From: Ruminococcus sp.
GTDB taxonomy: Bacteria; Bacillota; Clostridia; Oscillospirales; Ruminococcaceae
Reading direction: 5' to 3'
NCBI GenBank assembly: GCA_017513795.1
Contig: JAFXEJ010000093.1
Coordinates: forward strand, 1-51,519
Length of the DNA stretch: 51,519 bases
In this document: piece by piece, positions 1-51,519 of the stretch
How the letters are laid out: each line of letters opens with the position of its first letter
How positions within the stretch are numbered: the stretch's first letter is position 1
Program-made: the position numbers and the translations under genes
Notes under the pieces: model-generated
The model's database searches: none
What the model saw: the letters and a program-made list of their open reading frames with translations, nothing else
Told to the model about the DNA's origin: nothing

Positions 1-225
1 GATAAGTTCATCCTGATCGGAAATATTATTAGAATATTTTTTTACAATATGTGCAACCAGCCTGAGATTGTGTTCAATCAGTTTGTTTTTTGCTTCCTTG
101 TCACCTTCTGAAAATTTTACAAAGCATTCTTCCTCATCCTTTTTGGAAAGAGGCTTTGGAAAAACAGTATTACTGTCGATATGAAGGGCAAAAAAGAATA
201 TATTTCTGAGAAATTCAAGCAGCAT
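1..225 (-). CDS. sigK: RNA polymerase sporulation sigma factor SigK, N-terminal part (cut by window edge)
   Basis: The first 75 codons of a minus-strand gene run off the left edge. The start ATG at 223-225 is preceded by a GGAGGT ribosome binding site at about 232-237. The protein begins MLLEFLRNIFFF and continues with FPKPLSKKDEEECF, then NKLIEHNLRLVAHIVKKY at about residues 47-64. This is the sigma-70 region 2.1 signature in the form typical of SigK, including the short hydrophobic N-terminal segment that resembles a pro-sequence. SigK directs late mother-cell transcription during sporulation. The upstream sigma-E-like promoter agrees with this role. The truncation comes from the window edge. 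SigE is a paralogue, but the FPKPLS lead-in fits SigK better. Confidence 0.85.
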   Translation of the reverse strand, partial: MLLEFLRNIFFFALHIDSNTVFPKPLSKKDEEECFVKFSEGDKEAKNKLIEHNLRLVAHIVKKYSNNISDQDELI

Positions 226-253
226 AAGGCATACCTCCGAAAAAAGATATACA

Positions 254-283
254 ATCGTATGATACAGAGCTTGAACAATATTC
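254..283 (-). promoter_or_regulatory. Sigma-E-like promoter of sigK
   Basis: On the minus strand the sequence reads GAATATT (277-283), a 15-nt spacer, then CATACGAT (254-261). This matches the Bacillus/Clostridium sigma-E pattern of an ATATT-type -35 and a CATA-type -10. It lies about 29 bases upstream of the sigK start codon. Mother-cell sigma-E control of sigK is the known cascade logic. The match is by eye. Confidence 0.6.
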
Positions 284-328
284 TATATAAGTTCAGAAAA
301 AAATAAATGAAAAAACAATTTTAACATA

Positions 329-357
329 TTGACGTTCAGACAGAAATATTATATAAT
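329..357 (+). promoter_or_regulatory. Sigma-A promoter upstream of rpe-rnfDEA operon
   Basis: TTGACG (329-334), a 17-nt spacer and TATAAT (352-357) form a near-consensus housekeeping promoter. Transcription would start near 364 and give an untranslated leader of about 90 nt before rpe. A short GCGGA/TCCGC inverted pair lies in that leader, but I assign it no function. Confidence 0.75.
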
Positions 358-454
358 ATTAATATGCGGATGTTTTGATTTTTTTGGCAAATGTTCCGCA
401 GACAGTTCTGATTTATTTTTCAGAGCTGTGCAATAACTCGGAAGAAGTGATAAA

Positions 455-1111
455 TTGAGGAATATGGTATCAGCTTCTGTGCTCAGCGCAGATATGCTCA
501 GCCTTAAAGAGGAAATAAAACGAATGGAGAAAAGCGGCATAGAAATGCTGCATTTCGATGTGATGGACGGAGTCTTTGTAAATAATATTACTTACGGACT
601 CCCGATTCTTGAACAGGTAAGAAAAACAACGGATCTTATTCTCGATGTTCATCTTATGATAACCGATCCGCTCAGATATGTCAGACGATTTGCAGAATGC
701 GGCGCTGATTATATTTCCTTTCACATTGAAAGTGAAAGCGATACGGCAGAGACTATCAGGGCAATAAGAGAAGCCGGTGCGAAAACGGCTCTTGCTATAA
801 AGCCGGCAACTCCGGCAGAAACGGTTTTTGAATATCTTGATCAGCTTGATATGGTACTTGTAATGACTGTTGAACCTGGCTTCGGAGGACAGAGCTTTAT
901 CCCTGAAACAGTTGAGAAGGTTCGTATAATCCGTGAAAAAATCAGTTCAATGGGACTTGATATCAGAGTAGAAGTTGACGGCGGAATCAACGATATTACA
1001 TCTGAATGCGTTATTAATGCCGGAGCAGATACCCTTGTGTCGGGAAGCTACCTGTTCAAAGCGGAAAATATGGCTGAAGCAGCCGGAAAGATCAGGCGTG
1101 AAGAAATATGA
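455..1111 (+). CDS. rpe: Ribulose-phosphate 3-epimerase
   Basis: This TIM-barrel epimerase interconverts ribulose 5-phosphate and xylulose 5-phosphate in the pentose phosphate pathway. The 218-residue length is normal. Visible family motifs are ASVLSAD near the N terminus, MLHFDVMDGVFV (metal-site His and Asp), DVHLMI, SFHIES, VEPGFGGQSF and VDGGIN followed by GADTLVSGS, which binds the phosphate. The start is ambiguous. TTG at 455 has a GGAAGAAG-type site 8 nt upstream, while ATG at 464 gives MVSASVLSAD but its GAGG lies only 3 nt away. The last codons overlap the ATGA start of the RnfD-like gene, so the two are translationally coupled. Its placement at the head of an Rnf-like membrane trio is unusual. 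Confidence 0.92.
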   Translation: MRNMVSASVLSADMLSLKEEIKRMEKSGIEMLHFDVMDGVFVNNITYGLPILEQVRKTTDLILDVHLMITDPLRYVRRFAECGADYISFHIESESDTAETIRAIREAGAKTALAIKPATPAETVFEYLDQLDMVLVMTVEPGFGGQSFIPETVEKVRIIREKISSMGLDIRVEVDGGINDITSECVINAGADTLVSGSYLFKAENMAEAAGKIRREEI

Positions 1112-2121
1112 CAAAAACTGCCAGAAAAGAGCGTCATATATGGCTTGACACAATGATAACTCTTGTCGCTCTGGAGCTTATGTCCTATTTTTATTATGGT
1201 ATGCGTGCAGTTGTACTTGGCGGAGTATGCATTTCTGTTTCGTTAATTACAGAAATGATCTGCCTGCGTTTCATGAACAGAAGATTTACTGCTGACGATC
1301 TGACTTGTACTTCTGACGCACTTATAATCGCTCTTATGATGCCGGCTACAATGGACTATGGTATTGCCGGTATAGCATGCATTTTCGCAGTTGTTGCGGC
1401 GAAGAACGTTTTCGGCGGACGCAGAAATATCATCTTTTCTCCGGCAGCGGCAGCATATATTTTTATGCTTACTTCATGGGAGAAAAAGCTTCTGCTTTAT
1501 CCCCAGCCGCATGTACAGACTGGAATTTTTGATGAACCCGAAACACTTGTAAATTCAGCTTCCTATGTGTATAATACGACCGGAAAGATGGAATATACAG
1601 ATTTTGAGCTGCTTATGGGCAATTTCAGCGGACCAGCCGGTTCTGTAAGTATTCTTCTGCTCATTATTTCTGCTGCAATGCTTATATTCCGCAGAGATAT
1701 TTCAGCTGGAGCGTTCACAGGAACAATAATCGGAACAGCGTTTCTCAGCTATATTGTACCGGCTTCTCCAACGGCAGAGATAGGATATACTTTTGCAACA
1801 AATATGGTTCTTTTTGCTGCTGTATATATAATTTCAGACCGCAGAGTTGCTCCGAAAAGGGGATATTTTGCTTTCTTTTACGGATTATTTATAGCTGTGT
1901 TCTCGTATGTCATTGTAATCACAACAGGAAAAGAAAATGCAATAGTAATCGTGTCTGTTCTCTTTACACCGATAGCGCTTGGTATCAAGAATCTTGAAAA
2001 GAAAATTGAACTTGCCGATGCAGAAGTTTCTGAAGAAAAAACTGCCGCAGCCGAAGCTGACAGTATTGCCGCTGAAAATGATTTCTCAGAAGAAAAAACG
2101 GAGGATACAAGTAATGAATAA
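1108..2121 (+). CDS. RnfD/NqrB-like membrane protein lacking a clear flavinylation motif
   Basis: The 337-residue polytopic protein aligns by eye with RnfD, a membrane subunit of the Rnf ferredoxin:NAD+ oxidoreductase. Shared features are the first helix HIWLDTMITLVALELMSYFYYG, TSDALIIALMMPAT (compare the family SDGSAxVTGLLLALxLPP), and FAVVAAKNVFGG followed by IFSPAAAAYIF (family FAIVxxKqlFGG then NPFNPA). In canonical RnfD an SGAT motif carries FMN on a threonine. Here the corresponding stretch near residues 147-160 reads NSASYVYNTTGK, and no SGAT-type motif is visible. The C-terminal 40 residues are an acidic Ala/Glu-rich cytosolic tail. It overlaps rpe by 4 nt and the next gene by 8 nt. 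The family call is strong, but its redox function is doubtful. Confidence 0.8.
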   Translation: MTKTARKERHIWLDTMITLVALELMSYFYYGMRAVVLGGVCISVSLITEMICLRFMNRRFTADDLTCTSDALIIALMMPATMDYGIAGIACIFAVVAAKNVFGGRRNIIFSPAAAAYIFMLTSWEKKLLLYPQPHVQTGIFDEPETLVNSASYVYNTTGKMEYTDFELLMGNFSGPAGSVSILLLIISAAMLIFRRDISAGAFTGTIIGTAFLSYIVPASPTAEIGYTFATNMVLFAAVYIISDRRVAPKRGYFAFFYGLFIAVFSYVIVITTGKENAIVIVSVLFTPIALGIKNLEKKIELADAEVSEEKTAAAEADSIAAENDFSEEKTEDTSNE

Positions 2122-2749
2122 GCGAAGATCTTCAGTTTTTGATGGAATTCTGGGAGATAATATTGTATTATCTTCACTCATGGTAATATCACCCGTAATT
2201 ATCTGCGGAGATACGTTCAGAAATGCTGCTGCGCTGATTTATGCATTCAGTGCAATAACATTTCTTTCGGTGCTGATATCGTCATTTGTACCGAAAAAGC
2301 TTTCGTATACGGTGAAAGTCATTATGTATGCGGTGATTTCATCACTAGTTTATATTCCTGTAAAGTGGGCGGCTCAGGAATTCTTTCCCGGTGCTGTCGA
2401 AAGAATAGGTATCTATTTTCCTTTGCTTGCAGTAAATTCGCTTATTATCTTCCGTTCCGAGGCAGAGCTTTACAAGCTGCCGAAAGGTACAATGATATTA
2501 AAGCTGATATTCTACATTCTCGGATTTGATGCTGTTATGCTTATAACTGGTTTTGTCCGTGAGCTTTTTGCATACGGAACAATAAACGGCAGAATTGTTG
2601 ATATAACTACACCTGTCAGCGGACTTGCACAGCCATTCGGCGGATTCATATTCCTCGGATTATTCTGTGGTCTGTATCGCTGGATCCGTTCAGTTGTTAT
2701 AAGCAAAAAAGATGAGATAAGGAGTGATGCTGATGTTTCTGGTAAATGA
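2114..2749 (+). CDS. RnfE-like membrane protein with both cluster cysteines replaced by serine
   Basis: This is a 211-residue polytopic protein of the RnfE/NqrD family. Helix 1 reads GDNIVLSSLMVISPVI, where RnfE has ENPV..LGTCPTLAV. Later segments match family positions: YFPLLAVNSLIIFRSEAELY (family FIPLIVVNCIILGRAEAFA), VRELFAYGTING (family IREILGNGTIFG) and PFGGFIFLGLF (family PPGAFLxLG). The two cysteines that help bind the RnfA/E iron-sulfur cluster are Ser26 and Ser109 here. A nearby Cys31 is present. I start at ATG 2114, inside the end of rnfD, because an upstream extension would simply read through the other gene. The neighbouring RnfA-like gene overlaps its 3' end. Confidence 0.82.
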   Translation: MNKRRSSVFDGILGDNIVLSSLMVISPVIICGDTFRNAAALIYAFSAITFLSVLISSFVPKKLSYTVKVIMYAVISSLVYIPVKWAAQEFFPGAVERIGIYFPLLAVNSLIIFRSEAELYKLPKGTMILKLIFYILGFDAVMLITGFVRELFAYGTINGRIVDITTPVSGLAQPFGGFIFLGLFCGLYRWIRSVVISKKDEIRSDADVSGK

Positions 2750-3296
2750 TCTGATAACGCTCCTTGCTGCTAATCTTATACTCACTCAGGCACTTGGAAC
2801 AAGTACGATTTTCATTGCCGCCGGCAGCAGAAAAAATCTTGTAGGAACTGCATTTGTGATAACAGTTTTCACATTTATAGGTTCTGTATTCACATTCCTT
2901 GCAGACAAACTGCTTCCGGAAAAATATTCTGATTTCAGATTGCTGATATATGTTGTCAGCATTGGTATATTATATGTAATTCTTCTTTCTGCGCTTTATT
3001 TTATCAGCAGAAATAATTTTGAAAATTCAAGAAAATATATACATTTGTCGGTATTCAACTGTGCTGTTATGGGAACTCTCCTTACGATCAGCGGCAGAGC
3101 TTCTAAAAATTCGGCAATAACGGATTATATCTCGGCTGGGTTTGAAGCCGGAATAGGCTTTATCGTTGCTGCACTGATACTTACAGCCGCATACAGAAAA
3201 CTGAATTCATCCAAAGTACCGGCTGCATTCAGAGGATTTCCGGCGATGATTATTTATCTTGGAATCATATCAATGGCAGTTTATTCGCTTATATAA
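2733..3296 (+). CDS. RnfA-like membrane protein with one of two cluster cysteines lost
   Basis: This is a protein of about 187 residues of the RnfA/NqrE family, partner of RnfE in a pseudo-symmetric membrane pair. The first helix, ITLLAANLILTQALGTSTIF, corresponds to the family AVLVNNFVLxxFLGICPFLG, so the first cluster cysteine is Ser24. The second motif, FNCAVMGTLL (Cys110), is retained (family TNCAVLG). GFEAGIGFIVAALILTAAYR and VPAAFRGFPAMII match family AGIGFTIA...IRE and IPKSFEGFPI. ATG at 2733 lies 8 nt after AAGGAG (2719-2724) and is preferred over GTG 2724. The gene overlaps the RnfE-like gene by 17 nt. RnfB, RnfC and RnfG are not encoded nearby. Confidence 0.82.
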   Translation: MFLVNDLITLLAANLILTQALGTSTIFIAAGSRKNLVGTAFVITVFTFIGSVFTFLADKLLPEKYSDFRLLIYVVSIGILYVILLSALYFISRNNFENSRKYIHLSVFNCAVMGTLLTISGRASKNSAITDYISAGFEAGIGFIVAALILTAAYRKLNSSKVPAAFRGFPAMIIYLGIISMAVYSLI

Positions 3297-3330
3297 AGAA
3301 ACGACGGAAAACTGCAAGTAGGAGACAAAA

Positions 3331-4539
3331 ATGAAATTTAAAAATAAAGGAAGGAAGATATATAAGACCAAAGAAAAAAATTATTACGGAAAAACACCTG
3401 CTGGTAAGGCTTTTTCCGTTGGTCTTACAATACTTCTTCTGGGAGGTCTGGGCTTTATCGGATACAGCGTTGCCGAGCCTCTCGTAAATTACAGTAAGAA
3501 AAAAGGGGATAAGGATGCTGTATCCCCGACATCAGCTGTTTCCACAACAGAGAACACTGAGCTTACAACAACGATTCCGGCTGAAACAGAGCCTGGTATC
3601 ATTCCTCCGCAGGGAGTTGAATTTGAAGCTTACAAAGGAGCAGCTTTAAAAGAAACCGATCTTTTGAATATTGAGGCTCTTGAACTGGCTATCGGCAGAC
3701 TTCCCACAGGACAGGGGATAGAGTATATAGCAGTTCCGCTTAAAATCAGCGGCGGTGCTGTATATTATTCAAGCGAGGTATTTTATGCTGGTCCGGCGAA
3801 GGCTTTTCCTGAGATGCTTACTCTCGAACAGATAATATCGGCTATCGAAAAAGCAGGATATAAACCAGCGGCTATCGTCAGCACATTCAATGATAATCTG
3901 CTGCCGGTAACTGACGGAAGCTGCGGCTACAGGACATATCCAACTGACGAACAGTGGATCGACAACGATGTTGCTGCCGGCGGAAAGCCGTGGGCAACTC
4001 CGTATTCTGACCTTGCTGTAAGCTATAACGCTGATGTTGTAAGCGAAATATCCTCAGCCGGCTTCAAAAAAATAGTATGCAGCGATCTTGTTTTTCCACG
4101 TTTCCGACAGAGTGATCTTGAGATCCTCAATCCAGAACTTTCAACATCTGCAAGATCTATGAAAATGACAGCAGCAGCAAATATGTTCAATGACAGAATC
4201 CTGAAAAACGGTTCATCAATGTTTATTGAAGTTTCAGCGGCAGATATCATTATGGGAAATGATGACATTCTTCAGCCTATGCTTCTTAATGTAAATACCG
4301 TTGTTCTTGATATAAATATTGACGAACTTAGCAGCGGTGTGTATACAGAAGATACAGTCTATGATTTTTCGGGAACTGTTCCTGAAAAAGCGGAAAAAGC
4401 TGTAAATATGGTCGAGGATGAACTGTCTGAATTCAATATAGTTATAAGGCTGTCAGGAAATTCCTGCTCAATGATGGACTTTGTGGAAGCACGGGACTCA
4501 CTTGTAAATAAAGGGTATGACTCCTTTATATTAGGATAA
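3331..4539 (+). CDS. Membrane-anchored putative glycosidase-like (DUF4015-type) extracellular protein
   Basis: The 402-residue protein has a basic cytosolic N terminus (residues 1-25), one membrane helix (about 27-52), a Thr/Ser/Glu-rich linker (about 60-95) and a large extracellular domain. The segment PYSDLAVSYNADVVSEISSAGFKKIV followed by LVFPRF resembles the NPYS...DYN...A...GFDEIQFDYVRFP region of DUF4015 putative glycoside hydrolases. However, the acidic residue of DYVRFP is displaced (SDLVFP). VYYSSE, an FNDNLLP strand-end motif and SFILG at the terminus also fit a TIM barrel. It follows the RnfA-like gene by 34 nt with its own AGGAGA site, so it belongs to that operon. The family link is tentative, and catalysis is doubtful. 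Confidence 0.5.
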   Translation: MKFKNKGRKIYKTKEKNYYGKTPAGKAFSVGLTILLLGGLGFIGYSVAEPLVNYSKKKGDKDAVSPTSAVSTTENTELTTTIPAETEPGIIPPQGVEFEAYKGAALKETDLLNIEALELAIGRLPTGQGIEYIAVPLKISGGAVYYSSEVFYAGPAKAFPEMLTLEQIISAIEKAGYKPAAIVSTFNDNLLPVTDGSCGYRTYPTDEQWIDNDVAAGGKPWATPYSDLAVSYNADVVSEISSAGFKKIVCSDLVFPRFRQSDLEILNPELSTSARSMKMTAAANMFNDRILKNGSSMFIEVSAADIIMGNDDILQPMLLNVNTVVLDINIDELSSGVYTEDTVYDFSGTVPEKAEKAVNMVEDELSEFNIVIRLSGNSCSMMDFVEARDSLVNKGYDSFILG

Positions 4540-4576
4540 TCATTAAATCCGGTATATCCGGAGAATGGAGAAAAAA

Positions 4577-5536
4577 ATGGCAGAGAATTTTAAAGTTTCA
4601 TTACAAAAAGTTATAGACGAATTCAAGCTTGAAGTTATTTACATCCACAAGGATGCAAATGACGTAATGATCGATGAAAACGACGTAAACAGACCTGGAC
4701 TTCAGCTTATGGGATTTTATGAATACTTCAATCCCGAAAGAATCCAGATTATCGGAAAAATGGAGTTTGCGTATCTTTCAACTGTTGATGAGAAAACAAG
4801 ACGTGAACGTCTTCAGCTTCTTTTCGCCCAGAGAATACCGGCTCTTATTATAACACGAGAGCTGCCATATTTCGCAGAAATGCTCGAACTTGCCAAGGAA
4901 TATGACGTTCCTCTCCTCAGAAGCAAGGAAAGTACATCAAACTTCATGTCAGGACTCATTGCTTTCCTCAACCTTACGCTTGCTCCGAGAATTACACGTC
5001 ACGGCGTACTTATCGAAATATACGGTGAAGGTGTATTCATCACAGGAGAATCCGGTGTTGGTAAGAGCGAAACAGCTATTGAGCTTGTAAAGCGTGGTCA
5101 TCGTCTTGTTGCCGATGATGCAGTTGAAATCAGAAAGGTATCAAATATCAGCCTTGTCGGAAGCTCACCTGATAATATCCGTCACTTCCTTGAACTTCGT
5201 GGCATAGGAATTATCAACGCACGACGTCTTTTCGGTATCGGTGCTGTTAAGATGACAGAAAAGCTTGATCTCGTAGTTGAGCTTGAGCAGTGGAATCCTG
5301 AAAAAGTATATGATCGTATGGGTGTTGACACAGAATACGTTTCACTTCTTGGAGTAAAAGTGCCGTCTCTTACAATTCCCGTAAAACCCGGACGTAACCT
5401 TGCTGTTATTCTTGAAGTTGCAGCTATGAACAACAGACAGAAGAAAATGGGCTACAATGCTGCTCAAGAGCTCCTTAACCGTCTTGGTATGGATTCTGAC
5501 GCAAAGGAAGTTGTCCGTGATTACGAAGCATTCTGA
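4577..5536 (+). CDS. hprK: HPr kinase/phosphorylase
   Basis: This bifunctional enzyme phosphorylates and dephosphorylates Ser46 of HPr, the central switch of carbon catabolite repression in Firmicutes. Numbering from the upstream ATG at 4565, the N-terminal domain is residues 1-130, the Walker A loop GESGVGKS is at 161-168, catalytic aspartates lie in RLVADDAVEI (184-185), and the HPrK signature LELRGIGIINARRLFGIGAV covers 210-229. I prefer ATG 4577 because GGAG lies about 6 nt upstream. The ATG at 4565 has its GGAG only 2 nt away. The length of about 319 is normal for the family. Next is murB, as in many clostridia. No other PTS gene lies in the window. Confidence 0.95.
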   Translation: MAENFKVSLQKVIDEFKLEVIYIHKDANDVMIDENDVNRPGLQLMGFYEYFNPERIQIIGKMEFAYLSTVDEKTRRERLQLLFAQRIPALIITRELPYFAEMLELAKEYDVPLLRSKESTSNFMSGLIAFLNLTLAPRITRHGVLIEIYGEGVFITGESGVGKSETAIELVKRGHRLVADDAVEIRKVSNISLVGSSPDNIRHFLELRGIGIINARRLFGIGAVKMTEKLDLVVELEQWNPEKVYDRMGVDTEYVSLLGVKVPSLTIPVKPGRNLAVILEVAAMNNRQKKMGYNAAQELLNRLGMDSDAKEVVRDYEAF

Positions 5537-5553
5537 TGAATGATTCTTACATA

Positions 5554-5596
5554 TGCCGGCTGACAGCACTGCCTGAATGGCATACTGCTGCCGGCA
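5554..5596 (+). other. Imperfect hairpin in the hprK-murB gap
   Basis: The outer arms TGCCGGC (5554-5560) and GCCGGCA (5590-5596) pair perfectly, with weaker AGCA/TGCT pairing inside. No T-run follows, so it is not a standard terminator. It may act in mRNA processing or stability. Confidence 0.35.
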
Positions 5597-5620
5597 ATTC
5601 TTTACCTCAGGGGGAACATA

Positions 5621-6526
5621 ATGATTAATTTAGAAGAACTTACCGGTTTATGCGAAAAGCTTGGATGCCGTATTATACCCGAATGTCCGCTCAGCGAATA
5701 TGTAACATTCCGATTCGGCGGATGCTGCAGAGCTTTGATAAGTATCAATTCAGCACAGTCAGCAGCTGAGCTTATTGGTTATATGAAGGATAATTCCATC
5801 CGGTACGGCATTATCGGCAGAGGAAGCAATATTATCGTTGACGATAATGGCTTTGACGGTGTGATATTGCTTTTCGGCGGTGATTTTGCTTCCATTGAAA
5901 TTACAGGAAATATCATTCGCTGCGATGCCGGAGCACTTCTTGCCTCTGCCTGTGTTCATGCACAGCAGGCTGGACTGAGCGGAATGGAAAATCTTTTCGG
6001 AATTCCCGGTACAGTAGGCGGAGCACTTTACATGAATGCCGGTGCTTACGGCACAGAAATGAACGATATTGTCATTTCTGCGGAGTATCTTGACGAGGAC
6101 GGAAAGATACGGACAATAAGCAGGGAAAATATGGAGCTTTCGTATCGTCACAGTATTTTTTCAGGCAGATCGTGTGTTATTCTTTCTGTTACGATGCAGC
6201 TTGGAAACGGCGATCCGGATGAAATAAAAAATGCTATGAACGAATGTATGGCTAAAAGAAGTGCAAAACAGCCTCTTGAATACCCAAGCGCCGGAAGTAC
6301 CTTCAAGCGTCCGGAAGGAAGCTATGCTTCGCTTCTGATCGACCAGTGCGGACTTAAAGGAATGCGCTGCGGAGGAGCTATGGTCAGTGAAAAGCACAGC
6401 GGATTCGTAATCAATATGGGATATGCGACCTGTGCCGATGTTCTTGAGCTTTGTTCAGAAATCAAGAAAATTGTAAAAGAAAAAACAGGCTATACACTTG
6501 AACTTGAACCAGTTATTCTCAGATAA
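5621..6526 (+). CDS. murB: UDP-N-acetylenolpyruvoylglucosamine reductase
   Basis: This FAD/NADPH enzyme makes UDP-N-acetylmuramate in the cytosolic part of peptidoglycan synthesis. At 301 residues it is of the shorter Bacillus type. Visible motifs are TFRFGG, GRGSNIIVDD (FAD-binding), GMENLFGIPGTVGGALYMNAGAYG, SYRHSIF, the catalytic serine region YPSAGSTFKRPEG, LIDQCGLKG and the C-terminal catalytic glutamate region in LELEPVI. The ATG is preceded by AGGGGG. It sits 24 nt upstream of rapZ, placing wall precursor synthesis next to the RapZ/WhiA signalling block. Confidence 0.95.
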   Translation: MINLEELTGLCEKLGCRIIPECPLSEYVTFRFGGCCRALISINSAQSAAELIGYMKDNSIRYGIIGRGSNIIVDDNGFDGVILLFGGDFASIEITGNIIRCDAGALLASACVHAQQAGLSGMENLFGIPGTVGGALYMNAGAYGTEMNDIVISAEYLDEDGKIRTISRENMELSYRHSIFSGRSCVILSVTMQLGNGDPDEIKNAMNECMAKRSAKQPLEYPSAGSTFKRPEGSYASLLIDQCGLKGMRCGGAMVSEKHSGFVINMGYATCADVLELCSEIKKIVKEKTGYTLELEPVILR

Positions 6527-6549
6527 ATCATTACGAAACGGAGGCAGCT

Positions 6550-7422
6550 ATGCAGCTATTGATAGTTACAGGAATGTCCGGCGCCGGCAAATCAAGCGTT
6601 ATGGACGTTATGGAGGATATCGGCTACTATTGCATTGATAATATTCCTCCGAAGCTTATTCCAAGATTTGTTGATCTTTGCCGACAGTCAGAAAGTGCAA
6701 TAACGAAGGTCGCTGTTGCAGTAGATATAAGGACCGGCGATATGTTTGCGGAGATTTTCCACTCATGGCAGAAATTGAAAACAGATTCCGATGTAGATGT
6801 AAAGGTTCTTTTCATTGATGCAAATCAGCGTGTTCTCATCAATCGTTACAAGGAAACACGCCGTAAGCATCCTTTGCAGGAAAAGTTCAACGGAAATATA
6901 AGCGTTGCTATTGAATACGAATATAATCAGCTTTCTCAGTTAAGAGAAATTGCCGACTTTTACATAGACACAACAGAATTTGCATCCGCCCAGCTTAAAG
7001 AGCATATCAAGTCAATGTTTCTTGAAAGAACCTCAGATTCAATGCTGATTCAGATCATGTCATTCGGTTTCAAATACGGAATTCCTTCAGATTGCGATCT
7101 TGTATTTGATGTAAGATGTCTGCCGAATCCCTATTATGTGGATGATCTTCGTCCACGCACAGGCTGTGAACAGTGTGTAAGAGATTATGTTATGGGATTT
7201 CCGCAGTCTCAGGAGCTTTTCTCCAAGCTTTCTGATCTTATCGACTATCTTATACCGCTTTATATTCATGAGGGAAAGAGTCAGCTTGTTATAGGTTTTG
7301 GATGCACCGGCGGAAAACACCGTTCAATAACATTTGCTGAACTTATGAGTAAACATCTGGGCGAAAAGGATTACAGAGTCCAGAAATATCACCGTGATAT
7401 TGCAAAAGACAGAAAATACTGA
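6550..7422 (+). CDS. rapZ: RapZ/YvcJ-family nucleotide-binding protein
   Basis: The 290-residue P-loop protein has Walker A GMSGAGKS at residues 8-15, then DIGYYCIDNIPPKLIP. The C-terminal domain shows SFGFKYGIPSDCDLVFDVRCLPNPYY and IGFGCTGGKHRSITFAE, which are diagnostic for the family. In E. coli RapZ is an RNA-binding adaptor controlling GlmS. Firmicute YvcJ hydrolyses nucleotides and affects competence and division-related processes. The usual clostridial order is rapZ-yvcK-whiA. Here yvcK is absent and a hairpin element takes its place. Confidence 0.93.
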   Translation: MQLLIVTGMSGAGKSSVMDVMEDIGYYCIDNIPPKLIPRFVDLCRQSESAITKVAVAVDIRTGDMFAEIFHSWQKLKTDSDVDVKVLFIDANQRVLINRYKETRRKHPLQEKFNGNISVAIEYEYNQLSQLREIADFYIDTTEFASAQLKEHIKSMFLERTSDSMLIQIMSFGFKYGIPSDCDLVFDVRCLPNPYYVDDLRPRTGCEQCVRDYVMGFPQSQELFSKLSDLIDYLIPLYIHEGKSQLVIGFGCTGGKHRSITFAELMSKHLGEKDYRVQKYHRDIAKDRKY

Positions 7423-7428
7423 GCTTTT

Positions 7429-7488
7429 AGGCAACACCGCATAAGATCCGCCTGACGGCTTTTCGCAGTGTTGCCTTAATATTTTTGA
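7429..7488 (+). repeat. Inverted-repeat element/terminator-like hairpin between rapZ and whiA
   Basis: AGGCAACAC (7429-7437) pairs with GTGTTGCCT (7468-7476), and GC/GC pairs extend the stem inward past a C-A mismatch. A T-rich tract follows at 7484-7488. It resembles small dispersed palindromic elements of gut Clostridia, but I find only one copy in this window. It may terminate or attenuate transcription between rapZ and whiA. Confidence 0.5.
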
Positions 7489-7503
7489 CAGGAGTGAAAA
7501 ACT

Positions 7504-8424
7504 ATATCTTTTTCAAATGATGTAAGAAAAGAAATCTGTTCCGGAATAAATGATAAGGATAAACGATTTGCCTGCCTTTATGGAATCCTCTTGTTCAGCA
7601 GGATCCTTACACCGGAAAGAATATGCTTTCAGACAGAAAGTAAAATATCATCGGAAATATTCAGCACACTTTTTGAAAACGTTTTTCATTGCAGTATTTC
7701 ATGCAGTATGAATGAACGAAAGGGAAAGGCAGTTCTCTTTTCCTACGATATCGAAGATGCCGAACTGATAGGAAAAATTTACCATAAATATAAAATAACA
7801 GGTCCGGAAAGGACGATAAATTCCGAGATTATTGCAACGAATAGTCTCGGAGTTTTTACGGCCGGAGTTTTCATAGCGTGCGGAAGCGTAAATGATCCTT
7901 CAAAAGAATATCATCTTGAATTTTCAGTAACTCAGGAAAAGCTTGCCGGAGAATTGTCACTTCTTCTCGGAGATATAGGAGTTACAGCAAGAACTGTTCA
8001 GCGCAGAGGACAGCATATTGTTTATATCAAGGAGAGTGAATCCATCGAAGATGTGCTGACTTTTATCGGTGCACAGCAGTGTACACTTGAACTGATGAAC
8101 GTAAAAATCTGGAAGGATGTAAGAAACAAGGCTAATCGTATTAGAAATTGTGATTCTGCGAATATTGATAAAGTAGTAAAGGCAGCCATGAAGCAAATCG
8201 AGGATATACACCTTATTCAGCAGAGTATGGGACTGGATTCGCTGTCACAGGAACTTCGTGAAATCGCAGAAATACGTCTTGAAAATAATGATATGAGCCT
8301 TCAGGAGATAGGTGAGAGTCTTTCTGTACCTATCAGCCGTTCAGGAGTAAATCACCGGTTTAAAAAACTGGCTGCAATGGCTGATGAAATACGCAGCAGA
8401 GGTAAAAACAATGGTGCAGAATAA
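7504..8424 (+). CDS. whiA: DNA-binding protein WhiA, probable ATA start codon
   Basis: WhiA has a degenerate LAGLIDADG homing-endonuclease N-terminal domain and a C-terminal helix-turn-helix. It acts in cell division and chromosome segregation in Bacillus and in sporulation in Streptomyces. The C-terminal match is clear: NRIRNCDSANIDKVV, LREIAEIRLENNDMSLQEIGE, and PISRSGVNHRFKKL. The conserved N terminus SFSNDVRKEI is encoded from 7507, and the codon where Met is expected is ATA at 7504-7506. AGGAG at 7490-7494 lies 9 nt upstream, and an in-frame TGA at 7495-7497 excludes an earlier start. The next usable start, TTG 7591, would delete 29 conserved residues. With ATA the product is 306 aa, close to the family norm. 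It overlaps dnaE by 14 nt. Confidence 0.85.
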   Translation: MSFSNDVRKEICSGINDKDKRFACLYGILLFSRILTPERICFQTESKISSEIFSTLFENVFHCSISCSMNERKGKAVLFSYDIEDAELIGKIYHKYKITGPERTINSEIIATNSLGVFTAGVFIACGSVNDPSKEYHLEFSVTQEKLAGELSLLLGDIGVTARTVQRRGQHIVYIKESESIEDVLTFIGAQQCTLELMNVKIWKDVRNKANRIRNCDSANIDKVVKAAMKQIEDIHLIQQSMGLDSLSQELREIAEIRLENNDMSLQEIGESLSVPISRSGVNHRFKKLAAMADEIRSRGKNNGAE

Positions 8425-11400
8425 CTTTGTGAATCTTCACGTCCACACTGAATACAGCCTTCTTGACGGAGCCTGCCGCATCAGGAATCTTATTAAACAT
8501 GTAAAGGAAATGGGACAGACTGCCGTTGCAATAACAGATCACGGCAACATGTACGGAGCTGTTGAATTCCGGAACGAAGCTGTAAAAGAGGGGATAAAGC
8601 CTATAATCGGCTGTGAGGTATATGTTGCTCCACGTTCAAGATTTGATAAGGAAGCCGGTATAGATCAGCATCCTTACCATCTTGTGCTTCTCTGCGAAAA
8701 CAACGAGGGCTACAGAAACCTTGTCAAGCTTGTATCTGCTGCCGGAATCGAAGGCTTCTACAACAGACCGAGAGTAGATAAAGAACTGCTTCGTAAGCAT
8801 CATAAGGGACTTATATGTCTTTCTGCCTGTCTTGCCGGAGAAATCCCGAGACTTCTTTCGGACGGAAATTATATCGGTGCAAAGGAAGCGGCTCTGACAT
8901 ATCTAGATATTTTTGGTGAGAATAATTTCTTTATTGAGATACAGAATCATGGTCTTGAAGATGAACTGAAAAATCTTCCTCTGCTTTATAAGCTTTCCGA
9001 CGAAACGGGAATTCCGCTTGTTGCCACAAATGACTGCCACTATGTCCGCAGAGAAGACAGCAGTATTCAGGAAATACTTGTATGTGTGCAGACAGGAAGA
9101 ATTCTTGGCGAACCGGGAGGACTCAGTTTTGATACAGATGAATTCTATCTCAAATCAGCGGAAGAAATGCGTTCTCTTTTCAAAGGTCATGAGGAAGCAG
9201 TTTCCATTACCGAAGAAATTGCAGAAAGATGCAATGTAGAATTTGAATTCGGAAATATAAAGCTCCCGAAATTCACTATAGAGGGAGTTTCTGATAATAA
9301 TGAATATTTCCGTAAGCTCTGTATGAACGGAATGTATGATCTGTATGGTCCGGATCCATCATCAGAAGTACAGGAACGAATGGAATACGAGATTTCTGTA
9401 ATAACCAAAATGGGATATACCGATTATTTTCTTATCGTGTGGGATTTCATCCGTTACGCAAGAACGAATAATATTCCTGTCGGTCCCGGACGAGGTTCAG
9501 GTGCCGGAAGTCTCTGCGCCTATTGTATAGGCATAACCGGTATAGATCCGATGAAATATAATTTGCTCTTTGAACGTTTTCTTAATCCGGAACGTGTAAG
9601 TATGCCGGATTTTGATATAGATTTCTGTATTGAAGGACGACAGAGAGTAAAGGATTATGTTGTTCAGAAGTACGGCAAAGAATATGTTTCCGAAATTATT
9701 GCATTCGATACATTTAAGGCAAGGGCGGCAGTCCGTGATGTCGGACGTGTACTTAATCTGCCATATCAGCTTTGTGATAAGGTTGCAAAGCTGATAGATC
9801 CGAAGTCGAAGCTGGAGGAAGCAATAAGCCAGTCTGAGGAGCTTTCCCAGCTGTATCGTACAGACAGGTCGGTGAAAAAGCTTCTTGATGTTGCCGGACA
9901 GCTTGAAGGTATGCCAAGACATACATCAACTCATGCGGCTGGAGTTGTAATTTCCGCTGTTCCTCTTGATGATCTTGTACCATTGCAGAAGAATGATGAT
10001 ACAGTTATCACTCAATACACGATGACTATTCTTGAATCATTAGGACTTCTCAAAATGGATTTTCTCGGACTGCGCAACCTTACGATAATCCGTGACTGTG
10101 TAAATGAGATACACAAGAGTAATCCGGAATTCGATATATCTGCAATTCCGCTTGACGATCAGGCAGTCTATAAAATGATGTCTGATGGTGATACATCTGG
10201 AATTTTTCAGTTTGAAAGTGCAGGTATGACACGGTGGCTTACCGAAATGAAACCGGAAAGACTTGAAGATCTTATTGTCATAATTTCGCTGTATCGTCCA
10301 GGACCGATGAAGTCAATTCCGGTTTATATCGAAAATAAGAAGAATCCTGATAAAGCTGTATATAAACACCCGATGCTGAAGGATATCCTTGAAGAAACTT
10401 ATGGCGTCATGGTATATCAGGAGCAGGTAATGGAAATATGCCGGAAGCTTGCCGGATATTCCTACGGTCATGCTGATATTGTACGCCGTGCTATGGCAAA
10501 AAAGAAGCAAGATGTTATGATAATGGAGCGTGAAAGCTTTATCAGAGGAGCGGCAGATAATGGTATATCCGAAAATACTGCCAACTCGATCTTCGATGAG
10601 ATGATAAGCTTTGCTTCGTATGCCTTCAATAAATCCCATGCTGCTGCCTATGCTTATCTGTCATATCAGACAGCATATCTCAAATGCCATTACAATGGAA
10701 TATATATGGCTGCTCTGATGTCGAGTGTTATGTCAGGAGCCGGAAAGCTTGCTGAATATATTTCTTCATGCCGCAGCTCAGGAATTAATATTCTCCCGCC
10801 GGATATCAACAGAAGTATAAAAGGATTCCGGTTTGAAAACGGAAAGATGTATTTCGGACTTCTTGCAATAAAGAATATCGGCAGCGGACTTGCAGAAAAA
10901 ATCATCGCCGAGAGAAAGCTTAATGGTAATTATCGTGGTTTACAGGATTTCTGTGAACGTGTCGGAGGACGTGAACTGAATAAAAAGGCTCTTGAAAATC
11001 TTATCAAAGCCGGAGCTTTTGATAACCTCGGGCTTAATCGTCGGCAGATGCTTGAATATTACGAAACAATACTCGATGATTGCAGCAGCAGTTCAAGAGG
11101 AATGATTGAAGGGCAGTTGAACTTTCTTGAAGACGTCGCTTCTGAGGATACAGGCTTCCGGATTCCATCTCTGCCGGAACACGAAACGAGAAAGCTTCTT
11201 TCAATGGAAAAAGAAGCTGCCGGAATGTATCTTTCAGGAAATCCTCTTGATGACTACAAATATATAGCCTCTCTGATGCACACAAGAAGCATAGGAGCGC
11301 TTACTGCAGAGGATGCGGCTGTCAGCGACGGTGAACAGGTAAAGCTTCTGTGTACGATCCAGAGCCTTAAAAAGCACGTCACAAAAAAGAACGATCAGAT

Positions 11401-11821
11401 GTGTTTCATTACAGCTGCTGATGAAAGCGGAGAGATCGAAGCAGTAATTTTTCCTGATCTGTATTCTGTGCTGTCATCACGCCTTGCAGAGGATAATATT
11501 CTGCTGCTTACAGGAAAAATTTCCGTTAAAGATGAAAGTGTAACTGTAGTATGTACTTCCGCAGCGGGCGAGGATGATTTTCCACGCCTGACAGAAAATA
11601 TGCGCTTATGCATAAAAATGGATTCATCTGAAATCAGAACTGCCGATCAGCTCACTGATATATGCAGCAGATTTCGTGGAAATACTCCCGTATGCTTTTA
11701 TTTCACAGATCTGAAAAAAATGGTAATGCCGAAAAATCGCCTTAATATCGGGGTATCAAAGGAATGCTTTGCGGCACTTTCAGATATTTTTGACGCAAGC
11801 AGAATCGGATTGATACAATAA
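8411..11821 (+). CDS. dnaE: DNA polymerase III subunit alpha (DnaE)
   Basis: This is a replicative C-family polymerase of about 1136 residues. The N-terminal PHP domain starts VNLHVHTEYSLLDG, followed by ITDHGNMYG. The palm carries PVGPGRGSGAGSLCAYCIG and the catalytic PDFDIDF at about residues 398-405. GMPRHTSTHAAGVVIS, DTSGIFQFES and SLYRPGPM with YQEQVMEICRKLAGYS follow in the fingers. A helix-hairpin-helix region and an OB fold (VKLLCTIQSLKKHVTKKND, then GEIEAVIFPD) lie towards the C terminus. I choose ATG 8411 because AGAGGT at 8398-8403 is 7 nt upstream and the upstream alternative lies inside whiA. Firmicutes usually also carry PolC, which is not here. Confidence 0.96.
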   Translation: MVQNNFVNLHVHTEYSLLDGACRIRNLIKHVKEMGQTAVAITDHGNMYGAVEFRNEAVKEGIKPIIGCEVYVAPRSRFDKEAGIDQHPYHLVLLCENNEGYRNLVKLVSAAGIEGFYNRPRVDKELLRKHHKGLICLSACLAGEIPRLLSDGNYIGAKEAALTYLDIFGENNFFIEIQNHGLEDELKNLPLLYKLSDETGIPLVATNDCHYVRREDSSIQEILVCVQTGRILGEPGGLSFDTDEFYLKSAEEMRSLFKGHEEAVSITEEIAERCNVEFEFGNIKLPKFTIEGVSDNNEYFRKLCMNGMYDLYGPDPSSEVQERMEYEISVITKMGYTDYFLIVWDFIRYARTNNIPVGPGRGSGAGSLCAYCIGITGIDPMKYNLLFERFLNPERVSMPDFDIDFCIEGRQRVKDYVVQKYGKEYVSEIIAFDTFKARAAVRDVGRVLNLPYQLCDKVAKLIDPKSKLEEAISQSEELSQLYRTDRSVKKLLDVAGQLEGMPRHTSTHAAGVVISAVPLDDLVPLQKNDDTVITQYTMTILESLGLLKMDFLGLRNLTIIRDCVNEIHKSNPEFDISAIPLDDQAVYKMMSDGDTSGIFQFESAGMTRWLTEMKPERLEDLIVIISLYRPGPMKSIPVYIENKKNPDKAVYKHPMLKDILEETYGVMVYQEQVMEICRKLAGYSYGHADIVRRAMAKKKQDVMIMERESFIRGAADNGISENTANSIFDEMISFASYAFNKSHAAAYAYLSYQTAYLKCHYNGIYMAALMSSVMSGAGKLAEYISSCRSSGINILPPDINRSIKGFRFENGKMYFGLLAIKNIGSGLAEKIIAERKLNGNYRGLQDFCERVGGRELNKKALENLIKAGAFDNLGLNRRQMLEYYETILDDCSSSSRGMIEGQLNFLEDVASEDTGFRIPSLPEHETRKLLSMEKEAAGMYLSGNPLDDYKYIASLMHTRSIGALTAEDAAVSDGEQVKLLCTIQSLKKHVTKKNDQMCFITAADESGEIEAVIFPDLYSVLSSRLAEDNILLLTGKISVKDESVTVVCTSAAGEDDFPRLTENMRLCIKMDSSEIRTADQLTDICSRFRGNTPVCFYFTDLKKMVMPKNRLNIGVSKECFAALSDIFDASRIGLIQ

Positions 11822-11865
11822 AAAATAAATTTTTTCAGATAATATTAAAAATTATAAAAGAGCTA

Positions 11866-11894
11866 TTGACTTTTTTAGAATAATGTAGTACAAT
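11866..11894 (+). promoter_or_regulatory. Sigma-A promoter of pfkA
   Basis: TTGACT (11866-11871), 17-nt spacer, TACAAT (11889-11894). It lies about 80 nt upstream of the pfkA start and gives pfkA its own transcript, apart from dnaE. The dnaE-pfkA gap is otherwise AT-rich with no clear terminator. Confidence 0.8.
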
Positions 11895-11973
11895 ATAAAT
11901 GTATGGAATTATGTTACGGAGTAAAATACCGTAAATTAAAAATAAATGCCCAAGAGCAGAATGGAGAATTTGT

Positions 11974-12936
11974 ATGATTAAAAAAATCGGTGTTTTGACA
12001 AGCGGCGGTGACGCACCGGGAATGAATGCTGCTATCAGAGCGGTTGTAAGAACAGCTCTCAGCAAGGGTATGGAGGTTTACGGCGTTCATAAGGGATATG
12101 TTGGTCTTATCAACGGAAATATCGTAAAAATGGATGAAAGAAGCGTTTCCGATATCATTCACAACGGCGGCACAATTCTTTCTACAGCAAGATGCCCTCA
12201 GTTCAGAACTGAAGAAGGTGTTGAACTCGCAAGAAAGAAGTGCGAAGAACTCGGTATTGAAGGTCTTGTAGTTATCGGCGGTGACGGTTCATTCAGAGGC
12301 GCTGCTGATCTTTCAGCTAAGGGTGTTCTTTGTATCGGTATTCCCGGAACTATCGACAATGATATTGCTTGTACTGATTATACAATCGGTTTTGATACAG
12401 CTATGAATACAGCTATGGAACTCATGGACAAGCTTCGTGATACTTCACAGTCACACGACAGATGTTCTGTTGTAGAGGTAATGGGAAGAAATGCTGGTCA
12501 TATCGCTGTAAATACAGGTATTGCCTGTGGTGCGACAGATATTATCACTGTTGAAGCTCCTTACGATCTCGATGCTATTGCTAAGTCTATGCTTGAAAAG
12601 AGAGCAAAGGGCAAGCAGTATTTCGTAGTTGTAGTTTCTGAAGGTGTTGGACATACTGAAGAAATCGCAAAGGTTCTTCAGGAAAAGACTCAGATCGAAA
12701 CAAGAGCTACAATTCTTGGTCACGTTCAGAGAGGCGGATCTCCTACACTCAGAGACAGAGTTGAAGCTACAAGAATGGGCTACTATGCAGTTGAACTTCT
12801 TGAACAGGGTATCGGTAATCGTGTTGTTGGTATCAAGGACAGCCAGATTGTTGATTACGATATTCAGGAAGCTCTCGCAATGAAGAAAACATATGATTCT
12901 CATCTTCACAAGATTGCAGAAGAAATTGCATTCTGA
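11974..12936 (+). CDS. pfkA: ATP-dependent 6-phosphofructokinase
   Basis: This enzyme phosphorylates fructose 6-phosphate to fructose 1,6-bisphosphate, the committed glycolytic step. The length of 320 residues is typical of bacterial PfkA. Motifs are GVLTSGGDAPGMNAAIR (ATP loop), RCPQFRTEEG, VVIGGDGSFRGA, IPGTIDNDIACTDYTIGFDTA (catalytic TIDND), EVMGRNAGHIA and GHVQRGGSPT. The GGDGS glycine favours ATP rather than pyrophosphate as donor. It has its own promoter upstream and a strong terminator downstream. Codon choice looks optimised, as expected for an abundant glycolytic enzyme. Confidence 0.97.
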   Translation: MIKKIGVLTSGGDAPGMNAAIRAVVRTALSKGMEVYGVHKGYVGLINGNIVKMDERSVSDIIHNGGTILSTARCPQFRTEEGVELARKKCEELGIEGLVVIGGDGSFRGAADLSAKGVLCIGIPGTIDNDIACTDYTIGFDTAMNTAMELMDKLRDTSQSHDRCSVVEVMGRNAGHIAVNTGIACGATDIITVEAPYDLDAIAKSMLEKRAKGKQYFVVVVSEGVGHTEEIAKVLQEKTQIETRATILGHVQRGGSPTLRDRVEATRMGYYAVELLEQGIGNRVVGIKDSQIVDYDIQEALAMKKTYDSHLHKIAEEIAF

Positions 12937-12953
12937 TTTAATTACATAAAAAC

Positions 12954-12989
12954 AAGGCATCTGCTCTCATTGAAGCAGATGCCTTTTTT
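12954..12989 (+). terminator. Rho-independent terminator after pfkA, probably bidirectional
   Basis: AAGGCATCTGCT (12954-12965) and AGCAGATGCCTT (12974-12985) form a perfect 12-bp stem with an 8-nt loop, followed by T6. The convergent S1-domain gene ends 2 bases away, so the hairpin may serve both. Confidence 0.9.
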
Positions 12990-12991
12990 CT

Positions 12992-13909
12992 TCAGAATTC
13001 AGATATAATTTTTCTTTCAGATGCCTCAGAAGCATAATTCCACGAGTTTATTTTGTCTTTGCTGTAAAAATAGCGTATTTCCTCCTGAGGAGGTTCGTCA
13101 TCGCATGTATCTACAATTATAAGCTTTATTTTCATTTTTTCCGGAATAATAGCTTTTATGTAGACGCTTACATTCTGACCGGGCAGAATATTTTCCTTTA
13201 ATTCAGCAAGACCGGCAAGATTAGGAGTAAGCTCGACAAAAATTCCGTATTCTTCAATTGATCTGACAATTCCGGAAACTGTTTCACCCGGATGGAAATC
13301 AGCAGCGTTTTCGTCCCATGTTCCAAGCAGTTCTTTGTGAGTAAGACAAATACGCTCGTTTTCGTTAGATTTAACGATAGCTCTTATATACTGTCCGGTT
13401 GAAAATCTGTCGGACGGATGAGAAATTCTTGATATAGAAATTGCATCAATAGGAATCAACGATGGTAATCCGCATCCTATATCAACAAAACATCCAAACT
13501 GCTCAAGATGAGTAACTCTTGCGTTTATTATATCGCCCGTTGTAAGATGTCGGGTATAATTCTGAATGCATTTTTCCTGTGCTTTTTTTCTTGACAGCAT
13601 TGCAGTTACCTTACCCGATATACTTTCCCTTACATCCGTGACAATAAAGCAGACATACTTGTTTACTCTTGAAATTAGTGCGATATCACGGGTTTTTCCT
13701 TCCGTAATGCCGACAGCGCCTTCTTCTCTGGGAATAATTCCTTTTCCGCACGGAAGATCTACAATGAGATTATGCGAACTGTCGCAGACTGATACTCTTG
13801 CTTCCAAGATTATCTCCTTACTCATAGCTTCCTTTAGTCCGTCAGCAGATGAAATAAGTTTCATATTTGAATCGGTCGCATATAACGATCCTTCTGGCTT
13901 ATAAATCAT
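12992..13909 (-). CDS. S1 RNA-binding domain protein
   Basis: The 305-residue cytosolic protein contains S1-type OB folds. One is at about residues 110-185 (GDIINARVTHLEQFGCFVDI, then SLIPIDAISISRISHPSDRF and GQYIRAIV). A second is at about 190-265 (GETVSGIVRSIEEYGIFVEL, then LAGLAELKENILPGQNVSVYI). A weaker S1-like unit at about 30-105 (GITEGKTRDIALISRVNKYVCFIV, then LSRKKA) gives three in tandem, like the RpsA-type proteins of Clostridia. I start at ATG 13909 because GGAGGT (13916-13921) lies 6 nt upstream. An upstream ATG lacks a site. It is probably cotranscribed with the small gene at 13978-14331. The target RNA is unknown. Confidence 0.75.
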   Translation of the reverse strand: MIYKPEGSLYATDSNMKLISSADGLKEAMSKEIILEARVSVCDSSHNLIVDLPCGKGIIPREEGAVGITEGKTRDIALISRVNKYVCFIVTDVRESISGKVTAMLSRKKAQEKCIQNYTRHLTTGDIINARVTHLEQFGCFVDIGCGLPSLIPIDAISISRISHPSDRFSTGQYIRAIVKSNENERICLTHKELLGTWDENAADFHPGETVSGIVRSIEEYGIFVELTPNLAGLAELKENILPGQNVSVYIKAIIPEKMKIKLIIVDTCDDEPPQEEIRYFYSKDKINSWNYASEASERKIISEF

Positions 13910-13977
13910 ATTTTTACCTCCGTAATCTATGTTGCCTTGATATTTCATTTTATGCAGACGGCAAATAGATTAGAACA

Positions 13978-14331
13978 TCAGGACCCGCAATGTATATTAA
14001 GTCCTCCCATTGCGTTAAGAATAGCTTTTATGTTATTCACACTGTCAGCTTCGCAGATGACATAAGCTTTTGTTGTACGGCTGCGTGAAGGTTCAGGAAT
14101 AACATCTTCACTCGATGGCGATTCTACGACAGCGGTAATATAATTGAATGTCGTGACGGCAGTCGGAATTATTGTGTACAGAGTTCCGTGCCGTAGTTTC
14201 ATAGCTTCCTCAGAGCGCTTGTTGTAAATAATTCCGGTGCGGTAAATACCCTTTATACCTTCCTTTATCTTATGCAGAGAAGCTTCAGCAAGCTCGGGAG
14301 ATTCAAATTCAGCTGATACTCTTGATATCAT
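13978..14331 (-). CDS. Conserved small protein of unknown function (117 aa)
   Basis: I do not recognise this protein. It is soluble, with no signal peptide or membrane helix. The N-terminal half has an alternating strand-helix pattern (SRVSAEFESPELAEASLHKI, then YRTGIIYNK). The C-terminal half repeats the theme (TKAYVICEADSVNNIKAILNAMGG), suggesting a small ferredoxin-like or ACT-like alpha/beta fold, possibly duplicated. A good AAAGGATG site precedes ATG 14331. It is 68 nt upstream of the S1-domain gene on the same strand, and a shared transcript is likely. Confidence 0.6.
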   Translation of the reverse strand: MISRVSAEFESPELAEASLHKIKEGIKGIYRTGIIYNKRSEEAMKLRHGTLYTIIPTAVTTFNYITAVVESPSSEDVIPEPSRSRTTKAYVICEADSVNNIKAILNAMGGLNIHCGS

Positions 14332-14428
14332 ATTGTGTCATCCTTTCATTTTTTAGTAGAGTTTAATATGTTTCATTGGGGGTTTTTATTATTTTTACAC
14401 AAATCAAAAAAAATATACTCTGTAAATA

Positions 14429-14457
14429 TTGATTTAATATGAATTTTAGGGTATAAT
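14429..14457 (+). promoter_or_regulatory. Sigma-A promoter of DUF951-prfA operon
   Basis: TTGATT (14429-14434), 17-nt spacer, TATAAT (14452-14457). The predicted start is about 40 nt before DUF951. The 170-bp gap also holds the start region of the divergent unknown gene. Confidence 0.8.
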
Positions 14458-14502
14458 TAGAGATAAGCGGTTTTATATAGTACTATCAGAGGAGGAATAA
14501 TT

Positions 14503-14733
14503 ATGGATGTCAGACCAGGTGATATACTGACTATGAAAAAAAAGCACCCATGCGGCTCAAATGAGATGTTTGTCATCCGTTCGGGAATGGATTTCCGGCT
14601 CAGATGCGTAGGATGTTCACGAGAGTTTATGACTCCGAGAAATAAGATAGAAAAAAGTATAAAAACAATAAAGCATCCGGATGAAGAAGCTTCTGGAATG
14701 ATGCAGAAAAATGATGATCGAGGAGAAGCCTGA
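14503..14733 (+). CDS. DUF951 (YyzM-like) small zinc-ribbon-like protein
   Basis: The 76-residue protein begins [21 protein letters not shown], followed by [15 protein letters not shown]. This HPCG...RCxGC pattern is the DUF951 signature. The cysteines (about Cys21, Cys38 and Cys41) suggest metal or nucleic-acid binding. Its function is unknown. DUF951 proteins are commonly found near ribosome-associated or translation genes. GAGGAGG precedes the ATG. The stop overlaps the prfA start by one base (TGATG), so it is coupled to release factor 1. Confidence 0.88.
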
Positions 14734-15806
14734 TGTTTGAAAAACTTGCACTAATGGCAGAAAAATACAATGAGATCGGTGAAAAGCTTTCTGATCCGAA
14801 TATAGTAAGTGACAATAAGCTGTATACCCAGCTTATGAAGGATTACAAAAACATGACGCCAATCATTGAAAAATATAATGAATATCAGAAGGCTCTTTCT
14901 TCATTCAGTGATGCAAAGGAAATGCTTGATGAGGGAATTACCGACAGAGATATGAAGGAACTCGCTCAGGCTGAGCTTGAAGAAGCAAAAGATGATATGG
15001 AGCGCATAGCTCAGGAACTTAAAATTTTGCTTCTTCCCAAAGATCCTAATGATGAAAAGAACGTTATCATCGAGATCAGAGGCGGTGCAGGCGGCGAGGA
15101 AGCTTCACTTTTCGCAAACTCGCTCTATCGTATGTATACTATGTACGCTGAAGCGAGAGGCTGGAAACAGGAAATTCTTTCAGCAAATCCTACAGAACTT
15201 GGCGGTTTCAAGGAAATCAGCTTTTCAATTGAAGGCAGCGGAGCATACTCACGTCTGAAATACGAAAGCGGCGTTCATCGTGTGCAGAGAGTTCCCGAAA
15301 CAGAATCTCAGGGACGTATCCATACGTCAACTGTAACTGTTGCTGTTCTTGTTGAAGCTGACGAGATAGAACTCGAAATTAATCCGACTGATCTGAAAAT
15401 AGACTATTTCCGTGCGAGCGGTGCAGGCGGACAGCATATCAATAAAACTGAATCTGCTGTCAGAATAACATATCTCCCGACAAATGTTGTTGTAGAATGT
15501 CAGGACGAGCGCAGTCAGCACAAAAACAAAGATAAAGCCATGAAGATTCTCAGGTCACGCATTTACGAGGCTATGCAGGAAGAACACGATGCCAAAATCG
15601 CCTCTGAAAGAAGAATGCAGGTAGGTACCGGTGACCGCTCTGAAAGAATCAGAACATATAATTATCCTCAGGGACGTCTTACAGATCATAGAATAGGACT
15701 GACAATCTACAGACTTGAGGACATTCTTAACGGAAATCTTGATGAAGTATTTGATGCGCTTGCAACAGCCGATCAGGCTGCAAAGCTTGCAAATCAGGAA
15801 GCGTAA
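14733..15806 (+). CDS. prfA: Peptide chain release factor 1
   Basis: RF1 recognises UAA and UAG at the ribosome and triggers peptide release. The protein is 357 residues, as expected. The codon-recognition motif PET lies at 188-190 in [15 protein letters not shown]. The catalytic GGQ is at 232-234 in [19 protein letters not shown]. The N-terminal coiled coil spans about 1-100, and the RF signature [13 protein letters not shown] is present. The methyltransferase gene prmC, often next to prfA, is not here. tsaC follows after 5 nt. Confidence 0.97.
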
Positions 15807-15811
15807 AAATT

Positions 15812-16825
15812 ATGGAAACGATATTGCTTGATGACAGTGAAGCTGATCTTTTAAAAGCAGCTGAAATTATAAAAAATGGTGGGATAGTTGGAATTCCTAC
15901 CGAAACTGTATATGGACTCGGGGCAGATGCTTCTGATCCGGATGCCGTTGAAAAGATTTTTACGGCAAAAGGACGACCGGCAGATAATCCTCTGATCGTA
16001 CATCTGGCTGATTTTTCTGATGCTGAGAAGTATACATCTGCTATTCCGGAGCTTGCAAAAAAAATTGCAGACAAGTTCTGCCCAGGACCTCTGACTATAG
16101 TACTTCCAAAAAATGACAGAATCCCGTCGATAACATCCGGCGGACTTGATACAGTTGGAATAAGGATTCCGTCACATAAGACAATGCACAGAATAATTGA
16201 ACTTTCGGGATGTCCGATTGCGGCTCCTTCTGCGAATACGTCAGGACTTCCAAGCCCTACGTCTGCTGAGCACGTTATGGATGACATGAGCGGAAAAATA
16301 AATGCAGTAGTGGATGGCGGACAGTCTGAATTCGGAGTAGAATCCACAGTTATTGCTATTGAGAACGAAACTTCTGTAAGAATTCTTCGTCCGGGATGCA
16401 TAACAAGAGAAATGCTTCTTGAGCTATGCGATGATGTTATAATTGATCCGGCTATTCTTCACGATCTCGAAGCCGGACAGACGGCAGCTTCTCCGGGAAT
16501 GAAATATAAACATTATTCCCCGAGTGCCGATGTTATCATGGTAGAGGGAAGCATAGAAGAATTTACAGCATATGTAGAAAAATTCAATGCACCGTGTGTG
16601 TGCTCTCTCATTTATGACGAGGACGAGGAATATTTCCCGTACAGATACATGACATACGGCAGCAGCAGTTCCGAACAGGCTCACTGGCTTTTTCAGAGAC
16701 TCAGAGAGCTTGACGAACTTGGTGTAAAAAAAGTATTTGTCCGTGCTCCGTCGCTTGACGGTGTAGGGCTTGCAGTATATAACCGTCTTATAAGAGCGGC
16801 AGGATTTGAGGTGATAAGGTTATGA
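15812..16825 (+). CDS. tsaC: L-threonylcarbamoyladenylate synthase (Sua5/YwlC type)
   Basis: This enzyme makes threonylcarbamoyl-AMP from threonine, bicarbonate and ATP, the first step of the tRNA t6A37 modification. The YrdC domain (about 10-200) shows GGIVGIPTETVYGLGADA, FTAKGRPADNPLIVH, FCPGPLTIVL, VGIRIPSH and APSANTSGLPSPTSAEHV. The C-terminal Sua5 domain (about 225-337) begins SPGMKYKHYSP. At 337 residues it is the longer Sua5 form, not the short YrdC form. The tail ATGA overlap links it to coaE. Confidence 0.94.
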   Translation: METILLDDSEADLLKAAEIIKNGGIVGIPTETVYGLGADASDPDAVEKIFTAKGRPADNPLIVHLADFSDAEKYTSAIPELAKKIADKFCPGPLTIVLPKNDRIPSITSGGLDTVGIRIPSHKTMHRIIELSGCPIAAPSANTSGLPSPTSAEHVMDDMSGKINAVVDGGQSEFGVESTVIAIENETSVRILRPGCITREMLLELCDDVIIDPAILHDLEAGQTAASPGMKYKHYSPSADVIMVEGSIEEFTAYVEKFNAPCVCSLIYDEDEEYFPYRYMTYGSSSSEQAHWLFQRLRELDELGVKKVFVRAPSLDGVGLAVYNRLIRAAGFEVIRL

Positions 16826-17478
16826 ACAGTTTAAACGGAGTTATGGTTGTCGGACTTACCGGACAGACAGGTGCCGGAAAAAGTACAGTATCAAAAGTAT
16901 TTGCGGCAAATGGATTTGCAGTAATCAATGCCGATCATGTAGCAAGAAGTGTTGTTGAAAAGGGAAGTCGCTGTCTCGCTGAAATAGAAGACTTCTTCGG
17001 CAGCGGTGTTATAAACGAAGATGGGACGCTGAACAGAAAAGCTCTTGCAGCCATTGTATTTTCCGACAAGAACAAACTTGAAACGCTTAATACGATAACA
17101 TATCCATATATCACAAGTTCGATTCTGAAAAAAATCAGAATCCATGCAGCACGGAATGAGAAACTCATACTTCTTGACGCACCTACGCTTTTTGAAAGCC
17201 GTGCTGATGATTTCTGTGAAATAATTATTTCTGTTCTTGCAGATTCAGACATCAGAGAAAAACGCATTATCATCCGTGACGGACTTACTGTAGAACAGGC
17301 ACAGAGAAGAATGAATTCTCAGCTTGATGAGGAGTTCTTTGAAAGCCACTCAGATTATATAATACATAACAACGGAAATATAGAAACCGTTAATGAAATA
17401 TCAAAAGAGGTGTCAGATAAGATCAAGGATTTTTATCTGATAAACACTGCTTCTGGTGAGCAATCCGCAGTTATGTGA
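16822..17478 (+). CDS. coaE: Dephospho-CoA kinase
   Basis: It phosphorylates dephospho-CoA at the ribose 3' hydroxyl, the last step of coenzyme A synthesis. The P-loop GLTGQTGAGKS lies at residues 11-21. VINADHVARSVVEKG, LLDAPTLFES and the lid-like region with QRRMNSQL follow. At 218 residues it has the usual length. It starts within the tsaC stop codon (4-nt overlap), and the aminopeptidase gene follows by 12 nt. Confidence 0.94.
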   Translation: MNSLNGVMVVGLTGQTGAGKSTVSKVFAANGFAVINADHVARSVVEKGSRCLAEIEDFFGSGVINEDGTLNRKALAAIVFSDKNKLETLNTITYPYITSSILKKIRIHAARNEKLILLDAPTLFESRADDFCEIIISVLADSDIREKRIIIRDGLTVEQAQRRMNSQLDEEFFESHSDYIIHNNGNIETVNEISKEVSDKIKDFYLINTASGEQSAVM

Positions 17479-17490
17479 AAGGAGAATATT

Positions 17491-18894
17491 ATGGATAACA
17501 ACAAAGAAATGATAAAGGAACTTAAAGAAAAGCTTTTTCTGAAAAAGCAGCATGGGCTTTATAAAATGACTGATGAACAGATTGCAGACTGCGATAATTT
17601 CTGTGAAGATTACAAAAAATTCATGGATGCCGCAAAAATTGAACGTGAAGCTGTTGTCTATTCAATTGATCTTCTTGAAAAGAACGGCTATGTTGAATAT
17701 AAAAAGGGCATGAAGCTCAATGCTGGTGATAAGATTTATCGTAATAACAGAGGAAAGGCTGTTCTTATGGCTATTGTAGGAACTGCTCCGATAAGCGAAG
17801 GTGTAAGACTCTGTGCTGCACATATCGACTCTCCTCGTCTTGACCTCAAGCAGAATCCTTTGTATGAGGACAAGGAAATTGCTCTCTTTAAGACTCATTA
17901 CTACGGTGGAATCAAGAAATATCAGTGGACAGCTATTCCGCTTGCACTTCACGGTGTTATCTGTAAAGCTGATGGAACAGAAGTTACTGTTTCTATCGGA
18001 GAGGATGAAAATGATCCTGTTTTCTGTGTAACTGATCTTCTTCCGCATCTTGCAAACGCACAGATGGCAAAGCCGCTTGCGAAGGGAATAACAGGCGAGC
18101 AGCTAAACATTCTTATTGGTTCACGTCCTTTCAAGGATGATGAAGAAAGCGGAGCAGTAAAGCTTAACATTATGAATATACTCTTTGAGAAATACGGAAT
18201 TACTGAGGGCGATTTCATCTCATCAGAGCTTGAAGCAGTTCCGGCATTCAAGGCAAGAGATATAGGCTTCGACCGCAGTATGATCGGTGCTTACGGTCAT
18301 GATGATAAAGTTTGTGCTTATACGGCTCTCCGTGCAACTGTTGAGTGCGAAAATCCGGTTCATACAGTTGTAACTGTACTCACTGATAAAGAGGAAACAG
18401 GCAGCGACGGAAACACTGGTCTTTGCTCATCATATCTGGAATATTTTATTCATGATATTGCAGAAGCACTTGGCTCTGATGGCAGAACAGTTCTTTCAGC
18501 ATCTGAATGTCTTTCCGCAGATGTAAACGCAGCATTTGATCCTACATTCCCTGAAGTTAATGAAAGTAATAACTGTGCTTATCTCAATAAGGGTGTTGTT
18601 ATTACCAAGTATACCGGTGCACGAGGAAAATCTGGTACATCAGATGCATCTGCTGAATTTACCGGCAGAATAAGACGTCTTATGAACGCAAACGATGTGA
18701 TCTGGCAGACAGGTGAACTCGGCAAGGTAGACGAAGGCGGCGGCGGTACGGTTGCTGCATATATCGCTAATCTCGATGTAGACACAATTGATCTTGGAGT
18801 TCCGGTGCTTTCTATGCATGCTCCTTATGAAGTTGTATCAAAGATTGACACATATATGGCGTATAAAGCATTTTCTGCATTTGTAAATGATTGA
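17491..18894 (+). CDS. M18 family aminopeptidase
   Basis: This cytosolic dinuclear zinc exopeptidase of peptidase family M18 is 467 residues long. Metal and catalytic motifs visible are CAAHIDSPRLDLK (His111, Asp113), YYGGIKKYQW, AYGHDDKVCAYTA, TDKEETGSDGNTG, and DVNAAFDPTFPEVNE followed by GARGKSGTSDASAEF. A late GGGTVAAYIANLDVDTIDLGVPVLSMHAPYE region also fits. The family removes N-terminal, often acidic, residues from peptides. A strong AGGAGAA site precedes the ATG. It closes the DUF951-prfA-tsaC-coaE group, with a terminator after its stop. Confidence 0.94.
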   Translation: MDNNKEMIKELKEKLFLKKQHGLYKMTDEQIADCDNFCEDYKKFMDAAKIEREAVVYSIDLLEKNGYVEYKKGMKLNAGDKIYRNNRGKAVLMAIVGTAPISEGVRLCAAHIDSPRLDLKQNPLYEDKEIALFKTHYYGGIKKYQWTAIPLALHGVICKADGTEVTVSIGEDENDPVFCVTDLLPHLANAQMAKPLAKGITGEQLNILIGSRPFKDDEESGAVKLNIMNILFEKYGITEGDFISSELEAVPAFKARDIGFDRSMIGAYGHDDKVCAYTALRATVECENPVHTVVTVLTDKEETGSDGNTGLCSSYLEYFIHDIAEALGSDGRTVLSASECLSADVNAAFDPTFPEVNESNNCAYLNKGVVITKYTGARGKSGTSDASAEFTGRIRRLMNANDVIWQTGELGKVDEGGGGTVAAYIANLDVDTIDLGVPVLSMHAPYEVVSKIDTYMAYKAFSAFVND

Positions 18895-18900
18895 TAAAGA

Positions 18901-18937
18901 AGCGGCATTCCGTAATGGAATGCCGCTGTTTTGTTTT
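18901..18937 (+). terminator. Terminator after the M18 aminopeptidase gene, probably bidirectional
   Basis: AGCGGCATTCC (18901-18911) pairs with GGAATGCCGCT (18917-18927), followed by a T-rich tail. It lies between two convergent genes and could also end the minus-strand DUF308 transcript. Confidence 0.88.
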
Positions 18938-19481
18938 ATTTTTTTGTGGTAAAATCCTTGATATCAATAATACCGGAAGATGAATTTCCATTTCTTGAAG
19001 CCATTACACGGGCAACGTAGAGGTTGAATATTCCCAGAAGAACCATCACAGCACCAATAAGTATTCTTGCAAGTGAAGCGGCATGGAATGGATTGAATAC
19101 ACATATTCCGCCGGCAATAAGCGTTATCGCACCGATAATTCCTCGTATCAATCCCTTTTCAGAATTAATAGCCTTGACAATTTCGGTAATACCAAATACT
19201 GCGATAACAATTCCACCGATAAATCCTATTCCGAAAGTTACTATTTTCGGAATAAAGATTACTACAGCGATAAGGACTGCGGAACCGATAACGGACGGAA
19301 TCACAACTCCGGCATCTCCGGAGGTGATTCCCTGAATAATTTCCACAATGCAGAATAGTCCGATAATTATACATATACCATAAAGTGTGTAAGTAATTAT
19401 CTTCGGAAAGAAAATCAAAATGATTCCGATTATTGTAAGAAGAAGTCCTTTTGCTATAAATTTACCATTATTCAATTTCAT
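18936..19481 (-). CDS. DUF308/HdeD-family membrane protein
   Basis: The 181-residue protein has about six short membrane helices in paired repeats, for example GLLLTIIGIILIFFP, GICIIIGLFCIVEIIQGI and GIIGAITLIAGGICVFNPF. The spacing of gain/glycine-rich helices ending in FP or NPF is the DUF308 pattern, seen in E. coli HdeD. The tail (residues 155-181) is polar. An AGGAGG site partly overlaps the end of the transglutaminase gene, with 7 nt between them, so it belongs to the MoxR operon. The molecular function is unknown. Confidence 0.85.
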   Translation of the reverse strand: MKLNNGKFIAKGLLLTIIGIILIFFPKIITYTLYGICIIIGLFCIVEIIQGITSGDAGVVIPSVIGSAVLIAVVIFIPKIVTFGIGFIGGIVIAVFGITEIVKAINSEKGLIRGIIGAITLIAGGICVFNPFHAASLARILIGAVMVLLGIFNLYVARVMASRNGNSSSGIIDIKDFTTKK

Positions 19482-19488
19482 GAACCTC

Positions 19489-22179
19489 CTATATTATTAC
19501 TTTACCAATCTTGTACCATATTTTTTTGAACAGGCCGGATTTCGTATAAATATTTTCAGCCAGTGTATTCACAAATTTATTGCAGAAAGTTATATCATCT
19601 GCTCCCGGAGTTTCACGGCTGAAACCGCTGTAAAGAGCGATATCCATAAAGTTGCTGAAATCACCGAGCGGGAAGTAATCTCTGCCGATATGCTGTTCTA
19701 CATTTCTTGAGAACTCAGTGTAATTACCGTTTTCATTTGTCAGACTAAGAATTGCAAGCAGCTGTTCTGAATAACGATACATATTATTGATTCTTTCAGA
19801 AGCCGAACCGCTGTTGAAGCGTTTATATCTCATTTTGAGAATGAGCACACGTCTGATAAAGATAAGGGCAATCATAAAGGCAATTGTAAGTGCAATGAAA
19901 ATTATACACTTGACAAAGTCAGGAATTCCGCCGGAATCATTAGCAGCAATGCCTCTTACATTTCCTGTTCCGGTTGCGGTACCTGTTCCGACAGCGACGC
20001 CAGCAGCAGTTGTAGTAGTTGTAACTGTCTGAGTTGCATCCTGCTGTGATGTTGATACAGGATCACTATTCGGGGATGTAGAAGTAGGTTCGCTAACATC
20101 TGATGAGGGTGGCTCTGATGTTTCAGGAACTTCAGATGGTGTTATGTGGCTGATAGTTCTTTCTGTATATCCGGCTGTAAATTCATAGGGAATCCAGCCG
20201 AATCCGTCAAGATAAACTTCAACCCAAGCATGACTTCTGTTATCCTGAACATCAACTGTAAATGTATTGTCGGGATTGATAGTACACTTTTCAAAATCCT
20301 CTGCAACGATTATATATCCGGTAGCGTAACGTGCCGGAATTCCAGCCATTCTTGCAAGAAGAACGCCTGATGATGCATAGTGAATACAATATCCCTTCTG
20401 ATTTTCTATCAGGAAGTAATTGACAAAATCACGGTTTGAAGGAGTTTTGCCTGGCGAGAGAGTATATTCGGTATCAGCTGCCATTTTTTCTCTCATATGA
20501 CGGAGAACCTCAAGTTTTTCAGCGGCAGTCTTTGCATTTGAAGCGCTGTCGATGATATCTCCGTATTCCTTGCGGACTTCATCCATGTTTTTGTTATCCG
20601 GCAGCTGAAGATAATTATCGTAAACGAAATCACGGTATTTATTTTCGAGTAGAGCTGTCATAATAACAGGTCCGTTATTCGAGAAAAGGTCGCTCTTGAA
20701 AGGAAGACTGAGTTCGATAGATTCAGGAGAAATTTCATTATTGATACAGAACTTTTCAATGCTGTTTTGCCAGTTTTTATCGTTTACCGAAGAATTACTG
20801 AATGTAATTGTATTATTCTGTGAAAGAAGCGAAACATAGTAAGTCGTATCAATCGGAATAAAGTTGTAGCTGAATTCCTTTGACTTTGTATCAAGAGAAG
20901 ATACAAGCATATCACGGCTGTAGGAAAGTCCGCCGATATTTTTTGTTCCGTAGGGGGAGAAAAGTCTGTCTTTATCCACCTTTGAAACAATTTTTAGCAT
21001 CATATCTTTCACGCCAGGATTGACTACCTGAGCGAAAATAGACGGGAAATCCTGCGGGAATATTTTATTATCCTTGAATTCATCAAATAAATCATTATCA
21101 TATTTTTTCTTACTGAGTTCAAGCCATTCATTTTCCTTGTATACGCTTCCGACAGTATCTTTGATATAAACGGCATTGCCTACAGGCTGTTCGAATGTTA
21201 CTTCAAGATCAGTAACGTTCTTGTAAGTGATGTGATCCTTACTGCCGAGCTTGTTGTTATTGTATTTGAAGGAAAGTCCGAAAACACCTGTGATTTTCGA
21301 AAGACTTTCAGCAAGATTCTCAATTGAGAATTCCTCAAAAGCAAGACTGAGTTCACGGCGTTTGCGATTCAGCTCATCGCTTCTTTCGTAGCCGGTGATG
21401 TTAATGACTGACGAAGCTATGAAAGTTACGATCATAACTGAAACGATAATGAAGATACCGCATTTTTCCGTAACTTTAAGTTTCATCTGCCTTTTAGGCG
21501 AGAACACATTGTTTTTCCGGACAAATCCTCCTGAACCGCCGGAATATTCTCCCATATCTGTAGAAGTTATGCAGAACATAGCGATCCAGTAGCTTACAGT
21601 AAGCGTTCCCCAGAAAATAGGAATAGCGATACCGTTGTAAAGTCCTATTTCAATGATGGGAAAAGTAACTATAAGCGGAAGTATCATATTAGGATGATAT
21701 ATCGTGAAAAAGTAAATTACAAAAGCTATAAGCCATATTCCGAAGATCATAAGGATAGTTGTTGCTTTTTCCTCATCCTTGAAATCAACGTATTTGTAGT
21801 AATTTATATCGTTTTTCATTGATTCTTTGTATATGATATTATATACAAATTTAAATCCTTCCGTAATATCATCAAGCATTTTGACTGCTGCTCCAGTCAG
21901 AACCAGCAGCGAAGCGGCAATTATCCATAATGCCTTTCTGTTTATCAGTATCAGTGTAATGTAGAATATTGAAAAAAAGATTGCAGCCGTAACAACTGCG
22001 CTTTTATTGTATACAAAATTGAACATTCCCAGAAATGACATTATAACGGAAACAAAACCGATTACCGCAATTATAACAGACTCCAAACGCCTGAGATACG
22101 GACGTTTATTTTTTACGGACATTACGATACTGTCGCAGATCGCAATGCCGTTTCTGTTTTTGATATTATCTTTTTTCAT
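19489..22179 (-). CDS. Membrane transglutaminase-like protein (TgpA-type)
   Basis: The 896-residue membrane protein has N-terminal helices (about 35-260), a large extracytoplasmic part, a transglutaminase core, a Ser/Thr/Pro-rich linker (about 690-745), a further helix near 760 and a cytosolic C-terminal domain. The core shows GYCIHYASSGVLLARMAGIPARYATGY (catalytic Cys near 598), SHAWVEVYL (His near 649) and GWIPYEFTAGY. In the last motif Glu stands where DPT is common. Such proteins are linked to MoxR and DUF58 genes, as here, and are thought to act on envelope proteins. It overlaps the DUF58 gene by one base. Confidence 0.88.
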   Translation of the reverse strand: MKKDNIKNRNGIAICDSIVMSVKNKRPYLRRLESVIIAVIGFVSVIMSFLGMFNFVYNKSAVVTAAIFFSIFYITLILINRKALWIIAASLLVLTGAAVKMLDDITEGFKFVYNIIYKESMKNDINYYKYVDFKDEEKATTILMIFGIWLIAFVIYFFTIYHPNMILPLIVTFPIIEIGLYNGIAIPIFWGTLTVSYWIAMFCITSTDMGEYSGGSGGFVRKNNVFSPKRQMKLKVTEKCGIFIIVSVMIVTFIASSVINITGYERSDELNRKRRELSLAFEEFSIENLAESLSKITGVFGLSFKYNNNKLGSKDHITYKNVTDLEVTFEQPVGNAVYIKDTVGSVYKENEWLELSKKKYDNDLFDEFKDNKIFPQDFPSIFAQVVNPGVKDMMLKIVSKVDKDRLFSPYGTKNIGGLSYSRDMLVSSLDTKSKEFSYNFIPIDTTYYVSLLSQNNTITFSNSSVNDKNWQNSIEKFCINNEISPESIELSLPFKSDLFSNNGPVIMTALLENKYRDFVYDNYLQLPDNKNMDEVRKEYGDIIDSASNAKTAAEKLEVLRHMREKMAADTEYTLSPGKTPSNRDFVNYFLIENQKGYCIHYASSGVLLARMAGIPARYATGYIIVAEDFEKCTINPDNTFTVDVQDNRSHAWVEVYLDGFGWIPYEFTAGYTERTISHITPSEVPETSEPPSSDVSEPTSTSPNSDPVSTSQQDATQTVTTTTTAAGVAVGTGTATGTGNVRGIAANDSGGIPDFVKCIIFIALTIAFMIALIFIRRVLILKMRYKRFNSGSASERINNMYRYSEQLLAILSLTNENGNYTEFSRNVEQHIGRDYFPLGDFSNFMDIALYSGFSRETPGADDITFCNKFVNTLAENIYTKSGLFKKIWYKIGKVII

Positions 22180-23372
22180 TACAGTTCTATATCCTTTATT
22201 GATGAAGAAATTCTGCCTGCTGTCACAGGGGTGATATTTATATCAGCGTATCCGCATTTGATTTCAGATGCTGCTCCATGAGATCTGATAATTACAAGTG
22301 CGTTTTTGATATCTGCTTCAACATAATCGTCGATGACATTGAAAACATCGGAGGGAGGAACAGCAGTGATCAATGTGAACGAAGATATTGATATCATTGA
22401 TTGTTCCTTAAAATAGTTATCCGGCGGCAGACAAAACAGATTGTCATTGAAAGAGATTATAATGTCTCTTGCAGCTTCAGCGAGATCATCTGTAGAAGAA
22501 ATGATCTTTTCAACAAACCGACCTTTTCCTCCGTGATAAAATACTACCTTGTGACTTCTCTCGTTATCGAGCATGAGCTGTGATACAGAAAGAAAAGATT
22601 CTATCAGAGTGTCAAATACAGGGAGAGTGTATTCTGAATCCTCATAGCACATAAGATTGAGGAAAAGCATTGAAGGAATATCTACCGGAAGACTGTATTC
22701 CTTGACGATGAAATCATCCTTTTTGGAACTCAGCTTCCAGTGAATGCGGTTAAGTCTGTCTCCGGGATAGTATTCACGGAGATCAAAAATTTCTGACGGA
22801 TCGTCACCGGGTTTGTTTTCGGAAAATACATCGCTTTCTTCGCAGACATGGTCGATGCTCATAACTGTTCCGGAAACATCGTGTATTTCAGGCATTACAG
22901 CAACATCAGCAGTAATTTTTTTTCCTGTTTTGAATTTGAACAGCCGCATAGGATCGTAAACCTTAATGCTTATAGTTCTGATTTTGATTATACCGCAGAA
23001 CTTTGAATCAAGCTGAAATGTAACACGCTGAGAATTTCTTGGCTGAATCGGCATATCAAGATAAAAAGAACTTATCTGATTGCTGAAAACATTGTAATAC
23101 TCGATTTGAGCCTCAGCTTTTCCAACCGGAATAAAGCTTTTGTTTGTAATGCAAAGCTGAACGGGAAACGGCTGATTCTTGCTGATAGTTGCATCCTTTA
23201 CAGCTATCTCAGCTTTTATGGAAAATCTGAGAATTACTGATGCAATAAACATTATAACAGGCAGAGCAATAAAGACTATAAGAAGTACCAGAGCAAAATC
23301 AGGTACATAAAGTATATAAAAGAATGTACATACTATTATAAGTACAAGAAAGAGTATCTTTGTTATGAGCAT
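22179..23372 (-). CDS. DUF58 domain protein
   Basis: This 397-residue protein has two N-terminal membrane helices (about 1-50) followed by a cytosolic or membrane-proximal domain. The DUF58 signature is seen at FDLREYYPGDRLNRIHWKLSSKKDDFIVKEY (about 197-227), followed by a degenerate von Willebrand A-like region. DUF58 proteins pair with MoxR ATPases and are thought to be their clients or adaptors. The start ATG at 23372 lies 17 nt after the moxR stop. Its stop overlaps the transglutaminase start. Confidence 0.9.
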   Translation of the reverse strand: MLITKILFLVLIIVCTFFYILYVPDFALVLLIVFIALPVIMFIASVILRFSIKAEIAVKDATISKNQPFPVQLCITNKSFIPVGKAEAQIEYYNVFSNQISSFYLDMPIQPRNSQRVTFQLDSKFCGIIKIRTISIKVYDPMRLFKFKTGKKITADVAVMPEIHDVSGTVMSIDHVCEESDVFSENKPGDDPSEIFDLREYYPGDRLNRIHWKLSSKKDDFIVKEYSLPVDIPSMLFLNLMCYEDSEYTLPVFDTLIESFLSVSQLMLDNERSHKVVFYHGGKGRFVEKIISSTDDLAEAARDIIISFNDNLFCLPPDNYFKEQSMISISSFTLITAVPPSDVFNVIDDYVEADIKNALVIIRSHGAASEIKCGYADINITPVTAGRISSSIKDIEL

Positions 23373-23388
23373 AGAATCACCTGCCGGA

Positions 23389-24333
23389 TCAGGAAATTCC
23401 CGGAACAGGAACAGTTCTCAGGATATCAGCAATAACATTTTCTGCTGTTACTTCAGAGAGCTTAGCTTTGGAATTAAGAATGATTCTGTGACAGAAAACA
23501 TCGGCGCAGATATATGAAATATCATCCGGAATCACATAGTCACGGCCCATAGCAACAGCAATACCCTTTGCGATCTGCATAAGTGCAAGAGTGCCTCTGG
23601 GGCTGACGCCGAGTTTTATCATAGGATGTTTTCTTGTAGCCGCTGCTAATGATACAACGTATTCGTAAATTCTGTCATCAACATAGATATCGGAGATATA
23701 ATTCTGCAATGCTGTGATAAATGACGCATTTGCCACGGCATTTACTGTATCAAGAGGATTGGAATTATACTTTGATTTAAGAATATTGACTTCTCCGCCG
23801 AAATCAGGATAACCCATACTGAGCTTTATCATGAATCTGTCGAGCTGAGAATCCGGAAGACTGTGAGTTCCGGCAGAACCGATAGGGTTCTGTGTAGCGA
23901 TAACTGTATATGGTTCAGGAAGTCTGTATGTAGTTCCGTCAACAGTGATGCTTTTTTCTTCCATAAGCTCAAGGAGAGCAGACTGAGTCTTGCTTGAAGT
24001 ACGGTTGATTTCGTCAGCAAGGAAAAGATTACAGAAAGCAGCACCGCATCGGAATTCAAAAGCGCCTGTTTTTTTGTTGTATACATTGAATCCGGTTACA
24101 TCCGAAGGAAGAACATCGGGTGTAAACTGCATACGATTATGTTCCAGAGACAATGCTTTTGAAAAAGCGAGGGCAAGGGTTGTTTTTCCTACGCCAGGAA
24201 TATCCTCAATAAGAACGTGTCCCTTGCAGAGAATAGCAAGAAGAACCTTGATAATTATAGGATCCTTGCCGATTACAGCTTTCTTGACTTCGCTTACGAT
24301 TGAATTGATCTGATTTGTATAATTATTGTTCAT
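23389..24333 (-). CDS. MoxR-family AAA+ ATPase
   Basis: This chaperone-like AAA+ ATPase of about 314 residues is predicted to remodel or insert cofactors in partner proteins. The Walker A loop EDIPGVGKTT is at about 43-52, then QFTPDVLPSDVTGF, Walker B LFLADEINRTSSKTQSALLE (about 107-126), sensor 1 IATQNPIG and sensor 2 region GVSPRGTLALMQIAK. ATG 24333 is chosen because AGGAG lies 7 nt upstream. TTG 24339 also reads in frame but sits closer to the site. It heads a moxR-DUF58-transglutaminase-DUF308 operon behind a consensus promoter. Confidence 0.94.
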   Translation of the reverse strand: MNNNYTNQINSIVSEVKKAVIGKDPIIIKVLLAILCKGHVLIEDIPGVGKTTLALAFSKALSLEHNRMQFTPDVLPSDVTGFNVYNKKTGAFEFRCGAAFCNLFLADEINRTSSKTQSALLELMEEKSITVDGTTYRLPEPYTVIATQNPIGSAGTHSLPDSQLDRFMIKLSMGYPDFGGEVNILKSKYNSNPLDTVNAVANASFITALQNYISDIYVDDRIYEYVVSLAAATRKHPMIKLGVSPRGTLALMQIAKGIAVAMGRDYVIPDDISYICADVFCHRIILNSKAKLSEVTAENVIADILRTVPVPGIS

Positions 24334-24366
24334 GTTCAAACTCCTGTCTTTTATTTATACCTTTTC

Positions 24367-24395
24367 ATTATAACATTATTCTAATAATATTGCAA
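24367..24395 (-). promoter_or_regulatory. Sigma-A promoter of the moxR operon
   Basis: On the minus strand TTGCAA (24390-24395), 17-nt spacer, TATAAT (24367-24372). It gives a leader of about 25-30 nt before the moxR start. Confidence 0.82.
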
Positions 24396-24411
24396 GCAAA
24401 ATAGAAAAATA

Positions 24412-24660
24412 TTAATCAATTTGTTCTTCAAAGAAACTGCCTATAGGTTTTTCAAGTATTATTGATAGTCCCCATAGTTCAATATCAGATACAGTTCTCG
24501 TTTGTTCTTCTATTCTGCATATAGAACCTCTGCATATATACACTGCAATTGTTTCAAGCTTATCAGCGAGAGTCTGCTGACTCATCTTCTGTTCAATGCG
24601 GAATTGACGCACTTTTTTTCCGATCATATTCTTTTTTTCACCATCGATAATTCTTGCCAT
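24412..24660 (-). CDS. XRE-family helix-turn-helix regulator
   Basis: The 82-residue protein has a single Cro/C1-type helix-turn-helix: IGKKVRQFRIEQKMSQQTLADKLE (about 13-36), with a recognition region containing RGSICRIEEQTRTVSDIEL. The remainder is a short tail, so it is a minimal DNA-binding protein. An internal start at Met12 (NMIGKK) is possible, but GGAG lies about 10 nt before ATG 24660. It diverges from the ABC exporter operon, and palindromes sharing TAGGACAAT lie between the two. Autoregulation and control of the exporter are inferred from this arrangement. Confidence 0.8.
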   Translation of the reverse strand: MARIIDGEKKNMIGKKVRQFRIEQKMSQQTLADKLETIAVYICRGSICRIEEQTRTVSDIELWGLSIILEKPIGSFFEEQID

Positions 24661-24683
24661 TATTAATCACACTCCAAAAAGTC

Positions 24684-24712
24684 TTGACATAGGACAATTA
24701 ATATGATATACT
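24684..24712 (+). promoter_or_regulatory. Consensus sigma-A promoter of the ABC exporter operon
   Basis: TTGACA (24684-24689), 17-nt spacer, TATACT (24707-24712). The spacer contains a TAGGACAAT half-site (24690-24698) shared with the downstream palindrome. The predicted start is near 24719, leaving a leader of about 150 nt. Confidence 0.85.
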
Positions 24713-24726
24713 AAGATTATCGGTTT

Positions 24727-24747
24727 ATTGTCCTATCATAGGACAAT
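24727..24747. promoter_or_regulatory. Palindromic operator candidate for the XRE regulator
   Basis: ATTGTCCTA (24727-24735), central TCA and TAGGACAAT (24739-24747) form a perfect 9-bp inverted repeat. It sits just after the predicted exporter transcription start. One arm recurs exactly at 24690-24698 within the promoter spacer. The arrangement suggests repression by the adjacent XRE protein. Confidence 0.7.
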
Positions 24748-24868
24748 CTTAAAAAAAACTGATATGCAAGAAATTTCCATACATAAAAAAGCACAAAATA
24801 TCGGGGATTTCGCTCATTCATATGCTATACTTATAAGCATGACACAGTATTTTAAAGGAGGCAGAACA

Positions 24869-25876
24869 ATGTCAGGAATAATCGAAATAAAAAACATATC
24901 AAAAGAATTCAAGGTTCTTAACCGACGTGAAGGACTCAAAGGCAGTATCAGAGATCTTTTTTCACGGGATTACAAAATAGTCAAGGCGGTTGATAATATT
25001 TCAATGAGTATTCCTCAGGGAGAGATCGTCGGTTACTTGGGACCAAACGGAGCCGGTAAATCCACTACTATAAAAATGATGACAGGAGTTCTTGAGCCAA
25101 CGTCCGGAGAAATACTCGTGAATGGGAATATTCCATACAAGGACAGAACTAAAAATGCACAGGAAATCGGCGTTGTTTTCGGTCAGAGATCTCAACTGTG
25201 GTGGGCGCTTCCGCTGATAGAATCATTCAGACTTCTTAAAGATATCTATCAGATTCCCGATGATAACTATAACAGCATGATATCGCTTTACAAATCACTT
25301 GTTGATATTGAAGATCTGCTGCATAAGCCTGTACGTCAGATGTCGCTGGGACAAAGAACTCTCAGTGATATACTTGCGGCTTTTCTGCATAATCCGAAGA
25401 TAGTTTTCCTTGATGAGCCTACTATCGGTCTTGATGTTTCCATGAAAAGCAAAATCAGAACGCTTATCCATGCTCTTAACAAGGAAAAGAATACTACAGT
25501 TATTCTGACAACACACGATATGGGTGATGTAGACGCACTCTGTCAGAGAATTGTCATAATCGACAAGGGCAAAATGCTTTACGATAACGATATCGAGCAT
25601 CTGAAAGGATTTTTCGGTTCATACCGTACACTCAAGGTTCGTCCTGCCGGAGATATCGGAAAACAGGCAGAGGAGCTTGAAAAGGAACTGAAAAATCTGT
25701 CTGTATCAATTACTGCTGATGATGAATGGATATCAATTCTCGTAAATGAAGAAAAGTCAAAGGTGATGGAGGTTCTTGGAACAATACAGAAAACTCATGA
25801 CATCCGTGATATGAAGCTTGAAGAAATTTCAACTGAGGAGGTCATAAAAAAGATATACGAGGAGGGCGTAGAATGA
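24869..25876 (+). CDS. ABC-2 type exporter, ATP-binding subunit
   Basis: The 335-residue ATPase has Walker A GPNGAGKS at 58-65, Q-loop GVVFGQRSQLWWALP, signature SLGQR at 159-163 and Walker B IVFLDEPTIGLD around 178-189, with TTHDMGDVDALC containing the switch histidine. The FKVLNRREGLKGSIRDLF lead-in and GQRSQLWW segment are typical of the ATPases paired with PF06182 permeases. I start at ATG 24869 because AAGGAGG lies upstream. The frame is open back to 24728, but that region is the operator and leader. It overlaps the first permease by 4 nt. The substrate is unknown. Confidence 0.92.
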   Translation: MSGIIEIKNISKEFKVLNRREGLKGSIRDLFSRDYKIVKAVDNISMSIPQGEIVGYLGPNGAGKSTTIKMMTGVLEPTSGEILVNGNIPYKDRTKNAQEIGVVFGQRSQLWWALPLIESFRLLKDIYQIPDDNYNSMISLYKSLVDIEDLLHKPVRQMSLGQRTLSDILAAFLHNPKIVFLDEPTIGLDVSMKSKIRTLIHALNKEKNTTVILTTHDMGDVDALCQRIVIIDKGKMLYDNDIEHLKGFFGSYRTLKVRPAGDIGKQAEELEKELKNLSVSITADDEWISILVNEEKSKVMEVLGTIQKTHDIRDMKLEEISTEEVIKKIYEEGVE

Positions 25877-26676
25877 AGCTGAAAAAATATCTTGCCCTTA
25901 CCCGTGCCGGTATTCTGGAATCGTTTCAATACCGTATGGCAATGCTCGTAATGGTTGCCGGAAATCTGCTGTACCTGACAGTAGTTTACTTCTTCTGGAA
26001 GGCTGTATATGCGTCAGCCGGAACCAGCGTTGTAAATGGCATGACATTTTCCGACACACTGATTTATCTTGTACTTGCGACTGCTCTGTTCAATTTCATG
26101 GAGATGTATACAGTATGGGAAATAGGGCGCAATATCCAGTCCGGAAAAATCGTGCTTGATCTCCTTAAACCGATGCGGTTCCGAAGTTTTCTGTTCTGGT
26201 CATATTCCGGATCATTTGTGACGCAGTTTTTCTTTACCTTTCTGCCGACATTTATCATTGTCTGCATAGTCACAAACGGAGCTGTTCCGCTCGGAATAAA
26301 TCTCCTGTATTTCGCAGTATCCGTAGTCATGGCTGTCATAATCAACTATGCAATCGACTTCATGACAGGTACTATTTGTCTTTACACAGAATCAATATGG
26401 GGAATCAACATCATGAAGCAGGTTATAGTTCTTCTGCTTTCCGGAGCGAATATACCGATTGCATTTTTTCCGGATACGATGAAAACAATTGTCGGATATC
26501 TACCGTTCAAGTCGATATACAATACGCCATTAACAATACTTCTGGAGAAAAATCCTGATATTACAGTAGTTGCTGAAGCTCTGGGAATACAGCTTTTCTG
26601 GTGTATAGCACTGCTTATTCTCAGCAGTCTGTTCTGGAAAGTGTCTCTCCGGAAAATCACAGTGAACGGAGGGTGA
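25873..26676 (+). CDS. ABC-2 family transporter permease 1 (PF06182-like)
   Basis: The 267-residue polytopic protein has about six helices. It begins LKKYLALTRAGILESFQYRMAM and contains GRNIQSGKIVLDLLKPM, a conserved feature of this permease family just after helix 2. Later segments (SVVMAVIINYAIDFMTGTICLY and PFKSIYNTPLTILLE) also fit. It pairs with the next permease to form a heterodimeric membrane channel driven by the upstream ATPase. Its start overlaps the ATPase stop, so the two are translationally coupled. Confidence 0.85.
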   Translation: MKLKKYLALTRAGILESFQYRMAMLVMVAGNLLYLTVVYFFWKAVYASAGTSVVNGMTFSDTLIYLVLATALFNFMEMYTVWEIGRNIQSGKIVLDLLKPMRFRSFLFWSYSGSFVTQFFFTFLPTFIIVCIVTNGAVPLGINLLYFAVSVVMAVIINYAIDFMTGTICLYTESIWGINIMKQVIVLLLSGANIPIAFFPDTMKTIVGYLPFKSIYNTPLTILLEKNPDITVVAEALGIQLFWCIALLILSSLFWKVSLRKITVNGG

Positions 26677-26679
26677 GCC

Positions 26680-27483
26680 ATGAAAAGAAAAAATCTGCGG
26701 TTTTATTTCAGGATATACAGAAAGATTCTTGCACAGGATCTCAAAAGTAAAATGAGCTATCGTGCGGATTTCATTATCTCAACGATCGGAATGATATGTA
26801 CAAACATTGCTGGATTTATAAGTTTCTGGATATTATTCAGAAGTTTTCCGGAGGTAAACGGCTGGAGCTACCATGAAATTCTGTTTTTATACGGATTTTC
26901 ACTTGTTTCCCTGACGCCTGTACAATGCTTCTTTGACAATAACTGGAGTCTGAGAATGTATGTATATTCCGGCGATTTCATCAAATACTGCTTCCGTCCG
27001 ATAAATCTGTTTTTCTATTATCAATCGGAGGTCTTTGATGTGAAGGGATTAGGACAGTTTGCTTTCGGAATTGGAACTATCATCTATTCGTGGAGTAAAA
27101 TAGGACTTCCGCTGACGTTCCTGATGGTAATAAAAATGATAATATTCCTCATTACAGCGTCGCTTATAATGATTGCTGTCATGAATGCCGCTGCGGCAAC
27201 ATGTTTCTGGATCACAAATTCGTTCTATGTAATGGATCTTGCACTCAAATTCAAGGATTACGCAAGATATCCGATAACAATATTCAGTCCTGTTTTCAGA
27301 TTCATTTTCACATTCGTGATGCCGATAGCATTTATTGCATATTATCCGAGTCTTGTTATACTTCGTCCGGATGAGATACCGCTTCTCTCATGGCTGTCAC
27401 CGCTGTTCGGATGCTTATTCTTCTGGCTTAGCTATAAATTCTGGATGTACGGTGCAATGAAATACAGCGGTACAGGATCATAA
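26680..27483 (+). CDS. ABC-2 family transporter permease 2 (PF06182-like)
   Basis: The second 267-residue permease has a similar layout: RIYRKILAQDLKSKMSYRADFIIS at the N terminus, then FWILFRSF, EILFLYGFSLVSLTP, and YSGDFIKYCFRPINLFF, the equivalent of the GKIVLDLLKP motif of its partner. About six helices are visible. A GGAGGGTGAGCC site precedes ATG 26680, 3 nt after the first permease stop. It is the last gene of the operon before a strong terminator. Confidence 0.85.
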   Translation: MKRKNLRFYFRIYRKILAQDLKSKMSYRADFIISTIGMICTNIAGFISFWILFRSFPEVNGWSYHEILFLYGFSLVSLTPVQCFFDNNWSLRMYVYSGDFIKYCFRPINLFFYYQSEVFDVKGLGQFAFGIGTIIYSWSKIGLPLTFLMVIKMIIFLITASLIMIAVMNAAAATCFWITNSFYVMDLALKFKDYARYPITIFSPVFRFIFTFVMPIAFIAYYPSLVILRPDEIPLLSWLSPLFGCLFFWLSYKFWMYGAMKYSGTGS

Positions 27484-27490
27484 CCGAGAA

Positions 27491-27524
27491 AAAAAGCCGA
27501 TCACAATCAAGTGATCGGCTTTTT
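27491..27524 (+). terminator. Bidirectional terminator between ABC operon and LUD gene
   Basis: AGCCGATCAC (27495-27504), 6-nt loop, GTGATCGGCT (27511-27520), flanked by A5 on the left and T4 on the right. It can end both convergent transcripts. Confidence 0.9.
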
Positions 27525-27532
27525 ACTATGTA

Positions 27533-28204
27533 TTAATATCCGAGTTCTTCTGCAACGATTATTACTTTTATACGTCCCTTGTGACGCTGCTGAGCAGAGA
27601 TGAGATAATTGCAGCAGATTCTTCCATCACCGGAACAACCGTCGCTCATCTGATGATCTGGCTTTGAAAGAGAAATACAATTGCCTGTTTCCTTACAGTA
27701 AGTAGGGCAGTCAAGACGCACACAATTTGGTGGAGCCGCTTCGGTTTTTACACGAAGTTCAGCTTCTTTAAGGTCGGAAACGATCTTGTTGTATCCTGCA
27801 ATTATGATAACGGAATCAGGTCCGAAAGCAATTGCAGCAATTCTGTTGCTGTTGCCATCTACGTTGTAAAGTACACCGTCCTCAGTTATTGCATTTGTGC
27901 TGGAAATGTATACATCTGCTGAAAATGCAGATCTGTAGATTTCCTTGATTTCCTCAGGAGTCTGAGCTTTTGAACGGTCGAGATATTTATAGTCAGGGGA
28001 GGAGATAAGCTCTCTTATTCCGCATTCAGCCATTGAAACTGAGCCGCCGTGAGTTATAACATCGCCTTTTTTTATAAGGGATTTTACAATTTCAGGAACT
28101 TCTTCTTTAGATTTGGCGAAGTAGAATTCCATATTGTTTTTCTTGAGATTTTCGCCGACTTTGTTAATACGTTTTTCAATAATGATCTGTTTATTGATAT
28201 CCAT
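27533..28204 (-). CDS. LUD-domain (LutC/DUF162-type) protein
   Basis: The 223-residue cytosolic protein shows GDVITHGGSVSMAECGIRELI, SAFSADVYISSTNAITEDGVLYNVDGNSNRIAAIAFGP and VIIIAGYNKIVSDLKEA, the core of the LUD family. The C-terminal region has eight closely spaced cysteines (NCVRLDCPTYCKETGNC, then DGCSGDGRICC), suggesting a metal or iron-sulfur site, and ends IIVAEELGY. LutC belongs to the L-lactate utilisation complex, but lutA and lutB are absent here. Stand-alone members of this type are common in Clostridia and uncharacterised. GGAGGAT precedes ATG 28204. Confidence 0.87.
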   Translation of the reverse strand: MDINKQIIIEKRINKVGENLKKNNMEFYFAKSKEEVPEIVKSLIKKGDVITHGGSVSMAECGIRELISSPDYKYLDRSKAQTPEEIKEIYRSAFSADVYISSTNAITEDGVLYNVDGNSNRIAAIAFGPDSVIIIAGYNKIVSDLKEAELRVKTEAAPPNCVRLDCPTYCKETGNCISLSKPDHQMSDGCSGDGRICCNYLISAQQRHKGRIKVIIVAEELGY

Positions 28205-28240
28205 TGGTATCCTCCTGATTTGTGTAAATATTCAAAATAT

Positions 28241-28261
28241 GCGGGACTGAATCAGTCCCGC
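28241..28261 (-). terminator. Hairpin terminator downstream of hpf
   Basis: GCGGGACTGA and TCAGTCCCGC (28241-28250 and 28252-28261) pair almost without a gap, so the effective stem is about 8-9 bp. On the minus strand ATATTTT follows. Confidence 0.75.
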
Positions 28262-28273
28262 AGTGTTTTTTGA

Positions 28274-28801
28274 TTAGTCGTTGTCGGGTTCCAGAACAGC
28301 GTAATTCTCATCATCACGCTTGTAAACAACGTTTGTTTCGCCAGTTTCGGCATTAATAAACATAAAGAATTTATGACCAAGCATATTCATCTGAAGAATA
28401 GCTTCATTGATATCCATAGGCTTCATCTTGAATTTCTTATGTCTGATTACCTCATAATCTGATGCTTCAGCTACAGGCTCAGCAAAAGCCTCCTTGAAAG
28501 CTGTATCTTTAAGCTTCTTTTCGATCTTTGTCTTGTTCTTACGGATCTGTCTTACAATCTTATCTATAGCATCATCAAGAGCTACCATTTTGTCTTCAGT
28601 TTTGCACTCAGCACGGAAGATCATGCTGTTATATTTTACTGTAAGCTCAAGCTGGATAAGGTTTTTGTGTTCTGTAATAACAATTTTAGCATCGGCGTCG
28701 TCACCGAAGAATTTGCTCAGTCTTGAGTCAATTCTCAGGGGAGCTTGTTCAGAGAAGTTCTGCGGAATCTGCATTTTTTTAGCTGTGATAATTGTTTTCA
28801 T
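28274..28801 (-). CDS. hpf: Ribosome hibernation promoting factor, long form
   Basis: The 175-residue protein binds the 30S subunit and dimerises 70S ribosomes into inactive 100S particles. The N-terminal S30AE domain (about 1-100) covers AKKMQIPQNFSEQAPLRI, LELTVKYNSMIFRAECKTEDKMVALDDAIDKIVRQIRKNKTKIEK. The C-terminal dimerisation domain (about 115-170) reads YEVIRHKKFKMKPMDINEAILQMNMLGHKFFMFINAETGETNVVYKR. That pair defines the long HPF of Firmicutes. It is monocistronic with its own promoter and terminator, which fits growth-phase control. Confidence 0.95.
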   Translation of the reverse strand: MKTIITAKKMQIPQNFSEQAPLRIDSRLSKFFGDDADAKIVITEHKNLIQLELTVKYNSMIFRAECKTEDKMVALDDAIDKIVRQIRKNKTKIEKKLKDTAFKEAFAEPVAEASDYEVIRHKKFKMKPMDINEAILQMNMLGHKFFMFINAETGETNVVYKRDDENYAVLEPDND

Positions 28802-28877
28802 AATTCGTCCTCCTTATTCAGAGCAGAGATCAATAAAAATATATAGTTTTTTTATGAGTATCTGCCTTTATGTTTAC

Positions 28878-28906
28878 ATTATACCATATAACCAGACGAT
28901 TTACAA
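28878..28906 (-). promoter_or_regulatory. Sigma-A promoter of hpf
   Basis: On the minus strand TTGTAA (28901-28906), 17-nt spacer, TATAAT (28878-28883). It gives a leader of about 70 nt before the hpf start codon. Confidence 0.8.
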
Positions 28907-28963
28907 GTATTTTTGTGAAATTTGTTTAATTCGTATATTTCAAACACTTACATTTGTTTAATT

Positions 28964-30328
28964 TTACGAATATGTTTCACTGAGGGAATCAAGCATAACT
29001 TTTGCTATGGATTCTGTTTTGACAGATGTATTATTTTTGTCTTCAAGGAGAATACAGAAAGCAATCGGAAAATCCTTATCCTCTACAAATCCGACAAGCA
29101 GGGAATTTTCATTTCTACCTTCATTTACCTGAGCAGTACCGCTTTTTACGCCGATTGTATAGCCGCTTATCAGACTGCTGTAATTGTTTTCTCCGTTTGT
29201 AAGGAGAATCTGCTTGGTGGTGCTGGCAGTATTGGATGAGAAAATTCTGTCGCTGAATTCAGTTTCAACCGAGTAGTTTTCCTTGCCGTTTACATCTGTC
29301 GTATAGCTGATAAGATATGGCATGGTCATTTTTCCTGTTTCGTTAGCGATAGCACTCTGCCACATCATAAGCTGTATAGGGCTAACGAGTGTATCTCCCT
29401 GACCTATGCATCCCCACTGGGTCTTAAATTCATACGGGTCATTCAGTGTAGTCGAAGCCTTGTCACATTTGATACCGTCAATATCAAAATAGCCGCAGTT
29501 GTCGTCATTGATAGTATAACCCATTTCCTTATATATACTCTTGATTTTTTTCAAAGGGAAATCCTCATCTTCTACAAGCTGTGCAAAGAACGGGTTACAG
29601 CTGTTTTCTACAGCCTGTTGGATATTCTGTTCTCCGTGTCCGTAAATATTGTGGCAGTCGATATTGTTGCCGCCCTTATTTTCATATGTTCCCGAACATG
29701 AAAAGCTTTTTGAAAAAAGTGTATCGGCGCCCATGATTTCAAGAGCTGCGATAACTGTAGAAACCTTCTGCGTAGAACCTGGAACGGTTCTGTACATATT
29801 TTTTGACATAAGAGTTCCTGAACGTAACTCCTCAATATTTTCGTAACCCTTAGTGACATCAATAGAGGGGAGACTTGTACATATCAGTATTTCGCCTGTT
29901 TTATAGTTGTATGCAACAGCACATCCATCCTGACCGTAGAACGCATCATATACTTTACGATTTGCCTCATGATCGAGAGTTGTATGAATTGAAGCCTTTC
30001 CGCCGCTGCTTACAAGACCGCTGTTAAAGCTGTAGTTATTAAGGCGTTTGATATTCCTTGATACAAGAGTATTGGTCATCTGACCATTATCATCACCAAT
30101 AAGATTTCCGACATCAATCAGATAATTATCCTCAAATTCAGTTTTTCCCGAACCGTCAAAAAGAACATCACCGTTTCGGTCGTATACTTTACCCAGACTC
30201 AGATCGTCGGAATTCATCATATAAAAAGAGGATTCACGATAAATTTTTACAACAAGAGCCACCATTCCAATTATAAAAAGTATCAGAACAAGGCTCATTA
30301 ATCCCTGACATCTTTTAATGCTTTTCAA
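28964..30328 (-). CDS. Class B penicillin-binding protein (transpeptidase)
   Basis: The 454-residue protein has a cytosolic tip, one helix (about 10-28) and an extracellular transpeptidase domain that cross-links peptidoglycan. The catalytic triplets are SxxK at Ser185 (PGSTQK), SxN at Ser243 (ENSCN) and KTG-type at 395 (GVKSGTAQ). VYDRNGDVLF resembles the usual class B N-terminal region. It is shorter than typical FtsI, like the PbpA class of Actinobacteria. The start is TTG at 30328, overlapping the SEDS stop (TTGA), with GGAGGG upstream. Pairing with SEDS indicates a bipartite wall synthase. Confidence 0.92.
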   Translation of the reverse strand: MKSIKRCQGLMSLVLILFIIGMVALVVKIYRESSFYMMNSDDLSLGKVYDRNGDVLFDGSGKTEFEDNYLIDVGNLIGDDNGQMTNTLVSRNIKRLNNYSFNSGLVSSGGKASIHTTLDHEANRKVYDAFYGQDGCAVAYNYKTGEILICTSLPSIDVTKGYENIEELRSGTLMSKNMYRTVPGSTQKVSTVIAALEIMGADTLFSKSFSCSGTYENKGGNNIDCHNIYGHGEQNIQQAVENSCNPFFAQLVEDEDFPLKKIKSIYKEMGYTINDDNCGYFDIDGIKCDKASTTLNDPYEFKTQWGCIGQGDTLVSPIQLMMWQSAIANETGKMTMPYLISYTTDVNGKENYSVETEFSDRIFSSNTASTTKQILLTNGENNYSSLISGYTIGVKSGTAQVNEGRNENSLLVGFVEDKDFPIAFCILLEDKNNTSVKTESIAKVMLDSLSETYS

Positions 30329-31644
30329 TATGATTCCCTCCTCGGAATGTACTGCTGCTGCGGATAATTTACGGGCTGAACAGACTTTTTCTTTTTGGGT
30401 TTTTTAGTCTGTACAAAAACAGGAGACTGACAAGCAATAAGCATTCCAGCCATCAGACCGCTGACCATAAGCGAACTTCCGCCGGACGAAATAAATGGGA
30501 TAGTTACGCCGGTAAATGGTATCATATTGCATGAACCAAATATATTAAGTGCCATCTGAACTGCAAATGAAGCGCAGATTCCTGTTGCCATCGTAGCATG
30601 AAAATATGAGCGTGGCGGATTTATAAGCGGAATCATGACTATAATGAGTATCACAAATACCATCATAAGAGCATAAAGGAGTCCCCATTCTTCTGAAATT
30701 GTAGCAAAAACGATATCATTATCATGAGCAAATATGTTATGGAGATATCCATGTCCCGGACCTTTTCCGAACCATCCGCCATTTGCGATACCAATAAGAG
30801 CCTGAGACTGCTGATAACCGCCGCCAGACTGATCGCTCCATATATCAACATGAAGTCTGTCCTGAACATAAGACGGAGCAAATTTTATTCCGATAATAGC
30901 TACAACGAGAAGTACTGCTCCTGCGGCGATAAGCTTATTTTTTGAGAATTTTGCCTTTGGGTAGCATATTCTGAGAAGAAATCCACAAGCATATATTGCA
31001 ACAAAAGTAGGCAGACTGCCAAGATCACGACACCACCACTGAAGGAGAAAAATCATTGCCATAAGTCCGAATAAAGCGAAATTCTCATAAACAACATGGA
31101 ATTTCAGTATCTTGTGTTTATTCTGCTGTTCAGCAATTGAAGTTGCACAGGCAAGAACAAACAGCGGCTTCATAAATTCTGACGGCTGTATAGTGATAGG
31201 TCCGAGAGAAATCCACATGCTTCTTGAACCGGTAAGAGTAAGAATCACTATCATAAGTATTCCTATACCGATGTAGAAATATTTTTTCTGTTGCTGAAGC
31301 CATTTATGATTGCGGCAGAGTATATATCCGACACGGCATGAAGCGAGAGCAACTATACAAGTAATATAATGCTTCACAGATAGCCGGACACCACCAAAGC
31401 ACGACTGAAAGATAACACTCATATTAAGGAGAAGTATCAGCAGAAAATCTATAGCGTATGTATTCTGCTTGAAAAAAAGCATAGCCATGAAATATACAAC
31501 ATCAAGAAAAATAACTGCTGCTGATAGAATAATTACGCTGCCTACGCCAGAATAATTTCCGTTGAAGAAAATATTGAGGAGCATTCCGATGTGAGCTATA
31601 AGGACAAAAAGAGCTGAAAAAACATATGTCATTTTATTGCTCAT
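30325..31644 (-). CDS. SEDS-family peptidoglycan glycosyltransferase (FtsW/RodA-like)
   Basis: The 439-residue polytopic protein polymerises lipid II. Key SEDS features are ITIQPSEFMKPLFVLACA, LLQWWCRDLGSLPTFVAIYACGF, GYQQSQALIGIANGGWFGKGPGHG, DNDIVFATISEEWGLLY (the conserved periplasmic region) and GVTIPFISSGGSSLMVSGLM near the C terminus. The short basic tail (KKPKKKKSV) is cytosolic. The next gene encodes its class B PBP partner, with overlapping stop and start. Whether it serves division, elongation or sporulation cannot be read from sequence. Confidence 0.92.
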   Translation of the reverse strand: MSNKMTYVFSALFVLIAHIGMLLNIFFNGNYSGVGSVIILSAAVIFLDVVYFMAMLFFKQNTYAIDFLLILLLNMSVIFQSCFGGVRLSVKHYITCIVALASCRVGYILCRNHKWLQQQKKYFYIGIGILMIVILTLTGSRSMWISLGPITIQPSEFMKPLFVLACATSIAEQQNKHKILKFHVVYENFALFGLMAMIFLLQWWCRDLGSLPTFVAIYACGFLLRICYPKAKFSKNKLIAAGAVLLVVAIIGIKFAPSYVQDRLHVDIWSDQSGGGYQQSQALIGIANGGWFGKGPGHGYLHNIFAHDNDIVFATISEEWGLLYALMMVFVILIIVMIPLINPPRSYFHATMATGICASFAVQMALNIFGSCNMIPFTGVTIPFISSGGSSLMVSGLMAGMLIACQSPVFVQTKKPKKKKSVQPVNYPQQQYIPRRESY

Positions 31645-31645
31645 A

Positions 31646-32056
31646 TCAGTTCACTCCTTTCCTTCTGAAAACAAGACGTCTGTTTCCAAGCTTGATAACG
31701 TCATTTTCCCTGAGCTGAATAGTTTTTATGAGATTTCCGTTAACGAAAATTCCGGATTTAGAGCCGATATCAGTTATTGTCCATACGCCGTTTGAAACAG
31801 TCATTATAGCGTGATATCGAGAAACAGAAAGATCGGGCAGTCTTATATCTGCGGAAGCGTGTCTACCGATAAGTATTTCATCGCAGTCAAGCGGATAGCT
31901 AACACTGTAATCAGCGAGCTCCATGAAACTCGTCATTCTGTTCCATCGTTTTTTTCCGGTATTTCGTTCCTGATAGGCAGTAAGAATAAGTACAAGTGCG
32001 CATATATCGAGTGATGCAGCTGCAACTGCACATAATACAAGATTAAGAGTATTCAA
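31646..32056 (-). CDS. FHA-domain membrane protein
   Basis: The 136-residue protein has an N-terminal membrane helix (about 3-25) and a cytosolic forkhead-associated domain (about 60-135). The FHA core shows ILIGRHASADIRLPDLSVSRYHAIMTV, ITDIGSKSGIFVNGNLI and GNRRLVFRR, so the GR, SRxH and SxNG phosphothreonine-binding positions are intact. It probably senses Ser/Thr kinase signalling and recruits the SEDS-PBP pair, as FhaA/FhaB do near rodA-pbpA in Actinobacteria. It heads the operon, with AGGTGTCC upstream of its ATG. Confidence 0.88.
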   Translation of the reverse strand: MNTLNLVLCAVAAASLDICALVLILTAYQERNTGKKRWNRMTSFMELADYSVSYPLDCDEILIGRHASADIRLPDLSVSRYHAIMTVSNGVWTITDIGSKSGIFVNGNLIKTIQLRENDVIKLGNRRLVFRRKGVN

Positions 32057-32086
32057 CAGGACACCTCCAATTTTAATCTGTTATCA

Positions 32087-32115
32087 ATTATACCATAATA
32101 AGGAAATTAATGCAA
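32087..32115 (-). promoter_or_regulatory. Sigma-A promoter of the FHA-SEDS-PBP operon
   Basis: On the minus strand TTGCAT (32110-32115), 17-nt spacer, TATAAT (32087-32092). It lies about 30 nt upstream of the FHA gene. Confidence 0.8.
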
Positions 32116-32164
32116 CCTTTGAGGTAAGTTATTCAACTAATTGTCACGTTTGAGTAATAAAAAT

Positions 32165-32186
32165 ACCGGAGATGTTACTCTCCGGT
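32165..32186 (-). terminator. Terminator after ftsH
   Basis: ACCGGAGA (32165-32172) pairs with TCTCCGGT (32179-32186), with a 6-nt loop. On the minus strand TATTTTTATT follows. It ends the long rnj-ftsH transcript. Confidence 0.85.
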
Positions 32187-32199
32187 AAAATTTTTCAGA

Positions 32200-34101
32200 T
32201 TAAATCTGTGTATCATCAGTGGCATCGCTGTCGGTATTCTGCTGAGCATCAACAAGAATATCTTCTGTTATTTCGCCCTTCATGAGCTTATCAAAATCTG
32301 CACCGTCGATTTTTTCAAATTTAAGCAGATATTTTGCAAGAAGGTGAAGCTTATCAATGTTGTTTCTGAGGATATCAGCACAATCATTATATGCTTTTTC
32401 AATGATATGCTTAACTTCCTCATCAATCTGAGCGGCAACAGCCTCGCTGTAATTTCTTGTATGACCGTAATCCTTACCAAGGAATACTTCATCATTGTCA
32501 GAGCCGTATACGACTGTTCCAAGCTTTTTGGAAAAACCGTATTTAGTAACCATGTTGCGTGCCGTATTTGTAGCTCTTTCGATATCGTTGGAAGCACCAG
32601 TACAGATATCATCAAGGATGAGTTCTTCTGCAACACGTCCGCCAAGAAGCATAACGATATTTTCTCTCATCTGATTTCTTGAAACGTGCTGATCGTTTGA
32701 ATCAGGTCTTGTAACTGTAAGTCCGGCAGCCATTCCACGCTGAATTATAGTTACCTGATGAACCTTATCCTGAGTAGGAAGATTATATGCGGCAACTGCG
32801 TGACCTGCTTCATGGTATGCAGTAACACGTCTGTCGTGTTCTGAAACGATTCTTGACTTCTTTTCAGGACCGGCGATAACTTTCATTGTAGCTTCTTCGA
32901 TATCCTTTTCAGTGATAGCCATTTTACCGTTTCTTGCAGCAAGAAGTGCAGCTTCATTAAGAAGATTTTCGAGATCCGCACCAGTAAATCCCTGAGTAGT
33001 CTGAGCAATGATTTTAAGATCAACGTCAGGGGAGAGCGGCTTGTTTTTCGCATGAACTTTGAGGATTTCCTCACGTCCCTTGACATCCGGATAACCAACA
33101 ACTATCTGTCTGTCGAAACGTCCCGGTCTGAGAAGCGCCGGATCAAGGATATCACGTCTGTTAGTAGCAGCGATGATAATTACGCTTTCGTTTCCAGTGA
33201 AACCATCCATTTCAACGAGAAGCTGGTTAAGAGTCTGTTCACGTTCATCGTGACCACCGCCGAGACCAGCACCTCTGTGACGGCCTACGGCATCAATTTC
33301 GTCGATGAAGATTATTGCCGGAGCGTGCTTTTTAGCCTGTTCAAAGAGATCTCTTACACGGGAAGCACCGACGCCGACGAACATTTCCACGAAGTCTGAA
33401 CCGGAGATCGGGAAGAAAGGACATCCAGCCTCACCAGCGACTGCTCTTGCAAGGAGAGTCTTACCAGTTCCGGGAGGGCCTAAAAGGAGAACACCTTTCG
33501 GAACCTTAGCACCGATATCCTTGTATTTGTTCGGATTTTTAAGGAAGTCAACAATTTCTTCAAGCTCCTGTTTTTCCTCGTCAGCACCTGCAACGTCGTT
33601 GAAGGTTGCCTTACGGGCATTAGCCTGATTTTTGAGATTAGCCTTGCCGAAGGAAGAATATTTTCCGCCTCCGCCGCTTTGTCTCATCATGAAATAGAGT
33701 ATTGCACAGCCCAGAAGTACTGTTACTATTACAGGAATCAGTGAATAGATCCATGAACGGTCAGTTATCTTGATAAGATTTTCCTTGATAGGTTCTTCAT
33801 CATGATACTTTTTGTTGTACTGTTCACGATAATCCTTTATATCCTCCATAAAGAGAGAAACATTAGGCACTTCGTATTTGTGTTCCTTATCGTCGCCTCT
33901 GAGCTTGTAGGTCAATTCACCTGTACCGAGATCAATTTCGTATTCGGAAACATTGTAGTTATCGAACTCAACCATGATCTCACTGTAATCTTTTTTGTCT
34001 GCATTCTTGGAAAGTCTTGAACTTACGAACCAGATGCATCCTATAGCGATAAAGATTATCAGCAAGTAGGTAAGTATGCCCTTATTCTTTTTTGGTGTCA
34101 A
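32200..34101 (-). CDS. ftsH: ATP-dependent zinc metalloprotease FtsH
   Basis: This membrane AAA+ protease removes damaged or unassembled membrane proteins. The 633-residue chain has an N-terminal helix (about 9-27), an extracytoplasmic domain, a second helix (about 118-138), the AAA module with Walker [14 protein letters not shown], Walker [13 protein letters not shown], the SRH region [19 protein letters not shown], and the zinc site HEAGH near residue 431 with [18 protein letters not shown] downstream. The start is TTG at 34101 with GGAGTGG upstream. It is the last gene of the rnj-ftsH operon, 31 nt after tilS. Confidence 0.96.
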
Positions 34102-34132
34102 TTAATCCACTCCATTCTGAACCAGCGGCTGA

Positions 34133-35470
34133 TTATATCCGCTTTATATTTATTTCAAGAAGCCGTACCGTACTTTCATCAGGTCTGACCCTGTCAGCCA
34201 CACCTATAGCTTCAGCGAAGATCGTTCCTTTTTCATCTTCGATGAAATGAAGGGTGTTCCGAAGCTCAGCCGATACATTTTCATTGATAAGCTTTTTTAC
34301 CGATGAGGTAAAATTTCTTCCGCAGAGCTGAATTTTATCTCCGAATCGTCTGTTGCGGATAACAGCTCTACCAAATATTTTATCATAATCAAGATAGTAA
34401 AATGTTAAATTTTTATGAACATTTTTAATTTTCCGCAAATTATCACAATTGACGATACGGCACTCCAGAATAATATCCGGAAAAATACTGTTTTCACCGA
34501 TAATTAGCTCTGAAGAAATCTCAGTATGTGTTTTTTTGTTGTCAGTTATAGTAATTCCGGCTGTTTTACCGTCGGAAATGAAATAAAAACTGCCATTAAG
34601 ATCAATTTTGCCGCCATTGCAAAGAATCCTGTCGCATTCGGTCAGCCTGTCATTTGAGTAGGGGAGACCGTTTTCACTGAGAAGCTCTGCAATGCATCTT
34701 CGCCTGATAACCTTATGGTATTTTTCAAGTCCTGTGAAGGAATTTCCGCTGCGGCATTTTTTCGCTGCTTCCCTGACAGAATCAGTGATAAAGCTGTTTT
34801 CATCCCTCAGTGTTTCAGAAGATCTCACGGTAGTTTTCACGACGGAACTGTTGATTTCTTCAAGCATCGGAATTATCCTGTGCCTTATTTTGTTTCGGGT
34901 GTAATCCAAAGTCAGGTTTGTACTGTCGGTGACGAAATCCTGATTTCGTGATTTCAGAAAATCTTCGATTTCACAGCGATTTACTTCAAGCAGTGGTCTT
35001 ACAATATTTCCACGGATAGGAGGTATTCCTGTCAGACCTTTAAGACCAGAACCTCTTGCAAGATTGAGAATGATAGTTTCAAGATTATCATTGGCATTGT
35101 GAGCCGTTGCGATTTTTTTTCCCTGAGAATGAGCTGAAAATATTTCATATCTAAGCTTGCGTGCCGCTTCTTCACATGATAAGGAGTGCTTTTGTGCAAA
35201 GGTATTGACATCCACACGTTCTGCTGTAAATCGAATACCATATTTTTCACAGAGACACTTGCAGAAACTCTCATCTCTGTCACTTTCAGCACCTCTCAAT
35301 GAATGATTGACGTGTATAGCTTCAACAGTGATTCCAAGCTGCTGACTGAGTTCGTTCAGTACAAGTAGGAGACATACACTGTCAGCACCGCCGGAAAGTC
35401 CGCAAACAACGGTATCACCGCTGCTCAGCATATTATTTTCTTCAATAAATCGGCAGATTTTTTCAAGCAT
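34133..35470 (-). CDS. tilS: tRNA(Ile)-lysidine synthetase
   Basis: TilS makes lysidine at C34 of the AUA-reading tRNA(Ile). The PP-loop SGGADSVCLLLVL is at residues 26-38. HVNHSLRGAESDRDE, ATAHNANDNLETIILNLARGSGLKGLTGIPP and IRPLLEV-type motifs (NIVRPLLEVNR) follow, then DSTNLTLDYTRNKIRH, which is diagnostic for TilS. The C-terminal domain (about 370-445) contains GDKIQLCGRNFTSSVKKLINE. At 445 residues it is the long form. It sits 2 nt after dnaB and 31 nt before ftsH, and the tilS-ftsH order is common in Firmicutes. Confidence 0.94.
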   Translation of the reverse strand: MLEKICRFIEENNMLSSGDTVVCGLSGGADSVCLLLVLNELSQQLGITVEAIHVNHSLRGAESDRDESFCKCLCEKYGIRFTAERVDVNTFAQKHSLSCEEAARKLRYEIFSAHSQGKKIATAHNANDNLETIILNLARGSGLKGLTGIPPIRGNIVRPLLEVNRCEIEDFLKSRNQDFVTDSTNLTLDYTRNKIRHRIIPMLEEINSSVVKTTVRSSETLRDENSFITDSVREAAKKCRSGNSFTGLEKYHKVIRRRCIAELLSENGLPYSNDRLTECDRILCNGGKIDLNGSFYFISDGKTAGITITDNKKTHTEISSELIIGENSIFPDIILECRIVNCDNLRKIKNVHKNLTFYYLDYDKIFGRAVIRNRRFGDKIQLCGRNFTSSVKKLINENVSAELRNTLHFIEDEKGTIFAEAIGVADRVRPDESTVRLLEINIKRI

Positions 35471-35472
35471 AA

Positions 35473-36825
35473 TTATACACCGGGAGGAGCGTTATACTCC
35501 GGATTTGAGAAACGTGTATACTGACCGTCCCAGATAAGGTTTACGGAACCTGTTTCACCGTGACGATTTTTTGCGATAATACATTCAGAGATATTTTGAT
35601 TCTGACTTTCTTTATTGTAATATGCGTCACGATAAAGAAAGAGAACAATATCAGCATCCTGCTCGATAGAACCCGATTCACGGAGGTCTGAAAGCATAGG
35701 ACGCTTATCAGTTCTTCCTTCAACAGCACGGGAGAGCTGTGACAGAAGAATGACAGGAACATTAAGTTCCTTAGCCATTACCTTTAGTTCTCTTGTGATC
35801 TCGGAAATAACAAGAACACGGTTGTCAGAACGTGAGGTACTTCCCATAAGCTGAAGGTAGTCGATGATAACAAGTCCGAGATTTTTCACACGGCGCAGTT
35901 TGGCTTTCATCTGCTGAACGGTCATGCTGGCGGTATCGTCAATGTACAGCGGCAAGGTACTGAGATATCCGGCACTTGTAGCAAGTTTTACCCAGTCTTC
36001 GCCGGAAATACGTCCGTTTCGCAGAGAATTCGAATCAACAAGAGCCTCTGTGGAAAGGATACGGGTAGCCAGCTGTTCCTTTGACATTTCGAGGTTGAAT
36101 GTAACAACATCTTTTTCTGAATGTCTCGCTACATTAGTAGCGATATTCATGGCAAAAGAAGTCTTACCCATACCAGGACGAGCAGCAATAATTATCAGGT
36201 CCGACTTATTCAGACCGGAAGTAATACTGTCAAGAAGTGTAAATCCTGTTCTTGCGCCGACATACTTATCTTTGTCAGGACCGGAAATCTTGCCCAATCT
36301 GTCGTATGCCTCGGCAATAGCTTCAGAAATCGGTATAAGTCCACGGACATCACGTCCCTGACGTATATCGTATATTTTCTGCTCTGCCGAATCAAGAAGC
36401 AGCTGAGCGTCATGCTCGCCAGACTGTATATTTTCAAGGATAGAACGTGCCGCATATCCAAGACTGCGGATAAAAAACTTATCTGCAACAATTTTGCAGT
36501 AGCTTTCAATATTTGAAGTAGAGGGGAGCGTTTCGCCGATCTCAGAAAGATAACGTCTGCCTTCTGCGGCAGTTTCAAAAATATGCATCTTTTCTGCTTC
36601 ATTGAGAACTGTAATGATATCAACAGGCGAGCCTGACGAGAACATTCTTACAATGATAGCGAAGATTGCCTTGTGCTGTTCATTATAGAAATATTCAGCT
36701 TTTACCAGTTCTATAACGACAGGAAGAATAGACGGATCTGAGATAACTGCTCCTATAACGGACTGCTCCGCCTCGATGCTGTGGGGCAGCTCACGGGCGG
36801 AGAGGATAAAATTATTGTCGTCCAT
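35473..36825 (-). CDS. dnaB: Replicative DNA helicase
   Basis: This hexameric 5'-3' fork helicase is 450 residues, of normal size and with no intein. The N-terminal domain (PHSIEAEQSVIGAVISDP) is followed by the RecA-like domain: GLNKSDLIIIAARPGMGKTSFAMNIA (Walker A near 205-215), FNLEMSKEQLATRIL, IDDTASMTV, LVIIDYLQLM (Walker B), SQLSRAVEGR and ADIVLFLYRDAYY, and the C-terminal KNRHGETGSV. The gene is 5 nt downstream of rplI, a conserved rplI-dnaB arrangement. Confidence 0.96.
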   Translation of the reverse strand: MDDNNFILSARELPHSIEAEQSVIGAVISDPSILPVVIELVKAEYFYNEQHKAIFAIIVRMFSSGSPVDIITVLNEAEKMHIFETAAEGRRYLSEIGETLPSTSNIESYCKIVADKFFIRSLGYAARSILENIQSGEHDAQLLLDSAEQKIYDIRQGRDVRGLIPISEAIAEAYDRLGKISGPDKDKYVGARTGFTLLDSITSGLNKSDLIIIAARPGMGKTSFAMNIATNVARHSEKDVVTFNLEMSKEQLATRILSTEALVDSNSLRNGRISGEDWVKLATSAGYLSTLPLYIDDTASMTVQQMKAKLRRVKNLGLVIIDYLQLMGSTSRSDNRVLVISEITRELKVMAKELNVPVILLSQLSRAVEGRTDKRPMLSDLRESGSIEQDADIVLFLYRDAYYNKESQNQNISECIIAKNRHGETGSVNLIWDGQYTRFSNPEYNAPPGV

Positions 36826-36830
36826 AGTTA

Positions 36831-37277
36831 TCAGCTTTCGTCAACTTCGATATCAATCTTTTCGGAAATTCCGTTGTAAAGCTTGATAACAGCATTGTAT
36901 GATCCGAAATTCTTTATATCAGCGGCAAGAACAACTTTCTTCTTGTCAACCTTGACGCCGATCTGCTCAGAAATTGCATCGGCAATATTTGCAGCAGTAA
37001 CAGAGCCGAAAAGCTTGCCATTAGAACCAGCCTTTGCCTTGATGTTGATTTTTTTGCCCTTTAATTTTGCAGCAGCTTCATTAGCGGCCTGAATTTCAAG
37101 GTCGATCTTGTGCTGCGCAGAGGACTGCTGTCCCTGAAGTTTGCTCATATTTGTGGGAGTAGCTTCAACAGCATATCCCTTAGGAAGAAGCATGTTTCTT
37201 GCATATCCGTCAGCGACATTCTTGATCTCGCCCTTTTTGCCGGAGCCTTTGACATCCTGTAAAAAAATAACCTTCAT
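36831..37277 (-). CDS. rplI: 50S ribosomal protein L9
   Basis: The 148-residue protein starts [18 protein letters not shown] and continues [20 protein letters not shown], the bL9 signature. A long connecting helix (about 40-75) and a C-terminal domain ending [20 protein letters not shown] follow. L9 binds domain V of 23S rRNA and helps maintain the reading frame. It lies between gdpP and dnaB, a synteny found across Firmicutes. The 26-nt gap holds an AGAAAGG site. Confidence 0.97.
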
Positions 37278-37303
37278 ATTTATCAGCCTTTCTGTTTATG
37301 TAT

Positions 37304-39271
37304 TTATTCATCCTCAAGACGAGCATCTATTGCATGGATCAGAGCCTTTACAGCCTCTTGTACTGTAGAGCCCTCGATTTGGGTGGCAGCCATTGTCTGA
37401 TGACCGCCGCCGCCCAGTTCTTCCATAATTACCTGAACATTGACAGCACCGAGAGATCTTGCAGAGATATTCAGAGTACTGCCAGTCTTGTAAATTACAA
37501 ATGAAGCGTCAACTCCCGTAATAGAGAGCAGTTCATCAGCCGCCTGAGGAGCAACAAGACGTAAATCGTCAGATTTGAAATCTGCAGCTGCGATAGCGCA
37601 GTTGCGGTGAATTTTAGCAGTTGAGACGATCTGTGATCTTCTCTTGTATGAATCAATTGAATTTGAAAACAGCAGTTTTACTGCAACGGTATCAGCACCG
37701 AGCTTTTTGAGATAAGCTGCTGCCTCAAAAGTACGAACGCCTGTCCGCATAACAAAATTTTTAGTATCAAGCATAATACCCGAAAGGAGAGCGTCTGCGT
37801 AACAGTTAGGGAATCGCTGATCCGTATCAAAGCGGAAATACTGAATAATTTCCGTTACCATTTCTGATGCTGATGAAGCATATGGTTCATGATGAAAGAT
37901 AACTGCATCATCAATAAAATTAACTGTTTTACGGTGATGATCTATTACAACAATATTCTTTGCCCTGTCATAGAGGCTGCGGCTTTCAAGGAAATCCTTG
38001 TTGTGCGTATCAACGATGATAAGGAGATCTCTGTCCTCGATATAACTTTCCGCCTCACCAGGAGTTATAAACAGCTGGTCATTTGTTTTATCTTCGATTT
38101 CGCTGATAAGATGAGACGCAAGATTTTTCGATCTGTCAACAGCGACAAAAGCCTTCTTTCCAAGAAGTCTGATTGCTCCTGCCATACCGCATGAAGCTCC
38201 GACAGAATCAAGATCACCGAAGCGATGTCCCATGATGAACACTTTTCCGGAATCTCTGATGATATCCTGAAGTGCATTGGCAATAACTCTTGTTTTGGCA
38301 TGAGAGCGTTTTTCTATGCCCTTTGAAACACCGCCGAAGAAACGATATCCGTTTTCAGTTTTTATAACCGCCTGATCTCCGCCTCTGCCGAGAGCCATAT
38401 CTATACATTGTTTTGCTATTTTTTCGCTTTCCTGAAGGGAATCAGCGCCGAGTCCCACACCAATAGAAAAGGTGATAGGATAATTATCTGAAATTTTTAT
38501 GCTTCGAGCCTCGTCGAGGATCTTGAATTTCTCATCGATAACTTTTTTCATATTACAGTTTTCGATTATAGCATAGAAGGTGTTCGAGGAAGTCTTTTTT
38601 ACAAGACCTTTTGTACTGAGCATAAAATTCTCAATAATTTTTTCTGTTTCAAGGGAAGTCTGTGATTTCACACTTTCCTTGGCGTTCTGCATTATTTCGT
38701 CGTAGTTGTCAATAGTGATTATCACAACATTCTGATGTGAATCATCCGACTTTTTCTTTACTGTGTAATAATCAGTCTGATCCTGAAAATAAAGTACATG
38801 AAAGCTCATGTTCATCTTGTCGTATTTTTCAGCAGATATTTTATATATACAGCCGTTTATATGGCATACAGCGAAGCCTTCAGATAAAAGATTGTTTATA
38901 TCAATGCTGACAAATCCCTCAAAATCGAGACCGTATACATCCTGACCAAGACTTATTTTTTCAGTAAAGATCTGATTAAACCAGACAAAATTCTTGTTTT
39001 CGTCAATTACAGCAACTGGTGCAGGGAGTGTGTTCATGTATTCAGCGGCTGAATTTTCAAGATGTTTATTCATTTTTGATATATGTCTGAATGAATTTTT
39101 GGTAAACACTGCGTATACAATCAGACCAAGTATTATCAGAAGAACAGCCGGAACAAGACAGACCACACCGAGCCAGTCATTATACTTGTGAAGTAAAACG
39201 GCAGAAACAGCAACATCAGCGAGCAACAGAAGCTGAACAACAAATAGTGCTGCCGGAAACTTATTTTTCAC
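37304..39271 (-). CDS. gdpP: Cyclic-di-AMP phosphodiesterase GdpP (DHH/DHHA1)
   Basis: The 655-residue membrane enzyme degrades c-di-AMP. It has two N-terminal helices (about 7-60), a PAS-like domain (about 80-175), a degenerate GGDEF domain (about 180-310, with GRGGDQAVI in place of GGDEF), the DHH domain with MGHRFGDLDSVGA near 348 and VVIDHHRKT near 443, and the DHHA1 domain with EELGGGGHQTMAA near 625. All DHH metal ligands look intact. The start is GTG at 39271 with AAGGAG upstream. It sits between rnj and rplI. Confidence 0.94.
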   Translation of the reverse strand: MKNKFPAALFVVQLLLLADVAVSAVLLHKYNDWLGVVCLVPAVLLIILGLIVYAVFTKNSFRHISKMNKHLENSAAEYMNTLPAPVAVIDENKNFVWFNQIFTEKISLGQDVYGLDFEGFVSIDINNLLSEGFAVCHINGCIYKISAEKYDKMNMSFHVLYFQDQTDYYTVKKKSDDSHQNVVIITIDNYDEIMQNAKESVKSQTSLETEKIIENFMLSTKGLVKKTSSNTFYAIIENCNMKKVIDEKFKILDEARSIKISDNYPITFSIGVGLGADSLQESEKIAKQCIDMALGRGGDQAVIKTENGYRFFGGVSKGIEKRSHAKTRVIANALQDIIRDSGKVFIMGHRFGDLDSVGASCGMAGAIRLLGKKAFVAVDRSKNLASHLISEIEDKTNDQLFITPGEAESYIEDRDLLIIVDTHNKDFLESRSLYDRAKNIVVIDHHRKTVNFIDDAVIFHHEPYASSASEMVTEIIQYFRFDTDQRFPNCYADALLSGIMLDTKNFVMRTGVRTFEAAAYLKKLGADTVAVKLLFSNSIDSYKRRSQIVSTAKIHRNCAIAAADFKSDDLRLVAPQAADELLSITGVDASFVIYKTGSTLNISARSLGAVNVQVIMEELGGGGHQTMAATQIEGSTVQEAVKALIHAIDARLEDE

Positions 39272-39294
39272 TTTTCCGCTCCTTCCGGAAACTA

Positions 39295-41118
39295 TCAGGT
39301 TTCCATTATAATGGGAAGAATCATAGGACTTCTCTTTGTTTTCTGGTAGATATAATCAGAGAGTGCATCTCTCATTTTGCCCTTCAGAGCATTCCATTCT
39401 CTCAGTTCAGCAGCAGAGCATGAATTAAGAGTATTGCTGAGAAGCAGTTTTGCCTCTACCATAAGTTCTTCTGATTCTCTTACATATACGAATCCACGGG
39501 AAATTATATCAGGACCAGCGACAACTTCGTTTGTAGCACGTTCAATTCCGATAACGATTATGATAAGACCATCCTGAGCCAGATGCTTTCTGTCACGAAG
39601 AACGATTGATCCGACATCGCCGACACCGAGACCGTCAACAAGGACACGTCCGGACGGAACCTGAGAAACTATGCTCATCTTGTTGCCATCAGTTTCGATA
39701 ACGTTTCCGATTTCTGCAATAATAACATTTTCTCTGGGGATTCCCATCTGAACAGCGAGATCAGCATGCTTTTTAAGGTGCTTGTATTCGCCGTGAACAG
39801 GGATAAAGAACTTAGGCTTTGTAAGAGCCTGAATAAGCTTCAGTTCCTCCTGACAGGCATGACCTGAAACATGGACTTCATACATAGCTTCATAAACGAC
39901 TTCTGCGCCCGACTTCATGAGTTCATTCACAACACGGGTAACGAATTTTTCATTTCCCGGAATAGGAGTTGCGGAGATGATAATGAAATCGAGAGGAGTT
40001 ATGTTAACCTTTTTGTGGTCGTTCATTGCCATTCTTGTAAGAGCTGACATAGGTTCGCCCTGACTTCCCGTAGTGATGAGAACGATACGTTCACTCTCAT
40101 AACGGTTCATCATTTCGATATCAATTATAAGTCCGTCCGGAACCTTTAAGTAACCAAGTTCAATAGCAGTATTTATAACATTTATCATGCTTCTGCCGAA
40201 TACAGCAACTTTTCTGCCGTATCTTTCTGCGCAGTTGATAATCTGCTGTACACGGTGTATATTGGATGAGAAAGTTGCGATGATTATACGCTTTCCCTCA
40301 GCCTTTTTGAAAAGCTGATCGAATGATTCTCCGACCATTCTTTCAGAATGAGTAAATCCCGGACGCTCAGCGTTGGTAGAATCAGCCATAAGAGCGAGAA
40401 CACCTCTGTTGCCAAGTTCTCCGAAGCGTGCGAGATCAATAATTTCGCCGTCGATAGGGGAATAATCGACCTTGAAGTCACCCGTATGGACGATAATACC
40501 TGCCGGAGTATGGATAGCCATTCCGACAGAATCAGGTATCGAATGATTTACCTTAATGAATTCAACAGCCATGCAGCCCATTTTTACTGTCTTTTTTGGC
40601 TGGATAACATTAAGCGAAACCTTTCCGTAAAGTCCCTGCTCCTTGAGTTTTCCTTCAATAAGACCGATAGTAAGTCTTGTTCCGTACACAGGAACATTTA
40701 CTTTTTTAAGGAGATATGCAAGACCGCCGATATGGTCTTCATGTCCGTGAGTAATCACAACGCCTCTGATTTTTTCCTTGTTGCGTTCAACGAATGTGAA
40801 ATCGGGGATAACGATATCAACACCAGGCATATCAGCGTCAGGGAACGTAAGTCCGCAGTCAAGGATAAACATATCGTTGGAGCACATGAAAACGGTCATA
40901 TTCTTACCGATTTCATTAAGACCGCCCAGAGGAATAATTTTTACAGGAGTTCTTTTTATCTCCTTAGTCTGCCTTGTTCTTGTCTTAGCCGGCAGAATAT
41001 TTACCTCTGGTTCAGCAGTAACCGCAGGAGCAGTCGTTCTTTTCTTGTAGGTTCTTTTCGGAGCTGCCGCAGCAGGAGCTTTTTTTCTTGTTGTTTTATT
41101 TGTGTCTTTTTCGTTCAC
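39295..41118 (-). CDS. rnj: Ribonuclease J with basic N-terminal extension
   Basis: This metallo-beta-lactamase/beta-CASP ribonuclease has 5' exo- and endonuclease activity in mRNA decay and rRNA maturation. The metal motif THGHEDHIGG lies at 123-132 (His124, His126, Asp128, His129). IIPLGGLNEIGKNMTVF, LTFPD, MADSTNAERPGFTHSE, and VHVSGHACQEELKLIQALTKPKFFIPVHGEYKHL follow. The catalytic part starts near residue 55. The first 50 residues are Lys/Arg/Thr/Ala-rich and absent from B. subtilis RNase J1. The start is GTG at 41118 with AGAGAGGT 5 nt upstream. It is the first gene of the operon. Confidence 0.94.
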   Translation of the reverse strand: MNEKDTNKTTRKKAPAAAAPKRTYKKRTTAPAVTAEPEVNILPAKTRTRQTKEIKRTPVKIIPLGGLNEIGKNMTVFMCSNDMFILDCGLTFPDADMPGVDIVIPDFTFVERNKEKIRGVVITHGHEDHIGGLAYLLKKVNVPVYGTRLTIGLIEGKLKEQGLYGKVSLNVIQPKKTVKMGCMAVEFIKVNHSIPDSVGMAIHTPAGIIVHTGDFKVDYSPIDGEIIDLARFGELGNRGVLALMADSTNAERPGFTHSERMVGESFDQLFKKAEGKRIIIATFSSNIHRVQQIINCAERYGRKVAVFGRSMINVINTAIELGYLKVPDGLIIDIEMMNRYESERIVLITTGSQGEPMSALTRMAMNDHKKVNITPLDFIIISATPIPGNEKFVTRVVNELMKSGAEVVYEAMYEVHVSGHACQEELKLIQALTKPKFFIPVHGEYKHLKKHADLAVQMGIPRENVIIAEIGNVIETDGNKMSIVSQVPSGRVLVDGLGVGDVGSIVLRDRKHLAQDGLIIIVIGIERATNEVVAGPDIISRGFVYVRESEELMVEAKLLLSNTLNSCSAAELREWNALKGKMRDALSDYIYQKTKRSPMILPIIMET

Positions 41119-41440
41119 TTTATGACCTCTCTTTCTCGAAAATACAGAGTCTCCGTGCCAGAACGTACACAGGCGGAGGTACTCTGTTTGCGGTGGATAT
41201 TATGTTTTCACGGATAATCCAAAGTACGGATGATAATGTAGTACATGCGCAGAATACAGCATTTTTATAATTTATGCAATATTTGAATTCTTTGCGGATT
41301 TTCCGGATTTTTGAAATGTAATCACACTGATAGCAATACTCACACATCATGTGATTTTGAGGGTGATTCCCATATATTTAAAGGCATATGCGCCAATAAA
41401 GTCATTTGATGAAGCAATGCTCCATAACATTACATATACA
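41119..41440 (-). promoter_or_regulatory. Long structured 5' leader of rnj
   Basis: No convincing gene occupies this stretch. The consensus promoter at 41446-41474 implies a leader of about 320 nt. A hairpin with arms at 41144-41155 and 41174-41187 (ACAGAGT plus CTCCG against CGGAG plus ACTCTGT, with a 2-nt bulge) stands just before the ribosome binding site. Its ACCTC can pair with the GAGGT of that site, so a switch affecting translation is possible. A second AATCACA/TGTGATT pair lies near 41320-41355. Autoregulation by RNase J is an inference. Confidence 0.5.
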
Positions 41441-41445
41441 ATATA

Positions 41446-41474
41446 ATTATACTAAGATTTTCAGTAAATGTCAA
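41446..41474 (-). promoter_or_regulatory. Perfect-consensus sigma-A promoter of rnj-gdpP-rplI-dnaB-tilS-ftsH
   Basis: On the minus strand TTGACA (41469-41474), 17-nt spacer, TATAAT (41446-41451). The six downstream genes are all on the minus strand with gaps of 2-31 nt, and I see no terminator until 32165. Confidence 0.88.
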
Positions 41475-41537
41475 TAGAAAAACGGTATTAATTTTTGTAG
41501 TTATGCATAATAAAATTTTATAATAAATATCAAAATA

Positions 41538-42626
41538 TCAGAATTTGCCTTTTCTGATTCTGTCTGTCCAATAGCCGCAAAGTTCCGATGCAGTTTCCGC
41601 TGTGAACGTCTGTACAGTAAGAGTTACTCTGCTTTTTCCGCTTCTGGATATTAGAATTCTGCCATTTTTTTCTTCTATACAACGTTTCTCAGGAATATTC
41701 TCTGTAAAAGAAATAATCACTTCACGTTTGACAGAAGAAAGGGAGGGGATAGCTCTGATATTTTTGTAAAAAGACTGCCTGTCCTCTGCAAGATGAGTGC
41801 ACATATACAGCGGATCCCAGAGAAATCTTTGTTTTGCTGCCTCGTCCGGAATGATTTTCTCTGGATCAAAGCGTATAATATTTCTGTTATCAGAAATAAG
41901 ATCAGCTCCATAATGGAAATCTTCCGGCAGAAATACTGTTTCGCCCGCCGAAGCAAGAGTGTATGCAAATGTAAGCAGAAGCTTTTCATTTGAGATAAAT
42001 CCAAGCTCAGAAGAATATGCATTAACTTTTCTGCCGTCATCAGAAATCTGAAATACAAGTTCATCATTGTTTCCGGAGAAAAACTCATGCCATAAAGAAC
42101 GTACAGAACGGCTTCCGCAGCTTATAGCAGCCGGAATTGGTAAAACAGTATTTTTCAGCGAACATTTTATATTATTGATATATATTTCACGGAACGAACT
42201 GACAGAAGTGATTTTTCCGGTACGTTTTACAGGCAGCGGAGCAGCAGAATTCATGATTTCCGTCATAATTCTGCTGCTGAGAGGAAATCTGTTTCCGGAA
42301 AAGAAAGAGAGCTTCACATTATCAGCATTTCCGCTGACATAAATGCCGCAGTCTGCTGAAACAAGAGATAATCCGAACAGAAACGAGGGAGTGTCGGTAT
42401 TTTCGCATACATAGGCATCCTTTCCACCCTCAGAAATTCCGCAGCATATAGCGTAAAGAATATGATTGTGCCCGAAGCTGTCACATCCGACGCTGAATCG
42501 TTCAAAAAAACGTGATATCACACGTCCTAATTCTGAAACAGCCGCCGAAGTAATAGGGGTATCAGGCAGTGATTCGCAGTACCCGTCACGAAAACTGAAA
42601 AATTTATTTTCTCCGCAATAGCTCAT
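41538..42626 (-). CDS. Degenerate phosphohexomutase-like protein (probable pseudoenzyme)
   Basis: The 362-residue protein is shorter than GlmM or PgcA (about 450). It keeps the outline of the alpha-D-phosphohexomutase fold. SVGCDSFGHNHILYAICCGI (45-64) corresponds to IGRDTR..S..LA.A...G, GIYVSGNADNVKLSFFSGNRFPLS (94-117) to the SASHNP..NGIKFF region, and GRILISRSGKSRVTLTVQTF (322-341) to GR.LVRPSGTEPKIRVMVE. The catalytic loop is VSGNADN, the DGDGDR metal loop is ISDDGRK (194-200), and the phosphate loop is SRSGKSR, so all three are altered. Its ATG has GAGGTGAC upstream. It follows the interrupted AGCS gene by 52 nt on the same strand. Catalysis is unlikely. Confidence 0.6.
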   Translation of the reverse strand: MSYCGENKFFSFRDGYCESLPDTPITSAAVSELGRVISRFFERFSVGCDSFGHNHILYAICCGISEGGKDAYVCENTDTPSFLFGLSLVSADCGIYVSGNADNVKLSFFSGNRFPLSSRIMTEIMNSAAPLPVKRTGKITSVSSFREIYINNIKCSLKNTVLPIPAAISCGSRSVRSLWHEFFSGNNDELVFQISDDGRKVNAYSSELGFISNEKLLLTFAYTLASAGETVFLPEDFHYGADLISDNRNIIRFDPEKIIPDEAAKQRFLWDPLYMCTHLAEDRQSFYKNIRAIPSLSSVKREVIISFTENIPEKRCIEEKNGRILISRSGKSRVTLTVQTFTAETASELCGYWTDRIRKGKF

Positions 42627-42678
42627 TTTGTCACCTCAAAAAATATATATACTTATTTATTGACGGTGATGTGGTTAT

Positions 42679-43923
42679 TTATTCCCTTTTTACTTTTTTA
42701 ATAAGCAGAATTAATCCCACAAGATTGGGAAAAGCCATCAGACCGTTGAAAATATCTGATATCAGCCATACAGTGTTCAGTGAAACTACTGCTCCGAGTG
42801 ATGCGGCAACTGAAAAAAATGCAGAAAATCCTTTTCCTGATTTTTTTCCGGAAAGAAAACGCCATGCAGTTTCACCGCAGTAGTACCAGCCGATTATGGT
42901 GCAAAACGCAAAGACAGCCATTGCAGCAGAAAGAAGTATTCCCGAAAAATCGCCGAGAACTGCGGAAAAAGCTCCGGATGCAGTGCTTTCGCCGGGAGAA
43001 CATATCATTACAAGCGCAGTAAGGGTACAGCAGATTATCGTATCAAAGAGAACCTCAAACATACTCCACATTCCCTGTAAATGAGGAGAATCGCTTTCTG
43101 CGGCGCTATGTAAAACAGGGGAACTTCCAAGTCCGGCTTCATTGGAGAAGATTCCCCGCCTTATCCCGATTGATATAGTATAACCGATACCGCCGGAGAC
43201 TGCCTGTTCAAATCCGAATGCATGGGAAAAAATCGAACGGAAGGCTTCCGGAAGCTGACTGCGGCATATTACAATAATACATAAACACATAATTCCGTAA
43301 ATAACAGAAGCTGCCGGAAGAAGTGCCTGTGCCGCTGAACCGATACGTTTTGCTCCGCCGCTTGTGACGATAAAAATCAATATAAATATAATAGCCGCCG
43401 CCGGAATACTTTTTACTTGTGCCGTACTGTTTACGCAGTCCATGAGGGAACTCACCTGTATCATTCCGCCCATTCCCACAGACGCAGAAAGACACATTAC
43501 TGCAAATACGGCTGCAAGCACAGGGGAGCCAAGTCCATGAAGAAGATATGCCATAGGTCCACGGCAGTCTTTTGTGCTGTATGTAACGGATAGACTGTTT
43601 TCTGCGTAGACAAGAGCCATACCGAGCAAAGCAGATATCCACATCTAGAATACAGCTCCTGGACCGCCGAGAGCGATTGCAGCGGCAACTCCGGTAATAT
43701 TTCCAGTACCCATAGCAGTTCCGAGCGACATACAGACGGTTTTCCACTGAGATAAACCGTTGTTGTCTTTCTGGTTTTTCCGTGCGTTTTTCAGAAGATA
43801 CGGTATAGTACTGAATTGTATGAATCTTAGTTTTATGGTATAAACTGCACCTGTGAACAGGAGCAGAAAAATAAGTCCTCCGCCCCATACAAATGAACTG
43901 ATCCGTTCAAGAATTTCTGTCAT
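42679..43923 (-). pseudogene. AGCS amino acid:Na+ symporter interrupted by one in-frame TAG
   Basis: Read through, this is a 414-residue alanine/glycine:cation symporter: ILERISSFVWGGGLIFLLL, CMSLGTAMGTGNITGVAAAIALGGPGAVF, then MWISALLGMALVYAE, GPMAYLLHGLG, GIRRGIFSNEAGLGSSPVLHSAA and FCTIIGWYYCGE. The family has GGPGAxFWMW at the join. Here the first Trp codon TGG is TAG (43645-43647), and everything else stays in frame. The next codon is ATG, so termination-reinitiation could produce two halves. ATG 43923 has AAGGAG upstream. The rest looks intact, so the mutation is recent, is tolerated by re-initiation, or is a sequencing error. Confidence 0.8.
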
Positions 43924-44019
43924 GATATTTCTCCTTACAGCATTAACTTTGTCAATCTGGTATATAATATAGAATATTGGCGGTATAATAGGATTATTCC
44001 ACAAAGAAGGTGAAATACA

Positions 44020-44460
44020 ATGAGACATTTTTATCCGGATAAAAAATCTGTCCGCTTATTGCAGATTATTATTTCAGCTATTGGTTTTATATTATATCTT
44101 ACAGCGAAGCACTATATTCACAGTAAAAGTACTTTGCTGATACTCGGAACGATTATTGTATCACTTTGTATCTGTATAATGTTCATATATCTGCCGCTGT
44201 ATTTTTCTTCTCTGAAATATATAGTCACGGATACAGAAATAATCAGGACAGGCGGAGTATTCATTAAAGTTCATCAGTCTGTGCTTTTTTCTTCAATACA
44301 GTACGTTACAGTGGTAAAAACATTTCTTTCCGGATATACAGGACTTAATTTTATAATTTTCTTTGTATTCGGCGGAAGATTCAGATTAATGTTTCTGAGC
44401 CGGAACGATATAGATGAGATTCTGAGATTATCCGGAACAGTTTACAGAAAGGAGAAATAA
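44020..44460 (+). CDS. Bacterial PH-domain (bPH2, YdbS-like) membrane protein
   Basis: The 146-residue protein has two closely spaced membrane helices (about 13-32 and 38-62) followed by a bPH2 domain (about 65-140), with YIVTDTEIIRTGGVFIKVHQSVLFSSIQYVTVVKTFLS in the family order. This matches the YdbS class, which usually occurs next to a longer YdbT-type gene, as here. In Bacillus these proteins are linked to resistance to antimicrobial peptides. AAGGTG precedes the ATG. It ends 2 nt before the next gene. Confidence 0.8.
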   Translation: MRHFYPDKKSVRLLQIIISAIGFILYLTAKHYIHSKSTLLILGTIIVSLCICIMFIYLPLYFSSLKYIVTDTEIIRTGGVFIKVHQSVLFSSIQYVTVVKTFLSGYTGLNFIIFFVFGGRFRLMFLSRNDIDEILRLSGTVYRKEK

Positions 44461-44462
44461 CC

Positions 44463-45911
44463 TTGTATCACGAGCATCCGCTGCGGATTCTTCGTTATTC
44501 TGCAAAAAATATATGGCTTCTGATATTTCCGCTTATCAGGAATCTGAATAATTATACCCGCAGTAAAGACTGGCTGTATAACTGGATAAAGGGAGCATGG
44601 TTTGATATACTTATCATTGGAATAATCCTCATGATTGGTTATATCAGGTGGTCTTTCACCGGAATAGAAATGACTGGTTCAGCGATTATCAGGAAAAGCG
44701 GAATTATTTTTCGTATATCCACATCAATTCCGTATGTAAGTATAAGTTCGGCTACAGCCGTCCGTCCGTTTTATCTCCGGCCGTTCAGAGCGGTAAATGT
44801 CCGATGCGATACAAGAGCTGGTTTTTTCAATACAGCTGATATGAAGTTCACAGTCAGCGAAAAGATATATCAGGAAATGACCGAAAGGCTTCCAAAAATC
44901 CGTAACGAGAAAAGCATTGATTCGATGCCTAAGCCGACCATACTTTCCGTGATTTTATTCTCGTTCTTTTTTTCGAGCGGACTTTCCGGAGTAGTATATA
45001 TTGCAGCATTTTTCTTTCATGGCGGCAATATATCGAGGGATATTATTGCGGCATCAATCTCCAAGATCAGCGAAGGCTCTGAAAAAATCAGTCAGAATCT
45101 TCTGCTGAAAATACCGGATGCCGCAGTTCTTGCTGGTATATTATTTATATGCGCATGGATGCTGTCATTTCTTATGAATGTTCTTACCTATTCAAGATTT
45201 GATATCAGATGCGATGAGAAATGTTACTACACTTCATACGGTACAATAAACCATAAGGAGCATCGTATCAACGCTTCGCACATCAACTATATTGATCTCC
45301 GGCAGAATCTTATCATGAAAATTTCCGAAGCCGTAGCAGTTCACATAAGCTGTGCCGGATATGGTACAGGAAAGAGAAGTCTTCCGGTGCTTCTTCCAGT
45401 CAGAAAGAAAAAGAATATAAGAAAAGAGCTTGAAGCAATCGGCATACTCAGCGGTGTGCGGACAGAATTCAGACCGAAAAGAAATGGCCTGTGGAATTAT
45501 GTCTGGCTGCCGGTGATATTGTCTGCATCGGTATTTCCCGTTCATTTTATAATTTCAAGATTATTTCCGCTGTTTTCCGGACTTTCATTTTTTTCTGCAA
45601 TAATGATAGAAATTCCGTCTGCATGGCTTATGATTGTGAAAATGGCGGCTTTTTTCACAAACGGAATTTCACTTTATGATAATAAAATAATGGTGAAATG
45701 TTGCAAATGGACAGGATTTCACACTGTTATTGCCGACCGCAGAAAGATTGTAAAGATCGGTGCAGAACAAACTGTTTTTCAGAAAATCGGCGGACGCTGC
45801 AATATGATTCTCTGGTTTGAGGGAGAGGAACCGTCAAAATTCAGGGTAAAATCTATTTCATATACTGATGTCAACATTATTTCGAAGCTGCTTGACTGCA
45901 AATTGATTTAA
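44463..45911 (+). CDS. Multi-bPH2-domain (YdbT-like) membrane protein
   Basis: The 482-residue protein has several membrane segments (about 40-62, 160-185, 220-245, 340-390) and at least two, probably three, bPH2 units. FTGIEMTGSAIIRKSGIIFRISTSIPYVSISSATAVRPFYLRPF is the first. RFDIRCDEKCYYTSYGTINHKEHRINASHINYIDLRQNLIMKI is the second. A last partial one is near NKIMVKCCKWTGFHTVIADRRKIVKI. The start is TTG at 44463, 8 nt after AGGAG (44450-44454). It forms a two-gene operon with the YdbS-like gene. Its function in the envelope is unknown. Confidence 0.78.
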   Translation: MYHEHPLRILRYSAKNIWLLIFPLIRNLNNYTRSKDWLYNWIKGAWFDILIIGIILMIGYIRWSFTGIEMTGSAIIRKSGIIFRISTSIPYVSISSATAVRPFYLRPFRAVNVRCDTRAGFFNTADMKFTVSEKIYQEMTERLPKIRNEKSIDSMPKPTILSVILFSFFFSSGLSGVVYIAAFFFHGGNISRDIIAASISKISEGSEKISQNLLLKIPDAAVLAGILFICAWMLSFLMNVLTYSRFDIRCDEKCYYTSYGTINHKEHRINASHINYIDLRQNLIMKISEAVAVHISCAGYGTGKRSLPVLLPVRKKKNIRKELEAIGILSGVRTEFRPKRNGLWNYVWLPVILSASVFPVHFIISRLFPLFSGLSFFSAIMIEIPSAWLMIVKMAAFFTNGISLYDNKIMVKCCKWTGFHTVIADRRKIVKIGAEQTVFQKIGGRCNMILWFEGEEPSKFRVKSISYTDVNIISKLLDCKLI

Positions 45912-45924
45912 AACGACGATTCAG

Positions 45925-45952
45925 GACAGATAATTTGTCCGGAACTTTTTTC
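45925..45952 (+). terminator. Weak terminator after the PH-domain operon
   Basis: GGACA (45925-45929) and TGTCC (45937-45941) form a short stem, followed by GGAAC and T6 (45947-45952). The stem is only 5 bp, so confidence is limited. Confidence 0.45.
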
Positions 45953-46030
45953 TGTTTCCAGTGACATAAAGTGTGTAAAAAAATCTCTTTATTATCAAAA
46001 AAAATCTTCTGAAAAAAATTGAAAAAACAG

Positions 46031-46059
46031 TGGAAATTTTTATTATAATGTGATATAAT
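46031..46059 (+). promoter_or_regulatory. Candidate promoter of the decarboxylase operon
   Basis: TGGAAA (46031-46036), 17-nt spacer, TATAAT (46054-46059). A second TATAAT at 46044-46049 has TTGAAA 19 nt upstream (46019-46024), so two overlapping promoters are possible. The leader to the first gene is about 100 nt and shows no clear structure. Confidence 0.5.
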
Positions 46060-46164
46060 TATTTAGAATGGTGTAATTTGCGTAAAATTGCATTATTCAC
46101 TTATAGTAAAGTACTGTCTGATTACTAAAATGCGGACAGATATATAATTTGAGGAGGCCTGTAC

Positions 46165-47562
46165 ATGAAAAAAGTACAACTTACAGAAACCGTACTGCGT
46201 GACGCAAATCAGTCACTGATGGCAACACGACTTCCATATTCGGATTATGAGGATATTCTCGCCGATATGGACAAAGCGGGGTATTATTCAATCGAATGTT
46301 GGGGCGGAGCTACATTTGACTCCTGTCTCCGCTACCTCAACGAAGATCCGTGGGAGAGACTTCGCAATCTGAGAAAACTTCTTCCCAATACAAGACTTCA
46401 GATGCTTCTCAGAGGTCAGAATCTTCTTGGCTACAAGCACTATCACGATGACGTTGTAGAGAAGTTCATCGAGCTTTCTATCAAGAACGGTATTGACGTT
46501 ATCCGTATCTTTGATGCTCTCAACGATTTCAGAAACATCGAGACAGCTCTTAACGCTACAAAAAAATATGCAACAAAGAGAACTGTTGCTTCCGGCTGTA
46601 TTTCCTATACACAGAGCCCTGTACATACTGTGGACAAGTATATCGAAATGTGTAAGGATCTCAAGAAAATGGGATTCGATACAATCTGTCTCAAGGATAT
46701 GGCAGGAACTATGTCACCTTACGAAGCAGAGCACCTTATCAAGGGAATCAAGGATGCTATCGGCGATATGACTCTCGTTCTCCATACTCACTGTACAACA
46801 GGTATGGCTTATATGACAATCATGAAGGCTATTGAGTCCGGAATTGATGTTATCGACACTGCTTGTTCTTCATTCTCAGGCGGTACATCACAGCCTTCAA
46901 CTGAGACAATGTTCTACGCTCTCCAGCAGTACGGAATTGATACAGGACTTAACGAAGATATCATAAATAAGGTTAACGACTACTTCAAGCCTGTAAAGCA
47001 GAAGTATGTTGACAACGGCCAGCTCAACCCCAAGAGTCTCAATACAGATGCTCAGGCACTTGTTTATAAGGTTCCAGGCGGCATGCTTTCAAATATGATC
47101 GCTAACCTTACTGATATGCACGCAATGGACAAGTTTGATGAAGCTCTTGCTGAAATCCCGAAGGTTCGTGCTGATCTCGGATATCCTCCGCTTGTAACTC
47201 CTCTTTCACAGATGGTTGGAAATCAGGCTGTAACAAATGTTCTTATCGGCGAGCGTTACAAGAATATTTCCAAGGAAGTAAAGAACTACATCAAGGGTGA
47301 GTACGGTATTGCTCCTGCTCCTATTGATGCAGAGCTTTCCAAGAAGGTTCTCGGCGACGCAAAGCCTGTTGACTGCCGTGACGAGGACAAGAAGCGCACA
47401 GGCGAGGACTTCAAGGCTGCAAAGGAAGCTCTCGGAGATCTCTGCCGCTGTGAAGAAGATGTAATGAGCTACATCTGCTATCCCGATCAGACAATCAACT
47501 TCCTTAAAAACCGTAAGGCTCAGGAGGAAAATGAAGCAGTTTACACCATCGAGGAAATGTAA
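46165..47562 (+). CDS. oadA: Oxaloacetate decarboxylase alpha subunit (carboxyltransferase, no biotin domain)
   Basis: The 465-residue carboxyltransferase is of the OadA/PycB/5S type. Active-site residues are visible: RDANQ (Asp13), SIECWGGATFD, RGQNLLGYKHYHDD, the lysine of ICLKDMAG (Lys177, normally carbamylated and a metal ligand) and LHTHCT (His207, His209). It moves CO2 from oxaloacetate to biotin. OadA usually carries a C-terminal biotin domain (about 590 aa). Here that domain is a separate protein two genes downstream. A methylmalonyl-CoA decarboxylase would use a different (MmdA) alpha subunit, so oxaloacetate is favoured. GAGGAGG precedes the ATG. Confidence 0.92.
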   Translation: MKKVQLTETVLRDANQSLMATRLPYSDYEDILADMDKAGYYSIECWGGATFDSCLRYLNEDPWERLRNLRKLLPNTRLQMLLRGQNLLGYKHYHDDVVEKFIELSIKNGIDVIRIFDALNDFRNIETALNATKKYATKRTVASGCISYTQSPVHTVDKYIEMCKDLKKMGFDTICLKDMAGTMSPYEAEHLIKGIKDAIGDMTLVLHTHCTTGMAYMTIMKAIESGIDVIDTACSSFSGGTSQPSTETMFYALQQYGIDTGLNEDIINKVNDYFKPVKQKYVDNGQLNPKSLNTDAQALVYKVPGGMLSNMIANLTDMHAMDKFDEALAEIPKVRADLGYPPLVTPLSQMVGNQAVTNVLIGERYKNISKEVKNYIKGEYGIAPAPIDAELSKKVLGDAKPVDCRDEDKKRTGEDFKAAKEALGDLCRCEEDVMSYICYPDQTINFLKNRKAQEENEAVYTIEEM

Positions 47563-47574
47563 GGAGGCTGCTTT

Positions 47575-48042
47575 ATGGAATTAGAAAACACTACGCTTGA
47601 CGTCGAAATTATCGGCGGAGCTGATGATGTAACAGCAGTTCTTCTCAGCGAAGAAACACAGGAAACTACTGAAATGACTACAAAAGAGTCAAAAAACGAA
47701 GCTAAGGATATGAGTATTGCTGATGCCGGAATCACAGCTGTTTTCGGATATTCAGTAGTTTTCGCCGGACTTCTTATTCTTATGATAGTTCTTTACTGCA
47801 CAGGAGCTATCTTCAAGGCTAAGGACGCAAAAGCTCAGGCTGCCAAGGAAGCTGAAAACAAATCAGCTAAGAATACTCCTGCTCCAGCTGCTGAAAAGCC
47901 TCTTGCTCCCGGATCAGCCGGTCATGTAAAACTCTTTGACGTTCCCGACAAGGAAGCTGCAATGATCATGGCTATCGTTGCCGACAAAATGCAGAAGCCG
48001 CTTAATGAGCTTCACTTTATTTCAATTAAGGAGGTTAAATAA
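47575..48042 (+). CDS. oadG: OadG-like gamma subunit of the sodium-pump decarboxylase
   Basis: The 155-residue protein has one membrane helix (about 56-80: FGYSVVFAGLLILMIVLY), a Lys/Ala/Glu-rich stalk and an alanine/proline stretch leading to a small C-terminal domain (VKLFDVPDKEAAMIMAIVADKMQKPLNELHFISIKEV). OadG subunits hold the complex together and contact the alpha and biotin subunits. An unusual point is residues 11-26 (EIIGGADDVTAVLLSE), which resemble the OadB sodium-site motif. AAGGAGG precedes the ATG, and the biotin carrier follows after 2 nt. The family is divergent, so the assignment leans on context. Confidence 0.8.
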   Translation: MELENTTLDVEIIGGADDVTAVLLSEETQETTEMTTKESKNEAKDMSIADAGITAVFGYSVVFAGLLILMIVLYCTGAIFKAKDAKAQAAKEAENKSAKNTPAPAAEKPLAPGSAGHVKLFDVPDKEAAMIMAIVADKMQKPLNELHFISIKEVK

Positions 48043-48044
48043 CC

Positions 48045-48443
48045 ATGAAGTATAAAGTAACACTTAACGGTAAAACATATGAAGTTGAGGTTGAGCACGG
48101 TAAGGCAGTCCTCCTTGACGAATACGAGGCACTTGCACCTGCACCGGCTGCAGCCGCTCCAGCAGCTGCTCCTGTTGCTGCCGCACCAGCTGCTGCACCT
48201 GCACCGGCTGCTCCTGTTAATCTTGCAGCTGGCGAAACAGTTGCTGCTCCCATGCCCGGAAACATCCTCAGAGTCGAGGTTAATCAGGGTGATACAGTCA
48301 AGGCTGGTCAGCTCCTCGTTGTTCTTGAGGCTATGAAAATGGAAAATGAAATTGTTGCGCCCAAGGACGGCACAGTTGCACAGGTTGTAACAAGCAAGGG
48401 TGCGGTTGTTGATACTGGCTCTCCGCTCGTTATTATCGCATAA
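48045..48443 (+). CDS. Biotin carboxyl carrier subunit of the decarboxylase
   Basis: The 132-residue protein has a short N-terminal strand domain (1-30), a flexible alanine/proline linker (about 31-58) and a C-terminal biotinyl domain (about 62-132). The biotin attachment motif EAMKMENEIV places the biotinylated lysine at Lys98. APMPGNILRVEVNQGDTVKAGQLLVVL and TVAQVVTSKGAVVDTGSPLVII complete the fold. It shuttles carboxyl groups from OadA to OadB. It is equivalent to MmdC/GcdC of related decarboxylases. Confidence 0.93.
   Translation: MKYKVTLNGKTYEVEVEHGKAVLLDEYEALAPAPAAAAPAAAPVAAAPAAAPAPAAPVNLAAGETVAAPMPGNILRVEVNQGDTVKAGQLLVVLEAMKMENEIVAPKDGTVAQVVTSKGAVVDTGSPLVIIA
48135..48218 (+). repeat. 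Alanine/proline linker-coding repeat
   Basis: Low-complexity GCN/CCN codons encode the flexible linker. A 17-bp unit (gcacctgcaccggctgc) occurs exactly twice, at 48135-48151 and 48195-48211, so the linker could change length by slippage. Confidence 0.75.
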
Positions 48444-48455
48444 GGAGGGCAATAT

Positions 48456-49673
48456 ATGGACATTCTCGAAACCCTCAAAACCTTGTGGAATGATTCAGGC
48501 TTCCACAGTTTTCTCGTTGACGGGGGATGGAAGAATCTCATCATGATTGGTATCGCATGTGTTCTTCTTTACCTCGGAATCAAGAAGAAGTTTGAACCGC
48601 TTCTTCTTGTAGGAATCGCTTTCGGCTGTCTGCTTGTAAACCTTTCCTACTTCTCACCAGAGTCAGCCGATGCTCTTTATCATCTTGATCTCTGGGATAA
48701 CTTCCTTGATCATGATCACCCGGATTATCACAGTTACGGTGCGATCATGAGAGACGGCGGACTTCTTGATATACTCTACATAGGCGTCAAGGCAGGTATT
48801 TATCCATCACTCATCTTCATGGGTGTAGGCGCTATGACAGACTTTGGTCCGCTTATTTCCAACCCCAAGAGCCTCCTCCTCGGAGCTGCTGCACAGATGG
48901 GCGTATTCCTTGCGTTCTTCGGTGCTGTATGTCTCGGATTTGACGGAAATGCTGCTGCTTCTATCGGTATCATCGGTGGTGCGGACGGTCCTACAGCGAT
49001 CTTCCTTACATCAAAGCTCAAGCCTGAGCTTCTCGGACCTATCGCAATTGCAGCATATTCATACATGGCACTTATCCCTATGATTCAGCCTCCGATTATG
49101 AGACTTCTCACAACAGAGAAAGAGCGTAAGGTTAAGATGGAGCAGACTCGTGTGGTATCAAAAACAGAAAAGATCCTGTTCCCTATCATCGTTGCACTTT
49201 TTGTAATTCTTCTTCTTCCTTCAACAGCTCCTCTTGTAGGATGTCTTATGCTTGGAAATCTCTGGAGAGAATGCGGTGTTACAGAAAGACTTTCAGACAC
49301 AGTACAGAATGCTCTTATGAATATCGTTACTGTTTTCCTCGGAATTTCTGTTGGTGCAACAACAGTTGCTTCACGTTTCCTTTCTCTTGAAACAATCAAG
49401 ATTATTGTTCTTGGACTTACAGCATTCTGTTTCTCAACAGTCGGTGGTCTTCTTGTTGGTAAGCTTATGTATAAGCTTACAGGTGGAAAGGTAAATCCTC
49501 TTATCGGTTCTGCCGGAGTTTCAGCTGTTCCTATGGCTGCCCGTGTATCGCAGATGGAAGGTCAGAAGGCTAATCCTTCAAACTTCCTCCTCATGCACGC
49601 AATGGGACCGAACGTTGCCGGAGTTATCGGTTCAGCAATTGCTGCCGGATTCCTCCTTGCAGTATTCAAGTAA
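48456..49673 (+). CDS. oadB: Sodium-ion-translocating decarboxylase beta subunit
   Basis: This 405-residue polytopic protein performs decarboxylation of carboxybiotin coupled to Na+ export. Visible family motifs are GVKAGIYPSLIFMGVGAMTDFGPLISNP (about 110-137), GIIGGADGPTAIFLTSKL (171-188, holding the conserved Asp believed to bind sodium), AAYSYMALIPMIQPPIMR, PLVGCLMLGNL, and near the C terminus GKVNPLIGSAGVSAVPMAARVSQ plus HAMGPNVAGVIGSAIAAG. It converts decarboxylation energy into a sodium gradient. AAGGAGG precedes the ATG, and a strong terminator follows the gene. Confidence 0.95.
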   Translation: MDILETLKTLWNDSGFHSFLVDGGWKNLIMIGIACVLLYLGIKKKFEPLLLVGIAFGCLLVNLSYFSPESADALYHLDLWDNFLDHDHPDYHSYGAIMRDGGLLDILYIGVKAGIYPSLIFMGVGAMTDFGPLISNPKSLLLGAAAQMGVFLAFFGAVCLGFDGNAAASIGIIGGADGPTAIFLTSKLKPELLGPIAIAAYSYMALIPMIQPPIMRLLTTEKERKVKMEQTRVVSKTEKILFPIIVALFVILLLPSTAPLVGCLMLGNLWRECGVTERLSDTVQNALMNIVTVFLGISVGATTVASRFLSLETIKIIVLGLTAFCFSTVGGLLVGKLMYKLTGGKVNPLIGSAGVSAVPMAARVSQMEGQKANPSNFLLMHAMGPNVAGVIGSAIAAGFLLAVFK

Positions 49674-49674
49674 T

Positions 49675-49708
49675 AAAAAAACGGATTCCTTTCTGGAATC
49701 CGTTTTTT
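49675..49708 (+). terminator. Bidirectional terminator between oadB and pyrE
   Basis: ACGGATTCC (49681-49689) and GGAATCCGT (49695-49703) form a 9-bp stem with a 5-nt loop, flanked by A-rich and T-rich runs. The two neighbouring genes converge on it. Confidence 0.9.
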
Positions 49709-49722
49709 ATATTCAATAAAAG

Positions 49723-50379
49723 TTACTTGCTGATACCGTATGTATTGCGGTATTCAATCATCTTGTCAAGATATTCCTTACCGGGAACGATCTCATTTCT
49801 GATAGCGTCGATGATATCTTCCATTGTAACGATAGGATAAACAGTCACGCCGAAATCACGCTTTACTTCCTGAACAGCAGAAAGTTCGCCTGTACCTTTT
49901 TCCATACGGTCAACAGTGATTACCATTCCGGTAACATTAACCTTAGCAGCAGATTTAAGCTTAGGCATGGATTCACGGAGAGCCTTTCCAGAAGTCATAA
50001 CATCATCAATGATAACAACCTTTTCGCCATCAGTGAGAGTCTTGCCGACGAACATACCGCCTTCGCCGTGATCCTTAGCTTCCTTGTGGTCAAAGCAATA
50101 TGAAACGTCAATACCGAACTTGTTGCTGAGAGCTACAACAGCTGATACAGCAAGCGGGATTCCCTTGTAAGCAGGTCCGAAAAGAGTTTCAACAGGAATA
50201 TTGTTTTCGTGAATGCATTCTGCGTAGTATTCACCGAGCTTGGCAAGCTGAGCACCTGTTTTGTAATTTCCGCAGTTAATGAAATATGGAGCCTTTCTGC
50301 CGCTTTTCAGTGTAAATTCACCGAATGTGAGAACGCCGCAGTCTACCATGAATTTAATAAAGCTTTCTTTGTAAGTCAT
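49723..50379 (-). CDS. pyrE: Orotate phosphoribosyltransferase
   Basis: PyrE joins orotate and PRPP to make orotidine 5'-phosphate in de novo pyrimidine synthesis. The protein is 218 residues. FGEFTLKSGRKAPYFINCG (start of the hood/active site), TLFGPAYKGIPLAVSAVVAL, SYCFDHKEAKDHGEGG (catalytic loop with Lys and His) and the PRPP loop VVIIDDVMTSGKALRE are all present. It is alone here, away from other pyr genes, and has its own promoter and an unusual structured leader. GGAGGTAC precedes ATG 50379. Confidence 0.95.
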   Translation of the reverse strand: MTYKESFIKFMVDCGVLTFGEFTLKSGRKAPYFINCGNYKTGAQLAKLGEYYAECIHENNIPVETLFGPAYKGIPLAVSAVVALSNKFGIDVSYCFDHKEAKDHGEGGMFVGKTLTDGEKVVIIDDVMTSGKALRESMPKLKSAAKVNVTGMVITVDRMEKGTGELSAVQEVKRDFGVTVYPIVTMEDIIDAIRNEIVPGKEYLDKMIEYRNTYGISK

Positions 50380-50408
50380 ATTTGTACCTCCATGAATTTG
50401 ATATTATA

Positions 50409-50478
50409 GCAAACGACAAAATCTTTTGGCGTTTGCTATTTGCCGATCCGCACGGAGCAAACTTTAGTTTGCGGATGT
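50409..50478 (-). promoter_or_regulatory. Structured leader of pyrE with alternative hairpins
   Basis: On the minus strand the leader holds a 13-bp stem with one mismatch and a 2-nt loop (50409-50421 with 50424-50436). Further upstream are GCAAAC (50457-50462)/GTTTGC (50467-50472) and ATCCGCA/TGCGGAT (50446-50452 with 50470-50476). The GTTTGC and GCAAAC units are shared, so upstream and downstream arms can pair in mutually exclusive ways. No T-run follows. No PyrR-box is evident to me. Confidence 0.55.
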
Positions 50479-50496
50479 GCGAGGCACTATAATTAC

Positions 50497-50525
50497 ATTA
50501 TACTCCATTTTATATTATTTTGCAA
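50497..50525 (-). promoter_or_regulatory. Sigma-A promoter of pyrE
   Basis: On the minus strand TTGCAA (50520-50525), 17-nt spacer, TATAAT (50497-50502). The start would be near 50490, giving a leader of about 110 nt. Confidence 0.8.
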
Positions 50526-50561
50526 GTGAAAAATAAAATTATATAAAAAAAGAAAAAAGCC

Positions 50562-50590
50562 TTGCAAAATCCGCAGAAAAGAGGTATAAT
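50562..50590 (+). promoter_or_regulatory. Sigma-A promoter of the SGNH-like gene
   Basis: TTGCAA (50562-50567), 17-nt spacer, TATAAT (50585-50590). It diverges from the pyrE promoter about 40 bp away. Confidence 0.8.
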
Positions 50591-50639
50591 AAATATATAC
50601 GAATATTTCGATTTTTGGGTTAAGGATGAGGATAAAAAT

Positions 50640-51500
50640 ATGGCGAAAAAAAGAACCGTAAGACATATTTCAAGTAAAAAACGAAGCCGTCCGAAGGTGA
50701 AGTTCAATTTCGGAATGCTTATTGTTATTTTTGTACTTTCATTTGCTGGATGCTTCGGATTGTATATGATTGCCGCAAATACACAGGATGACTTCCTTAA
50801 AGACGAGAAAACTGAGAAGTCAGTCGTACAGGAACAGCCTGACGGAGAAACCGATGATGCTCCTGAAGCTGAAGCTTCGACTGAAGGAGCTGTTTCTTCT
50901 GCTCCGATTGCTGCTGTAAATCCTATTCCGCAGTCCGAAGCTGTAGATGCTTCCTACTTTGACAGCTGCTGTCTCGTAACTGACTCAACACTTCTTGCAA
51001 TGGGAGATCACACTTCGCTTGACGACATTATCGGAAGCAGCGAGCTTAACGCCGCAGGATGCCGAAGTGTACAGGTAGATTCAGATTACGGTACAATCAA
51101 GATTTATGAGATAATTCAGTTCAAGAAGCCGGATATACTTTATTTAATGCTTGGCAGCGATATTGGAACATCATCAGTAGATGACATGGTCGCAAGCTAT
51201 AAGACTCTTGTTGAAGATCTTCACGATTGTCTGCCGGAAATGAAAATATATATCATGCAGCTGCCGCCGGTTATCTATGATACTGAAACCGTTACAAACG
51301 ATCTTATTAATCAGTACAACAGTAAGATTCTTGATGTTGCGAAGAAAACAGGCGTATATTGTATTGATACAAATACTGCTCTCAAATCGACAACAGAGGG
51401 AAGACTTTCTGACGAATACTGGGACTATGAGAATGGTGCGCTTTCCGAAGCAGCATACAAAAAAATCAGCGATTATATCAGAACACATACAGTTTCATAA
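50640..51500 (+). CDS. Membrane-anchored SGNH-like protein with altered catalytic residues
   Basis: The 286-residue protein has a basic N terminus (1-24), a membrane helix (about 25-45) and an acidic linker (about 50-90) before an extracellular alpha/beta domain. CCLVTDSTLLAMGDH resembles block I of SGNH hydrolases (GDS), with TDS retaining the serine. KPDILYLMLGSDIG followed by LVEDLHDCLPEMKIYIMQLPPV resembles blocks III and IV. The C-terminal DYENGALSEAAYKKISDYI stands where DxxH is expected, so the catalytic His is replaced. GGATGAGG precedes ATG 50640. The family fit is moderate. It could be a binding rather than a hydrolytic protein. Confidence 0.6.
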   Translation: MAKKRTVRHISSKKRSRPKVKFNFGMLIVIFVLSFAGCFGLYMIAANTQDDFLKDEKTEKSVVQEQPDGETDDAPEAEASTEGAVSSAPIAAVNPIPQSEAVDASYFDSCCLVTDSTLLAMGDHTSLDDIIGSSELNAAGCRSVQVDSDYGTIKIYEIIQFKKPDILYLMLGSDIGTSSVDDMVASYKTLVEDLHDCLPEMKIYIMQLPPVIYDTETVTNDLINQYNSKILDVAKKTGVYCIDTNTALKSTTEGRLSDEYWDYENGALSEAAYKKISDYIRTHTVS

Positions 51501-51519
51501 AAACAAGCACCCTACTATA

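Follow-up and report, generated by a model that had tools for sequence, protein, structure and literature searches.

A second, stripped-down Rnf membrane core in Ruminococcus and related gut bacteria, probably with a different membrane job

Published models disagree on the route that Na+ takes through Rnf (RnfABCDGE), with RnfD and RnfA/E as the competing sites in the available text of PMC12174285, PMC9588780, and PMC11889175. In A. woodii, the available portion of the last of these assigns RnfA E88 and T110 to a proposed Na+ path and describes autotrophic growth as abolished by R67A, E115K, L103G, and V106G and growth as abolished by T110G, with wild-type-like growth for E115A. Relatives of Rnf are also known. 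An origin of Na+-NQR by rnf duplication and rnfB loss has been proposed too (PMC4014512, available text), and NQR retains the intramembrane cluster and covalent flavins (PMC12174285, available text). NQR/RNF-like flavinylation systems comprise partial NQR/RNF sets and RnfD-like proteins devoid of the FMN threonine, according to the accessible parts of Meheust 2021 and a 2024 preprint (PMC8238504, PMC10979944).

We analyzed a locus in a 51,519-nt stretch of DNA from Ruminococcus sp. (GCA_017513795.1, contig JAFXEJ010000093.1, positions 1 to 51,519), referred to as the window. Its features relevant here are the following:

455..1111, + strand: rpe, ribulose-phosphate 3-epimerase, the usual gene 5' of the trio (TIGR01163, 263.3 bits versus a cut-off of 212.6)
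1108..2121, + strand: RnfD/NqrB-like protein D, 337 aa, intact (PF03116, E=5.9e-38)
1438-1440, + strand: D-Ser111, at the riboflavin Asn position (site table)
1555-1557, + strand: D-Ser150, at the FMN threonine position (site table)
1837-1839, + strand: D-Asp244, riboflavin-site Asp, retained (site table)
2114..2749, + strand: RnfE/NqrD-like protein E, 211 aa, intact, ATG start (PF02508, E=1.6e-22)
2189..2191, + strand: E-Ser26, codon TCA, replacing the first cluster Cys of E (alignment)
2315..2317, + strand: E-Lys68, counterpart of A. woodii RnfE R67 of the gate pair R67-E115 (site table)
2438..2440, + strand: E-Ser109, codon TCG, replacing the second cluster Cys of E (alignment)
2459..2461, + strand: E-Glu116, counterpart of A. 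woodii RnfE E115 of the same gate pair (site table)
2733..3296, + strand: RnfA/NqrE-like protein A, 187 aa, intact, ATG start (PF02508, E=4.7e-19)
2802..2804, + strand: A-Ser24, codon AGT, replacing the first cluster Cys of A (alignment)
3042..3044, + strand: A-His104, at the RnfA P107 position (site table)
3060..3062, + strand: A-Cys110, codon TGT, the sole surviving ligand cysteine (alignment)
3331..4539, + strand: DUF4015 protein "H", the usual gene 3' of the trio (PF13200, 27.8 bits versus a cut-off of 27.0)

An earlier note on this DNA had described an open, tightly overlapping D-E-A trio at 1108-3296, and the frames are indeed intact, with overlaps of 4 nt between rpe and D (1108-1111), 8 nt between D and E (2114-2121), and 17 nt between E and A (2733-2749). 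The note had also placed Ser26 and Ser109 of E and Ser24 and Cys110 of A at the cluster-ligand positions; we read these positions from an alignment with the genome's own canonical copies and from a profile alignment with solved RnfA, RnfE, and NqrD chains, and both agree with that assignment. The note had mentioned neither the neighboring rpe and DUF4015 genes nor that D lacks the FMN threonine. The PF03116 and PF02508 scores of D, E, and A all exceed the curated Pfam cut-offs, which establishes homology to RnfD, RnfE, and RnfA, and the best solved-chain matches of D are RnfD 7zc6, 9eri, and 8ahx; the NCBIfam cut-offs for rnfD, rnfE, and rnfA were not reached (78.7, 53.8, and 43.2 bits versus 207.05, 213.4, and 229.3). 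No rnfB, rnfC, or rnfG adjoins the trio, which is flanked by rpe upstream and DUF4015-hprK downstream, and no NqrF-type NADH/FAD module lies beside it. D has PF03116 alone, with no PF00175 fusion, and no FMN-binding neighbor was found among the window proteins scanned. A Na+-transporting decarboxylase is also encoded on this contig by its alpha, gamma, biotin, and beta genes, which makes Na+ use by this organism plausible.

We then looked into the distribution of the locus. The gene order rpe-D-E-A-DUF4015 was found in 25 of 35 same-genus genomes and the trio in 80 named loci, 74 of them titled Ruminococcus (the two sets overlap), with more divergent versions in other genera; this recurrence excludes an assembly or reading-frame artefact. 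rpe adjoins the trio in 77/80 named loci. Among 20 flanking proteins at ten loci (from the clade described below, or L214, which is without D-E-A), examined for hints at a substrate, no family recurred between loci except a histidine kinase, found 5' of rpe in L117 and L120, both from the same genus. In a class-wide scan of 391 genomes, the score did not set the clade apart, and the 24 higher-ranked loci outside the order (L225-L248) were all of canonical type, E and A each having their Cys motif.

In two related genomes, G025 and G026, rpe is followed directly by DUF4015, D-E-A being missing, and no PF02508 gene whatsoever was found. A third, G002 (99% complete, 5% contamination), contains the trio and no further PF02508 gene or RnfC. 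The trio is thus a modular unit, absent between rpe and DUF4015 in two genomes and present without other Rnf in one. The sister of G002 is G026, and G025 branches outside this pair, so that two losses of the trio are the simplest account for this group. These absences, together with an E gene that is split in L169 and shortened, lacking its start, in L187, would fit a slowly decaying relic carried inside an essential operon. We consider this very unlikely, because E is undivided and full-length in 78/80 named loci and A in 80/80, because the clade to which the trio belongs is old and spans several families, and because dN/dS in five pairs was 0.070 to 0.134 for E, 0.093 to 0.153 for A, and 0.082 to 0.201 for D. 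The values for E and A resemble that of rpe, and the overall range of 0.07 to 0.20 implies purifying selection on the trio. The proposal in the earlier note of a retained, non-redox core rather than decay is thus supported, the ligands being replaced in the tabulated relatives as well. Judged from sequence, D, E, and A very likely constitute a membrane complex without recognizable cofactor sites that is maintained by purifying selection.

To place the trio among its relatives, we used a tree of 41 of the 61 loci having D, E, and A. The trio falls inside a single cofactor-poor clade (24/41 rows, support 100/98), whose early branches include RnfC-bearing loci. Seven rows are skewed in composition, and L070 and L062 form long branches, so that parts of this tree are uncertain. 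The cofactor-poor set consists of 36 D-E-A loci and 8 RnfC-bearing loci, 43 of which have A (the contig of L075, counted among the eight and excluded from the 43, ends before A); rpe adjoins in 43/44, the exception being L061, with prmA instead. L059, with D, E, A, and all cysteines, a truncated G, and no B on its contig, was placed in neither class. None of the 43 tabulated cofactor-poor loci has RnfB or RnfG, one cluster cysteine is kept in 33 and zero in 10, and the FMN Thr is missing in 38/43, whereas among the 17 loci that have rnfG as well as rnfB, 16 keep four cysteines and 17 the FMN Thr (the complete operon L069, with 2/4 Cys, is within the 17 and outside the canonical column of the site table). 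The redox parts were therefore lost together across the cofactor-poor loci. In the RnfC-bearing loci, D adjoins E and DUF4015, where present 3', starts next to A, so that G and B are missing from their usual places. Their RnfC proteins have both 4Fe-4S motifs in 8/8 cases and the NADH/FMN loop in 0/8, versus 17/17 in complete operons. The trio very likely represents a paralogous Rnf branch residing at the rpe locus, which has lost RnfB, RnfG, the [2Fe-2S] ligands of A/E, the RnfC NADH/FMN loop, and nearly always the threonine of D that carries covalent FMN; the lineages from which the trio descends subsequently lost RnfC as well.

The cluster sites were then compared across loci. In the 80 named loci, the two E sites are Ser in 79 (one gap) and 80, and the two A sites are Ser and Cys in 80 each; the FMN-threonine position of D is Ser in 78/79 named D sequences, with one gap. 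The other 13 D-E-A loci, 12 from other genera and one a divergent second copy, have Ala (12) or Gly (1) at E position 26 and Ser (7), Pro (4), Ala (1), or Leu (1) at position 109, and 6 of them lack the last Cys. The gene order and the serines seen in the window, which the earlier note had suggested searching for in relatives, recur in the named loci. In other genera, Ala, Pro, or Gly occur in place of serine, and the note's reading of the change to serine as a signal in itself finds no support. Cluster loss is the conserved trait, with serine as the replacement mainly in Ruminococcus. No consistent substitute cysteine was seen at or next to the four sites in the alignments. Serine can in principle bind metal, and Cys110 of A shares one segment with His104, which is His in 80/80 named loci (canonical RnfA P107 is Pro in 16/16), so one could imagine a trio that is still redox-active, with Ser/His/Cys ligands coordinating a metal or cluster where the original one sat. 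The Ala at E26 in 12/13 other D-E-A loci, the missing last Cys in 6, and the lack of an electron donor or acceptor subunit encoded next to the trio make this highly improbable, and the loss of redox function in the trio is well supported.

The lack of RnfB, RnfC, and RnfG reported in the earlier note holds beside the trio and fails for the genome: the search for a second full rnf operon, which it had suggested, yielded a complete rnfCDGEAB operon with all four cluster cysteines on another contig (C66), where B and G and the genome's only RnfC_N match are located. As this operon itself encodes D, E, and A, pairing with the trio is not required, and its completeness excludes that the trio is by necessity its missing subunits. 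Nor do B, C, and G elsewhere clearly pair with the trio, given the complete operon here and the trio without RnfC in G002. The cofactor-less proteins could nevertheless join the canonical complex or compete for its subunits, tuning assembly or activity. This would be in keeping with an additional, weaker E match in 21/25 trio-bearing same-genus genomes, taken as canonical (the score agrees in the 3 checked), and with the position of the trio losses in a lineage where canonical Rnf was not found. However, G002 retains the trio alone, canonical Rnf is present and the trio absent in G009 (99% complete), and the trio and canonical E proteins of the window's genome are ∼25% identical, and we regard such an accessory role as unlikely.

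In H, the N-terminal tail is basic, a single transmembrane helix is predicted, and the larger domain resembles glycosyl hydrolases. It passes the PF13200 gathering score narrowly, and its family alignment gave a single strong match among solved chains, 4s1a (E 5.6e-25). While H shares the match to the DUF4015 family, it differs in that the Asp residues of the DIK and DYIRFP motifs, which we presume to be catalytic, are both altered. At D-E-A loci, they are kept in 1/36 and 0/36 cases, respectively; beside complete rnf operons, each is kept in 4/6 (one DYIRFP position is a gap). A DUF4015 gene follows A in 36/36 cofactor-poor D-E-A loci and in 6/8 RnfC-bearing loci (the L075 contig ends first, and L062 is without). 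Given this linkage, D-E-A might be a scaffold that anchors or sorts the DUF4015 surface protein, which would take the former place of RnfG: its topology is RnfG-like, with a single N-terminal helix and a larger domain, and its tail and helix are the best conserved parts (mean column identity of 0.88 and 0.80, versus 0.59 for the domain). Yet DUF4015 also lies 3' of 6/17 complete rnf operons that retain RnfG, and a DUF4015 protein with the same tail persists in G025 and G026. DUF4015 and D-E-A are therefore not obligate partners, and a scaffold role seems to us quite unlikely.

As the electron-handling parts were nearly all lost and the core was kept by selection, the second Rnf core of these bacteria probably has a different job in the membrane, and we consider a redox-free Rnf derivative, putatively working as a secondary carrier, the most likely explanation. 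A and E would still form an inverted pair of half-helix subunits, which in Rnf opens alternately to each side of the membrane, and their loop charges remain compatible with inverted topologies, with loop borders set by us. With redox control gone, A/E might function as a secondary alternating-access carrier for Na+ or H+, or for a solute coupled to one of them; for this mechanism we would put the chances at somewhat below even. The Lys68-Glu116 pair of E could serve as the cytosolic gate, and the segment of A with His104, Ser106, and Cys110 may line the former cluster site. The R67 position is Lys/Arg in 80/80 named loci and 13/13 other D-E-A loci, and the E115 position is Glu in 76/80 and 9/13, respectively; the pair is weak in RnfC-bearing relatives (R in 5/8, E in 3/8). 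L103, V106, and N107 are retained in 80/80 named loci, V106 in just 5/13 D-E-A loci outside this set. Against a carrier, residues of the proposed Na+ path are lost in the named loci, RnfA E88 being retained in 0/80 and T110 being Ala or Val in 80/80, and the A. woodii growth results for T110G and E115A point the same way. That the trio can be lost cleanly likewise speaks against it, and since canonical Rnf was not found in the lineage concerned, these losses would also agree with a function linked to Rnf. We propose, tentatively, that a primary redox-driven ion pump was converted into a redox-free secondary carrier, in which A/E, without cluster, B, C, and G, would move an ion or an ion-coupled solute on its own, with a newly fixed His close to where the cluster once sat.

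Composed of D, E, and A and devoid of a recognizable cofactor site, the trio is a natural separation-of-function variant for the question of the Na+ route, and it shows a respiratory complex dismantled stepwise with its membrane core retained by selection. It also bears on annotation, as Pfam alone would count the trio as Rnf: G002, in which only the cofactor-less trio was found, would look Rnf positive. We found no description of a cofactor-less Rnf clade in the parts of the PMC literature available to our search, outside which most subscription papers lie.

Compared with RnfABCDGE, the trio has homologous D, E, and A proteins in the order of rnfCDGEAB minus G, and among PDB chains those of RnfD/E/A match it best in sequence; it differs by the lack of adjoining B, C, and G and by changes in three of four cluster cysteines, the FMN threonine, and the riboflavin Asn. 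Likewise, NqrB, NqrD, and NqrE are homologues of the trio proteins, but Na+-NQR gained NqrF, whereas no new redox module was found alongside the trio. The NQR/RNF-like flavinylation systems, as far as the available text of their descriptions goes, are redox systems, with an RnfD-NqrF fusion and an FMN-binding protein, whereas the trio is without both domains and has E and A.

The D-, E-, and A-like genes described in the earlier note proved real and intact, and Pfam matched all three above its cut-offs (PF03116 once and PF02508 twice):

1108-2121, D-like gene, PF03116 over cut-off
2114-2749, E-like gene, PF02508 over cut-off
2733-3296, A-like gene, PF02508 over cut-off

Scores with the NCBIfam models stayed below the cut-offs (rnfD on D, 78.7 bits versus 207.05; rnfE on E, 53.8 versus 213.4; rnfA on A, 43.2 versus 229.3). 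In the available part of a study on Clostridium tetanomorphum, the cluster ligands are RnfA Cys25 and Cys113 and RnfE Cys26 and Cys109 (PMC9588780); our alignment placed Ser24 and Cys110 of A and Ser26 and Ser109 of E at these sites, as the note had read them. The table of cofactor sites showed that D lacks the FMN-accepting threonine; it also lacks the riboflavin Asn and keeps the riboflavin Asp (N123 and D249 in A. woodii, as numbered in the text available). A second, full rnf operon, raised as a possibility in the note, was found on another contig of the genome (C66), which also holds the sole RnfC_N match of the genome; this rnfCDGEAB retains every one of the four cysteines as well as the FMN threonine and NADH/FMN loop. 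Since this Rnf is ordinary and complete, the trio is a second, divergent set.

We then looked into the distribution of the trio. Searching with the E protein, we found it in 25 of 35 same-genus genomes (the window's own not counted), and the order rpe-D-E-A-DUF4015-hprK recurred in all 22 of these 25 with a wider neighborhood fetched. A GTDB genome scan by A-protein patterns, in which records of the window's genome or its near neighbors may have been left out, confirmed 107 relatives, of which 80 were kept (the named loci); 74 are titled Ruminococcus, among them R. flavefaciens isolates, for example FD-1 and 007c. The series rpe-D-E-A-DUF4015-hprK-murB-rapZ-whiA-dnaE was found in 64 of the 80 and was unbroken between the first and last gene found in 14 of the other 16; the last two have a split E (L169, 2503-3151, the rest of its trio being full length) and a split rapZ (L206). 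The substitutions are likewise shared across the named loci: E has Ser at position 26 in 79/80 (one gap) and at position 109 in 80/80, and A has Ser at its first site and Cys at its second in 80/80. In L187, E (6508-7017) is without its first part and the rest of the trio is full length. Genome G019 holds its ordinary trio on contig C115 and a second, divergent D-E-A-DUF4015 set on C147 (L070), which may stem from duplication, transfer, or an error in binning.

Nei-Gojobori dN/dS between the window and five relatives, only rough because many dS values exceed 1, was 0.070 to 0.134 for E, 0.093 to 0.153 for A, and 0.082 to 0.201 for D (five pairs), compared with 0.064 to 0.126 for DUF4015 (four pairs; the fifth undefined), 0.083 to 0.133 for rpe (three pairs; one undefined, one missing), and 0.010 to 0.020 for hprK. 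These ratios indicate that purifying selection acts on the trio. It is weaker than on hprK, and its strength on E and A resembles that on rpe, in line with the proposal of retention rather than decay.

The note had also taken the serines themselves as a signal, and this was not supported. In 13 other D-E-A loci (12 from other genera and the divergent L070), position 26 of E is Ala (12) or Gly (1), position 109 is Ser (7), Pro (4), Ala (1), or Leu (1), and the first site of A is Ser (11), Asn (1), or Asp (1); the last Cys, in A, is kept in 7/13. Throughout the named loci, TCN codons specify the serines of E and AGY codons the serine of A, and a Cys codon is one step away from TCY and from AGY alike. 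Serine as such is not what counts at the ligand sites.

The trio can be lost as a unit. In two same-genus genomes, G025 (98% complete) and G026 (90% complete), rpe is followed by DUF4015 after gaps of 71 and 11 nt, respectively, without D-E-A, and neither genome has a PF02508 match. A quick gene tree placed G026 as sister to G002 with G025 outside, for which two losses of the trio are the simplest account. Each of the seven further same-genus genomes lacking the trio suffers from incompleteness, contamination, or a break at the locus. G002 (99% complete, 5% contamination) has the trio, and we found neither a further PF02508 gene nor RnfC in it; in G009 (99% complete), canonical Rnf is present and both the trio and DUF4015 are absent. 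The trio therefore has no strict need for canonical Rnf, and DUF4015 can do without the trio. In a less likely rival explanation, the trio would be an accessory of canonical Rnf, against which G002 speaks.

We surveyed 295 genomes taken from the order and fetched neighborhoods of matches. D-E-A-DUF4015 proved to occur in further genera of the family, and an RnfC-bearing version, typically rpe-C-D-E-A-DUF4015, in this family and five others; in the RnfC-bearing version, D adjoins E, and A adjoins DUF4015 wherever DUF4015 follows. Among the tabulated loci, which were chosen as best matches and not at random, the FMN Thr is present in 17/17 and all four Cys in 16/17 of those with rnfG and rnfB, versus Thr in 5/43 cofactor-poor loci, which keep one Cys (33) or none (10) and never more; rnfG scores weakly in complete operons (23 to 67 bits), but the adjacencies in the RnfC-bearing loci leave the usual places of G and B empty. 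We concatenated D, E, and A for a tree (41 rows, 720 columns) with the root set on complete operons, and in it the cofactor-poor loci formed one clade (24 rows, support 100/98) with RnfC-bearing loci on its early branches. RnfC of this clade lacks the NADH/FMN loop (0/8, versus 17/17 in complete operons) and keeps both 4Fe-4S motifs (8/8), and D of the RnfC-bearing loci keeps the riboflavin Asn in 8/8 and Thr at the FMN site in 1/8. C therefore disappeared only after RnfB and RnfG, the cluster of A/E, the NADH loop, and in most cases the FMN site had gone. The riboflavin Asn was lost too in Ruminococcus (Ser in 23/23 same-genus loci, window included). The RnfC-D-E-A loci (L058, L061, L062, L075, L119, L122, L125, and L126) keep a possible riboflavin-to-4Fe-4S remnant.

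L069 (G053), a complete second rnfCDGEAB with two of the four A/E cysteines lost, branches next to the clade (support 93/97) and perhaps represents an early stage. In a genome outside the family (L068), a single unassigned frame separates rpe from a complete rnfCDGEAB-DUF4015, an arrangement that is plausibly ancestral. The rnf fragment L059 (G036) has D, E, and A with all cysteines and a truncated RnfG; no RnfB was found on its contig, another E match occurs in G036, and the fragment probably reflects recent decay. RnfE-like proteins with long low-complexity extensions occur in L061 (7857-9374, N-terminal) and L068 (6875-8335, C-terminal).

The DUF4015 protein, the sole match of its family in the window's genome, comprises a basic tail, a single predicted helix, and a domain of larger size. 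Two Asp of the solved relative 4s1a, presumably catalytic, are lost from it: the first is kept in 1/36 D-E-A loci versus 4/6 beside complete rnf operons, and the second in 0/36 versus 4/6. The tail (3331-3405, first 25 residues) is nearly invariant in Ruminococcus (mean column identity 0.88, 48 rows), also in both genomes without D-E-A. DUF4015 follows rnfB at the 3' end of 6/17 tabulated complete operons (L060, L068, L071, L076, where a contig end interrupts the gene, L121, and L123), which associates Rnf with a membrane protein of glycosyl-hydrolase-like type; in the literature library searched, DUF4015 came up in one paper, which treats a different context and not this association. That the trio is a scaffold for the DUF4015 protein, a further and less likely rival, would agree with their adjacency and less readily with the persistence of DUF4015 where the trio is missing.

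Rnf A and E are described, in the available parts of two reports, as two inverted partners whose helices are broken and which together open to one side and then the other (PMC12174285, PMC11889175). In the trio, K+R counts of inside versus outside loops (15 to 3 in E, 9 to 5 in A) still fit opposite topologies. The E gate pair R67-E115 is conserved in the named loci (Lys/Arg 80/80, Glu 76/80), L103, V106, and N107 are unchanged, and His occupies RnfA position 107 in 80/80 named and 10/13 other D-E-A loci versus 0/7 RnfC-bearing and 0/16 canonical ones. Against a carrier, however, RnfA E88 and T110 are lost in the trio, V106 is kept in only 5/13 other D-E-A loci, and RnfC-bearing relatives retain the gate pair less often (R 5/8, E 3/8). 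On these grounds, we infer that the trio is a putative alternating-access carrier in which the A/E pair would alternate and ion gradients would be the driving force. The window also encodes a Na+-transporting decarboxylase (46165-49673, + strand; OadA-like alpha, gamma, biotin carrier, and beta, PF03977 535 bits), which points to likely Na+ bioenergetics in this organism.

According to the available part of one report, NQR is proposed to derive from a duplicated rnf operon in which rnfB was lost and RnfC gave up its cofactor sites (PMC4014512). The cofactor-poor clade shows the same kind of start and a different outcome, with no recognizable redox parts left, and the NQR/RNF-like systems of Meheust et al., as far as the accessible text describes them, are redox systems built of other parts than the trio.
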